In this document: in pieces, positions 1-48,627 of the stretch
How positions within the stretch are numbered: position 1 is the stretch's first letter
Layout of the letters: the number at the start of each line of letters is the position of its first letter
Assembly: GCA_013043705.1 (NCBI GenBank)
Contig: JABDNS010000086.1
Span: 1-48,627, forward strand
Source of the DNA: Pseudomonadales bacterium
Lineage (GTDB): Bacteria; Pseudomonadota; Gammaproteobacteria; Pseudomonadales; UBA7434
Direction of reading: 5' to 3'
DNA length: 48,627 bases
Translations under genes and position numbers: made by a program
Notes under the pieces: model-generated
Told to the model about the DNA's origin: nothing
What the model saw: the letters and a program-made list of their open reading frames with translations, nothing else
Databases searched by the model: none

Positions 1-573
1 CTCGAAGAATTTGAAACCGTGGCGCTGCTGAAAAAACTCGAGCATATTCCAGACACCGAGCGCGATGTACTGATGTCGAAATGGAGCCGATACCAGGTGG
101 CGCGTGAAGCGCTTGCCGATGAGTGTGGCCACGCGGCGGCGCCGGGCTTTGCGGCGTTGGTTACCCAACGCCTGGCAGCTGAAGCGCTACCTGCGGCAGC
201 GGTGCATCGCGGGGAATTTCGGGCACCAATGTGGTCACGCGTGGCGGTTGCCGCCTCAGTCGCGTTTGCGGTTGTGATTGGCGTGCAACAATACCAGGGC
301 GCCAACACAGCTACTGAGCCGTCGCGGGTTGCCGCGGTTGAGGTGCTTTCAACGCCAGGTGGTGGCAATTTTGGAGCGGTTGCGAATACCGCGGGTGTAG
401 TGCTGCCGTCGCAATCCGCGTCTGGTGTGGCTGCCGTTAGCCCGGCACCCAATTCGAAAATTGCCGAAGAACGTTTGCGGCGCTATTTATTGCAGCATGC
501 AAGTAATGCCGCCGCGCAGCGTGGCCATGGTATTGCGCCGTTCGCGCGTGTTGCCAATTTTGAAAGCGAGTAA
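1..573 (+). CDS. rseA: Anti-sigma-E factor RseA/MucA, 5' end outside window
   Basis: This gene encodes the inner-membrane anti-sigma factor that holds sigma-E (RpoE/AlgU) inactive until envelope stress triggers its proteolysis. The open frame runs unbroken from base 1, so the true start lies upstream of the window; the first in-frame GTG at 19 is internal. What is visible is the end of the cytoplasmic sigma-binding domain (a KWSRYQVAREAL stretch typical of the family), one hydrophobic membrane segment (VAVAASVAFAVVIGV, about residue 75 of the visible part), then a variable Ala/Ser-rich periplasmic region ending RYLLQHASNAAAQRG, a tail seen in MucA/RseA proteins. The next gene is rseB, its periplasmic partner, which starts 25 bases downstream and supports the call. 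The rpoE gene is expected just left of the window. Confidence 0.9.
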   Translation, partial: LEEFETVALLKKLEHIPDTERDVLMSKWSRYQVAREALADECGHAAAPGFAALVTQRLAAEALPAAAVHRGEFRAPMWSRVAVAASVAFAVVIGVQQYQGANTATEPSRVAAVEVLSTPGGGNFGAVANTAGVVLPSQSASGVAAVSPAPNSKIAEERLRRYLLQHASNAAAQRGHGIAPFARVANFESE

Positions 574-598
574 GCCTGCCTTGCATTTAAATAGCAAT

Positions 599-1705
599 AT
601 GCTTTTACTCCGTAACCTGCATCGCAGGCGTGGAATGCGCTTATCCAAGCTGCCACGCGACGGCCGCTTCGGCATTGGCTCCTGGTTTAATAAATTGCTT
701 GGCAATTCGCTAGGGACAGCACTTGGTGTTTCGTTGGGGCTTGCGGCACTGTTGCTTAGCGCAAGTGCTAACAGTACAAACAATGCCAGCGCTGCAACGC
801 CCGAGCAATGGCTGATGGAAATGGGCAGTAATGCCTCCAGGCTTAACTACAGTGGTAGCCTGGTTTACACCGAGGGCCGGCGTATGCAGTCGATGCGCAT
901 TTATCACTCGGTCAAAAATGGCGTTCGTCGCGAGCGACTGGTTCACCTTAGCGGAGAGCCGCGCGAGGTGATCAGGCGCGGTGATACGGTGTTGTGCATT
1001 GACAAGGTGAACGGCGAAGTTGAATTGAAAAGCGCAAGCGGCGTGTCGGCCGTTGCGGGTAGCGGAGATTTTACCAGCCATTACGCGGCGCGCTTCGCAG
1101 CGCTGAGCGAACCTTACCAGGTTATTTTTGCCGGGCAGGGGCGGGTGGCTGGCCGCGACGTAATATTGATCGACCTGTTGCCCAAGGATCAGTATCGCCA
1201 TGGATTCAAGCTCGCGCTGGATAACGAGAGCAAGCTTTTATTGCGATCGCTGATGGTGGACGAAGCTGGGCAGGTGTTGGAGCGATTTGAATACACGCAA
1301 ATTGGTATTGGCCAGGATATCGCCGATGAGGATTTGGAGCCGCAGCTCAAAGTGGCCGGGAAGCCCCGGCCAGCGTCGGCGGCTGGCGAAACTGCACAGC
1401 GTCAGCCCCTGGCGTGGAAAGTCGGTTGGGTGCCGCCGGCCTTTATGCAATCGCAACCCGTTGCATCGGCGGGTGGCGGCGACATTGATCCTGGTGCGCA
1501 AATGTTCAGCGATGGATTAACGGCGTTTAGCGTATTTGTAGACGAGCAGTCCGCCATGGGCCAACACACTGAGCAACGTGGCGCCACCACGGCGCATACC
1601 ATTGTTGCCAACGATGCGCTTGGGCGCTTTAGTGTTACTGTAGTCGGTGAAATCCCGCGCCGCGCCGCGAAACGGATCGCAGCGTCGGTAAGCCGCCAGC
1701 CGTAG
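599..1705 (+). CDS. rseB: Sigma-E regulatory protein RseB/MucB
   Basis: RseB is a periplasmic protein that binds RseA, shields it from DegS cleavage and senses mislocalised lipopolysaccharide or lipoprotein. The protein is about 368 residues. It has a long basic N-terminal stretch and a hydrophobic signal segment (LGTALGVSLGLAALLLSASA), then the LolA-like N-terminal domain (LNYSGSLVYTEGRRMQSMRIYH, GVRRERLVHLSGEPREV) and the smaller C-terminal domain (LAWKVGWVPPAF, FSVFVD). Motif order matches MucB/RseB. The start is uncertain: ATG 599 is chosen, but ATG 635 has a better-placed purine-rich stretch before it and also keeps a signal peptide. It is co-transcribed with rseA by position. The reading frame is intact to TAG at 1703-1705. 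Confidence 0.9.
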   Translation: MLLLRNLHRRRGMRLSKLPRDGRFGIGSWFNKLLGNSLGTALGVSLGLAALLLSASANSTNNASAATPEQWLMEMGSNASRLNYSGSLVYTEGRRMQSMRIYHSVKNGVRRERLVHLSGEPREVIRRGDTVLCIDKVNGEVELKSASGVSAVAGSGDFTSHYAARFAALSEPYQVIFAGQGRVAGRDVILIDLLPKDQYRHGFKLALDNESKLLLRSLMVDEAGQVLERFEYTQIGIGQDIADEDLEPQLKVAGKPRPASAAGETAQRQPLAWKVGWVPPAFMQSQPVASAGGGDIDPGAQMFSDGLTAFSVFVDEQSAMGQHTEQRGATTAHTIVANDALGRFSVTVVGEIPRRAAKRIAASVSRQP

Positions 1706-1719
1706 CGCTCGTCTTTTTT

Positions 1720-1761
1720 CCGCGGCACTCGGCTTTTTATCCGCGGCACTCGGCTTTTTAT
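1720..1761 (+). repeat. Two-copy 21-bp tandem repeat after rseB
   Basis: The unit CCGCGGCACTCGGCTTTTTAT occurs twice back to back (1720-1740 and 1741-1761), followed by a degenerate partial copy (CGGCGGAGCGTGGCACT). It lies in the 143-bp gap between rseB and rseC. Each unit carries a short T run but no convincing stem, so a terminator role is unproven. Confidence 0.8.
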
Positions 1762-1848
1762 CGGCGGAGCGTGGCACTTATATTGTGGCAGTAAGATAGG
1801 CTCGCAACGCAGCTTGCGCGTATAATTGTTCACGGGCACATTGTTGGC

Positions 1849-2394
1849 ATGGCCAGAACAAACGGTAAATGTATGGTTCTATCATCACTCACACCACCAG
1901 AGGGTACTGACCCCGGCAATCACCAGGCCGGGCATAGCGTAGAGCGCGCGCGCGTTGTTTCGGTTCAGCGTGGCCACGCCCAGCAACCGACCACGGTCTG
2001 GGTGGAGGCATTTCAACAGACCACCTGCGGCTCATGCAGCGCGAAGCATGCCTGCGGCCAGGGTGTATTGCAGCGCTGGTTTGCGCGTAGGCAACGGCAC
2101 TACCCGGTGCGTTGCGATGCCGAGCAAGCTGGCTTGCTGGCGGTTGGACAGTGGGTCGAAGTAGCGGTACCCGAAGGTGCGCTGAGCCGCGCTTCCGTTT
2201 TGGCCTATTTAGTGCCGTTGTTCGGAATGTTGTCTGCAGCTATTTTGGCAGAATTTTTGGCGCTGGCAGATTTGGCCGTTGCGGCCTGCGCGGCGCTCGG
2301 CCTGGGTGGCGGGATGCTGCTGGCGCGTCGCCTGGCACTGCCCTCGGAGCGTAGCGCGCTGGAGCCGCGTTTGCTGCGGCTCGCCCACGCTTGA
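1849..2394 (+). CDS. rseC: SoxR-reducing system / sigma-E regulator RseC (MucC)
   Basis: RseC is an inner-membrane protein that modulates sigma-E activity and, in Escherichia coli, takes part in reducing SoxR. The 181-residue product shows the family hallmarks: an N-terminal RARVVSV...TVWVEAFQQ strand, a cysteine cluster TTCGSCSAKHACGQGVL (four Cys, about residues 60-74), a domain ending VGQWVEVAVPE, and two membrane segments (SVLAYLVPLFGMLSAAILAEFL and VAACAALGLGGGMLLARRL). Family members usually begin close to the RARVV motif, so the first 30 or so residues are extra or the start is wrong. ATG 1849 and ATG 1873 are both possible and neither has a clear ribosome-binding site. In this genome type rseC is followed by lepA, as here; no mucD protease gene is present. 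Confidence 0.88.
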   Translation: MARTNGKCMVLSSLTPPEGTDPGNHQAGHSVERARVVSVQRGHAQQPTTVWVEAFQQTTCGSCSAKHACGQGVLQRWFARRQRHYPVRCDAEQAGLLAVGQWVEVAVPEGALSRASVLAYLVPLFGMLSAAILAEFLALADLAVAACAALGLGGGMLLARRLALPSERSALEPRLLRLAHA

Positions 2395-2525
2395 TCAATT
2401 CGGATCGTTCAGGCTCGTTTATTCCGGCGATTCGCACAATGCTTGTATGCCACGCGCAGGCTTTGCTTAGGCCCGCATTGTCCGCTTTTATTCTACATTT
2501 ACTCCAATAGCGAAGCACCGCCGCA

Positions 2526-2536
2526 TGCTATACAAT
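2526..2536 (+). promoter_or_regulatory. Candidate promoter -10 for the lepA operon
   Basis: The 309-bp gap between rseC and lepA (2395-2703) has no credible gene. Its only clear signal is TGCTATACAAT at 2526-2536, readable either as an extended -10 (TG-n-TATACA) or as TACAAT, one base from TATAAT. No strong -35 is visible. It would give a leader of about 160 bases before lepA. The call is by motif only. Confidence 0.4.
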
Positions 2537-2703
2537 CCGCGGCGATTTCCACGTCTCTGCTCACGCTCATTCCCGAAGCCCGATAACGCGATGTCGCAAC
2601 AATTGGCGCCAGCGGCGCTCGCCAAACCGCTAAATTCTAGCTGTGTGCAAAGCCCGTGCATGCGCGGTTTTACGCTTGCCTGGCAGCCAGGCCAGGCTGC
2701 AAT

Positions 2704-4506
2704 ATGAATCCGGCTGATGCACGCATTCGCAACTTCTCCATCATCGCGCATATCGATCATGGCAAGTCGACGCTGGCCGACCGCTTTATCCAAACCTGTG
2801 GTGGGCTCACCCAGCGGGAAATGGCAGAGCAAGTGCTTGATTCGATGGATATCGAGCGTGAGCGGGGCATCACCATCAAGGCGCAGAGCGTTACTTTGCA
2901 CTACAAGGCGCGCGACGGCGAGACTTACCAGCTTAACTTTATCGACACGCCCGGCCACGTTGATTTTTCTTACGAAGTCTCGCGCTCGCTGGCGGCTTGC
3001 GAGGGCGCACTGTTAATCGTCGACGCGGCGCAGGGTGTTGAGGCGCAATCGGTTGCCAACTGCTACACCGCCATTGAGCAGGGCCTTGAAGTGTTACCTG
3101 TACTTAACAAGATGGACTTGCCGCAGGCCGAGCCGGATCGCGTTGCGCAGGAAATTGAAGACATTATCGGTGTCGATGCCAGTTTAGCATGCCGTGTCAG
3201 CGCCAAGTCGGGCGAGGGCGTGGAAGATGTACTTGAACAAATCGTGCAGCTTATTCCACCACCCGAGGGCGATCGTGACGCGCCTTTGAAAGCGCTAATT
3301 ATTGATTCCTGGTTCGACAACTACCTGGGCGTCGTGTCGCTGGTTAAAGTAGTGCAGGGTACATTGCACAAACGCGACAAAATTGTCGCCATGAGTTTGC
3401 GCAAGAGTCACCAGGTCGACGAGCTTGGCGTATTCACCCCAAACAAGAAACCACTCGATGCATTGGCCGCAGGTGAAGTGGGTTATGTGGTTGCAGGCAT
3501 TAAAGACATACACGGCGCACCGGTGGGCGATACCTTTACGCATGCCAATAATAGCGGCGTAGAGGCGCTGCCCGGCTTCCAGAAAGTGCAGCCCAAGGTA
3601 TACGCGGGCTTGTTTACCGTGAGCTCCGATGATTACGAATCGTTTCGCGAGGCACTGGCCAAGCTTACGTTGAACGATGCCTCGTTGTTTTATGAGCCTG
3701 AAGTTTCCGATGCACTCGGGTTTGGTTTCCGCTGTGGTTTCCTGGGCATGTTGCATATGGAGATTATCCAGGAGCGACTGGAGCGCGAGTACAACCTGGA
3801 TTTGATCACCACTGCGCCAACGGTAATTTACGAGGTGGTAACCGCACAGGGTGAAACGGTAGAGGTAGATAACCCTTCGCGCCTACCCGATGTGGCAAGC
3901 ATTACCGAGATGCGCGAACCAATCGTGCGAGCGAATATTCTGGTGCCGCAAGATTACCTGGGCAGTGTAATCACCCTGTGTGTTGAAAAGCGTGGCACGC
4001 AAAAAGACATGCAATTCATGGGCAAGCAGGTATCGCTAACTTACGAGCTGCCGATGAACGAAGTGGTGCTGGATTTCTTCGACAGGCTGAAGTCCTGTAG
4101 CAAGGGCTATGCATCGCTGGATTATCACTTCGAGCGCTTTGAGGCGGCCAAGCTGGTTAGGTTGGACGTGCTGATTAATGGCGAACGGGTAGATGCACTG
4201 GCCATTATCGTGCACCGCGATCTGGCGGAATCGCGCGGGCGCGCTTTAGTAGAAGCGATGAAGGAATTGATTCCGCGGCAAATGTTTGATGTGGCTATCC
4301 AAGCCGCTATTGGCGGGCATGTTATTGCCAGGCAAACTGTGAAGGCGTTGCGTAAAAATGTTACCGCAAAATGTTACGGTGGCGATGCAACACGCAAGCG
4401 TAAGCTGCTGGAAAAGCAAAAGGCAGGCAAGAAGCGCATGAAGCAGGTTGGCAGCGTGGAAATTCCGCAGTCGGCATTCCTGGCCGTGCTGAAAGTCGAT
4501 AGTTAA
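2704..4506 (+). CDS. lepA: Elongation factor 4 (LepA), ribosome back-translocase GTPase
   Basis: LepA/EF4 is a ribosome-binding GTPase of the EF-G superfamily, involved in back-translocation and 30S biogenesis under stress. The 600-residue protein has the normal length. G1 is AHIDHGKST (residues 15-23), the switch II motif is DTPGH (81-85) and G4 is NKMD (135-138). The EF-G-like domains follow, and the LepA-specific C-terminal domain ends [20 protein letters not shown], rich in basic residues. The start is ATG 2704 ([20 protein letters not shown]), which matches LepA N-termini; an upstream in-frame ATG at 2656 would add a sequence not seen in the family. It heads the lepA-lepB-DUF4845-rnc-era-recO series; lepB follows after 29 bases. 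Confidence 0.98.
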
Positions 4507-4535
4507 ACCCTGAAAAGTTCTGAATAGAAAACCTT

Positions 4536-5282
4536 ATGGATATCAATTTTCCTTTAATCCTGTTTGCGTTAATTGTGCTCGGCGCGGCAATCTGGATTGC
4601 TGATATTGTTTGGCTGCGCAAGCATCGCGACGCTGGTGCCAAAGAGCCGATGTTGGTGGAAAATGCACGAGCGCTAACGCCGGTGCTGGCGCTGGTCTTT
4701 GTTATTCGCTCTTTCTTATACGAGCCATTCCAGATCCCGTCAGGCTCAATGGAGCAAACCCTGCTGGTTGGCGACTTTATCCTGGTTAACAAATACACCT
4801 ACGGTATTCGCCTGCCAATTTTGCGCAACAAGGTGATGGATAATAACGACCCGGCGCGCGGCGATGTCATGGTTTTCTTCCCACCGCACAAGGACCAGTA
4901 CTACATCAAACGAGTGGTCGGTTTGCCTGGTGACAAAGTCGAGTACAAAAACAAGGTCTTGTATATCAATGGCGAAATGCAGCCGCAAAAGCCGCTCGCG
5001 GGGAACAAGCGTTCGATCTACCGACAGCGCCTTGAGCAGCTTGGTGATGTTGAGCACCAGATCCAGCTTAATATTACGGTTAATCGCAACGACGATCGCT
5101 CGCTGGTGGTGCCCGAAGGGCACTACTATATGATGGGCGACAATCGCGATAACAGCGCCGATAGCCGCGAATGGGGCTCGGTGCACGAGTCGCGCATTGT
5201 GGGCAGGGCGGTCGCCATCTGGATGCACAAGAAGCCAGGCTGGAATTTGCCAACTTTTTCCAGGGCTGGCGGGTTTGACTGA
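4536..5282 (+). CDS. lepB: Signal peptidase I (LepB)
   Basis: LepB is the inner-membrane serine/lysine protease that removes signal peptides from exported proteins. The 248-residue sequence starts with a membrane segment (FPLILFALIVLGAAIWIADIVW) and a second one (LTPVLALVFVIRSFLY). The catalytic serine box IPSGSMEQTL gives Ser71, the lysine box YYIKRVVGLPGD gives Lys125, and box E is MGDNRDNSADSREWG. All expected catalytic residues are present, so the enzyme should be active. It is tightly placed after lepA, the classical lepA-lepB pair. Confidence 0.98.
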   Translation: MDINFPLILFALIVLGAAIWIADIVWLRKHRDAGAKEPMLVENARALTPVLALVFVIRSFLYEPFQIPSGSMEQTLLVGDFILVNKYTYGIRLPILRNKVMDNNDPARGDVMVFFPPHKDQYYIKRVVGLPGDKVEYKNKVLYINGEMQPQKPLAGNKRSIYRQRLEQLGDVEHQIQLNITVNRNDDRSLVVPEGHYYMMGDNRDNSADSREWGSVHESRIVGRAVAIWMHKKPGWNLPTFSRAGGFD

Positions 5283-5307
5283 GCATTTAGCGAGCAGATC
5301 GCGACAG

Positions 5308-5316
5308 TGCTAAAAT
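5308..5316 (+). promoter_or_regulatory. Possible internal promoter before the DUF4845 gene
   Basis: TGCTAAAAT at 5308-5316 fits an extended -10 element (TG-n-TAAAAT, one mismatch to TATAAT). It sits in the 109-bp gap after lepB, with no good -35. It may allow expression of the downstream genes apart from lepA-lepB, but could be chance. Confidence 0.25.
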
Positions 5317-5350
5317 TGCAATATAGCTAGCGTCTATACGTTGCGCGCGC

Positions 5351-5385
5351 AGCAACAGAGGGCGTAGCGCACACAGCAACAGAGG
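5351..5385 (+). repeat. 11-bp direct repeat carrying the Shine-Dalgarno sequence
   Basis: AGCAACAGAGG occurs at 5351-5361 and again at 5375-5385. The second copy provides the AGAGG ribosome-binding site six bases before ATG 5392; the first copy is not followed by a start codon. Confidence 0.6.
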
Positions 5386-5391
5386 TTGATC

Positions 5392-5817
5392 ATGAACAGC
5401 ACAAACGAAACTCGCTTAAGCGCTCACCGCTCATCCAGTGCTCACAGGCAATACGGTATGGGCATGCTCAGCATGCTGGTCGCCATTCTTGTTTGCGGTG
5501 TTTCTATTACCTGCGCAGTAAAGATGGTGCCGTTCTATGTTGAAAACTGGAACATCAAATCGATATTGGGTGATCTACAGGAGCAGTTCAACGGTGACCC
5601 CACGGTTAAAAAAGAAGATATCGTGGATAAACTCAACAAGCGCATGTATATCGATATGGTTGAAGCGATAAGCGCGAAAGATATTAGTGTGAGAAAAGAA
5701 AATACCGGCTATGTGGTTAATGCAAATTATGAAAAGCGGGTGAACCTGTTTGGCAATGTCGATGTAGTTATGGTGTTCGACAATAACGAAGTTGAAATTT
5801 CACTAACCGGCCGTTAG
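5392..5817 (+). CDS. DUF4845 family small membrane protein
   Basis: This 141-residue protein sits between lepB and rnc, where many pseudomonads carry a DUF4845 gene. After a polar N-terminus it has one membrane segment with a type IV pilin-like look (YGMGMLSMLVAILVCGVSITCAVKMVPFY). A periplasmic domain of about 90 residues follows, containing VKKEDIVDKLNKRMYIDMV and ending in alternating beta-strand residues (FGNVDVVMVFDNNEVEISLTGR). ATG 5392 is chosen because AGAGG lies six bases upstream; TTG 5386 is less likely. Function is not established. Its position suggests an envelope role tied to the LepB operon, which is inference. Confidence 0.85.
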   Translation: MNSTNETRLSAHRSSSAHRQYGMGMLSMLVAILVCGVSITCAVKMVPFYVENWNIKSILGDLQEQFNGDPTVKKEDIVDKLNKRMYIDMVEAISAKDISVRKENTGYVVNANYEKRVNLFGNVDVVMVFDNNEVEISLTGR

Positions 5818-5899
5818 AACGCTATCGTCGAGTTCTCCCCCTCGAATTATTCTTGCTTCAACCAAGCCTCGTAGTGCAATTGCGCGCGGAGTGTTCGCG

Positions 5900-6604
5900 A
5901 TGTTGAGTGAATCCGGCCTGGATGCCCTGCAGGAGCGTGTGGGTCATACCTTTGCTAACGTCGAACTGCTCCACCAGGCCCTGCGGCATCGCAGCGCGGG
6001 CTCGCCCGACAACGAGCGGCTGGAGTTTCTAGGCGATGCGATTCTCGATGCGGTAGTGTCCGAGTATCTCTACCTTACTTATCGCGATGAGGCGGAAGGC
6101 GTATTAACTACCGCCCGGGCGAAGTTGGTGCGTGGCGATACGCTGGCGTCACTTGCATCGAATTGGCAGCTTCACCCGGTGCTGGTGCTGGGCAAGGGCG
6201 AGCAAAGTGGTGTCGATGTTCGCGCATCCATTCTTGCTGCCGCGGTAGAAGCGGTTATCGGCGCAGTCTACCTTGACGGCGGCTTCGCGTCAGCGCGACG
6301 CGTGATACTGGCGCTAATGGAACAAGAATTACAGCGTATAGAACCCGGCGAGCGTCAAAAAGACGCGAAAACGCGGCTGCAGGAGCATACCCAAAAGACC
6401 TTGCAGGTGTTACCCGTGTACCAGGTTCGCGATGCCAGTGGGCCTGCGCACCAGCGCTACTTTCGGGTAAGCTGCTCGGTACAGGGCGTTGCAGGGCACA
6501 CCAGCGGTGAGGCGCCCAGCAGGCGGGTTGCCGAACAGCACGCCGCTGAACTAATGTTGCAAAAGCTTGGCGCGAAGCCCGCCGATCCGGATACCAGTAC
6601 GTGA
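5900..6604 (+). CDS. rnc: Ribonuclease III
   Basis: RNase III cleaves double-stranded RNA, processing rRNA precursors and many mRNAs. The 234-residue protein has the family signature NERLEFLGDAILD starting at residue 38 (metal ligand Asp46) and the second catalytic acid Glu118 in ILAAAVEAVIGAVYLDGG. The C-terminal double-stranded-RNA-binding domain starts near DAKTRLQEHTQK and ends RVAEQHAAELMLQKLG. ATG 5900 is preferred because GGAG lies about eight bases upstream; GTG 5891 would add three residues. The gene overlaps era by four bases (GTGA), implying translational coupling. Confidence 0.97.
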   Translation: MLSESGLDALQERVGHTFANVELLHQALRHRSAGSPDNERLEFLGDAILDAVVSEYLYLTYRDEAEGVLTTARAKLVRGDTLASLASNWQLHPVLVLGKGEQSGVDVRASILAAAVEAVIGAVYLDGGFASARRVILALMEQELQRIEPGERQKDAKTRLQEHTQKTLQVLPVYQVRDASGPAHQRYFRVSCSVQGVAGHTSGEAPSRRVAEQHAAELMLQKLGAKPADPDTST

Positions 6605-7536
6605 AAGACCAGCAAAAAAAACCGCCCCAGGAAAATATTGCCGCGCCACAATACTGCGGCTATGTGGCGATTGTAGGCCGGCCCAATGTTGGCAAATCGA
6701 CGCTGCTGAATAAAATACTCGGGCAAAAAATAAGTATTACCTCGCGTAAACCGCAAACTACGCGTCACCAGGTGATGGGTATCGATACCCATGAACAGTA
6801 CCAGACCGTATTTGTTGATACGCCGGGTGTACAGCGCAAACACGACTCCGCGATTCATCGCTACATGAACAAGGCGGCAACCAGCGCCATGCTGGATGTT
6901 GATGTGGTGGTGTTGGTGGTGGATCGACTGCAGTGGACCGAAGAGGATGCATTCGTCGCTGCCAGTATCAAGCCAACCGAGGCGCCTGTAATACTGGCGA
7001 TTAATAAGGTCGACCGCCTGGTTGAAAAGGCACGCCTGTTGCCGCACATTCAAAGCCTGGCGTCGGAACTTTCCTGGGCCGACATTATTCCAGTTTCCGC
7101 CAAGTCGGGGCACAACGTAGACGCGCTGCAGGGGGCTATTCGCAAGCGCCTACCCGAACAAGCACATTTTTTCCCTGCAGAGCAGATAACCGATCGCAGC
7201 GAGCGCTTTCTGGTGGCTGAAATTATTCGCGAAAAAATTATGCGCGCGATGGGTGAGGAGCTGCCACATAAAGCAGCCGTCGAGATTGAGCGTTTTGAAA
7301 GCGAAGCCAGGTTAACAACTATTAGCGCGCTTATCTGGGTAGAACGCGATGGCCAGAAAAAAATACTGGTTGGCAAGTCGGGCGCGAATTTAAAGGCCAT
7401 AGGTAGCGAGGCGCGTACAGATATTGAGCGGCTGCTCGATACCAAGGTTATGCTAAAACTTTGGGTTAAGGTGAAGGCCAGCTGGTCGGACGACGAGCGC
7501 ATGTTGCAAAGTCTTGGCTATAGCGAGACGCGCTGA
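6601..7536 (+). CDS. era: GTPase Era, 30S assembly
   Basis: Era is a membrane-associated GTPase that binds the 3' end of 16S rRNA and assists 30S maturation. The 311-residue sequence shows G1 GRPNVGKST (residues 26-34), the G2 region KPQTTRHQV, G3 DTPG (73-76), G4 NKVD (135-138) and G5 SAKSG. The C-terminal KH RNA-binding domain carries ILVGKSGANLKAIGSEAR. The start is GTG 6601, overlapping the rnc stop. Length and motif spacing are standard. The rnc-era-recO order is widely conserved. Confidence 0.98.
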   Translation: MKDQQKKPPQENIAAPQYCGYVAIVGRPNVGKSTLLNKILGQKISITSRKPQTTRHQVMGIDTHEQYQTVFVDTPGVQRKHDSAIHRYMNKAATSAMLDVDVVVLVVDRLQWTEEDAFVAASIKPTEAPVILAINKVDRLVEKARLLPHIQSLASELSWADIIPVSAKSGHNVDALQGAIRKRLPEQAHFFPAEQITDRSERFLVAEIIREKIMRAMGEELPHKAAVEIERFESEARLTTISALIWVERDGQKKILVGKSGANLKAIGSEARTDIERLLDTKVMLKLWVKVKASWSDDERMLQSLGYSETR

Positions 7537-7544
7537 AATCTGCC

Positions 7545-8348
7545 ATGGCTAGCGTAGAGCAAACCCGCGTCTTTGTCTTGCACCAGCGCCCGTACCGCGA
7601 GACTTCGGCGATCGTCGATTTTATTTCCGAGCACCATGGCCGCTTGTCGGTCGTTTGCAAAGGCTTGCGCGGCCAGGGTAAAGCTGGCATGGGGTTACGC
7701 GCCAACCTTCAGCCTTTCGCCGAGCTTTCGCTGGGCTTTGCCGGTCGTTCCGAACTAAAAAGCCTGCGCAGTATTGAAGCATTGCAAGCAGCGCCGAGAA
7801 TGTCGCGCGACACGCTCTATGCGGCGCTGTATATGAACGAGCTGCTGCTGCGCCTGGGCAGGGCCAACGAGTTTTGCCAGGATATATACAGCCATTACCG
7901 CAATACTTTGCAGGAATTGTGTGGCCTTGATGCACTGGGCAGGCAGGCAGGCACAGCCAGCGATGGTGAGCGCAGCGCACGCAGCCACAACGTTGAAGTT
8001 GCCTTACGAAAATTTGAGTTTGCGCTTATCGAAATAATGGGGTTCGCACTGAATTTCGAATATACCTGTGATACCCATGAGCCGATTGTAAGCGCGCAAT
8101 ATTACAGTTACTTCGCCGGCCATGGTTTTCAGCGCAAACAGAATGCAGCGCACGGCGAAGTTTTTTCGCCGTCGCAGGTTGCCGAACAAACGCAGGCGTT
8201 GGTCGCCAGCGGCGAGATCCTGGCCTTGTTGGCGACAGGTGATTTTGAAAAACCCGAGGCGCGTAAATTTGCCAAACGATTAACGCGCGCAGCACTGCAC
8301 CCATTACTCGGTGAGCGGCCAATGAAAACGCGTGAGCTCTACGCCTAG
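7545..8348 (+). CDS. recO: DNA repair protein RecO
   Basis: RecO works with RecR (and RecF) to load RecA onto SSB-coated single-stranded DNA. The 267-residue protein starts MASVEQTRVFVLHQRPYRETSAIVDFI, the N-terminal OB-fold typical of RecO, with the VVCKGLRGQGK basic stretch. A helical C-terminal part follows (LYAALYMNELLLRL, the family's YxNELLLRL box). No zinc-binding cysteine quartet is visible, as in many proteobacterial RecO proteins. Its stop codon overlaps the stop codon of the convergent kinase gene. The usual downstream neighbours pdxJ and acpS are absent. Confidence 0.95.
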   Translation: MASVEQTRVFVLHQRPYRETSAIVDFISEHHGRLSVVCKGLRGQGKAGMGLRANLQPFAELSLGFAGRSELKSLRSIEALQAAPRMSRDTLYAALYMNELLLRLGRANEFCQDIYSHYRNTLQELCGLDALGRQAGTASDGERSARSHNVEVALRKFEFALIEIMGFALNFEYTCDTHEPIVSAQYYSYFAGHGFQRKQNAAHGEVFSPSQVAEQTQALVASGEILALLATGDFEKPEARKFAKRLTRAALHPLLGERPMKTRELYA

Positions 8349-10366
8349 TGGGCAGCAAACAAAGTTTCGAGATCGTGTTCTGAGAGCCAGTTAATTAGCT
8401 CCCGCTGGTGCTGAGCTAGCGCCGCTTCCAGTCGTGCAAGCTCCTGCGGCTGCACATCTTCATCCCCGCGCAGCAGCGATTCCAGCTCAACCAGCATGCG
8501 CTTGAGTTTAGGTGTGCCGCCCAGCGAAGCGCTGCCATTGAGCTGGTGAAAATGTTTTAGCTTGTCATCATTGCTGGCCAGCCCGCGTTGTTGAACCTGC
8601 AACGCTTGTTCGAGTTCCTGATGTAAAAGCCCTGTTATTTGGCAGGCCACCTGGCTGTTACCCGAAGCGTGGGAAATTGCACCGGCAATGTCGAATACGG
8701 AATCCATCGCGGCGTTGGCGGCGCCTTCCGCGGGGGAAATATCAAAACGCTGCGCCAGCGTGGCAATATTATTAACGTCAATGGGTTTGGCGAGTATGGC
8801 GTCGAAGCCAAGCTCGCGAAAACGCCGGGTATCTTCCTGCTGCAACAACGCGGTGCATGCGATACAAGGCACCTGCGCAAGCCCGGGTAGCTGGCGTAGT
8901 TGCTTCAACAGTGTCGGCCCATCCATCGGGAACATGGTGATATCGATAAACAGCCACGCATAGCGCCGCTCACGTAATAGCGCCAGGGCATCTTCGCCAT
9001 TTGCCGCGGTATCACAAGCGTGGCCGGCACTCGTTAGCAAGTGTTGCAACAGGCGCCGGTTGGAGCTGTTGTCGTCGACTACCAGCGCGGGCGCAGCGCC
9101 GTGGCTTTTGTCCTCGCTGTCCTCCTTGTGGCGGCTATGAGCCCTAGGCTGTGTTTTGTCATTGCTTTCACTCAATTCAATTTTTCGCCAGTTGCGAGCC
9201 GGCAGCGACAGTGTAAATCGGCTGCCTTTATCAACCTCGCTCTCGATATGCAGCGCCGCACCCATGCGGTCGGCAAGGTCCGCAACAATCGGTAAACCAA
9301 GCCCAAAGCCGAGCCCGGGGGTCTCCGCACCGGGAATACGCAGACTATTTTCTGTGTCGTCACTGTCGTATTTTCGTCGGCGCTTGCGCACCGCGCTGCT
9401 ACCGCTGGCAAGTTCCGCGCGCAAAGTTGCCAGGCGCTGTGGTGCAATACCGATACCGGTATCCTGAACGCTTATATCCAGCTTGGCAGTGTTCTGGCCG
9501 GTTTGATTGAGTTGCGCGGTAAGCGTAATTTGGCCGGCCTTTGTATTGCGAATAGCGTTGACCACGAGGTTGGAAAGCATTTGTCGCAGGCGCACTGGAT
9601 CGGTATCCATTTCAATCCTTTGCACCGCTTCAATCGCAAGGTCCATTCCTAGCCCACGCTCTTGCACGGTTTGTGAGAATGAGCGTGCTACCGAAGATAG
9701 CAAAGTATGCATACGGGTTGGCTTGTATTCGATATTCACTGCGGCGCTGTGACGGTCGGCGAAACTGATCAGGTCATTGACCAGGGTTTGCAGTTGCTGC
9801 GCGTTGTCTGTAATTAGCTGCAGGTATTCCTGTCTTTCAGGTGCAGAGAGATTTTCTTTTTGCAATATACCTGCGAAGCCACTGATGCAATTCAGTGGTG
9901 TGAGTAATTCGTGACTCGCCCGCGCGATCAGGCTGGACTTGATGCGGCTCGACTGAATGGCTTGCTCGCGCGCTAACTCAAGCTCCTGTAACGTAGTGTC
10001 AACTAGTGCAGCGCTTTGCCTTGTACCACTCATCGCTGGTGCATTGCCTTGCCCAGGTTCTGCTACAGGCAAACGCCGCTTGCCGCGCAAGCGTTGGTGA
10101 ATAAACACCAGCAGCGCAGCAACGGCAATCCACCAGAGCAAAATAACAGCACTGGGCCATATGATTTGCGCTAGCGGCTTGTTGTTTGGCGCTGTCTGCA
10201 GGCTCGGCTGGAATAATGGAGCCAGCCATATCGCGGCAATTGCGAATATGGCTATAGCACTGTGCCACAATAGGAGCTTGCCCATAGCCGTGCGCTTGAT
10301 TGCGCTTGCATGCGCTTCGGCCTGGATAGAATTGGGTGTTGGCATGATCGTGCTTCCCGTTGGCAC
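8345..10366 (-). CDS. BarA/GacS-like hybrid sensor histidine kinase (HisKA-HATPase-REC-Hpt)
   Basis: The 673-residue protein has two membrane helices (about residues 31-50 and 70-90) enclosing only about 20 periplasmic residues and no recognisable HAMP domain. Cytoplasmic parts follow in order: HisKA with phospho-acceptor His152 in RASHELLTPLN; an HATPase domain (N270 box LSNLVVNAIRN, G1 QDTGIGIAP, G2 GLGFGLGL); a receiver domain with DD431-432 and phospho-acceptor Asp475 in FIDITMFPMDG; and an Hpt domain with His607 in HFHQLNGSASLGG. The ATP lid holds an unusual Arg/Asp-rich insert (about 323-343). Layout, and position divergent from cysM-relA-mazG, match GacS/BarA of the Gac/Rsm pathway. 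The short sensor part makes this a diverged member. An alternative start is ATG 10345. Confidence 0.85.
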   Translation of the reverse strand: MPTGSTIMPTPNSIQAEAHASAIKRTAMGKLLLWHSAIAIFAIAAIWLAPLFQPSLQTAPNNKPLAQIIWPSAVILLWWIAVAALLVFIHQRLRGKRRLPVAEPGQGNAPAMSGTRQSAALVDTTLQELELAREQAIQSSRIKSSLIARASHELLTPLNCISGFAGILQKENLSAPERQEYLQLITDNAQQLQTLVNDLISFADRHSAAVNIEYKPTRMHTLLSSVARSFSQTVQERGLGMDLAIEAVQRIEMDTDPVRLRQMLSNLVVNAIRNTKAGQITLTAQLNQTGQNTAKLDISVQDTGIGIAPQRLATLRAELASGSSAVRKRRRKYDSDDTENSLRIPGAETPGLGFGLGLPIVADLADRMGAALHIESEVDKGSRFTLSLPARNWRKIELSESNDKTQPRAHSRHKEDSEDKSHGAAPALVVDDNSSNRRLLQHLLTSAGHACDTAANGEDALALLRERRYAWLFIDITMFPMDGPTLLKQLRQLPGLAQVPCIACTALLQQEDTRRFRELGFDAILAKPIDVNNIATLAQRFDISPAEGAANAAMDSVFDIAGAISHASGNSQVACQITGLLHQELEQALQVQQRGLASNDDKLKHFHQLNGSASLGGTPKLKRMLVELESLLRGDEDVQPQELARLEAALAQHQRELINWLSEHDLETLFAAH

Positions 10367-10523
10367 GCTATAAATCAGATGTCAATCGAGCGGTAAAACA
10401 AGCGCCCCCGTGCAGCGCACAGCCCATTATATGTGCGTTGCCTGTACTTATTACAACAGATAAGCGATGTTCGGCGAATGGGTTGCGCGGCCCGCCGACG
10501 GGGGTATTCGCGATGGTTTTCGC

Positions 10524-10529
10524 TATAAT
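10524..10529 (+). promoter_or_regulatory. Candidate -10 element for cysM
   Basis: A perfect TATAAT lies at 10524-10529, 50 bases before the cysM start, in the divergent region between the hybrid kinase and cysM. No good -35 hexamer is visible at 16-18 bases upstream, so an activator may help. Confidence 0.45.
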
Positions 10530-10579
10530 GCCCGTTTAATCCTACCCGCGCTCGCCCGGCGCCATACACGCATGCATAT

Positions 10580-11512
10580 ATGCCAGAGAAACACGTGAAT
10601 CACCCTTCCATACCCGGCATACCGACTATCGACGCCTGCGTTGGCAACACGCCGTTGGTACGGCTGCAGCGAATGGACTGCAATGACAATCAAGTATTGC
10701 TAAAGCTCGAGGGCGATAACCCCGCCGGCTCGGTTAAGGACAGGCCCGCACTCAATATGATTGTGCAGGCTGAAGCACGCGGCGAGATAAAGCCCGGCGA
10801 TACCCTGATCGAGGCCACGTCAGGCAATACCGGAATTGCGTTGGCGATGGCTGCGGCGATTCGGGGTTATCGGATGGTGTTAATCATGCCCAGCCATATG
10901 AGCGATGAACGCAAGTTGGCAATGAGCGCATACGGCGCGCAACTGATCGAAGTGAGTAGTGAGCAGGGCATGGAAGGCGCGCGCGATCTTGCGCTGGCCA
11001 TGCAGGCGCGCGGCGAGGGTCGCGTGCTGGACCAGTTCGCCAACCCGGATAACCCGGATTCACATTACCGCGGAACCGGCCCCGAAATTTGGCGTCAAAC
11101 CGCGGGCAAAATCACCCATTTTGTCAGTTCAATGGGAACCACCGGCACCATTATGGGTGTGTCGCGTTACCTGAAGGAACAAAACGACGCGATTCAAATC
11201 GTCGGATTACAGCCACAGGAAAATTCCAGCATACCCGGGATCCGGCGTTGGCCACAGGCTTACCTGCCAAAAATATACGAAGCGCCGCGGGTCGATCGCA
11301 TTATCGACATCAACCAGGTTGATGCTGAAAATACAATGCGCGAGTTGGCTGCGGGTGAAGGTATTTTTTGCGGCGTATCCTCTGGCGGTGCAGTGTACGG
11401 TGCGCTCCAGTTGGCGCGTGAGCTGCGGCATGCGGTCATCGTGGTTATCATTTGTGATCGCGGTGATCGCTACCTTTCGACCGGTGTTTTCGACCAACCA
11501 GCGGGGCGCTGA
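10580..11512 (+). CDS. cysM: Cysteine synthase B (O-acetylserine sulfhydrylase)
   Basis: CysM is a PLP enzyme making cysteine from O-acetylserine and sulfide (or S-sulfocysteine from thiosulfate). The 310-residue protein has the PLP lysine Lys53 in NPAGSVKDRPA, the substrate loop EATSGNTGIALA, the phosphate-binding GTTGTIMG loop and SSGGAVYGALQLA. The end CDRGDRYLSTGVFDQP resembles CysM rather than CysK. Length agrees with E. coli CysM. It is followed by relA after 23 bases; in pseudomonads rlmD usually sits between them, and it is missing here. Confidence 0.95.
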   Translation: MPEKHVNHPSIPGIPTIDACVGNTPLVRLQRMDCNDNQVLLKLEGDNPAGSVKDRPALNMIVQAEARGEIKPGDTLIEATSGNTGIALAMAAAIRGYRMVLIMPSHMSDERKLAMSAYGAQLIEVSSEQGMEGARDLALAMQARGEGRVLDQFANPDNPDSHYRGTGPEIWRQTAGKITHFVSSMGTTGTIMGVSRYLKEQNDAIQIVGLQPQENSSIPGIRRWPQAYLPKIYEAPRVDRIIDINQVDAENTMRELAAGEGIFCGVSSGGAVYGALQLARELRHAVIVVIICDRGDRYLSTGVFDQPAGR

Positions 11513-11535
11513 GCCCAGGCGAGTTTAGTGTAACC

Positions 11536-13767
11536 ATGGTACAGGTCCGTCAATTACCACAAACCGAGAGCGGCGACTTCGATACGGCGGCATGGATTGC
11601 ACAGCTGCCTGGCTTTGCAAGTGGCGAAGATCGCGCGCGTATCAAGCGCGCATGTGCGCTTGCCGGCGAGCCGCTGCTTGAACAGCACAGCGACGTTAGC
11701 CACCAGCGGCCCGGTTACCTCGAAAGTGGCCTCGAAATGGCGGCCATTCTCAGTGAGCTGCAACTCGACGAAGAATCCCTGATTGCCGCAGTGGTCTACC
11801 CGGTAGTGGCATCCGGTGCATTACCCATTGATACAGTGCGCAGCGAACTTGGCGATGAAGTCGCCAACTTGCTGGCTGGTGTATTGCGTGTCGCAGCGCT
11901 ATCCACGCGAGATAACGAGAACGAGCCAGTGCTGGGCCAGCGCGGCGCACAGGTTGATAACCTGAGAAAAATGCTAGTGGCGCTGGTTGATGATGTTCGC
12001 GTGGGCCTTATCAAACTGGCCGAGCGCACGCAGACGATCCGCGAGCTTAAGCATGCGCCCGCCGATGTGCAGCGCAGGATTGCGCGTGAAGTGGCCGACG
12101 TTTATGCGCCACTGGCGCACCGGTTGGGTATTGGTCATATCAAGTGGGAGCTAGAGGATATTGCATTCCGCTACCTCGAACCCGACGACTATAAAAGTAT
12201 TGCCGCACAGCTCGATGGCAAGCGGCTCGATCGCGACGCGTTTATCCGCGATGTTATTTCGCAGGTAAATACTGCGCTCTCCAGCGCGGGTATTAATGCT
12301 GAAGTGGTGGGCCGCGCCAAGCATATTTACAGCATCTGGAAAAAAATGCGTCGCAAGCGAGTAGCCTTCGATCAGGTGTATGACATTCGCGCGCTACGCA
12401 TTCTGGTTGATGAGGTGCGCGATTGTTACGCTTGCCTGGGCATCGTGCATTCGTTGTGGCGCAACATACCGGGCGAGTTTGACGATTACATCGCCAACCC
12501 CAAGCTGAACGGCTATCGCTCCTTGCACACGGCGGTAGTCGGCCCCGATGGCAAGGTGGTAGAGATCCAGATACGAACCCACGAAATGCATCGCGAGGCA
12601 GAGTTGGGTCTTTGTGCGCATTGGATTTACAAGGGCACCGATGTCGACAAGTCTGCAACCGGCTATGAGCAGAAAATTGAGTGGCTGCGGCAGACGCTGA
12701 AAGCTGGCGAGTCACAGGGCAATATTGGCGACCTGGCCGAAGAGCTAAGCGAAGATTTCGCCAGCGACCGCATCTATGTGTTTACGCCGAAGGGGCACGT
12801 GGTAGACGTGGCAGCCGGTGCGACGCCAGTAGATTTCGCCTATCACATTCACACCGAGGTAGGTCATCGCTGCCGGGGTGCGAAAGTGGATGGCCGTATC
12901 GTGCCGCTGAATACGATACTGCGAAATGGCCAGAAGGTTGAGGTAATTACCGGCAACGAAGTGCGGCCAAACCGCGACTGGCTGCGTCGCGACCTGGGTT
13001 TTCTTACATCTGGGAGGGCGCGCGCCAAGGTTAAAGCGTGGTTTCGCCAACAGGCGCGCGGGCACAACATCGAAGCGGGCAAGATATTGTTGGAGCGCGA
13101 TCTGAAACGTATGGCGCTAACCAGCGTCGACTACCGCATACTGGCCGAGCAACTCGGTTACGATGCGGTTGAAGACTTACACGCCGCGTTAGGTGCGGGT
13201 GACCTTGGCATGGGGCAGGTAATGCGTGTTGCAGAAGCCACCTTTGCACCGGCAGACAAAGCACAGGTTTCGCTGTTTACCACGGTTAAACCATCGCGCA
13301 CACCGCGCGATGGTGTGAGCGTTTCCGGTGTTGGCAATCTGGTTACGCAACAGGCGCAGTGCTGCAAGCCGCTCCCGGGCGACACTATTGTGGGTTATGT
13401 TACGGTTGCTCGCGGCGTTACTATTCATCGCGAAGACTGCGATAAATTCCTGCAAATTAGCGAACAGCAACCCGATCGCGTTATCGATGTCGATTGGCAG
13501 CGCGGTGTGCAGCGCGAATACAGCGAGCGCTATCCCGTCGACGTTACCATCGAGGCCTATGATCGCACTGGTTTGTTGGGCGATATCACGAGCTTGCTGG
13601 CAGCGATGCGCGTTAACCTGGTTAACGTTAATACATATACTAACCGTGATAACAATATTGCCTACATGAAACTCACGCTCGAAATTTTTGATCTTGCCCA
13701 GCTATTAAGAATTACCAACCGTTTGAATACGCTACCCAACGTGATAAACGTGCAGCGCGAAAGGTAG
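11536..13767 (+). CDS. relA: GTP pyrophosphokinase RelA (ppGpp synthetase I)
   Basis: RelA makes (p)ppGpp on ribosomes holding uncharged tRNA, starting the stringent response. The 743-residue protein has a degenerate N-terminal hydrolase domain: where SpoT carries HD and ED metal ligands, this reads LIAAVVYPVVASGALPID, so hydrolysis should be absent. The synthetase domain includes EVVGRAKHIYSIWKKM, YDIRALRILV and the RelA-type acidic ExDD motif EFDD (residues 314-317), where SpoT has RxKD, followed by PKLNGYRSLHT. A TGS domain (about 412-475, RIYVFTPKGHVVDVAAGATP), a Cys-containing zinc-finger region (QQAQCCKPLPGD) and a C-terminal ACT domain follow. It is operonic with cysM and mazG. Confidence 0.97.
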   Translation: MVQVRQLPQTESGDFDTAAWIAQLPGFASGEDRARIKRACALAGEPLLEQHSDVSHQRPGYLESGLEMAAILSELQLDEESLIAAVVYPVVASGALPIDTVRSELGDEVANLLAGVLRVAALSTRDNENEPVLGQRGAQVDNLRKMLVALVDDVRVGLIKLAERTQTIRELKHAPADVQRRIAREVADVYAPLAHRLGIGHIKWELEDIAFRYLEPDDYKSIAAQLDGKRLDRDAFIRDVISQVNTALSSAGINAEVVGRAKHIYSIWKKMRRKRVAFDQVYDIRALRILVDEVRDCYACLGIVHSLWRNIPGEFDDYIANPKLNGYRSLHTAVVGPDGKVVEIQIRTHEMHREAELGLCAHWIYKGTDVDKSATGYEQKIEWLRQTLKAGESQGNIGDLAEELSEDFASDRIYVFTPKGHVVDVAAGATPVDFAYHIHTEVGHRCRGAKVDGRIVPLNTILRNGQKVEVITGNEVRPNRDWLRRDLGFLTSGRARAKVKAWFRQQARGHNIEAGKILLERDLKRMALTSVDYRILAEQLGYDAVEDLHAALGAGDLGMGQVMRVAEATFAPADKAQVSLFTTVKPSRTPRDGVSVSGVGNLVTQQAQCCKPLPGDTIVGYVTVARGVTIHREDCDKFLQISEQQPDRVIDVDWQRGVQREYSERYPVDVTIEAYDRTGLLGDITSLLAAMRVNLVNVNTYTNRDNNIAYMKLTLEIFDLAQLLRITNRLNTLPNVINVQRER

Positions 13768-13795
13768 CCAAACATCGATAGCGGAGTTATAAAAA

Positions 13796-15447
<1,652 letters not shown>

Positions 15448-15477
15448 ACCGCTTTTTATTAGATTGAACGTCTTCAT

Positions 15478-15513
15478 GGGGCTGAAATGGCAGCAAACGT
15501 TGCCATTTGCCCC
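15478..15513 (+). terminator. Hairpin after adk, possible terminator
   Basis: GGGGC (15478) and AAATGGCA (15485) pair with TGCCATTT (15501) and GCCCC (15509), leaving a two-base bulge and an eight-base loop. The stem is strong but is followed by TGCATTTCTCTTT rather than a clean T run, so termination efficiency is uncertain. Confidence 0.5.
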
Positions 15514-16227
15514 TGCATTTCTCTTTCGCGTGCAGTGCTCACTGTGTCATAAACGCGATTTACATCATGTTTTTGTTACGAATTTCGATTAAAAGTTATC
15601 GAAAGCACGTTTTTTATGTCTCATTTGCATAAAAAAGCCAATATATGTCGATTATTGACATCTTATGCGTGTTTTCCGGGTGCAAAGGTTTTTATGCGCA
15701 AAGTGCTGCAATGATCGGCTAGTCGATCCCCTTTTACTTTTAAATTCACTTGTCGCGTTTTTTTGTTAGTGACTGCTAATGTTGCTTTGCTTTTACCTTT
15801 TTTAATTATTTGCCGCATTTTTTGAAAAAATATTTTATTGTTGTGAAAAAATCAAAGCAGCGTACTGCAACTTCGCGCATTAATAGCTTATTAACGAAAA
15901 ACACTATAAAACAAGTATTAAAAACGACTCAAAATAATTTCTATAGCGCGTGATGTTGTCGTTATTAACCTATTTTTTAAAAAATCGCATATAAAAATTC
16001 AATTTTTCACAAAAAAAACCTTGCAAGAAGATGAATTTAGTTTATTTTTTAACTAAGATGCAATTGTCAGTTGTTAAATGTTGAGTTATCTCAATGAGTT
16101 GGTTTTATATTAAAGGCTCAATTCAGTTTGGTGACTTCATTGCGGTATTTAATTTATTGGCGTTTGATCGATCAGCGTTGGATTTGTACCTGTCCAAGCA
16201 ACAATCTGTAATGTGAGGAGACTCAAC
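15514..16227 (+). other. AT-rich non-coding region upstream of the H1-like gene
   Basis: About 700 bases with no credible open frame and clearly lower GC than the rest of the window. It is full of A and T tracts, including a perfect 14-bp palindrome ATTTTTTAAAAAAT at 15972-15985. It could be curved or regulatory DNA for the histone-like gene, or a foreign remnant. No repeat ends, integrase or tRNA were found. Confidence 0.75.
16081..16111 (+). promoter_or_regulatory. Possible promoter and operator for the H1-like gene
   Basis: TTGAGTTATCTCAA (16081-16094) is a perfect 5-bp inverted repeat whose left half resembles a -35 (TTGAGT). TATATT at 16106-16111 could be the -10, with a 19-base spacer. 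The palindrome overlapping the -35 suggests an operator. Evidence is motif only. Confidence 0.25.
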
Positions 16228-16788
16228 ATGGCAATGGTAAAGAGAAAGAAAAAGGCTGCTACTAAGCGTAAAGCCAAGAAAAAGGCAACTACCAAGAAGC
16301 GTAAGGTAGCCAAGAAGAAATCAGCCACAAGGAAAAAGGCGACCAAGAAAAAAGCAGTAAAACGCAAAGCCAAGAAGAAGACTGTTAAGCGCAAGGCTAA
16401 GAAGAGGGTAGCCAAGAAAAAGGCCACCAAACGCAAAGCCAAGAAAAAGACCGTAAAGCGCAAGGCTAAGAAGAAGGTAGCCAAGAAAAAGGCCACCAAA
16501 CGCAAAGCCAAGAAAAAAGCGGTTAAGCGTAAAGCCAAAAAGAAAACTGTAAAGCGTAAGGCCAAGAAGAAGGTAGCCAGGAAAAAGTCCACCAAACGTA
16601 AAGCCAAGAAAAAGGCCACCAAACGTAAAGCCAAGAAAAAGGCTACTAAACGCAAAGCCAAGAAAAAGACGGTTAAGCGTAAGGCCAAGAAGAAGACGGT
16701 TAAGCGTAAGGCCAAGAAGAAGGTAGCCAGGAAGAAGGCCACCAAGCGTAAAGCTAAGCGTAAGCCAGGCCGACCGCGCAAGAAGTAG
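16228..16788 (+). CDS. Histone H1-like, lysine/arginine-repeat DNA-binding protein with AT-hook-like tail
   Basis: The 186-residue product is almost entirely Lys, Arg, Ala, Thr and Val. It contains about 14 copies of KRKAKKK (small variations), linked by ATs and TVs, and ends KRKPGRPRKK. Such proteins resemble the eukaryotic histone H1 tail and bacterial H1-like proteins, which coat DNA electrostatically. The terminal GRPRKK resembles the AT-hook core (RGRP) that enters the minor groove of AT-rich DNA. The start is ATG 16228 with GAGGAG seven bases upstream; GTG 16213 is unlikely. It is a stand-alone gene with a long AT-rich upstream region and a strong terminator. A role in nucleoid structure or regulation is inferred. 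Confidence 0.85.
   Translation: MAMVKRKKKAATKRKAKKKATTKKRKVAKKKSATRKKATKKKAVKRKAKKKTVKRKAKKRVAKKKATKRKAKKKTVKRKAKKKVAKKKATKRKAKKKAVKRKAKKKTVKRKAKKKVARKKSTKRKAKKKATKRKAKKKATKRKAKKKTVKRKAKKKTVKRKAKKKVARKKATKRKAKRKPGRPRKK
16264..16764 (+). repeat. Degenerate in-gene tandem repeat encoding KRKAKKK units
   Basis: Near-identical blocks of the kind AAACGCAAAGCCAAGAAA recur through the H1-like gene with mixed 27- and 42-base spacing. Such DNA can expand or contract by slippage or recombination, so copy number may vary between strains. Confidence 0.7.
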
Positions 16789-16827
16789 CCTTACCAGAAG
16801 TAAAACGAAGTAGAAGTAGTAGAAAGA

Positions 16828-16854
16828 GCCCCTCTAATCGAGGGGCTTTTTTTT
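16828..16854 (+). terminator. Rho-independent terminator of the H1-like gene
   Basis: GCCCCTC (16828-16834) pairs perfectly with GAGGGGC (16840-16846) around a TAATC loop and is followed by eight T residues (16847-16854). This is the clearest intrinsic terminator in the window. Confidence 0.93.
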
Positions 16855-16900
16855 GGCCATGTGTTTATCGGCTGCTAAATTGTTGGTACCTCGGCGGGTG

Positions 16901-17602
16901 CTAGCTGCTGTGATTTTGCAGTGCAGACAGATCCGCTTTGCGGTTCACGTTTATGGCCATTTCCGAATCAGGAAATGGCACTGCCAAAGCACTCATCGAT
17001 AGCAGCCAGTTTTTTACCGAATAGTCGTGCCCGCTATTGTCTTTCCAGTGCTGCATAGTTTTTAGCGCCACGTTAACCTCCAGTAACAAACAAAGCCGCA
17101 TGTGGTCGCGACCCACTAGCGGGTAAGCGGCATTGAACTCATTGTGATGCAGGCTGTGTAGCAGGCGCTCAACAGTATTCAGTGGTAGGCGCGGGTTGTC
17201 GCAGCAACATACAAATAGCCATTCGATCGCGTTTGACCTCGCTTGCAGATTTGATTGTCGAATCACTTCAAGCATGCTAAACAAGCCTGCCAGCGGGCCT
17301 GAAAATTGTGGCAGGGCCGTGTCTTCCACAAGCAAGGGCAGGCTTGGCCCGGTAGTGTTGGCGCGGTACTTTTCGGCCAGTGCGTTATAGGGCTGATGAT
17401 TGCGGTTGCAGCTGATGCTGAGGCTGCCAACTTGTGGTGCAACCCGCCGCGCAACGTGCTCGGCCAGCCCTAGCCCGGCATAATCAAGCAGGCCTTTGTC
17501 GATTCCGCCGAGCCGCGCACCGCGCCCGCCCGCCAGCATTAAGCCCGCAATGCGGCTTTTATTTTGCTGCCTGTGCGCAGGCATTTTCGAAGCGTGTTCC
17601 AT
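16901..17602 (-). CDS. mobA: Molybdenum cofactor guanylyltransferase MobA
   Basis: MobA transfers GMP from GTP to molybdopterin, forming the guanine dinucleotide cofactor of DMSO-reductase-family enzymes. The 233-residue protein has the nucleotidyltransferase signature LMLAGGRGARLGGIDKGLL (about residues 21-39), LPLLVEDTALPQFSGPLAGL, the metal-binding DNPRLP (usually DxPxLP) and a late NVNRKADL resembling the family NxNTPxDL. The Cys-rich WLFVCCCDNP is slightly unusual. ATG 17602 is chosen; ATG 17584 is possible. It is divergent from tsaB and no other molybdenum cofactor gene is nearby. Confidence 0.88.
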   Translation of the reverse strand: MEHASKMPAHRQQNKSRIAGLMLAGGRGARLGGIDKGLLDYAGLGLAEHVARRVAPQVGSLSISCNRNHQPYNALAEKYRANTTGPSLPLLVEDTALPQFSGPLAGLFSMLEVIRQSNLQARSNAIEWLFVCCCDNPRLPLNTVERLLHSLHHNEFNAAYPLVGRDHMRLCLLLEVNVALKTMQHWKDNSGHDYSVKNWLLSMSALAVPFPDSEMAINVNRKADLSALQNHSS

Positions 17603-17746
17603 GGCGCCTGCCCGGTCCGGTGTTGAGGGCGCTAAATACTACCGCCATGCGGCGAGCGATGCGCGTGAGATTAAAAATTTAGTGTACCATCGCGCGCTAC
17701 ATAGACAGTCCAGCGACTTAAAAAATGGCTAACCACGGAACACAAT

Positions 17747-18457
17747 TTGACAATTCTCGCGCTTGAAACCAGTGCCGCACGCTGCCAGGCGGCGCTCTAC
17801 GATGGCAATTCACTGCGCGTAGTTGAGGAGAGCGACGCGCAGCATTCGCGTGTTTTGCTCGCGCTTATACAAACGCTGTTGAAGCAAGAAGACCTGGCTT
17901 TGCAGGCGTTGCAGGCAATCGCGGTTGCCAATGGTCCCGGCTCGTTTACCGGATTACGTATCGGTATCGCTATAGCGCAGGGGCTTGCCTACGCTGCCCG
18001 CTTGCCAGTGGTTCCGGTAGGTACCTTAGCGGCGCTTGCCTATGCCGCTGAGCAGAATTCGCGTGCTGCGCGCGGTGGCTTGCCACTGCGAGTGCTGGCA
18101 ACCATCGACGCGCGCAAAGCCCAGGTTTACAGTGCGTGGTTCCACTGCAACGAAGAATCCGTGCAGATGCTGGGTCAGCAATCGCTGGACGATCCGCAAA
18201 ATATAGCCTGCTACGCTATAGAAGGCGATGAAGCGAATACCGTCCAAAGCTTTGAGCAATTAATTGTGGGTACCGGGCTTCGGTATAAGGAAGCATTGCC
18301 TGGCTGGGCGCAGCAATACTGCAACGAACAAACTAGTGAGTTGGAGCCCGGTGCGGAAGCAGTCGCAGGCCTGGCCGCAAGAGCGCTGCAACGCGGGCAG
18401 GGTATCCCAGCCGCCGAACTGCAACCTTTATATCTACGCAATAAAGTAACCGATTAG
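17747..18457 (+). CDS. tsaB: tRNA threonylcarbamoyladenosine biosynthesis protein TsaB
   Basis: TsaB is the non-catalytic partner of TsaD in making the t6A37 modification of ANN-decoding tRNAs. The 236-residue protein begins ILALETSAARCQAAL, with AVANGPGSFTGLRIGIAIAQGLA (the family GPGSFTGxRxG motif), PVVPVGTLAALA, ATIDARKAQVY and the C-terminal PLYLRNKVTD. These are all standard. The start is TTG 17747; no in-frame ATG is available. uppP follows after 29 bases. Confidence 0.95.
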   Translation: MTILALETSAARCQAALYDGNSLRVVEESDAQHSRVLLALIQTLLKQEDLALQALQAIAVANGPGSFTGLRIGIAIAQGLAYAARLPVVPVGTLAALAYAAEQNSRAARGGLPLRVLATIDARKAQVYSAWFHCNEESVQMLGQQSLDDPQNIACYAIEGDEANTVQSFEQLIVGTGLRYKEALPGWAQQYCNEQTSELEPGAEAVAGLAARALQRGQGIPAAELQPLYLRNKVTD

Positions 18458-18486
18458 CGGGCCAAGCAACCGGAGATACTGGCGAT

Positions 18487-19308
18487 TTGGACACTACGCA
18501 TGCCATCTTACTTGCCTTGATTCAGGGCCTATCCGAGTTTCTGCCGGTATCGAGCTCAGCACACCTTATATTGCCGGCCCAGTTATTGGGGTGGCCGGAT
18601 CAAGGCCTGCTATTTGACGTTGCCGCGCACGTTGGATCGCTGTCGGCAGTGCTTTTTTACTATCGCCAGGATTTGCAGAAAATGGCGCGTGGGTGGTTCG
18701 GTAGTTTGCGCACCAGCTCGCCGCGCGATGATGCCGATGCAGCCCAGGCAAAACTGGTGTGGATGCTGGTGCTGGCCACTTTGCCTACCCTGGTTGCGGG
18801 TTTTTTGGGCAAAGAATTTGTAGAGCAAAACCTGCGCTCAACCGTGGTTATTGCCTCTACCACTATTTTATTCGCTTTGTTGCTCGGTGTTGCAGAGTGG
18901 CGAAGCAAGCAGCTCAGGCAGACGGTTAAGCTTGGTTTTGGTATCGCGTTGCTGGTGGGCTTTGCTCAAGTGCTGGCACTGGTGCCGGGCACCTCGCGTT
19001 CGGGCGTTACGATTACCGCAGCTGTACTGCTCGGGCTTTCGAGGCGCGAAGCAGCCAATTTTTCGTTTTTACTTTCTATACCCATTATCGCCGCCGCAGG
19101 TGTCTTACTGGCACTGGATGTGCGTGATCTGCCCCAAGCAGCAGATCTCTTGCCGCTGGCCCTGGCGGTGCTGGTGAGCGGGCTTAGCGCCTGGGCCTGC
19201 ATAGCGCTCTTTTTGCGGCTAATAGAGCGGATCGGGCTGATGCCATTCGTCTGGTACCGCTTGGTGCTGGGATCGGTTTTGTTCTGGATGATCGCCCGAC
19301 AGGCTTGA
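18487..19308 (+). CDS. uppP: Undecaprenyl-diphosphatase UppP (BacA)
   Basis: UppP dephosphorylates undecaprenyl diphosphate to recycle the lipid carrier for peptidoglycan and O-antigen synthesis; raised levels give bacitracin resistance. The 273-residue integral membrane protein carries the active-site motifs LIQGLSEFLPVSSSAHLIL (near residue 11) and PGTSRSGVTITAAVLLGLSR, with several hydrophobic helices. TTG 18487 is used, with GGAG about ten bases upstream. It is likely co-transcribed with tsaB. Confidence 0.96.
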   Translation: MDTTHAILLALIQGLSEFLPVSSSAHLILPAQLLGWPDQGLLFDVAAHVGSLSAVLFYYRQDLQKMARGWFGSLRTSSPRDDADAAQAKLVWMLVLATLPTLVAGFLGKEFVEQNLRSTVVIASTTILFALLLGVAEWRSKQLRQTVKLGFGIALLVGFAQVLALVPGTSRSGVTITAAVLLGLSRREAANFSFLLSIPIIAAAGVLLALDVRDLPQAADLLPLALAVLVSGLSAWACIALFLRLIERIGLMPFVWYRLVLGSVLFWMIARQA

Positions 19309-19452
19309 GCGTGTCTTATCTTGCGCAACCTCGCTGTTGTAATGCAGCGTTGCTGCAAAAGGTTTTCGGCAAGCCATGGCGGCGATATAATCCAGGGCAC
19401 CCGTAGAGGCCGTTCCATCAAATAGGCCAGCCGACGCAACCGAGAGCTTACC

Positions 19453-19776
19453 TTGCCGCTTCCACTAGCCAATGCGACCGCATTACCCGCATCTTTGCCA
19501 CGGGCCGAGCCCGGGCTGGCTCGTGAGCAGTCCAATGCAAAAAAACAATCGGCAGTGCTTCACGACGAAGCAAGCAAGCCGCAGCGTTTGCCCAACAAAG
19601 ACAGCACCCCGGCGCAACCGTCGCTCAATGCGCTGGCGCTGGCGTTGGCCGAAGATCAAAACCTTTCACGCCAGCAAAGCCTCGCGCTAGGTAGTTACTT
19701 GCAAGCGCAGTCGCTGTCGGTAGAGCCAGTAGAAAGCGGCCGGGAGTTACTTGTCGGCGTTGATACTTTTGCCTAG
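19453..19776 (+). CDS. Small conserved-looking hypothetical protein with GVDTFA tail
   Basis: A 107-residue polar protein, rich in Ala, Pro, Gln and Ser, without signal peptide, membrane helix or cysteine. It ends NALALALAEDQNLSRQQSLALGSYLQAQ, a likely helix, and then ELLVGVDTFA. Small pseudomonad proteins of unknown function can end in a similar VGVDxxA tail, as recalled, not searched. The start is TTG 19453 with GAGAG upstream. It lies on the same strand between uppP and the aminopeptidase. Function is unknown, and it could be non-coding. Confidence 0.5.
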   Translation: MPLPLANATALPASLPRAEPGLAREQSNAKKQSAVLHDEASKPQRLPNKDSTPAQPSLNALALALAEDQNLSRQQSLALGSYLQAQSLSVEPVESGRELLVGVDTFA

Positions 19777-19881
19777 TTGGTGGATTTGCGCCAGTGGTAC
19801 GGGTTCACAGGTTTCCACAACCCTTCACGCCTCTTGCAGGCATTGTCTTGCCGAGCACTGCTATTTGGGAATTCGATTGTC

Positions 19882-21246
19882 ATGACAAAACGCGCCACAG
19901 CCAGCAAACCGGGTCGTAAGCCAGTTAAGAGTAAACCACGTCGAGAGGGTGCCGGGCTGAATGAAGGTTTACTCAAGTTTATCGATGCGTCACCGACCCC
20001 ATTTCACGCTGCGCGCTCATTGGCTGGTTTATTTTCGAACGGGGGTTTTACTGAGCTCGATGAAGCGGCAAGCTGGCAGTTAAAGCCGGGTGGCAAGTAC
20101 TTTGTGCTGCGCAACGCCTCGTCCATTATCGCCTGGCGGCAGGGTCACGATAGCTTGCCTGAAGCTGGCTGGCGCATGCTTGGCGCACACACCGATAGCC
20201 CTTGTCTTAAAATTAAGCCCAACCCTGAATTACGCGAGCACGATTATTATCGCCTGGGTGTTGAAGTGTATGGGGGTGCGTTGCTCAACCCCTGGTTTGA
20301 TCGCGACCTGTCGATTGCCGGGCGCGTGCATTTCGCGCAAGGTAAAACTGTAGCGAGTGCACTGGTGGATTTTGAAAAACCCGTTGCCACGTTGCCTAGC
20401 CTGGCGATACACCTGGATCGCGAAGCTAATAACAGTCGCAGCATCAATGCCCAGCAACACCTGCCGGTGCTATTGGGTGGCGTGAACAACATTGGCGATG
20501 CTGAATTTCGAGACCTGCTCAAGCAACAGCTACAAAAGCAGGCTGGCGTGGAGTTTGGCAAAACTACTGAAGTGCTCGACTATGAGCTCTCACTGTACGA
20601 CACGCAGCCCGCAGCGCTCGTTGGCCTGCACGACGAATATATCGCCGCCGCACGGCTAGATAACCTGCTCAGTTGTTTTATAGATGCGAGTGCACTAATC
20701 GACGCCTGCAAGGGTAAGGCCGGTGGCTGGTCGCTGCTGGTGTGCAACGACCATGAGGAGGTGGGCAGCCAGTCCGCCTCAGGTGCGGGCGGCCCGTTTT
20801 TGGCGCAAGTGCTTGAGCGCGTCCAACCCGATAGCGAAGCACGGGCGCGAGCCATGGCTAATTCCTTGTTGATATCTACCGACAACGCCCACGGTCTGCA
20901 CCCCAACTATGCCGACAAGACGGATGCCAATCATGCGCCCAAATTGAATGCGGGGCCGGTTATCAAGGTCAACGCGAACCAGCGTTATGCATCAAATAGC
21001 GAAACGCAGGCCATGTTTCGCGCGCATTGCGCGGCAGCCAAAGTGCCCGTACAGAGTTTTGTCGTGCGCAGCGATATGGCTTGCGGCAGTACTATTGGGC
21101 CAATTACGGCCAGCGAACTCGGGGTCCGCACGCTGGACATTGGTGTGCCAACGTTTGCTATGCATTCAATACGCGAGTTGGCCGGTGGCGCCGATACCGC
21201 CCATCTTTACGCTGCACTCAGCGCTTTTTACAAGCGCGACGCGTAG
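19882..21246 (+). CDS. apeB: M18 family aminopeptidase (ApeB/DAP2-like)
   Basis: M18 enzymes are dodecameric zinc aminopeptidases of the cytoplasm, removing acidic or other N-terminal residues from peptides. The 454-residue protein has [15 protein letters not shown], the first metal ligands in GAHTDSP (His103, Asp105), the conserved [21 protein letters not shown], then DNLLSCF, the catalytic Glu pair in [17 protein letters not shown], and [10 protein letters not shown]. It ends [19 protein letters not shown] and HSIRELAG, all as in the family. A basic N-terminal extension (about 20 Lys/Arg-rich residues) is unusual. A longer frame from TTG 19777 is rejected. Confidence 0.95.
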
Positions 21247-21294
21247 CGTGCCCGGTAAAGCGCAGCTAGCTTAGACAAGCGTAGACAGTCGCCG

Positions 21295-22515
21295 GTGCGT
21301 GTTCTCTTGTTGTCGGCTTACGATGCGCTAAGCCATCGTTACTGGCGCCAGCAGCTGGAGGCGCAGTTCCCGAATATTAGCTGGACAGTACTAGCGCTGG
21401 CGCCACGGCACTTCAGTTATCGCGTGCGCGCAAACCCCCTGGTTTGGTATAGCCAGCACCGGGCGACGCTCGCGCAGCGCTTCGACCTGGTTATTGCAAC
21501 ATCGATGGCGGATGTCGCCACGCTGCGCGGGCTGGTGCCGTTGCTCGCCGCTACGCCAGTATGGCTGTACTGCCATGAAAACCAGTTCGACTACCCCGAC
21601 TCAAAAGCACAGCAAAGCGAATTGCAGCGTGGTAATCGCCTGCAGGCGCAACTGGTTTTTTTGTACAACTGCCTATGCGCCAGCGCCATTAGTTTCAACT
21701 CTAACTACAACAAGAAAACGGCGCTTGCAGGGCTGCGTAAGCTGCTGGATAAATTTCCCGACAAGTTTGATGCGGCCTTAATAAAAGAAATCGAATTGCG
21801 CAGTGATGTACTGCCGGTTCCGTTGGCCAGCTTTGATGTCCGGCAGCGGCACGCGCCTGGCGAAAGCATGGGAACAGCCACAAGCTCGGGTAAACGCCAA
21901 CCCGGACTCTTACAGCTGCTGTGGAATCACCGCTGGGAATACGACAAGGGTCCTGAGCACTTGCTGGCATTCGCCAGCTTGTTGTCGCAAAGTGGCGTGC
22001 CGGCAACGCTGCACATAGTTGGCCAGCAATTTCGCGATAAGCCCCGGGCCTTCGATGAATTGGAAAAACTATTGGACGCCGGGCAGGCAAGCAGTCCCGC
22101 CGCGTTAATGCAAGCAGGGCTCGCATCAAACAGGCCCTGCAAACTGCAGCGCGGGCGCTGGGGCTTCGTTGAAAACATGGCCGACTATCGCAAACTGCTG
22201 ATGCAGTGCGATGTGGTTATCTCTACCGCGCTGCATGATTTCCAGGGTCTCGCCATTCTCGAAGCTTGCGCGGCAGGTTGCTTACCATTGCTGCCTAATC
22301 GCCTGGTCTACCCGGAGCAATTCGATGCGAAGTGGCTTTACAGCTGGCACGACGATCCCGCTCGCAACGCACTCGCAATGTGTGAGCGCCTGTTTGACAT
22401 TGAGCGTCAATGGCGCGATGGCTGCGAGCCGCCGCAACTACAGCAATTTACCTGGCGGACATTGCATGCGCGCTACGCCGCCAAACTTGAAGCTGTGTCG
22501 GGCTGCTCCCTGTAG
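21295..22515 (+). CDS. DUF3524 glycosyltransferase (tRNA-queuosine mannosyltransferase-like)
   Basis: The 406-residue protein begins VLLLSAYDALSHRYWRQQL, the characteristic N-terminus of the DUF3524 family, which includes the animal enzyme (GTDC1/QTMAN) that adds mannose to queuosine in tRNA-Asp. The N-terminal half also shows WLYCHENQFDYP and SAISFNSNYNKK. The C-terminal half is a GT4-like nucleotide-sugar domain: LLWNHRWEYDKGPEHLL, LHIVGQQF and the acidic motif region ISTALHDFQGLAILEACAAGCLPLLP. Bacterial members are uncharacterised, so the acceptor here is unknown. The start is GTG 21295, 49 bases after the aminopeptidase. Confidence 0.85.
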   Translation: MRVLLLSAYDALSHRYWRQQLEAQFPNISWTVLALAPRHFSYRVRANPLVWYSQHRATLAQRFDLVIATSMADVATLRGLVPLLAATPVWLYCHENQFDYPDSKAQQSELQRGNRLQAQLVFLYNCLCASAISFNSNYNKKTALAGLRKLLDKFPDKFDAALIKEIELRSDVLPVPLASFDVRQRHAPGESMGTATSSGKRQPGLLQLLWNHRWEYDKGPEHLLAFASLLSQSGVPATLHIVGQQFRDKPRAFDELEKLLDAGQASSPAALMQAGLASNRPCKLQRGRWGFVENMADYRKLLMQCDVVISTALHDFQGLAILEACAAGCLPLLPNRLVYPEQFDAKWLYSWHDDPARNALAMCERLFDIERQWRDGCEPPQLQQFTWRTLHARYAAKLEAVSGCSL

Positions 22516-22575
22516 CGCTGCGCTTTTTTTGCTAGTTACAGGCAAAAAAAAGCGCCGTACACATAGGTCAGGCGC
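22514..22575. terminator. Bidirectional terminator between glycosyltransferase and TPR genes
   Basis: The convergent gap holds GCGCTTTTTTTGC (22520-22532) and its near-perfect inverted copy GCAAAAAAAAGCGC (22542-22555). On the plus strand AGCG-CTG-CGCT followed by T residues ends at 22530. On the minus strand GCGCC/GGCGC (22552-22575) is followed by eight T residues (22551-22544). Both genes can therefore stop here. Confidence 0.65.
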
Positions 22576-22651
22576 CGTGATGCCCATTTCCCTCGGGCCA
22601 AGCAATGCAGAGCGCGCGGCAGGGCGGCAGCCCGTACCACCCGTTTACGCT

Positions 22652-23353
22652 TTAAGGTGCTTTATACAGGTTGCTCGCCAGCACCTGCGTGTGGCCCGTG
22701 CCGTCCTGCGGCAGTGCGGATAGGCGTTGTTTGCCCTTGGTTAAGGCCGCGAGCCGCTCTTTGGCCACGTTCAGCGAAGGCTGAATTGCCAGCGCAGCAA
22801 TGTAAGCATCTATCGCGTGCTGTGAACGGCCGAGACGCTCGCTGGCCAGGCCACGATTTAGCAGGGCCTTGTGCGCGGCGGGAAACTCCATCTGCAGCGC
22901 GCGATTATAGGCACTGATCGCGCGCTCGAACTTGCCGTTTAAATAATGGATGTTACCGATGTTAACGCTAATCGCAGGGCTGTCTCCGCCAACCCGGCGT
23001 GCACGCTGAAAATCTTTTAGCGCCAGGCTGCTGCGCAAAAGGTGCCGGTTGAGTAAACCGCGATGCAGGTAAACCTGCGCGCGAACCTTTTTTCGCATCT
23101 TGTAGTAGCGTAGCGCCTGGGTGCAAGCTTCGGTGCCCGACACCAATTGCGCGGCACTCAAATACTCACCGGTATTCGACGAACGGCTTGCGTGATACGC
23201 GCTTTGGTAGCAAGCCATGATGGGGCTTGGCTTGCCCTGGCCGGACTCGGCTGTTGTTGCTGCATTTGCAGTGGTGGTAAGTGTTAAACAGGGAAGCAGC
23301 GTAACGATGCTGCCAGCGATAGTACGACCAAACTTCTTAAGTGTAATTTTCAT
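22652..23353 (-). CDS. Secreted TPR-repeat protein
   Basis: The 233-residue product has a Sec signal peptide (MKITLKKFGRTIAGSIVTLLPCLTL, likely cut after TTANA) and then about four tetratricopeptide repeats. The best ones are AISVNIGNIHYLNGKFERAI, HKALLNRGLASERLGRSQHA and the preceding helix pair VYLHRGLLNRHLLRSSLALK. TPR proteins are protein-interaction scaffolds, and this one would act in the periplasm. A strong ribosome-binding site (GAGGAGGT) lies nine bases before ATG. It is a single-gene unit facing the glycosyltransferase; partner and role are unknown. Confidence 0.85.
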   Translation of the reverse strand: MKITLKKFGRTIAGSIVTLLPCLTLTTTANAATTAESGQGKPSPIMACYQSAYHASRSSNTGEYLSAAQLVSGTEACTQALRYYKMRKKVRAQVYLHRGLLNRHLLRSSLALKDFQRARRVGGDSPAISVNIGNIHYLNGKFERAISAYNRALQMEFPAAHKALLNRGLASERLGRSQHAIDAYIAALAIQPSLNVAKERLAALTKGKQRLSALPQDGTGHTQVLASNLYKAP

Positions 23354-23655
23354 GCACCCGACCTCCTCAACGATGTAGGGGTGCCGATTGTGCTTTTGCG
23401 AAACCCGAATGAAAACGCGATTAGCGCAGCGCTCGAACGATTAATGGATCGATTTGGTCTAGCGCTCATGTAATTTTATATTTTACAGGAATTAAAAACT
23501 GTAAGTTATTGTTATATAAAGGAATCAATCTTCGTTACAAAGCAGTTACAAAGTGATTGCAACTTGCGCTGCTAAGAAAGTGTACAGCTATTTTGCGCTT
23601 CCTGGCGTCAAAGCTTTGTCGAATGCGAGCCCGGGTGGTTACTAATATTAAAAAA
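23354..23655. other. Intergenic gap with a small inverted repeat
   Basis: This 302-bp stretch lies between the TPR gene start and the YebC-family gene stop (both minus strand) and has no credible gene. It is AT-rich around 23460-23530 and contains the inverted repeat TTACAG (23483)/CTGTAA (23499). The TPR promoter should be here, but no convincing -35/-10 pair was seen. Confidence 0.5.
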
Positions 23656-24375
23656 CTACAAATTTCCGACGTTATGAAAGATGCGTTGCACATCATCCAG
23701 GTATTCGAGCATGCTGTAAAAGCGCGCGAAATGTTCGCTGTTTACTTCATCAAGGTCAGTTGTTGCCTGCGGGACAAACTGGATTTCATCCACATCGAAG
23801 CTGATATCCCCAAGCGCATCGGCTAGCGTTTGCTTGGCTTTAGCGTATTCCTGTTGTGGCACGAATACGCTAATAACGCCGTTCTCGCTTTCGATCTCGC
23901 TTACGTCTACATCCGCTTCCATTAATGCTTCCAACACCGCATCTTCATCATCGTGCGGGAAAACAAAAATGCCCAGGTGATCGAACATATGCATCACCGC
24001 GCCCTGGTTGCCAATTTTGCAATCGCATTTGGTAAAGCAAAGACGCACATCGTTAAAGGTGCGGGTGGCGTTGTCAGTCAGGCAATCCACGATCACCATC
24101 GAACCGCCAGGGCCATAACCCTCGTAACGGGCCACTTCAAAATCTTCGCCAGCACCGCCAGCCGCCTTGTCCAGCGCCTTGTCGATAACATGAGCTGGAA
24201 CCTGGTCTTTTTTAGCGCGTTCCAGCAAGCTGCGTAGTGCCAGGTTGCCCGCCGGATCGACGCCGCCGGCCTTGCCGCAGACATAGAGCTCTCTTGCGTA
24301 TTTGCTGTAGACCTTGGCTTTCGCGTCGGAGGTCTTGGCAATCGAATCCTTGCGGTTCTGGTAGGCGCGGCCCAT
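23656..24375 (-). CDS. YebC/PmpR family protein, YeeN type
   Basis: The 239-residue protein starts MGRAYQNRKDSIAKTSDAKA, diagnostic of the YeeN branch of the YebC/PmpR/TACO1 family. YKYAREL-type helices, GGVDPAGNLALRSLLERAKKD, VPAHVIDKALDKA, YEGYGPGGSMVIVDCLTDN and the acidic C-terminal domain (PHDDEDAVLEALMEADVDV) follow. YebC proteins were long annotated as transcription regulators; recent work on some members links them to translation of difficult peptides. A Shine-Dalgarno GAGGA lies upstream of ATG 24375. The neighbour downstream of its own start is the photolyase-like gene, separated by about 155 bases. Confidence 0.93.
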   Translation of the reverse strand: MGRAYQNRKDSIAKTSDAKAKVYSKYARELYVCGKAGGVDPAGNLALRSLLERAKKDQVPAHVIDKALDKAAGGAGEDFEVARYEGYGPGGSMVIVDCLTDNATRTFNDVRLCFTKCDCKIGNQGAVMHMFDHLGIFVFPHDDEDAVLEALMEADVDVSEIESENGVISVFVPQQEYAKAKQTLADALGDISFDVDEIQFVPQATTDLDEVNSEHFARFYSMLEYLDDVQRIFHNVGNL

Positions 24376-24460
24376 GGGTTAATCCTCGAAGCTGTAATAT
24401 AAAATGTTTTGCCGGTAAAACCTGGTTCGGTTGCTTGGCCTGCATTGCAAGATAGGCGCT

Positions 24461-24502
24461 GCCAGCAGTGTAGTGCCAGCAGTGTAGTGCCAGCAGAGAA
24501 GT
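24461..24502. repeat. Three-copy 14-bp tandem repeat
   Basis: GCCAGCAGTGTAGT occurs at 24461-24474 and 24475-24488, with a variant GCCAGCAGAGAAGT at 24489-24502. It lies between the YebC-family gene and the photolyase stop. The short unit and lack of spacers rule out CRISPR. Confidence 0.85.
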
Positions 24503-24531
24503 GCCAAGCGGGCGAATTTTACCCGCCACCG

Positions 24532-26115
24532 CTATAGCTTATCCAGCCCTTGTAGCTTGGCTTTAGCATCTTCCAGAACAGCGTCCTGTTCGCTGCTACT
24601 GCGTTTGTCCCAATTCCGGTACGGCATTGCGGTGCGCGGGTTGTTACCCAACCGATCGCGGTGACGCAGCATAAAGTGCCAGTACATGCTGTTCAGCGGG
24701 CAAGCGCTCTCGCCGGTTTTCTGGCTGGCTTTGTAGTGACAAGATTTGCAGTAGTCGCTCATCTTGTTAACGTAATTACCACTCGCGGCATAAGGTTTGG
24801 TGCCAACAATCCCGCCATCAGCAAACTGGCTCATACCGCGGGTATTAGGCATCTCGACCCATTCGATGGCGTCGTTGTAAATGCCCAGGTACCAGTCATC
24901 TACTTGCCGGGGATCAATGCCGGCAAGCAGGCAAAAGTTACCGGTAATCATAAGCCGCTGGATATGGTGTGCGTAAGCGTAGTCAAGCGATTGACCGATA
25001 ACTTCGGCGAGGCAGCGCATACGCGTTTTGCCGGTCCAGAAAAAGTCGGGCAGGTCGCGATTCGCATCCAGCGCGTTGCATTCAGCATAGGCCGGCATAT
25101 TGACCCAATAAACACCGCGAACATATTCTCGCCAGCCCGCAACCTGCCTGACGAATCCTTCAATTTGGGCAATATCAATCGGGTTTTTCTTGTTGTTTCG
25201 CTTACGCGCTTCGTAAGTAGCAATTGCAGTATCAATTACTTCGGCTGGCCTGAGCAGTTTGCAGTTCATCGAAAATGAAAGCCTGGCGTGATACAAGCTC
25301 CACTTTTTATCGCTGTTGCAGGTCATTGCATCCTGGAAGCGACCAAAGTTTTCCAGTAAGCGTTCGCAAAAATCGTCCAACAGCGTAAGTGATTGCTCGC
25401 GCGTAAGTGGCCAGGCATTTTTTTCACAGGGGTTGCCAATAGTTTGCACGCCGTGCTGGTTGAGCGCTTGCAGGATGTCGCTAACATCATTGTCAAAGCA
25501 CAGCGGCTCAGGAATATTATCGATATCTTCTGTGCCAAGCTTGTTGCGGTTGTCGGCATCGTAATTCCATTTCCCGCCCGCAGGTTCATCATTGTCCATT
25601 AGCCAACCGAAGCGCTTGCGCATCTTGCGATAAAAAAACTCCATCTTGTGATGCTTGTTTGGCTCGAAATAATCGACTAACTCATTGCGTCCAAGCAGGA
25701 AGTGCTCGGAATCGCAGGTGGAAACTGCGGTATTCGCAGGCCAGCCGGCAGCGCTCTCAAGTTGCGACAGTTGTTGCTGCAGGCGGTATTCATCGGGCAG
25801 TTGGTACGCTACTTCGTCGGCGTTAAAGCGCTTTGCCAGATGGCAGAGCAGGTCGGTAAAATTTTCGTAGTCGGCGGTATCATCCAGGCCGAGATACAGC
25901 ACATGATGCCCGGCCTCTCGCAATGCTTCGGCAAAGCCACGCATGGCAGCGAAAAACGCGCAAATTTTTTGTACGTGGTGGCGTGTGTAATCCGTTTCCT
26001 GGCGCATTTCTGCGAGCAAGTAGAGCGTGGCGTTATCGGTTTGGTTAAACCAGCTGTGCTGTATGTCTAGCTGGTCGCCGAGTAGCAGCCGCAGGCGTTC
26101 GTAGTGTTTTTTCAT
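24532..26115 (-). CDS. FeS-type bacterial cryptochrome / (6-4) photolyase (PhrB/CryB-like)
   Basis: The 527-residue protein starts LRLLLGDQLDIQHSW and carries the FAD-domain sequence YAHHIQRLMITGNFCLLAG and MSQFADGGIVGTKPYAASGNY, typical of iron-sulfur bacterial cryptochromes and photolyases such as Agrobacterium PhrB, which repair UV (6-4) photoproducts with light. Four cluster cysteines are visible: Cys368 (RMRCL), Cys456 and Cys459 (DYCKSCHY) and Cys472 (ESACPLN). Their spacing (88, 3, 13) equals that recalled for PhrB (Cys350, 438, 441, 454). FAD and a lumazine antenna are expected from the family. No classical phrB or merR-type light regulator is nearby. Confidence 0.92.
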   Translation of the reverse strand: MKKHYERLRLLLGDQLDIQHSWFNQTDNATLYLLAEMRQETDYTRHHVQKICAFFAAMRGFAEALREAGHHVLYLGLDDTADYENFTDLLCHLAKRFNADEVAYQLPDEYRLQQQLSQLESAAGWPANTAVSTCDSEHFLLGRNELVDYFEPNKHHKMEFFYRKMRKRFGWLMDNDEPAGGKWNYDADNRNKLGTEDIDNIPEPLCFDNDVSDILQALNQHGVQTIGNPCEKNAWPLTREQSLTLLDDFCERLLENFGRFQDAMTCNSDKKWSLYHARLSFSMNCKLLRPAEVIDTAIATYEARKRNNKKNPIDIAQIEGFVRQVAGWREYVRGVYWVNMPAYAECNALDANRDLPDFFWTGKTRMRCLAEVIGQSLDYAYAHHIQRLMITGNFCLLAGIDPRQVDDWYLGIYNDAIEWVEMPNTRGMSQFADGGIVGTKPYAASGNYVNKMSDYCKSCHYKASQKTGESACPLNSMYWHFMLRHRDRLGNNPRTAMPYRNWDKRSSSEQDAVLEDAKAKLQGLDKL

Positions 26116-26173
26116 GAGCGTACAGCTTGCCTTTTTTAAAGCGGAAAAACGGCAACCTGACTATACGCGGAGA

Positions 26174-26201
26174 CGCGCGCCACAGATTGGCATGGCGCGC
26201 G
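26174..26201 (-). other. Strong hairpin between barrel and photolyase genes
   Basis: CGCGCGCCA (26174-26182) is a perfect inverted repeat of TGGCGCGCG (26193-26201) with a ten-base loop. It lies just after the stop of the outer-membrane barrel gene (minus strand). No T run follows, so it may be an mRNA 3' stabiliser or weak terminator. TATAGT on the minus strand (26160-26165) could be the photolyase -10. Confidence 0.45.
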
Positions 26202-26211
26202 GTGGGGGAGC

Positions 26212-27144
26212 TTAAAACCTGCCAGTAACCGACAGCTCAAACGTGTCCGAGGCATCTACCGCTGTAGAATTGTCTTCTTCCTGGAAGATAGTGTGTGCAT
26301 ATTGCGCGGCCACGCCAATGCGCTTGGTAATGAAGTATTGTGAGCGGAGGGCGTAAGTGTTCTCGTCGCTGCCATTATTGGGGAACAACAGGCCAATGCC
26401 GCCGCCAACGCTAAGACGTGGCCCAAAGTAGTAATCGAGACCGGCATTGAGGTTGATGATCGTGTTGGCAATGTCATCTTGTGTAATGCCCACGCCCACT
26501 GTGCCCACTGCGCGATCGGTTTCGCTAGGGTCGACAATGCTCTTCAGGGTGAGGCTATAGTTGTTGCGCTTGTCAGACTCACTATCGATATCCTGTTGGG
26601 TATAATTCAACACGATAGTGGTGAGGTCGTCGATGTACTGGCCTACGCCTAAACCAAAGCCAGAAACATCGGTTTTGTCGAATTCGCCATCGTCGAAAGA
26701 CGCTTCGAATATATATTTCTCACCTTGCACGTAACGTGCGTTGAGCTCGATGTTGTCGCCATCTGACTTGGTTTTGATTGCGCCGGCTTCCTGTTCAGTT
26801 TCACTGTCGCGGTAGCCAAGCGTTACCGAGGACGACTTGTTCAGAAAGGCCGACTCGGCAATGATAGTGTCAACCGTTTGCACATCGTCAAGATAAACCG
26901 TGGCCGATGCGTTGAAGTCGGTTACTGTAGTGCGCAAATCCTGGTCACTGACAAGACCGCCTGCATTCAGTTCTACGCGGTAGCTGTCGGCTAGCGCGGT
27001 GCCGGTTAATACTGTTGCCGCAAGGCCGGTGGCGATAGCATTTGCAACAGCTGCGGAACTTACACCGCGACGGGTTGTAAAATCGCCAGCTCCAATGCGG
27101 TTGCGGCTCATTTGCAAGCGTTGCGTGTTTTTGGTTATTGGCAT
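26212..27144 (-). CDS. Putative outer-membrane beta-barrel protein
   Basis: A 310-residue protein with a long signal-like N-terminus (hydrophobic AVANAIATGLAATVLTGTALA, cut before DSYRVE). The rest is alternating strands with Asp/Thr/Ser turns and a C-terminal Phe (FELSVTGRF), the terminal-strand signature recognised by the BAM machinery. Strands such as SSVTLGYRDSE, GLGVGQYIDDLTTIVLNY and DYYFGPRLSVGGGIGLL suggest a 10-14-stranded barrel. No enzyme motif was seen. It may be a porin-like or surface structural protein; no function is assigned. GGAG lies upstream of ATG 27144. It is a single gene between the photolyase and DksA-like genes. Confidence 0.75.
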   Translation of the reverse strand: MPITKNTQRLQMSRNRIGAGDFTTRRGVSSAAVANAIATGLAATVLTGTALADSYRVELNAGGLVSDQDLRTTVTDFNASATVYLDDVQTVDTIIAESAFLNKSSSVTLGYRDSETEQEAGAIKTKSDGDNIELNARYVQGEKYIFEASFDDGEFDKTDVSGFGLGVGQYIDDLTTIVLNYTQQDIDSESDKRNNYSLTLKSIVDPSETDRAVGTVGVGITQDDIANTIINLNAGLDYYFGPRLSVGGGIGLLFPNNGSDENTYALRSQYFITKRIGVAAQYAHTIFQEEDNSTAVDASDTFELSVTGRF

Positions 27145-27355
27145 GGTTGCTGGCTCCGGTCGTTGCTGTTCTCTGTTGGAATTGCTTTTGTTTCTGCTAA
27201 TGGCACTGATGTTGGTACTAATAAATTAGAAATAAAGGGCGGCGAAATAACTGTATGCTAAATGGCAGCATGCCAGGCCCCTGCTGCAAAAGGCGCCGCT
27301 CGCATGGCAAATTGAGATTGACCCATTTTAGGGTTCGCCCTCTGGCGCTGCAAGC

Positions 27356-27691
27356 CTAGTTGTGGAATTCTGCGCAATCGATGCAAAAGCGGGTGTGGGG
27401 GATGATTTCGAGCCTGCTTTGCTTGATTTCTTCGCCGCAGCTCTCGCATATGCCAAAGCAGCCTTTCTCAATTCTGGCCAACGCGCTGCGAATCTCGGCG
27501 AGCCGGCGTTTGCCATCTTCGTCAAGTTGCTCAACGACCTGGTTGTTTTCTACCTCTACCACTTGTTCGGCAAAATCAGCGCTGTAGGGCTCATCTCGCC
27601 GGTAAAGATGTTTTCCGGTTCGCTCCACAAGTGCGCCTAGCCGTCGTTGCTCAGCTTCCAATAGTTGGCGTATCTGTTCGATTTTCGACAT
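27356..27691 (-). CDS. DksA/TraR-family C4 zinc-finger protein
   Basis: The 111-residue protein has two helices (MSKIEQIRQLLEAEQRRL and VVEQLDEDGKRRLAEIRSAL) and a zinc finger with Cys82-x2-Cys85-x17-Cys103-x2-Cys106 (GICESCGEEI ... RFCIDCAEF). DksA relatives enter the RNA polymerase secondary channel and change promoter kinetics, often together with ppGpp. The protein is shorter than DksA (about 151 residues) and lacks the usual Asp-x-x-Asp-x-Ala coiled-coil tip, so it is a short DksA-like member. It is divergent from the HTH gene at 27878. Confidence 0.9.
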   Translation of the reverse strand: MSKIEQIRQLLEAEQRRLGALVERTGKHLYRRDEPYSADFAEQVVEVENNQVVEQLDEDGKRRLAEIRSALARIEKGCFGICESCGEEIKQSRLEIIPHTRFCIDCAEFHN

Positions 27692-27877
27692 GATCCATCC
27701 CGAGGTGGGTTACCGTAGTTTCTTGCCGGCATTATACCAAGTTCAGGCGATTCCGCAGAAATGCACCGTATGCAGTAAAATGGCCACACGACTCGATAAA
27801 GCCGGGTTTGTACTTATTTTTAGGCCGTTTGGCGGAAGTTTTTTAAGCGGCCATTGTATTGAAACAGGAGAAGCGGC

Positions 27878-28747
27878 GTGGCAGATGGCTCTGGCGACAA
27901 ATCAGGCGGCAATTCAGGCATGAATTCAAGCAATGAGACAAGCGACAAAACCGACGACGCTAAGGCTAAACAGCGGCGGCCCGTGGCTAGGAAAAAGCCT
28001 GGCGCCAGCAGCAAGAAGAAAGTGCAGGCGAGGCCGTCGAGTAGCAGCGTCGCAAGCCGGCGTGCAGCGACGCGCAAGTTATCTGCGCAGGACGAAGATG
28101 TGGGCGCTGATGCCCCAGCCGGTGGCAGCACCATAAGCTCGACGCTTGAAGGTTTGGGCGCTTTGTTTGAAGGCGTGGTTGGCGTATCGGGTGCGGCGCT
28201 GCAATACGCGGCCGGAAAGACCATGGACCAGGCAAGCCGGGTTATTAATAGCACGCCAGAGCAACTGGAGCGCATGGGTATTGCGGGGCGCTCGCTGAAG
28301 GATCTGCGCCAGGTAACCGGCATCTCACTTGACGAGCTGGCCGGCGCTATCGATATGAGTAACACCGACTTATTATCTGCCATCGAGGAGGGGCGGGCCG
28401 CCTTGCCGTTCGAAATTCTGCTGCGGCTGGCATCGTTCTACGCGCGCAATAATCCACTGCCATTTATTTTGAAGTATGCGCGCACCTATAACCCGCGCAT
28501 ATCGGCAACCCTTGAAAAAATCGGCATCGACAAGTTGGTAATAGAGGCAGAAAGGGAAATGCAGGTCGTGCAAATTTATCGCTCGCGCGATGCAGCTAGG
28601 CAGCTCTCCGATGAGGGCTTCGAAAAAGTTCGGGCGTTTACCGAGCACGCATTCGACATGGCTTTGCACTTTGCAGCTAGCGATGAAAATATCGAGCTGG
28701 ATGAGCACGCGCGCGAGCACATGCACGATGCACCCAAAGGGAAGTAG
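27878..28747 (+). CDS. XRE-like helix-turn-helix protein of unknown role
   Basis: A 289-residue protein. Its first 75 residues are low-complexity, Ser/Lys/Arg-rich and probably disordered (ARKKPGASSKKKVQARPSSSS). A Gly/Ala-rich helix follows (SSTLEGLGALFEGVVGVSGAAL), then a HTH region (SLKDLRQVTGISLDELAGAI, LLSAIEEGRAALPFEILLRL) and a helical C-terminus (IYRSRDAARQLSDEGFEKV). The start is GTG 27878 with CAGGAG seven bases upstream. Similar pseudomonad proteins are known only as HTH proteins. Its end adjoins the hydrolase gene, so the two are probably co-expressed. Confidence 0.75.
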   Translation: MADGSGDKSGGNSGMNSSNETSDKTDDAKAKQRRPVARKKPGASSKKKVQARPSSSSVASRRAATRKLSAQDEDVGADAPAGGSTISSTLEGLGALFEGVVGVSGAALQYAAGKTMDQASRVINSTPEQLERMGIAGRSLKDLRQVTGISLDELAGAIDMSNTDLLSAIEEGRAALPFEILLRLASFYARNNPLPFILKYARTYNPRISATLEKIGIDKLVIEAEREMQVVQIYRSRDAARQLSDEGFEKVRAFTEHAFDMALHFAASDENIELDEHAREHMHDAPKGK

Positions 28748-28793
28748 CGCAGCGGAAAGCCTGGCCCGGTTAGAGCAGGAAGATGCTTATAGC

Positions 28794-29690
28794 ATGCAGC
28801 ACAGCGACTTTGGTCGTGGCCTTGCGAGCTGGCAGTATCATCCTCAAACCGGTCAGCAAACGATCGGCGCCAGTCGGCCCATACATTTCGCGCCGGCCAA
28901 CGGCATGCCAGCGGCCACGTATTTGTTCTTTATCGAGCAGCTTGCCAAACATGGCCCGGTTTACACACTCGATAATCGCGGCGCATGGCCGGGCGTTGCA
29001 GAACCTGCCAGGCAAGACAATTGGTGGCTACATTTGGAGGACTTCCTGGCCTTTGCCAAAAGCCAATACAGTGAGCCCATACACTATGTAGGCCATTCCA
29101 TGGGCGCCAGCGTTGGCATGCTTGCGGCGCTGCGGCACCCGCAAATGTTTGCTTCTATTACCATGCTCGACCCGGGCACTGTGCCCAGTTGGCAAAGCGC
29201 TTTGTTTATGCGCCTGGCGCCCGAGCGCATCAAGCAGTCAATGCCATTAATCAAGACAACCCGGGCCAGGCGCAAAAGCTGGCCAACACGACAGGCATTC
29301 ATTAGCTATATTCGCGAGCGGCGTACCTACCGCAATTTTTCAGCGCGAGCGCTGCACGATTATGCGCATGGTGGCCTGGCGGAATGTGAAGACGGTGTGT
29401 GCCTGCGTTTTATGCCCGCCTGGGAAGCGCACAATTTCAAGGCAACCGTATACGTTTGGGGCCGCATGCATAAACTCAAGGTGCCTGCCGTTTTGGTGCG
29501 CGGCGAGCACTCCGGCGTATTTCCGCCGCAGCGCTATCGTGAAATTAACGCCAGGTTAACGCGTACTGCGCGACGTGGCAGGCAGCCGGCACTACAGTTA
29601 AAGCAATTGGAAGGACTGGGCCATATGCTGCCGCAGGAGGGCCTGGACCCCGTGCTTGACGTAGTACTGGCCAATTGGGCCAGGGTATAA
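28794..29690 (+). CDS. Alpha/beta-hydrolase fold protein
   Basis: This is a 298-residue esterase/lipase-type hydrolase. The nucleophile elbow is GHSMGAS (Ser102). The oxyanion strand is HFAPANGMPA, the likely acid lies in VLVRGEHSGVF and the histidine in LEGLGHMLPQEG. The triad is plausible but the acid is uncertain. Substrate is unknown. The start is ambiguous: ATG 28794 (AGGAAG eleven bases upstream) is used; ATG 28728 would overlap the HTH gene by 20 bases. It lies between the HTH gene and the SRAP gene on the same strand, eight bases before the latter. Confidence 0.82.
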   Translation: MQHSDFGRGLASWQYHPQTGQQTIGASRPIHFAPANGMPAATYLFFIEQLAKHGPVYTLDNRGAWPGVAEPARQDNWWLHLEDFLAFAKSQYSEPIHYVGHSMGASVGMLAALRHPQMFASITMLDPGTVPSWQSALFMRLAPERIKQSMPLIKTTRARRKSWPTRQAFISYIRERRTYRNFSARALHDYAHGGLAECEDGVCLRFMPAWEAHNFKATVYVWGRMHKLKVPAVLVRGEHSGVFPPQRYREINARLTRTARRGRQPALQLKQLEGLGHMLPQEGLDPVLDVVLANWARV

Positions 29691-29698
29691 CGCCAACT

Positions 29699-30373
29699 AT
29701 GTGCGGTCGTTTTAATGTTAGCGATAGCCCGGCACTGCAGTCATTGCTGGATGAGCTTGGTATCGATATTGGCCCGGTAGAGCCACGCTACAATATTGCG
29801 CCCACAGAAGCGGTAATAACGCTATATCAACAAGACGAACAGGCCGCCATGCGAGAGATGCGCTGGTGGTTAACGCCGCGCTGGGCTAAAGCGCCTTCGC
29901 AAAAATATTCCATGTTCAATGCGCGCGCCGAAACAGTGGCCAGCAGTCGAGCCTTCGCCCAACCTTTCAAAACCCAGCGCGCGATTGTGCCCGCGAGTTC
30001 CTTTGTTGAATGGCAGCGCAGTGCCGACCAAAAGCAACCTTATTTAATCGCACCGGAGAATAACTTGCTGTTATTTGCGGCCATTTGGGAGCACTGGCAA
30101 GGTGATGACCAGGAAATTTTTTCCTGCGCTGTTCTCACCTGCGACGCGGTGCCATCCTTTGCCCACGTGCACCACCGCCAGCCGCTTATGTTGCCGCTGG
30201 AGGCGGTTGGCGTGTGGTTGGATCCGGCTCGCGCTGGCGAGGATGTGCAGCATTATTTGCAACCGTCGCTACCTGCGCCGCTTTGCGTAGAAGCCGTGGA
30301 CACGTCTATCAATAATGCGCGAAACAAGGTGGCGCCAGTGCCGGTGGGTGAAAAAGAGTGGCTTGCAGAATAG
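29699..30373 (+). CDS. SRAP (HMCES/YedK) family DNA-protein crosslink protein
   Basis: SRAP proteins bind abasic sites in single-stranded DNA and form a covalent thiazolidine link through Cys2. The 224-residue product starts MCGRFNVS, exposing Cys2 after Met removal. It has PRYNIAPTEAV, MRWWLTPRWAK, FNARAETVA, the PASSFVEW motif (catalytic Glu) and HVHHRQPLML, equivalent to the HxRMP motif. All expected residues are present; Gln replaces the Met of HxRMP. It protects abasic sites during replication. It follows the hydrolase closely and may share its transcript. Confidence 0.93.
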   Translation: MCGRFNVSDSPALQSLLDELGIDIGPVEPRYNIAPTEAVITLYQQDEQAAMREMRWWLTPRWAKAPSQKYSMFNARAETVASSRAFAQPFKTQRAIVPASSFVEWQRSADQKQPYLIAPENNLLLFAAIWEHWQGDDQEIFSCAVLTCDAVPSFAHVHHRQPLMLPLEAVGVWLDPARAGEDVQHYLQPSLPAPLCVEAVDTSINNARNKVAPVPVGEKEWLAE

Positions 30374-30414
30374 CCAGGCAAAGGTGAGCAGCACGCCGTT
30401 TTTTCGATCGGCCA

Positions 30415-30457
30415 TATCTATAGAAATTATAAAAACAAACGATTTTACTTATAGATA
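30415..30457 (+). promoter_or_regulatory. 8-bp inverted repeat upstream of the peroxiredoxin gene
   Basis: TATCTATA (30415-30422) and TATAGATA (30450-30457) form a perfect inverted repeat separated by 27 AT-rich bases, about 85 bases before ATG 30541. It could be an operator of a redox regulator. Its spacing does not fit the OxyR ATAG-N7-CTAT pattern, so no regulator is named. Confidence 0.3.
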
Positions 30458-30540
30458 AACTGCGCTTATGCTTCATATGCTGGTGGCGACAGTGCCGCTA
30501 CTGTTATCTGCCTGATTATGCAATGAGAGGAGCTAAGTAC

Positions 30541-31296
30541 ATGACTATGAAAGATATTTCCGGTAAACGCGTGCCCGACGTAACATTCCAGACCCTGGGC
30601 GAAGAGGGCTTTGTGCCAGTTACCAGCGCCGAGCTATTTGGCGGCAAGACAGTTGTTGTATTTTCGCTGCCAGGCGCCTTTACACCCACCTGTTCGAGTA
30701 CCCATTTGCCGCGTTATAACGAGTTGGCGCCTGCTTTCAAGCGAGCCGGCGTCGATAGTATCCTGTGCTTGTCGGTAAACGATGCCTTCGTAATGAACGC
30801 CTGGTGTTCCGACCAGGGTGCAGAAAACGTGTCCTTCGTACCCGATGGCAGCGGCGCATTTACCGAAGGCATGGGCGCGCTGGTAAACAAGGATGACCTC
30901 GGCTTTGGTATGCGTTCTTGGCGCTACTCAATGCTCGTGCGCGACGGTGTGATAGAAAAAATGTTCATCGAGCCTGAAAAGCCGGGCGATCCTTTCGAAG
31001 TATCTGATGCCGACACTATGCTGGAATTCATCGATGCCAAGGCGCAAAAGCCCCAGCGTATTGCGATCTTTACCAAGCCAAACTGCGGCTACTGCCGGAC
31101 AGCGAAACAGTTGCTGCAAGCAGCAGGATTGGACTACCAGGAAGTTGAAGTGGGCAAGGGTGGGCATAGCATGAGCCTGGTTGCGGCAGTCAGCGGCTCG
31201 CAAACAGTGCCACAGGTTTTTGTTGATGGTGAGTTGGTCGGCGATTCGGAAGCCTTGCAAGCGTGGCTGGCGGGGCGGAATAGCAATGCGGCTTAG
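30541..31296 (+). CDS. Peroxiredoxin-glutaredoxin fusion protein (Prx5-Grx hybrid)
   Basis: A 251-residue fusion that reduces peroxides with glutathione via its own glutaredoxin. The N-terminal Prx5-type domain has the peroxidatic cysteine Cys51 in LPGAFTPTCSSTHLP. The C-terminal glutaredoxin domain (about residues 170-245) has the Cys182-Gly-Tyr-Cys185 active site (TKPNCGYCRTAK), the TVPQVF cis-proline loop and GDSEALQAWLAG. Such hybrids occur in Haemophilus and Vibrio. ATG 30541 is chosen, with GAGAGGAG eight bases upstream; ATG 30523 is possible. It is probably a single-gene unit. Confidence 0.95.
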   Translation: MTMKDISGKRVPDVTFQTLGEEGFVPVTSAELFGGKTVVVFSLPGAFTPTCSSTHLPRYNELAPAFKRAGVDSILCLSVNDAFVMNAWCSDQGAENVSFVPDGSGAFTEGMGALVNKDDLGFGMRSWRYSMLVRDGVIEKMFIEPEKPGDPFEVSDADTMLEFIDAKAQKPQRIAIFTKPNCGYCRTAKQLLQAAGLDYQEVEVGKGGHSMSLVAAVSGSQTVPQVFVDGELVGDSEALQAWLAGRNSNAA

Positions 31297-31447
31297 CCTT
31301 GCAGACCTGCCCGAAGGTGATACGGTGGCGTACAAGTTACATAGGCCGCAGCGCAGCCTTCAACAAAGGTGAATCGCTAGAGGGCGTATTGTGCATTGCA
31401 CGAAGCGCCTTCCACCAAAGTCCAATTGCTGGCGAGCTGGGCGGTGG

Positions 31448-31544
31448 GAGCAGGTATTCCCAGCGTGACCGTACGGCGGCATGGACGCCGCCGTCGAGCG
31501 TACACGGATGTATACACAGCGTGTCATGCAGGGAATACCTGCTC
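31448..31544. repeat. Palindromic intergenic element with 14-bp inverted ends
   Basis: GAGCAGGTATTCCC (31448-31461) is repeated in exact inverted form as GGGAATACCTGCTC (31531-31544). Inside lie a second hairpin (ACGGCGGC 31473/GCCGCCGT 31487) and two copies of CAGCGTG (31461, 31517). The 320-bp gap between the peroxiredoxin and RND genes has no gene. The layout suggests a mobile or dispersed palindromic repeat like those seen in many gammaproteobacteria; copies elsewhere cannot be checked here. Confidence 0.75.
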
Positions 31545-31563
31545 GCACCGACCGTATCGCGCG

Positions 31564-31588
31564 AAAAATTTAATGGCCTTTGGCCATT
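31564..31588 (-). terminator. Rho-independent terminator of the RND operon
   Basis: On the minus strand AATGGCC (31588-31582) pairs with GGCCATT (31578-31572) around an AAA loop. AAATTTTTC follows (to about 31564). The position is just beyond the stop of the RND gene, as expected for the operon terminator. Confidence 0.7.
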
Positions 31589-31616
31589 GCCGGCGCAGGC
31601 ACGCAGCTGCCAGTGT

Positions 31617-33953
31617 TTAGCCACGCGCTTCTTTCCTCGACTCCATCGCTAGCAATAGCGGCGGCAAAACTAAAAAGTCAAAAACCAATGCAATCACCAC
31701 CGTCATCGTTGTCATTGCACCAATATGGCCGTTCAAATTAAATGATGATGTTGCCAGTAAACTGAATCCAATACCCAGCACGATGGTGGTTACCACCAGC
31801 GCTGCGCCAACCGTATTGAAGGCATAGTGCACAGCTTGCTCGGCGTCATAGCCTTTCTGCTCTCGCGCACGGCGGTACTTCGAAATAAAATGCACGCTGT
31901 CGTCGATAATAATGCCCAGCGTGATGCTAAATATTGAAGCCACAGCCATGTTCACATAGCCAACTGTTGCACCCCAGATACCCAATGCAATGGCGGCCGG
32001 AAACGCGTTCGGCACCAGGCTAAGCAAACCGTAGCGCAGCGAGCGCAGGGCCAGGCAAATGGTAAGTGTTACACCGATGATGGCGAGTATCGAGCCCAGA
32101 ATCATCGAATGGATGTTGTTCAGTCCAAGCTTGGCGAACATCATCCACACACTGGAACCATGCGATGCCAGTTCCGGGTAATTGTCTTGCAACCAAAGAT
32201 TTGCGCGCTGTTCAAAATCAATAAATTCCCGGGCAAGGCTTTTGCGCAGCAATACAGTAACGCGAATGGCCGATTTATCGAAGTTTACCTGGTTGGTCAT
32301 ATCCAGCCCGTAGGGCAGCGATAGCTCGTAAAGTAGCAAGAATTGCGCTGCCAATGCTTCACTTTCGGGAACCTGGTACCAGTTCGGATCGTCGCCATGC
32401 ATATTGCGGTTTATACGCTTTAACACATCGCTGAACGAAAAAACCGACTCAACGTATTCCTGCGTTTCGATCCACTGGGTGAATGCATCTGCGGCATGCA
32501 AAAATGCCGGATTGTTCACGCAGCCCGGGGCGCCGCAATTAAGAGAAAAATTTAAATCGCGCATGCCGGGCAAACGCTGTTCCGAAAAATCTGCCGCCTG
32601 GCGGTATTCGATATCCTGGTCGAAATACTGCGTGGGGTCGTCGTTAATACCGTTCAGCGGAACCAGCGTAATGATCGCCATTGCAGCCAGTAATGTAAGC
32701 GGTAACAACTGCTTTCGCTTACGAATGGTGAAGTTGGCAAAGCGTGTGAACAGTGAGTTGTCATACCCGCGCAGCCGGCTAGAGCGAATTAGCTTTATGC
32801 TTATTGCAGGTAGCATGCATAGCGAAAGTAGCATCGCCATCATTACACCGAATGCAGTGATGTTGCCAAACTGTACAAACGCCGGCGAAAAAGAAAAATT
32901 TAAAGTAAGAAAGCCAACCGCGGTGGTAATGCTGGTAAGTGCAATTGGTTGTATGTTCACCATTAAGGCTTCGCGCATTGCAGGCTCGGGTGCCTGGCCG
33001 CTGGCCAGGCCGCGCAGGTAAATTACCAGCAAGTGCACCGAGTCGCACACCGCCAGGGTTAAAATCACGGTGGGTGCGCTGGTGGTCAAGGGGTTGAGTG
33101 TGTAGCCAATAAAACCGCCAAAGCCCATGGCAGCGGCTGTAGACAGCGCTATTAGCATTACCACGCCCACCAGTGCAGCCACCGAGCGCAGGAACAGGGC
33201 CAGAGAGATAAGTATGGCGGCCAACATCATGGGTACCAGGCTGCCCAGGTCGCGTTCGCCCATCTCCGTGAAAGTCTGGCTAATGCTTGGGTTGCCAACC
33301 GTATACATTTCCACATTAGGGTCTAAGGCCTGCAAATCCTGGCGCATTTTACGGTTAAATGCCGCAATGCTGGCGAACGCGGCATTGAGTTTCTGGATAC
33401 GCTGGTTGGCTTCGGCTTCATCCATGCCGGGTTCTGCTTCGGGTGGCATGATCAGCGAAACGAATAGCGCGGCAGTTTTGCCGTCGGTGGAAACCAGTCG
33501 CCTGGCAACTTGCCTCTCTGCCCGTGCGATGCGTTCGAGTTCGCTCAAGGCCGCCGCATCGAGACTGTCGGGGCTTTCAATAAAATCGCTGACGATCAGC
33601 TCATCTTCACTGGCCCGGCTGTACTGGTAATTGATTAGCGAGTCGACGCGCGTGGCGTAGGGCATGTTCCAGGCCATCTCCGTGGCGCGCTGCAGCGTGG
33701 TAAGATTTTCGTTGGTAAATACCGGCTCACCTGAAAAGCTCAGCAAGATAATTTCATCTTCAGAGCGCGCGTACTCTTCCATTTGTGATTCGTGCGCAAC
33801 CCGCTGTGGATCTTCTTCGGTGAAGAAAACTTTATAGTTCGACTGAAAGTACAGCTTTTGCATGCCCACGCCCAGCAACAAGCATAGGGCTACGCAAAAC
33901 AGCGCCATCCAATTGCGCCAGCGCATTAGAAAGTCGACCAAACGGATTTCCAT
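31617..33953 (-). CDS. RND/MMPL-family transporter
   Basis: A 778-residue inner-membrane protein of the RND/MMPL superfamily. A first helix near the start (WRNWMALFCVALCLLLGVGM) is followed by a large periplasmic domain, then a helix bundle (LGSLVPMMLAAILISLALFL, VAALVGVVMLIALSTAAAMG). After a second periplasmic part comes the second bundle (SMILGSILAIIGVTLTICLAL, YVNMAVASIFSITLGIIIDD). This duplicated layout is classical. Members move lipids, hopanoids or sterols rather than drugs when paired with LolA-like and outer-membrane proteins, as here. ATG 33953 is used; a TTG at 33989, just after the upstream stop, is also possible. Substrate is unknown. Confidence 0.9.
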   Translation of the reverse strand: MEIRLVDFLMRWRNWMALFCVALCLLLGVGMQKLYFQSNYKVFFTEEDPQRVAHESQMEEYARSEDEIILLSFSGEPVFTNENLTTLQRATEMAWNMPYATRVDSLINYQYSRASEDELIVSDFIESPDSLDAAALSELERIARAERQVARRLVSTDGKTAALFVSLIMPPEAEPGMDEAEANQRIQKLNAAFASIAAFNRKMRQDLQALDPNVEMYTVGNPSISQTFTEMGERDLGSLVPMMLAAILISLALFLRSVAALVGVVMLIALSTAAAMGFGGFIGYTLNPLTTSAPTVILTLAVCDSVHLLVIYLRGLASGQAPEPAMREALMVNIQPIALTSITTAVGFLTLNFSFSPAFVQFGNITAFGVMMAMLLSLCMLPAISIKLIRSSRLRGYDNSLFTRFANFTIRKRKQLLPLTLLAAMAIITLVPLNGINDDPTQYFDQDIEYRQAADFSEQRLPGMRDLNFSLNCGAPGCVNNPAFLHAADAFTQWIETQEYVESVFSFSDVLKRINRNMHGDDPNWYQVPESEALAAQFLLLYELSLPYGLDMTNQVNFDKSAIRVTVLLRKSLAREFIDFEQRANLWLQDNYPELASHGSSVWMMFAKLGLNNIHSMILGSILAIIGVTLTICLALRSLRYGLLSLVPNAFPAAIALGIWGATVGYVNMAVASIFSITLGIIIDDSVHFISKYRRAREQKGYDAEQAVHYAFNTVGAALVVTTIVLGIGFSLLATSSFNLNGHIGAMTTMTVVIALVFDFLVLPPLLLAMESRKEARG

Positions 33954-33992
33954 AGAGGGGTTTATCCTGGTGTTGCTGTGTGCGACCAAGCC

Positions 33993-35219
33993 TTAAAAGT
34001 ATCTTGCCAATTCCAGCGCTAAGTAATCGTCTTCGCCGAGCTGCCCAAGCGGGTCTTGTGCATCAATATCGGCGGTGCCGCGCGCTTCCAGCGACAGCTT
34101 GTAGCTGTTGCCGAGTCGCCGGCTCGCCTCTACAAAGTAGAAGCTCGATTGATTGTCGAGGTCTTGCGCCCAGGCGGCAAGCAGTTCGGTAGAGTTAATG
34201 TCATTCAGGCCAAAGCGCAGCCCCAGCGCCAGGTCGTTGTTGGCGAAGGCCTGGTCGCGCTCATCAAATAAATATTCCGCCACGATACCAATATCGGTGC
34301 CACTGCCGCCTACATCAAAAAAACTGTATTCAATGCCGGCAACGCTGGCGAATATCCGCCCATCGCGATCTTCGCGGCTAATCGCTTCGAGTTTTAACAG
34401 CCAGGATTCAAAGGTGCCCTGCAGGTCGATAGCGCTTTGGTGAATGATGTTGTAAATGGGTAGCAGCTCGGCTTCGCCGCGCGCATTGAATTCAATTTTC
34501 GAAGGATTAAAAACCGGCTCCCGGCTAGTGCCATAAAAATGCGAAACGCCGACGTCCCACTCGCCCAGCACCTGTGACCACCTGGCGGCAAAGTCCCCAT
34601 GCCAGCGTTCGGCGCTGGACTCATAGACCGCGTTTTGGTTACTAACGCGCAAACCGGAACCCGGCCTGCCATTGCGTCCAGCGAAGGGTCGTTCGCGAAA
34701 GTAGGGCAGCGCAAAAAGATCGAGTGTGCCCCAATCGCGAATTAACGCCAGGTGCAGCATAGGCTGCCCCAGGTAATCTTCCTGGTCGATATTTTCTACC
34801 TGGTCGACCTGGTTGATGATGTTTACCAGGTGCAGGGTTTCGGTAACGCCCCAAAACACCGTGTCGACGCCTAGTGTCAACTCCCAGTCTCGCTCGACTT
34901 TATGCCACTTAAGCTCGCGGATATCGACATGGCTGCGCTCCGCATCGTTCTCATCGGCCCGCAGCAGCGCGGAAAATCGTAAGCTGTCTTTGCTATCGGC
35001 AAAGCGGTAATAAATTTCAGGTGATACAGACAGTGACGCGTTGCTGCGCGAAAGCTCCGGGCGTGCGCCGCTCTTTTCGAAGTAGCGCCCCTCAATTGCG
35101 AGGTTGCCTGAAATTTTTAGTTGCGCATCACCAGCATTCGCGAAAGCTGAAAAGCCCAGTAACAGTGTTAGCAGCGCAGCGCGCTTGCTATTGCCGCCCG
35201 GATAAAAGCGTTGCACCAC
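33993..35219 (-). CDS. Putative outer-membrane beta-barrel of the RND operon
   Basis: A 408-residue protein with signal peptide (AALLTLLLGFSAFANAG, cut near residue 29). The long barrel has repeated strands such as LKISGNLAIEGRYFEKSG, SVSPEIYYRFADSKD, WELTLGVDTVFWGVTETLHL and a final Phe (LALELARYF), the terminal-strand signature. The GVDTVFWGVTETLH motif is like that of DUF1302-type outer-membrane proteins placed beside RND transporters. The start is GTG 35219; the codon shares its G with the upstream TAG stop (TAGTG), a sign of translational coupling. It would provide the outer-membrane exit or entry for the transporter. Confidence 0.82.
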   Translation of the reverse strand: MVQRFYPGGNSKRAALLTLLLGFSAFANAGDAQLKISGNLAIEGRYFEKSGARPELSRSNASLSVSPEIYYRFADSKDSLRFSALLRADENDAERSHVDIRELKWHKVERDWELTLGVDTVFWGVTETLHLVNIINQVDQVENIDQEDYLGQPMLHLALIRDWGTLDLFALPYFRERPFAGRNGRPGSGLRVSNQNAVYESSAERWHGDFAARWSQVLGEWDVGVSHFYGTSREPVFNPSKIEFNARGEAELLPIYNIIHQSAIDLQGTFESWLLKLEAISREDRDGRIFASVAGIEYSFFDVGGSGTDIGIVAEYLFDERDQAFANNDLALGLRFGLNDINSTELLAAWAQDLDNQSSFYFVEASRRLGNSYKLSLEARGTADIDAQDPLGQLGEDDYLALELARYF

Positions 35220-36085
35220 TAGCGCGCGCTCTTCAACGAATTCTTATCAAAGTCACGTTCATCCAAACCAACACCGAGTGCAATTTTTTCGGTTTCGATA
35301 ATAGTCGATTTGCCGGTCAGGTGATTCACCATTAGCCAATGGTGCGCACGCCAGAAGCGCTCGTTGTGCAGCTTGAAGTTGTCAAGCGTGAGTACTTTTA
35401 GCGGCTTGCCGGTGCGGTCGAAAAAATCGATGCGCCGCGTTCTGTAGTGATTTGTATCGTGCCAGACTTCGGTGCGCGAGTAACCTGAGTGATCATAGAC
35501 TGGCACCCATTCGCTTACTGTACAGCTGTCATCACCACAGGTTTCATTGCGCAAGTAGCGGAACTTGTACTTTTCAAGTTCAAATGAACTTAAGTCTTCG
35601 AAGGCGAATTCGCTGCCCATAAACGGGCCGGACTTGTTTTTCGAGGAAATTCTTTTCACTCGCTTTAACGCGGGCAAGTAAAGCCATTGGTCATCGGGCT
35701 CCAGCCCATGGCTATAGGTGAGCAGGGCGGTGCCTTCAACGTCTGCCGGCTCGTCAAAAATGGTCATCGACCAGTCGCCATCATCGGGCCGCTCCATTGC
35801 TTTGATGCGCAGGGTGCGAACCCGCTCGCGGCCCTTTTTGTCGCGCAGCGTCATCTTGATGGTAGATTCGCTGTCAATATAGCCACTGTCGCGGCGGTCC
35901 GCCTCTATCGCAATGACCTTGCCCCTGTTCTCTGCATCACTCGCGGCTTGGTCGGGGGTGGCGGCGCTGGGCTGTGCGGCAGCTTCGGCCGCAGCCAGCG
36001 CAGGGCAGATCACTGTGAGCAGCACTGCGCGATATAAAAACTTGTTGACGAAAGAGCGGGATAGCTTGGTGCTTTGCGTTGACAT
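35219..36085 (-). CDS. LolA-like outer membrane lipoprotein-sorting protein
   Basis: A 288-residue periplasmic protein with signal peptide (LYRAVLLTVICPALAAAEA) and a large half-barrel domain. Strands such as TIKMTLRDKKGRERVRTLRI, GDWSMTIFDEPADVEGTALL, DDQWLYLPALKRVKRISS and GSEFAFEDLSSFE belong to the family annotated as outer membrane lipoprotein-sorting protein, structurally related to LolA. One Cys pair (ETCGDDSCTV) may form a disulfide. It probably carries hydrophobic cargo between the RND protein and outer membrane, by family context. Overlap with the next gene is one base. Confidence 0.88.
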   Translation of the reverse strand: MSTQSTKLSRSFVNKFLYRAVLLTVICPALAAAEAAAQPSAATPDQAASDAENRGKVIAIEADRRDSGYIDSESTIKMTLRDKKGRERVRTLRIKAMERPDDGDWSMTIFDEPADVEGTALLTYSHGLEPDDQWLYLPALKRVKRISSKNKSGPFMGSEFAFEDLSSFELEKYKFRYLRNETCGDDSCTVSEWVPVYDHSGYSRTEVWHDTNHYRTRRIDFFDRTGKPLKVLTLDNFKLHNERFWRAHHWLMVNHLTGKSTIIETEKIALGVGLDERDFDKNSLKSAR

Positions 36086-36127
36086 GGAGAGTTTGGCCTA
36101 TTGGTTCTCGAAAAGGAAGTGTGTTGG

Positions 36128-36574
36128 CTAAACGTAGCCAGGCTCTAATTGGATACCGGTAGTTTCCATCCAGGCTGAAAAATCTTTTTCTACTTGCGGA
36201 TCATAACTATCCCGAAGCAAGCTTATTTTCCCGTCGTGCAGTCGGGCCTCCGACCTTCCGGCCAGCACAAACGGTGGCTGCCCATCGAGCTCGTAGCTTG
36301 CGGTCCAGCTCAGGCTCACCGTGTTTTCATCACTTTTTAAATCATTACCAGGCTGGATTTTTCTATTCGTAAACCGGCGATCGAGACCATCCAGCGACTT
36401 TTTGATACCGGCGAATATTGCATCCGGCCCCTGCAGCTTGCAAGCCATTGAGCCGCCGCAAACTTCGTAAATTGCGTCACTGTGAAAATACTGGTGCAGC
36501 CTCGACCAGTTATCGTCGGCAAAGGTTTTTTCAAAGTCTGAAGCGTAAGCAATAAATTGCTCAAGTGTATTCAT
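36128..36574 (-). CDS. NTF2-like / SnoaL-like domain protein
   Basis: A 148-residue soluble protein without a signal peptide, built as an NTF2-like alpha+beta cone: helical N-terminus (LEQFIAYASDFEKTFADDNW), strands YFHSDAIYEVCGG, SLSWTASYELDGQ and HDGKISLLRDSYDP. Such folds bind hydrophobic ligands or act as isomerases or hydratases; no catalytic set was recognised. GAGG lies upstream of ATG 36574. It is in the middle of the operon, 18 bases after the previous gene and 42 bases before the LolA-like gene. Confidence 0.82.
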   Translation of the reverse strand: MNTLEQFIAYASDFEKTFADDNWSRLHQYFHSDAIYEVCGGSMACKLQGPDAIFAGIKKSLDGLDRRFTNRKIQPGNDLKSDENTVSLSWTASYELDGQPPFVLAGRSEARLHDGKISLLRDSYDPQVEKDFSAWMETTGIQLEPGYV

Positions 36575-36592
36575 AAGTGATGCCTCGCAGCG

Positions 36593-37276
36593 CTAGTCAG
36601 TTAGCTGTAGTATATAGCGGCGCTGTTGGCTTGTGCGAGGCCGGTGCGGGTTGATGTCCAGAATATAAACGCCATTGGCCAGCGTTGTTGGGGGCAGGCT
36701 CACCTCGACCGCGCCGTTTGTGCACGTCGCTTGCACAAGGTGGCGACCACTGGGCCCGGTAAATCGGGCCACCGGGTTCGCATCGCCAGCCATTACACCA
36801 CTATCAATAATGTGTAGGCGAAGCGGGTGCAGCCTGTTTTCGGGCGCGAACTGGTAGGTGGTACCGGGAGCGGGAAGATGAAATACGCCGTCAACAGCGT
36901 TGATACGCGTAACGTCGTCGAATAGTACTTCTTGCGGGCTCTTGCCGGTGGCGTTTTTCGCAAGCTCGATCAGTTCGCGATAGTTGCGTGGCCCCGCGGG
37001 TTTTGTATTGGCTGTACCCGGATAAGGAGTTGCATCAGGAGTCGCATCAGGCACTATTTCGCGCGAGCCAGGCACGTGACTTTGCGCGGCGCCGGGGGCT
37101 GAGGGTTCTACCGCGTTCGGATTTCCAGTTACTGCGTTGCGCTGTGAAGGCACAGCGCTAGTTTCCACAACTGGGTTTGAACCAGGCACATTATGATGGG
37201 CAAAATGCGCAATCAGCAGTGCGGTAAGCGCGAGTGCAAGCCCCAGCCAGGTCCAGCGGTTTTTACTATTCTCCAT
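36593..37276 (-). CDS. Membrane-anchored hypothetical protein with Pro/Ala-rich linker
   Basis: A 227-residue unknown protein. One N-terminal membrane segment (WLGLALALTALLIAHFAH) is followed by a Pro/Ala/Thr/Asn-rich linker of about 70 residues, then a soluble domain (YRELIELAKNATGKSPQEVL, FAPENRLHPLRLHIIDSGVM, GRHLVQATCTNGAVEVSLPP, GVYILDINPHRP). The domain looks beta-rich and periplasmic. No family recognised. It sits between the large cytochrome-type gene and the NTF2-like gene with gaps of 44 and 18 bases, so it is probably part of the same operon. Confidence 0.75.
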   Translation of the reverse strand: MENSKNRWTWLGLALALTALLIAHFAHHNVPGSNPVVETSAVPSQRNAVTGNPNAVEPSAPGAAQSHVPGSREIVPDATPDATPYPGTANTKPAGPRNYRELIELAKNATGKSPQEVLFDDVTRINAVDGVFHLPAPGTTYQFAPENRLHPLRLHIIDSGVMAGDANPVARFTGPSGRHLVQATCTNGAVEVSLPPTTLANGVYILDINPHRPRTSQQRRYILQLTD

Positions 37277-37320
37277 TAGCTTGCGTGTTCAGCGTGCGTC
37301 ATTCGCGTAGTGTCGGGCAC

Positions 37321-40300
37321 TCAAAGCCGGGGCTTCCGGTACTTCGATGTAATGGCGGTAAAGCCTAGCATTAATAACATGCTTCCCAGCCAGGGTAAAA
37401 GCGGTACCTGCATGGAATAGGGCGAAGACTCGGCATCAAGTGGATCGGTGCCAAATTCCACTTCAAAAGTGTCGTCGTAGCCATCGCCATCCGAATCAGC
37501 TAACAGCGGATTGGTGCCAATTTGCGCTTCTTCGGTGTCACTAAGTCCATCGTTGTCATCGTCGGTGTCGCAGGCATTGCCTTGCGCGTCGCCATCGGTG
37601 TTAGTTTGCGCGACATTGACAACCGTGGGGCAATTGTCATTGCCATCCAGTGCGGCGTCTTCATCGCGATCGATCGCCATGCGCGTGCCGGTGCCCGGTA
37701 CCGCACAGGTGAAGGTGATGGGCCCTTCCGTCGCGGGCAGTGCGCGCAGCGCAGCCTCACTAATACTTGCTCCGGTGTCGTCAAGGAAGTTGCCGCTGCT
37801 TTGCCGTAACCAGCCACGGGATTGGCCGCTAATCTGTCCTTTGGCGACCAGGTCGCATTCATTTACGTTAGCGCCAAGCACGAAGGAATCGAACGGCGCT
37901 TGCGCGGCAGCGACGAGCATATTGATGCGCGGATCGACGGCCGCCGCGTTGTTTGCAGTGAGCGTAACTTGCTGGCCGACGATAGGCGCGAGGTCGCTGG
38001 GGAAGGCCAGCATGAATTGTTCAACATCGAGTCGTTCTTGTGTGGAATTAAACTGAAACACGTTGTTCTGCAAAAACTGATCGACGCTACCCACGGATCC
38101 ATCGTGCAAAAAGCCAAAGCCACGTATCTGGTCTCCGCCGGGGCCGCCTAGTGCTGAACTATGGAACATACCGATCTTCTGGTACTGGTTGCGAAGGTGA
38201 GCGATTTTTTGGTTCTGCGGTTCATTTTCAAAAGACTCGCGGCCATCGGCGCCAAAGAACCCTTGTGCCGGGTTTAACGTATGGCAGCCATTGCAATTAA
38301 AAAGCGTATCGCTGGTTGGACCGAAGAAAAAAGCTGAGCCGTCAGATTGCTGCTGGGTTAATGATCCATCCAGCTCGGCTATCGGGTTGGGTGGCAGGCG
38401 GAGCTGGAGAATAAAGTCGGTAAACTGTTGCATCTCGCTTTGGCTAATCGTGCCATCCTTGCCCAGCAGGCCTTCGAAGGCCACGATAAAATTGTTAAAC
38501 GAAAATGCTTCGTCACAATCGGCATTGCTGGGCCCGCTATTGTCACAAGGGTCAGCCCCAAAAAATCCATCGGCCCTGTCGCCGCGCCAGTGCATGCCGC
38601 CGTGTGTGGCCATGCCGCGCAGGGTTTGCGTGGTCATGGGTCCTTTCATCGGGTGGAACGGCAATGGACCGAAGTTCGGATTGCCGCTTGGTTGCACCAG
38701 GAACTCGGTTGAACTCGGCTGGTTGTTGGTCGCCGAGATTGCGCCGTCCGGGTCGCCCAGGTTCCAGGCCAGGTGATCCAGGTCGCCGAACACGTGGCAG
38801 CTTGCGCAGGAAGACTCGCCGTTGCCCGAGGATACAAGGCCATCGTACAAAAATGGCCGGCCCTGCTTGATAAAGGCCGGCTCCGGGTCAGGGATGTTAT
38901 GCGTGGCGATGGTAAAGCCACTGGCGGTATCAATTTCGGCGATGCTGTGGTCAAAGCGCTGCATCACGTATAGCTTGTTGTGTGTTTCATCCAGTACCAA
39001 ACCGCTGGGCCCGCCAGCGGTTGTAATATAGTTGGCGCTCTCAACGGTTGGGTCGAAGTTGGTAGAAAAATTAGCGTCTTCAAGATCGGCGGCATCAAAC
39101 ACGCCGATTTTTCCCGAGCCAAACGCCGCCATATAAACCTTGGTGCCCGCGCTGTTACTAACAATTTGCATGGGAATGGCGAGCGTATGCGGGCGCATGG
39201 CCTGGATATCGGCATCAGTTTGCGCATTGTGTGCAGTGTGCAGTTCGCTGTAGTCGATATGTTGGTTAATGTGTTTGGGCGCTACGCTGCTGGCCACCGG
39301 ATCAATGACTGTAATCCGCGTTTCCGACAAATGCCCCTGCACAGTGCTGCCGCCAAAGTTGCCTTCGCCCTCGAAGCGCACTTCGTTGGGTGACTCGTGA
39401 TTGCTCACGTATACCTTTCCGCTAACCGGGTTGACCACCATGTTGTAAAGCACGGTGCCTGCGCTGGCGTATTCCACCAGGTTAAGGTCACCAACGCCGG
39501 TGACATTTGCATTGAAAGCGAATACATCCTTATCTGGCAGGTTGAAGTCAACCAGCGCGCTCCAGTCGCGACCAATGGCATCCAACCAGTTGCCGCTAAT
39601 CAACTTTACTATTAGGCCTGTTTCCGGCGCTTGGCCGGAATTGCCACTAGCCGGGTCGTTGCTAACCGGGCCAGGCACACCACCGGGTGCACCGTTACCG
39701 CAATTGCTGCCGCCGCTTACCTGAAAATCATCACAAACGCTGACCTCGCTAATCGTGGTTGTTTGGTTACCCGACATATGCGCAGCAACATAAACCGTAT
39801 TGCCATCGGGGCTTACTGCCAGCGCGCGCGGGGTGTCGGAGAACACTGTGACTATCCCCAGCGGCATACCACCCACGGCGGCATTGGTTTGCGTGTTGTT
39901 GGCATCGAACAGCCAAACGTCGGCGCGGCCGATGCCGGGCGTGGTTAGCTGCGGATCACCGGCACCGATTACGCCATTGAGCGAGATGTGCGAGCGATGC
40001 TGGCCGCGATGCGCGGTGCTGATAAAGGCTCGATTGCCACCGGTTCCGCCAAACACAATATCCCGCGGTTCATCACCAACTAACAATGTGCCACTAACTT
40101 GCGGTGGACTAGTGGTAACATCCACGATACTCACGCTGTCGCTGAGATGATTAACAACCCAGACTTCGCTATTGTTACGCGGCGCAACCGCCACTGGCTC
40201 CAGTCCCACAGGCACCGATGCGACATGCGCAAGCCCGTCCACCGACACGTCGTAGATTTCCAAGCGGTTGTCGGGCGTGTTCACGGCAAACAACTTGCTG

Positions 40301-40482
40301 CCATTCGGCGATAAGGTAATAGGTCTTACGTGGCCGCTTTCGAATAGGTGGTAGCTTTGCTGAGCGAAGCTCGCCGGTGCAATGGCGATAATTATAAGAA
40401 GCCCTAAACAATAAATGAGCGCGCGCAGCGCGTGCCGCCGCTCAGGATGCCGGGGTGTGATTGCCACTGTTGAAGGTCGCAT
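37321..40482 (-). CDS. Secreted YVTN beta-propeller / c-type cytochrome / thrombospondin-3-repeat protein with C-terminal anchor
   Basis: A 1053-residue mosaic. A signal peptide (IYCLGLLIIIAIAPASFA) is followed by YVTN-like propeller blades (HVRPITLSPNGSKLFAVNTP, DNRLEIYDVSVDG, PRALAVSPDGNTVYVAAH, GPSGLVLDETHNKLYVMQRF). Then come two haem-c sites, CASCH (Cys559) and CNGCH (Cys730), in cytochrome c peroxidase-like surroundings (ATHGGMHWRGDRADGFFG). Next are Ca-binding Asp-rich repeats (DNCPTVVNVAQTNTDGDAQG, DADSDGDGYDDTFEVEFGT type, about 930-1010). The tail PLLPWLGSMLLMLGF plus KYRKPRL resembles a sorting/anchoring signal. ATG 40482 has GGAGG six bases upstream. A possible periplasmic or surface redox protein that oxidises an unknown substrate; it heads the operon. 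Confidence 0.85.
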   Translation of the reverse strand: MRPSTVAITPRHPERRHALRALIYCLGLLIIIAIAPASFAQQSYHLFESGHVRPITLSPNGSKLFAVNTPDNRLEIYDVSVDGLAHVASVPVGLEPVAVAPRNNSEVWVVNHLSDSVSIVDVTTSPPQVSGTLLVGDEPRDIVFGGTGGNRAFISTAHRGQHRSHISLNGVIGAGDPQLTTPGIGRADVWLFDANNTQTNAAVGGMPLGIVTVFSDTPRALAVSPDGNTVYVAAHMSGNQTTTISEVSVCDDFQVSGGSNCGNGAPGGVPGPVSNDPASGNSGQAPETGLIVKLISGNWLDAIGRDWSALVDFNLPDKDVFAFNANVTGVGDLNLVEYASAGTVLYNMVVNPVSGKVYVSNHESPNEVRFEGEGNFGGSTVQGHLSETRITVIDPVASSVAPKHINQHIDYSELHTAHNAQTDADIQAMRPHTLAIPMQIVSNSAGTKVYMAAFGSGKIGVFDAADLEDANFSTNFDPTVESANYITTAGGPSGLVLDETHNKLYVMQRFDHSIAEIDTASGFTIATHNIPDPEPAFIKQGRPFLYDGLVSSGNGESSCASCHVFGDLDHLAWNLGDPDGAISATNNQPSSTEFLVQPSGNPNFGPLPFHPMKGPMTTQTLRGMATHGGMHWRGDRADGFFGADPCDNSGPSNADCDEAFSFNNFIVAFEGLLGKDGTISQSEMQQFTDFILQLRLPPNPIAELDGSLTQQQSDGSAFFFGPTSDTLFNCNGCHTLNPAQGFFGADGRESFENEPQNQKIAHLRNQYQKIGMFHSSALGGPGGDQIRGFGFLHDGSVGSVDQFLQNNVFQFNSTQERLDVEQFMLAFPSDLAPIVGQQVTLTANNAAAVDPRINMLVAAAQAPFDSFVLGANVNECDLVAKGQISGQSRGWLRQSSGNFLDDTGASISEAALRALPATEGPITFTCAVPGTGTRMAIDRDEDAALDGNDNCPTVVNVAQTNTDGDAQGNACDTDDDNDGLSDTEEAQIGTNPLLADSDGDGYDDTFEVEFGTDPLDAESSPYSMQVPLLPWLGSMLLMLGFTAITSKYRKPRL

Positions 40483-40770
40483 GGCAGGCCTCCAGGCCAA
40501 ATCTATTTTGCTTGAGATTGTTATTATCTTTATGCCACTAAGCGTCCCGGCATGCGCGGTGTATGCTTACCCGGCCCTGTCGATTCTTTTAAAAAAGGGG
40601 GGCTGTCAGCGCGCATCGCCGCGCTGGTAAGCATTAGCAATATACGTATAGTTAATGTCCAGCAGGAGTTAAGTATATCACGGACAAACGAGTGCCCGTA
40701 GCGCGAACCGGCGCCTTAGCCAAGCAAAAAATATTTATTTATTAATACCTTAGGTTTGGTAGCTGAAAAA

Positions 40771-40923
40771 CTACATCTGGATAATTTCGGCGATTTCCAC
40801 GCTTCCGTTGCTGTCCAGAACAGGGCATTCTCGCGCCATTTCCAGCGCGCTATCGCGATCGTCTGCGGCAAATATGCCATAGCCGCTAGCCGGTTTTTGC
40901 AAGTCCGGCTGGTTCTGCGTGTA
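40771..40923 (-). pseudogene. Remnant of a YCII-family protein gene
   Basis: In the 578-bp gap between the large cytochrome gene and the cNMP-binding gene, a minus-strand frame with no start codon reads YTQNQPDLQKPASGYGIF, then AADDRDSALEMARECPVLDS and NGSVEIAEIIQM, then TAG (40773-40771). The GYGIF...ALEMARECPVL...GSVEIAEI pattern is the C-terminal half of YCII/DGPF-domain proteins. A TAA lies immediately upstream (40926-40924) and no N-terminal half was seen, so this looks like a decayed gene. The plus-strand frame over it is antisense. The rest of the gap (40483-40770, 40924-41060) shows nothing. Confidence 0.7.
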
Positions 40924-41060
40924 TTATCAGTGCAGCTTACAGCAGGGCGGCTTTGGCAAGTGGTTGTTGCTTCCCGCCAAATTTTTTATCTGCAGGGTGA
41001 GCATAAGTTGTAGGGCTACTATAAATCGGCATTGAACTTTTGCGGAGCATTGCATCTACT

Positions 41061-41555
41061 ATGACTGTGCAATCGAATATCGCAATTCACAATACGGTGC
41101 TAGATCCGGAGCGTTTGCGCACGGGTTCAGTGCTTGGCGCGTTGTCTGGCGAGGGCATTGCTTTTTTATTAGAAGCCGGTGAGTTGCTTGGCTTAAAATC
41201 GGGTGAAGTGCTTTTTGATAGCGGCGAGCCTGGCGATAGCTTCTACGTAGTCTGCGATGGCGAGGTGGATTTTTATCGACGCTTTGGCGATCAATCGCGC
41301 TGGTTGCGAAGCCTGGGCTTCGGATCTGAAGTAGGTTTCGTCGGGATGATTGCGCTGTGCACGCGCTCTGGAAAAGTGGTGGCCAAAACTGACTGCTTGT
41401 TACTGGAAATCAGCTCGGCGCTGTTTGCGCAGTTGCACGATCAACATCCGGTTGATTTTGGCGTGCTGTTACTCAACCTAACGCGCGACCTGGCGCGGCT
41501 GGTACGCAAGCTCGACGATGATTTGCTAGACAGTGTCACGGCGCCGGGCCATTGA
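41061..41555 (+). CDS. Cyclic nucleotide-binding domain protein
   Basis: A 164-residue single-domain cNMP-binding-like protein. The jelly-roll shows GEVLFDSGEPGDSFYVVCDG, the region EVDFYRRFGDQSRWLRSLGF, a phosphate-binding-cassette-like stretch GSEVGFVGMIALCTRSGKVV and a C-terminal helix (FGVLLLNLTRDLARLVRKL). Key Glu/Arg residues for cAMP are not clearly conserved, and no DNA-binding domain is attached. ATG 41061 is chosen because MTVQSN is the first ATG with a GCGGAGC stretch upstream. It precedes the glycosylase gene by 40 bases; a shared transcript is possible. Confidence 0.8.
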   Translation: MTVQSNIAIHNTVLDPERLRTGSVLGALSGEGIAFLLEAGELLGLKSGEVLFDSGEPGDSFYVVCDGEVDFYRRFGDQSRWLRSLGFGSEVGFVGMIALCTRSGKVVAKTDCLLLEISSALFAQLHDQHPVDFGVLLLNLTRDLARLVRKLDDDLLDSVTAPGH

Positions 41556-41595
41556 TTAAACCGCTGTGCCTTCCCGCGTTGGTCAAGGACGCGCC

Positions 41596-42219
41596 TTGAA
41601 TAAAGTTCATATACGGCGAGCCATGCAGGGCCTGTGTGAATGCGATGAAGACATTGCAAAAGCTCACGCACGTATTGGCGCGCCGGCTCCGCGCAATCGA
41701 CCGCAAGGCTTTGCCACGCTTTTGCAAACCATTGTTAGCCAGCAAGTTTCAACAGCGGCGGCAAAGACGATTTTTGGCCGGGTTGAACAGGCCTTGGGGG
41801 AGCTGCAGCCACAGCAAGCGTTGCGTGTAGGGGTGCAGGGCTTGCGCGATGCGGGCATGTCGCAGCGCAAAGCCGAATACGCGCTGGGCTTGGCCGAAGC
41901 AATAATCGACGGTAGCTTTCCGGTAGATTCCTTGCAAAAACTTTCGCTGCAGGATGCGGTGGAACAGATAACCCGCTTGCGTGGCTTTGGGCAGTGGAGC
42001 GCAGAAATTTATTGCATGTTTTCGCTACGCCACCAGGATGTTTTCCCCGCGGATGACCTCGCGTTGCTCACGGCTTTACAAGCAATGAAAAAGCTGCACG
42101 CGCGGCCACGCGCGAAAGAAGCCAGGGCGTTAACCGAGCATTGGGCACCGTTTCGTAGTACCGGTGCGCTATTCCTGTGGCATTGGTATCACGATTACCG
42201 TAGTGGTGGCGATGGCTAG
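41596..42219 (+). CDS. DNA-3-methyladenine glycosylase, AlkA/HhH-GPD family
   Basis: A 207-residue base-excision enzyme that removes alkylated bases. The HhH-GPD core reads ATLLQTIVSQQVSTAAAKTI, the hairpin is ITRLRGFGQWSAEIYCMFSL, and the catalytic Asp follows in RHQDVFPADDLAL. The C-terminus RSTGALFLWHWYHDY is as in AlkA-type enzymes. It lacks the N-terminal domain of E. coli AlkA and is closer to short bacterial AlkA2 forms. The start is TTG 41596 with AAGGA six bases upstream; GTG 41566 is longer and less supported. Confidence 0.9.
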   Translation: MNKVHIRRAMQGLCECDEDIAKAHARIGAPAPRNRPQGFATLLQTIVSQQVSTAAAKTIFGRVEQALGELQPQQALRVGVQGLRDAGMSQRKAEYALGLAEAIIDGSFPVDSLQKLSLQDAVEQITRLRGFGQWSAEIYCMFSLRHQDVFPADDLALLTALQAMKKLHARPRAKEARALTEHWAPFRSTGALFLWHWYHDYRSGGDG

Positions 42220-42253
42220 CTGCGCATTGCGTTTTCGAGGTACGATAATCTGC

Positions 42254-43489
42254 TTACAGAGCGCGCGCAATGGTTTGGAACAGGTCGATATATTTTTCCT
42301 TGTAGCCTTCCGGGTCGCTTTGAAAGTGAGGGTTGGCGGTAGTTTTTGCAATAACCAGCTGTTTCGAGGGGTTGATGTAGATGTACTGGTTGTAGATGCC
42401 CGAAGCAAAAAAGTCATCGCCATACCTTTCAATGGGTGTCCACCACAAAAACGAGTAGCCAAACGGCCGATTTGAGAGTGGGTTATTTCTGCCTGGCATC
42501 AAGTGCGGCGCATGCGGGGTTGTCGATAGCGCTACCCAGTCCGCCGGAACAACTTGCCGGGTTTGCCAGCGGCCACCTTGCAAGAATAGTTGGCCGAAAC
42601 GCGCGTAGTCTGCAAGCGTTACGTTCAGCCCGCCAAGCGCCAGCTCCATATCATCGCCATCGATTAGCCATTGCGCTTCGTGCGTGGCACCAATGGGCTG
42701 CCAAAGTTTTTCTTGCATGTACTGCGCAATGGTTTTCTCGCCCAGCGCGGCATCCAGCACCATGGCGGCGACTTGCGCGTCCATGGAGTTATATTTGTTA
42801 TAGCTTCCCGGTTCGCGTTCCGACACCAGTTCACCAATGAACCCGGCGGTGCTGCCATTCATGGCAAAATGCTGCATGTAACGGAAGATATCCGAATTCT
42901 CATCTGCGTAATTTTCATCGAAGTTCGTGCCGCTGCTCATCTGCAGGCAGTCGGCAAGCGTGGCATCGGCATAGCCGGAGGTTGCCAGCGAAGGGACATA
43001 GCGAGTAACCGGATCATTCACATTTGCAATTAGTCCTTCCTGCAGGGCAATCCCTAGCAGCGCCGAAGTAAACGATTTGGCAACTGAGAATGACAAGTGA
43101 GTGGTGTTGGGCTGCATGCCCTGCCAATACTGTTCATAGCTTATCGCGCCATGTTGCAGAATCATCATGCCGGTGGAGCCGGTATGCGCCAGGTAATCCA
43201 GGGTGTTTATTTGTTCGCCAGCGGAGACAAACCATTCGGGAAGCTCAACGGTATTTTCGCCGCGCGGCAATGGCACCGCGTTCGCAGCAGCTGCCACGCG
43301 ATGCACAGCAGTTTGCTCGTTCATACGCATAAAGTTGTTGGCGATCTTGTCGGGATGGGATAGTGTGGCAAAAATATAAAGTCGCTTTGCGTTAGGCGTA
43401 ATCAACAGGGCTGCCACCGCGACTGTTAATAAAGTGAATGCAATCCACAGGGCTTTGCCGCGTTGTCGTTTGATAGATTTGTGAACCAC
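42254..43489 (-). CDS. Serine hydrolase of the beta-lactamase/DD-peptidase fold
   Basis: A 411-residue class C beta-lactamase-like enzyme. The N-terminal segment (ALWIAFTLLTVAVAALLI) is a membrane anchor or uncut signal. The active-site SxxK is Ser135-Val-Ala-Lys138 (SFSVAKSF); the second motif YNKYNS supplies Tyr. The third motif is not obvious, near FFASGIYNQYIYINPS. Such proteins are esterases, peptidases or amidases rather than resistance lactamases. Substrate unknown. It ends 34 bases from the glycosylase stop, convergent. Confidence 0.88.
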   Translation of the reverse strand: MVHKSIKRQRGKALWIAFTLLTVAVAALLITPNAKRLYIFATLSHPDKIANNFMRMNEQTAVHRVAAAANAVPLPRGENTVELPEWFVSAGEQINTLDYLAHTGSTGMMILQHGAISYEQYWQGMQPNTTHLSFSVAKSFTSALLGIALQEGLIANVNDPVTRYVPSLATSGYADATLADCLQMSSGTNFDENYADENSDIFRYMQHFAMNGSTAGFIGELVSEREPGSYNKYNSMDAQVAAMVLDAALGEKTIAQYMQEKLWQPIGATHEAQWLIDGDDMELALGGLNVTLADYARFGQLFLQGGRWQTRQVVPADWVALSTTPHAPHLMPGRNNPLSNRPFGYSFLWWTPIERYGDDFFASGIYNQYIYINPSKQLVIAKTTANPHFQSDPEGYKEKYIDLFQTIARAL

Positions 43490-43527
43490 TTTGTTGCCTC
43501 TTTTAACTGCGCATTTGCGGGCGTCTT

Positions 43528-43560
43528 GATTGTTAGTTGGTTGTTAGTTGATTGTTAGTC
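43528..43560. repeat. Three-copy 11-bp tandem repeat
   Basis: Units GATTGTTAGTT, GGTTGTTAGTT and GATTGTTAGTC lie end to end at 43528-43560, in the 292-bp divergent gap between the serine hydrolase and acyltransferase genes. They are likely slippage-derived, though they could be binding sites for a regulator of either gene. Confidence 0.8.
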
Positions 43561-43652
43561 GAAGCGAAACCCAACGCGCTGGGCAGTATAGCGGTCGAAG
43601 CTGGATATGAAAGTGCCAGCCTTGCGCTGCAGCGTCGGGCGCGCGGCTTGGC

Positions 43653-43658
43653 TATACT
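43653..43658 (+). promoter_or_regulatory. Possible -10 for the acyltransferase gene
   Basis: TATACT at 43653-43658 (one mismatch to TATAAT) lies 124 bases before ATG 43782. No clear -35 is seen. Nothing else is visible in the gap apart from the tandem repeat. Confidence 0.25.
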
Positions 43659-43781
43659 GTAGCGGGCAACGCGGGACTGCCCGGCATCGCCAGGACCTGC
43701 AATTATTGGCCCGGATTCAAGCTGGTCTGTGCCGGGCAAAGCGATTAAAATGTAGGCAATAATTTCTGGAGCAGCTGAACT

Positions 43782-44645
43782 ATGGCAGGCAAAATCGCAC
43801 AAATGAAAGATCGCACCATCTTTGATGGGTTTGTGACCAGGCATATTCTCAAGTTGTTTTTCCGTATCTGGTTCTCGCTGTTCGGCTGGCGTGCGATCAA
43901 TCAAGCAGAGCAGGGCGCGGGCGTTACTATCGCTGCGCCGCATACTTCCAACGTTGATTTTTTCTATGCGCTGGGTGCTGCGGTTCTGCAGGACATAAAA
44001 ATATATTTTTCAATCAAGCAAAGCTGGTGCGATATTCCAGTACTGGGTCGCGTGATGCTGTGGTTAGGTGCGATGCCCATCGATCGCTCAGCCTCCGGCC
44101 AGGTTGAACAGATTCGCGCTTTTGTCGATCGCCATAAACATACGCGCGTGTATTTTATTTTTACGCCGGAAGGAACGCGAGGCGGCGTAAAAAAATGGAA
44201 AACCGGTTTTTACCACATTGCACAAGATTGCGGTCTACCCGTATTCCTGGCCAAGGTCGATTATCGCAGCAAGATTTCTGGTGTTTTTCATAGCTTCCAG
44301 CTAACCGATAACAAACAGCACGACATTGAGGCGATGCAGGCTTCATACACCAGTGTGTACGGCCGCAACCCAGAGCAGCAGTTTCCCGCTTACCTTGGGC
44401 CGCTTGCACCTTTCACCGCAAACGATGCGCGTATCATGCAGGCGCTGTATGCGCTGCGCGGCATGGCCACACGGGCCGAGATTGCGGCCAAGGCGCGCTT
44501 TGAGGAATTATCCAGCGAGATGCTTGAGTTTCTTACCGAGCGCGGCATTCTTGAAAAGCAGGTTGGCACAGAAGGGGCGACGCGTTACCGTCTTACTGCG
44601 CGCGGTAACGGTTGCCTGCTGCACCTGCGCCCGTCGCTGGCCTGA
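43782..44645 (+). CDS. Lysophospholipid acyltransferase (PlsC-like) with winged-helix-like C-terminal domain
   Basis: The first 210 residues are a membrane-associated PlsC-type acyltransferase. The HX4D motif is HTSNVD (His54, Asp59), followed by DIPVLGRVMLWLGAMPIDR and FTPEGTRG (Glu130-Gly-Thr-Arg133) and GLPVFLAKVDY. The residues after about 212 form an extra 75-residue domain (ARIMQALYALRGMATRAEIA, SSEMLEFLTERGILEKQVGT, ATRYRLTARG) that reads like a winged-helix: three helices and a wing with YRLTARG. Such fusion is not usual for PlsC. It could sense ligand or bind DNA or protein. ATG 43782 has no strong ribosome-binding site. Confidence 0.88.
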   Translation: MAGKIAQMKDRTIFDGFVTRHILKLFFRIWFSLFGWRAINQAEQGAGVTIAAPHTSNVDFFYALGAAVLQDIKIYFSIKQSWCDIPVLGRVMLWLGAMPIDRSASGQVEQIRAFVDRHKHTRVYFIFTPEGTRGGVKKWKTGFYHIAQDCGLPVFLAKVDYRSKISGVFHSFQLTDNKQHDIEAMQASYTSVYGRNPEQQFPAYLGPLAPFTANDARIMQALYALRGMATRAEIAAKARFEELSSEMLEFLTERGILEKQVGTEGATRYRLTARGNGCLLHLRPSLA

Positions 44646-44774
44646 ATATTTTGAGCCGCGGTGTGCCGCAACAGCGCCTGCATCAACCCTTAGCCGCTTT
44701 CAGTTTATGCGCCGCCTTTTCGGGCAGCGCCATTGCTGCCTAGCGCGTTTCCACCAACTTCGCCATCACACTTG

Positions 44775-45911
44775 ATGCACGCTGAAACCGAGCAAACCCG
44801 GGCGCATGCGCCGACATCGAATCCTCGCAAGATTATTCATGTTGATATGGATGCGTTTTACGCATCGGTAGAGCAGCGCGACAATCCCGAGCTATTAGGT
44901 AAGCCCGTTATCGTGGGCGGTAAACCCGACGGTCGCGGCGTGGTAGCGGCCTGCAGCTACGAGGCACGCGCGTTTGGCGTGCACTCTGCCATGCCAAGTC
45001 GCGAAGCGGCGCGCAAGTGCCCCGATGCTGTTTTTGTGCGACCGCGCTTCGACGCGTATCGCGCTGCATCGCATCAAATACAGCAAATCTTTAAACGATA
45101 TACGGAGCGGGTTGAGCCGCTGTCGCTGGATGAAGCCTTTCTCGATGTGAGCGATGAGGTGGTGGCAGCACGGCGCTTTGCGGGATCCGCGCAACTCCTC
45201 GCCGCTGAAATTCTCGCGGCAATATCTGAAGAGCTATCGTTGGGCGCATCTGCGGGTGTATCGTATAACAAGTTTCTTGCCAAACTCGCCTCCGATCGCA
45301 ACAAACCCAAAGGACTCTGTGTAATCCGGCCAGGTGAGGCAGTTGAATTGCTTAGCGAATTACCGGTGCGGAAATTTCATGGCATTGGCCGTGCAACCGA
45401 GCAGCGCATGCAAAAACTGGGCATTCACAGTGGTGCCGACCTACGGCGATTTAGTGAACATGCCTTGGTCAAGCATTTTGGCAAAGCTGGGCGCTATTAC
45501 TACAACCTGGTACGGGGCATCGATAATAGGCAGGTTAATGCCAGCCGGGAGCGCAAATCGATTGGCGCCGAAAGAACTTTTCACCGGGATATTGCAGATA
45601 GCAGTGCGGCGCTGGAGCAGTTAGACAGCGTATTGCAAAAGGTTGCAAGCAAGCTGGATGAAAAAAATTTGCTTGCACGCACGCTAACCATAAAAGTGCG
45701 TTACGCGGATTTTACAACCATAACCCGCAGCGCTACCACCAGCGAGGGATTTTGCAATGCCGCCGATATGCATCGCGCATTGCCTGGCTTGCTTGCCAAA
45801 ACCGAGCTCGGAGAGCGCGCTGTGCGCCTGTTGGGTGTTAGCGTTTCCGGGCTTGCGCCTGCTGCGCAACAATGCCAGCGCGATGCTGGTTTTCAATTGG
45901 ACTTATGGTAG
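44775..45911 (+). CDS. dinB: DNA polymerase IV (DinB)
   Basis: DinB is a Y-family translesion polymerase, bypassing damaged bases. The 378-residue protein has IIHVDMDAFYASVEQRDNP (metal ligand Asp24), SLDEAFLDVS (Asp119, Glu120), AGVSYNKFLAKLASDRNKPKG and HhH region KFHGIGRATEQRMQKLGI. The last residues QLDLW resemble the beta-clamp-binding motif QLxLF. Start ATG 44775; the N-terminal 17 residues before RKIIHVDMD are extra compared with E. coli. No LexA box (CTGT-N8-ACAG) was seen upstream. Confidence 0.95.
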   Translation: MHAETEQTRAHAPTSNPRKIIHVDMDAFYASVEQRDNPELLGKPVIVGGKPDGRGVVAACSYEARAFGVHSAMPSREAARKCPDAVFVRPRFDAYRAASHQIQQIFKRYTERVEPLSLDEAFLDVSDEVVAARRFAGSAQLLAAEILAAISEELSLGASAGVSYNKFLAKLASDRNKPKGLCVIRPGEAVELLSELPVRKFHGIGRATEQRMQKLGIHSGADLRRFSEHALVKHFGKAGRYYYNLVRGIDNRQVNASRERKSIGAERTFHRDIADSSAALEQLDSVLQKVASKLDEKNLLARTLTIKVRYADFTTITRSATTSEGFCNAADMHRALPGLLAKTELGERAVRLLGVSVSGLAPAAQQCQRDAGFQLDLW

Positions 45912-45972
45912 CGTGCGCTGAGCAGCCAGCTACCGATAAGCATAGGTGGGTAAAGGTGGAACGACCTGCCGT

Positions 45973-46977
45973 TTAGCTGCAAGACAGTTTTGCCTGCCGT
46001 GCATGATTGCCCTGTTGCAACTGCAAGGCATTTAGGTACACCTCGATTCCAGCGCCGGGCTTGTAGGCGTTCTCGCTCAAATATCTACGCCATTTCCGGG
46101 CATTGGGTTCGCCATTAAATAAACCCAGCACATGGCGGGTCATATGGTTAAGCCGGGTGCCGCGCTTGAGTTCGCGCTCAATGTAATCGACAAACATTGT
46201 TGCCACTTGCACACGGTTTAGCTGCAGTTGCTTTTCGTCGAATAATTCTCCATCTACGCCGGCTAACAAAAAAGGGTTGTGGTAGGCCTCGCGGCCAAGC
46301 ATCACGCCATCAAGTTTATCCAGCGCTGATTGGCAAGCCTGCAACGATTGTAAACCGCCGTTCAACACAATTTGAAGCTCGGGAAAATCTTTTTTAAGCT
46401 GGAAAACGCGTGGATAGTTAAGTGGCGGTACTTCGCGATTTTGTTTTGGGCTCAAGCCTTTTAGCCAGGCTTTGCGTGCATGCACAATAAAAACTTTGCA
46501 ACCGGCATCGCGATTGATACCAACAAAGTCGCACAGCGCCTGGTAGGAGTCGTTGTCGTCGACACCGAGCCTGCATTTAATTGTTACCGGAATATCCACA
46601 GCTTCGCGCATGGCCTTAACACCGTTCGCAACGGTTTCTGGCTCATGCATCAGGCAGGCGCCAAACGCGCCGGACTGCACGCGTTCCGAAGGGCAGCCTA
46701 CGTTAAGGTTAATTTCATCGTAGCCTGCACGCTCGCAAATTTTTGCCGCTGCGGCTAGTTCTGCTGCTTCACTGCCGCCTAGTTGAACGGCAAGTGGATG
46801 TTCGGCCGGGTGATGATCCAGCAGTCGTTGGTGATTGCCATGCACCAGTGCCGCACTGGTAATCATTTCCGTGTATAGACGAGCGTGTCGCGAGAGCAGG
46901 CGCCAAAAATAGCGACAGTGCCGATCGGACCAGTCCATCATCGGTGCAATGCAGAAACGGTGTAGGTTGGTTTCCAT
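45973..46977 (-). CDS. dusA: tRNA-dihydrouridine(20/20a) synthase DusA
   Basis: DusA is an FMN enzyme that reduces U20/U20a in tRNA D-loops using NADPH. The 334-residue protein begins FCIAPMMDWSDRHCRYFWRL, specific for DusA. The catalytic Cys95 lies in LNVGCPSERVQSGAFGACLM. IVLNGGLQ, GVMLGREAYHNPFLL and the helical C-terminal tRNA-binding domain (MTRHVLGLFNGEPNARKWRR) follow. Length is standard. Convergent with dinB. Confidence 0.96.
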   Translation of the reverse strand: METNLHRFCIAPMMDWSDRHCRYFWRLLSRHARLYTEMITSAALVHGNHQRLLDHHPAEHPLAVQLGGSEAAELAAAAKICERAGYDEINLNVGCPSERVQSGAFGACLMHEPETVANGVKAMREAVDIPVTIKCRLGVDDNDSYQALCDFVGINRDAGCKVFIVHARKAWLKGLSPKQNREVPPLNYPRVFQLKKDFPELQIVLNGGLQSLQACQSALDKLDGVMLGREAYHNPFLLAGVDGELFDEKQLQLNRVQVATMFVDYIERELKRGTRLNHMTRHVLGLFNGEPNARKWRRYLSENAYKPGAGIEVYLNALQLQQGNHARQAKLSCS

Positions 46978-46994
46978 GCGAGGTAACTAGATTG

Positions 46995-48026
46995 CTACGC
47001 GAGTAGCCGTTCGAACACCCAGTAAGCGCCTATGATACCACTGACACTGGATGCTAATCGCGATATTCGCCATGCAACTCCCCGTTTGAAGTATTTGTTA
47101 ATCGCCCATAGCAGTGACATGATCACTGCGACGATACAAAGCTGGCCCAGTTCAACGCCTATATTAAAACCGAGCAGCGCGACCAGGGATTCACCCTGCG
47201 GCAAGCCAATTTCAGAAAGTGCACCGGCAAAGCCAAGGCCGTGCAGCAAGCCAAACATAAATGCTGCGATAATCGCGGGTCGCATGGAATTTACAGCCGG
47301 TTTTTTTTCTTTATTAGCGACTTCCGCAGCAAGTACCACAATAGACAGCGCGATGAGTACTTCAACCAAGCTGCGGTCTACTGTCACCCAACCCTGGGTC
47401 AGCAAGGCTAGCGTAAGTGAGTGCGCAACAGTGAATGTGGTAACGGTTTTAATTACGCCCCATGGTTGAAGCACCAGCAGCACCAGGCACAGTACAAACA
47501 AAATGTGATCGTAGCCCTCAAGAATATGTTCATAGCCAAGCAGTAAATAGGCCAATATAACGCTGTCGTGTTGTTGGGTGTTGGATAGCGAAATGGTGGG
47601 CGCGCTATTGGTAAGCCGATGGGTCTGGATCGGCCCGCCAAGAAATTGCACGCGCGCGATAACTTCAGAAAAACCTAGCGGCAGCTGCTGTATGCCCAGC
47701 GATTCGCCGTCCAGGCTCCCTTCGCAGCTGACTTGCCATGTTTTTGTATTCCTTAACCGTGAGCTATTGGGCTGGGTATAATTTTTCGGCCTTAGCCAGC
47801 TATCGGATTCGTTTAGCAAGGTACAGGCGGCGGGTATTTTGGGCGATGCGGGACGGTTTGCGCCCGATTGCACCGGCGCTTTCCAGCTTAGCTGCCAAAG
47901 CGTTGCGTCCTGCTGACTAAACTCCAAATACCCGGGTTGCAGCGTGTCGGCATAGCTATGATTACTGGTTACGGCGCCGGCCGTAACCAGCAACAGCAGG
48001 TAAACGCTAAAACGCAGCTGCGTCAC
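46995..48026 (-). CDS. HupE/UreJ family membrane protein
   Basis: A 343-residue protein with signal peptide (VYLLLLVTAGAVTSNHSYA, cut about residue 26), a periplasmic N-terminal domain of about 130 residues, then about six or seven membrane helices. The HupE-type metal signature appears in GYEHILEGYDHILFVLC (from residue 164), then FTVAHSLTLALLTQ and FGLLHGLGFAGALSEIGLP. HupE proteins transport nickel or cobalt in hydrogenase operons, but no hydrogenase genes are here. The start is GTG 48026, overlapping the upstream PPIase stop by four bases (GTGA), so the two were translated together. Confidence 0.85.
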   Translation of the reverse strand: MTQLRFSVYLLLLVTAGAVTSNHSYADTLQPGYLEFSQQDATLWQLSWKAPVQSGANRPASPKIPAACTLLNESDSWLRPKNYTQPNSSRLRNTKTWQVSCEGSLDGESLGIQQLPLGFSEVIARVQFLGGPIQTHRLTNSAPTISLSNTQQHDSVILAYLLLGYEHILEGYDHILFVLCLVLLVLQPWGVIKTVTTFTVAHSLTLALLTQGWVTVDRSLVEVLIALSIVVLAAEVANKEKKPAVNSMRPAIIAAFMFGLLHGLGFAGALSEIGLPQGESLVALLGFNIGVELGQLCIVAVIMSLLWAINKYFKRGVAWRISRLASSVSGIIGAYWVFERLLA

Positions 48027-48627
48027 GGCGTAGCCTCAATCACAATGCTGTACTTGTCTTTCAATGCCGCTAACGCATCGGCATTAATTTTTTCCAGCTC
48101 GCGCGCCTTCCAGTCGTTGAGCAACTGTTGGCGCGAACTTTCCAGGCTGGGCTTTGGCGCCGGCTTATGAGCGCGCACATACACCAGATGCTGGCCATAG
48201 CCGGAGCTGACCGGTCCGGCCCATCGATTAAGTGGCAGCTTTAGCAATTGTTCGCTAAAACCTGTGCCAAATGTCCGGTCTATTTGTTCTGTGGTTTGGT
48301 CACTGATGCGCCGGGGCAACATCGCGGATCGCGATTGCAGCGTTGTATCGCCACGCTGGAGTTGGCGCAATGCAACTTGCCAATCGCTGTCTGCTTTTAG
48401 CCAGACCTGGTCAAAGCCAAGACGATCGCCAAGCGCATATTTGCCGGGGTTGGCTTGCTAAATCGCGAGCAAGTCCTCGTCGCTTGCTTGTTTTGCTTCA
48501 AGCTGCGCGCGTACCAAAAAATCGACCTTTGAGTAAATTCGCTTGCGAATCACCGGGTCGTCTTGATCAAGCCCCAGCGCGAGGCCTTCGCGCACAAAAA
48601 TTTCTTCTTTTACGTGCTGTTCAATGA
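48023..48627 (-). pseudogene. Peptidyl-prolyl cis-trans isomerase (PpiC/SurA-like), interrupted by an amber codon and cut by the window edge
   Basis: Reading from the window edge, one frame gives EEIFVREGLALGLDQDDPVI, KRIYSKVDFLVRAQLEAKQA, then SDEDLLAI, a TAG codon (48460-48458), and continues QANPGKYALGDRLGFDQVWL, LNRWAGPVSSGYGQHLVYVR to TGA at 48023. Both sides match periplasmic PpiC/parvulin-type isomerases, which carry a Tyr or Phe where the stop lies (...FYxxNPxxY). The frame is otherwise intact, so one substitution has split the gene, or the base is a sequencing error. It lies directly upstream of the HupE/UreJ-like gene; the 3' part alone is 146 codons. Confidence 0.85.

Follow-up and report, generated by a model that had tools for sequence, protein, structure and literature searches.

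Why should a peptidyl-prolyl isomerase gene that is otherwise open be broken by a single amber codon? The question is raised by the right-hand end of the DNA analysed here (the window: 48,627 nucleotides, corresponding to contig C91 of a Pseudomonadales assembly, G000, which has 136 contigs, is 94.69% complete and 0.66% contaminated, and appears to be a metagenome bin).

The interrupted isomerase gene

The codon reads CTA on the plus strand of the window and TAG on the minus strand (Table 1). Before it, 55 open codons of the minus-strand frame reach back to the contig end; past it there are 144 open codons, with zero frameshifts and zero additional stops, up to the gene's own stop, a TGA at 48025-48023. 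Both sides belong to one protein, as a second copy of the gene, on contig C114 of the same assembly, aligns across the TAG at 89%. The initial annotation, which described an in-frame amber codon in a gene open on both sides of it, was thus correct, and so, from the TAG and the frame, was its statement that the allele as written would give a truncated product. For re-initiation past the TAG there are nine in-frame starts, the first two of which (TTG 48370 and ATG 48322) have no ribosome-binding site obvious to the eye. When the window was scanned for in-frame stops flanked on each side by 45 or more open, coding-like codons, nine were found, and by our reading of the list of open reading frames (ORFs) this TAG is the only one within a single gene: those at 33993 and 36593 are borders of neighbouring genes, and the other six lie opposite a longer ORF. 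The same scan found no other gene of the window interrupted in this way.

To what family does the gene belong? The 200-residue read-through product (with X at the stop, residue 56) matches Pfam Rotamase_2 (PF13145) at residues 48-163, scoring 28.4 bits, barely above the gathering score of 27; the piece downstream of the TAG scores 27.9 bits on its own. Clearer matches (50.6 to 59.9 bits) were given by all four of the homologues scanned. There was no NCBIfam match for the isomerase at E 0.001, and the 176 codons of the gene on C114 gave no Pfam match. Judged from the domain match, which exceeds the gathering score, the gene is a homologue of PpiC-type peptidyl-prolyl isomerases, as had been proposed. 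It shares its domain with the PpiC/parvulin-type isomerases (PF13145), and differs from them by the TAG near the domain start. The HupE-like gene described as coupled to it downstream is indeed intact.

Table 1. Features at the right-hand end of the window (contig C91)
Feature	Position	Strand	Remarks
Intact HupE/UreJ_2 membrane protein gene, 343 residues	46995..48026	-	GTG start overlaps isomerase TGA by 4 bases (GTGA)
PpiC-type isomerase gene (Rotamase_2), 3' part, ~200 of ~277 codons, truncated by contig end	48023..48627	-	
In-frame TAG inside isomerase gene	48458..48460	-	
60 bases around TAG with 15 of the 33 C91/C114 differences	48421..48480		
End-to-end overlap with contig C114 (C114:10211-10511), 301 bases, 33 differences, 89% identity	48327..48627		

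A second copy of the locus at another contig end

Contigs C91 and C114 both terminate inside their overlap, within the same isomerase gene. At the end of C114 the first 176 isomerase codons come after a complete DUF3604 gene, and C91 has the 3' part of the isomerase gene and HupE; the gene set DUF3604/isomerase/HupE is thus divided between G000:C114:8035-10509 and 46995-48627 of the window. At the codon where the window has TAG, C114 has TTG (Leu). This overlapping second copy at a contig end, the key fact, lay outside the view of the initial annotation, which was right in its observation and in the name that it gave to the gene, and whose interpretation is otherwise only partly supported.

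The differences between the two copies fall mainly on third codon positions (21, with eight on first and four on second positions). If the TAG codon is left out, 22 differences are silent and 10 change an amino acid over 98 codons (dN/dS 0.11); with 225.5 amino-acid-changing and 68.5 silent sites in the overlap, random errors would have fallen about 3:1 on the former. The rest of the overlap has therefore been under purifying selection, and from this pattern it is mostly true coding sequence, in a frame selected until recently. As silent sites account for most of the differences between the alleles, the stop, if real, would be recent. The differences are also clustered around the TAG (Table 1; permutation p 0.012).

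At its other end C91 shows a different kind of junction: window bases 1-127 are identical to C76:1-127 in reverse, an exact join of the kind left by de Bruijn assemblers with k=127. No exact join of this sort occurs at the right end, where there is only the 89% overlap. HupE is found in one place in the assembly, and beyond the overlap C114 gave just two matches to the rest of the assembly, both short and weak.

Homologues and the surrounding gene set

Which residue did the TAG replace? The column is present in all 25 aligned homologues (the C114 copy included) and is occupied by a sense residue in every one: Tyr in 12, Phe in six, Leu in four, Ile in two and His in one. Two named homologues carry Met there. 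The suggestion that an aromatic residue belongs at this place is therefore true of the majority (18/25), but the nearest copy, that of C114, has Leu, and the proposed origin of the TAG from TAC or TAT is correspondingly less well supported. Because the C114 copy, from this very assembly, reads TTG, a leucine codon appears the more likely predecessor.

Eleven of the 76 genomes searched, counting its own, are of the same genus; four of these (G003, G007, G008 and G009) gave matches, with identities of 26-36% in the aligned region, and a profile search gave a match in seven of the 11, so that by these scores none of the 11 has a near orthologue. Two homologues from a wider scan of contigs show 35 and 38% identity. 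Across the order, the profile search (390 genomes, again counting its own) gave a match in 189 genomes. Among the 150 matches listed, 148 lie outside G000, and nine of these were flagged for a stop; in eight the stop is the one that ends the gene, and at the position of the TAG none of the nine has any. The sole internal stop among these 148 is a TAA at another position, in G193, a case from which it seems that genes of this kind are sometimes lost. The G193 locus (L105/L115, G193:C1:797500-804500, the genome being listed as a single contig) has beside the isomerase gene a HupE that aligns only from residue 80, and the gene set there is perhaps in decay. A conserved in-frame TGA in the homologue group, which would have pointed to a possible selenoprotein, was considered and rejected, as eight of the nine flagged stops are at the last matched position and only that of G193 is internal.

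The neighbours of the isomerase gene recur with it. By tblastn on homologue loci with flanks of about 1.5 kb (short enough to limit the counts), a HupE homologue lies within that distance in 22 of 24 loci outside G000, and 13 of the same 24 have a DUF3604 homologue there; HupE was likewise found in 28 of 30 loci from the profile search (L071-L100, several of which overlap the earlier sets). The two named homologue loci both have DUF3604, isomerase and HupE in that order. The order varies elsewhere: HupE precedes and DUF3604 follows the isomerase gene in L008, HupE precedes it in L009, and DUF3604 is in the opposite orientation in L029. Many genomes of the order have the set of DUF3604, PpiC-type isomerase and HupE/UreJ_2, as do two metagenome-assembled genomes titled Sphingomonadales. 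In literature searched by paired terms, a scope to which papers on DUF3604 alone do not belong, we found no description of a joint role for the three. Given the gene order in relatives, the simplest view is that a single gene set has been split between C114 and C91.

Mutation, assembly fault or read-through?

We favour, at a probability of roughly 0.52, the reading that two strain alleles of a PpiC-type chaperone gene belonging to the DUF3604-isomerase-HupE set occur together, and that one substitution has made a nonsense codon, the TAG, in one of them; this figure and the gradings of the alternatives below are judgements, and were not computed. The sense codon TTG in the other copy of the locus supports this reading, and the low contamination of the assembly, which lends no support to mixed strains, goes against it. 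A consensus or assembly fault at the thinly covered tip of a dead-end contig, giving a TAG carried by no cell, is nearly as likely as a recent nonsense change. Contig ends often have the poorest coverage, and only 167 bases lie between the TAG and the right end of C91; that end lacks the exact join found at the other, the differences from C114 crowd around the TAG, where the consensus could be mixed, and no other gene of the window was found broken likewise. The overlap as a whole is nevertheless coding-like in its differences, which argues against this reading, although a mostly silent pattern is compatible with one wrong base. It is improbable, by contrast, that C91 and C114 are diverged paralogues in one genome, the window copy being a decaying duplicate: an assembly with two copies at 89% identity might suggest this, but each copy breaks off where the other carries on and has a different half of the gene set beside it, HupE occurs in one place, and the assembly offers no comparable second location for the remainder of C114.

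Least probable of all is translation of the TAG as an amino acid, through recoding, a suppressor tRNA or programmed read-through. The frame is intact past the stop, its downstream part still matches Rotamase_2 unaided, and the base after the TAG is C, which makes a leaky stop context. Against this, release factor RF1 (prfA) is present, above its cut-off; TAG terminates 22 of the 44 window ORFs of 100 amino acids or more; and a tRNA with a CUA anticodon is absent from the 32 tRNA matches (31 typed by ARAGORN and the last by eye), in an assembly whose 94.69% completeness leaves room for a missing tRNA. Nor is an in-frame TAG conserved in the homologues, C114 and the aligned relatives having sense codons and the stop-flagged matches having their stops elsewhere. 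The suppressor tRNA or recoded TAG that the initial annotation proposed looking for was thus not found in these data, and we reject amber recoding on the tRNAs, RF1 and the use of TAG as a terminator. The tRNA match read by eye from its alignment (C51:213-275, L066, 49.6 bits; Val-GAC) is absent from the ARAGORN report. A real, maintained and leakily read amber, with one strain making mostly a short N-terminal fragment, a little full-length chaperone and less of the coupled HupE, is similarly very hard to credit.

How would a strain-level nonsense allele have come about, and what might it do? We infer that the copies represent two strain alleles and that the TAG base is real; most likely it would then have arisen recently, by a nonsense mutation of one base in one of the strains. 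Assembly would have broken inside the isomerase gene because the alleles differ by 11%, leaving the Leu allele at the end of C114 and the TAG allele at the end of C91. The isomerase of the TAG strain would be cut short after some 132 of its roughly 277 residues (the 5' part being taken from C114), and the truncated product would keep the hydrophobic, probably membrane-anchoring N-terminus and lose nearly all of the Rotamase_2 domain. HupE would probably be made less efficiently, through loss of the translational coupling suggested by the overlap of its GTG with the isomerase stop.

Nonsense alleles and early pseudogenes are ordinary in bacterial populations, and the present case resembles them in its single in-frame stop, its otherwise intact and selected frame and its sister copy with a sense codon; it differs in being known solely from the assembled sequence of a contig end. 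Metagenome assemblies break contigs at strain variation, and the ending of two contigs in an 89% overlap within one gene is similar, except that the metagenomic origin is here only presumed. Most likely, then, the TAG is an ordinary case of an already known kind, a strain-level mutation or an assembly fault, and not a new genetic code.

By itself the TAG matters little. It does advise caution: before a gene broken close to the end of a contig is called a pseudogene or recoded, it should be compared with the remaining contig ends of its assembly. If leaky read-through were true after all, two strains would differ in expression of the gene set by one base. More generally, the case highlights the recurring set of DUF3604, PpiC-type isomerase and HupE/UreJ_2 genes.
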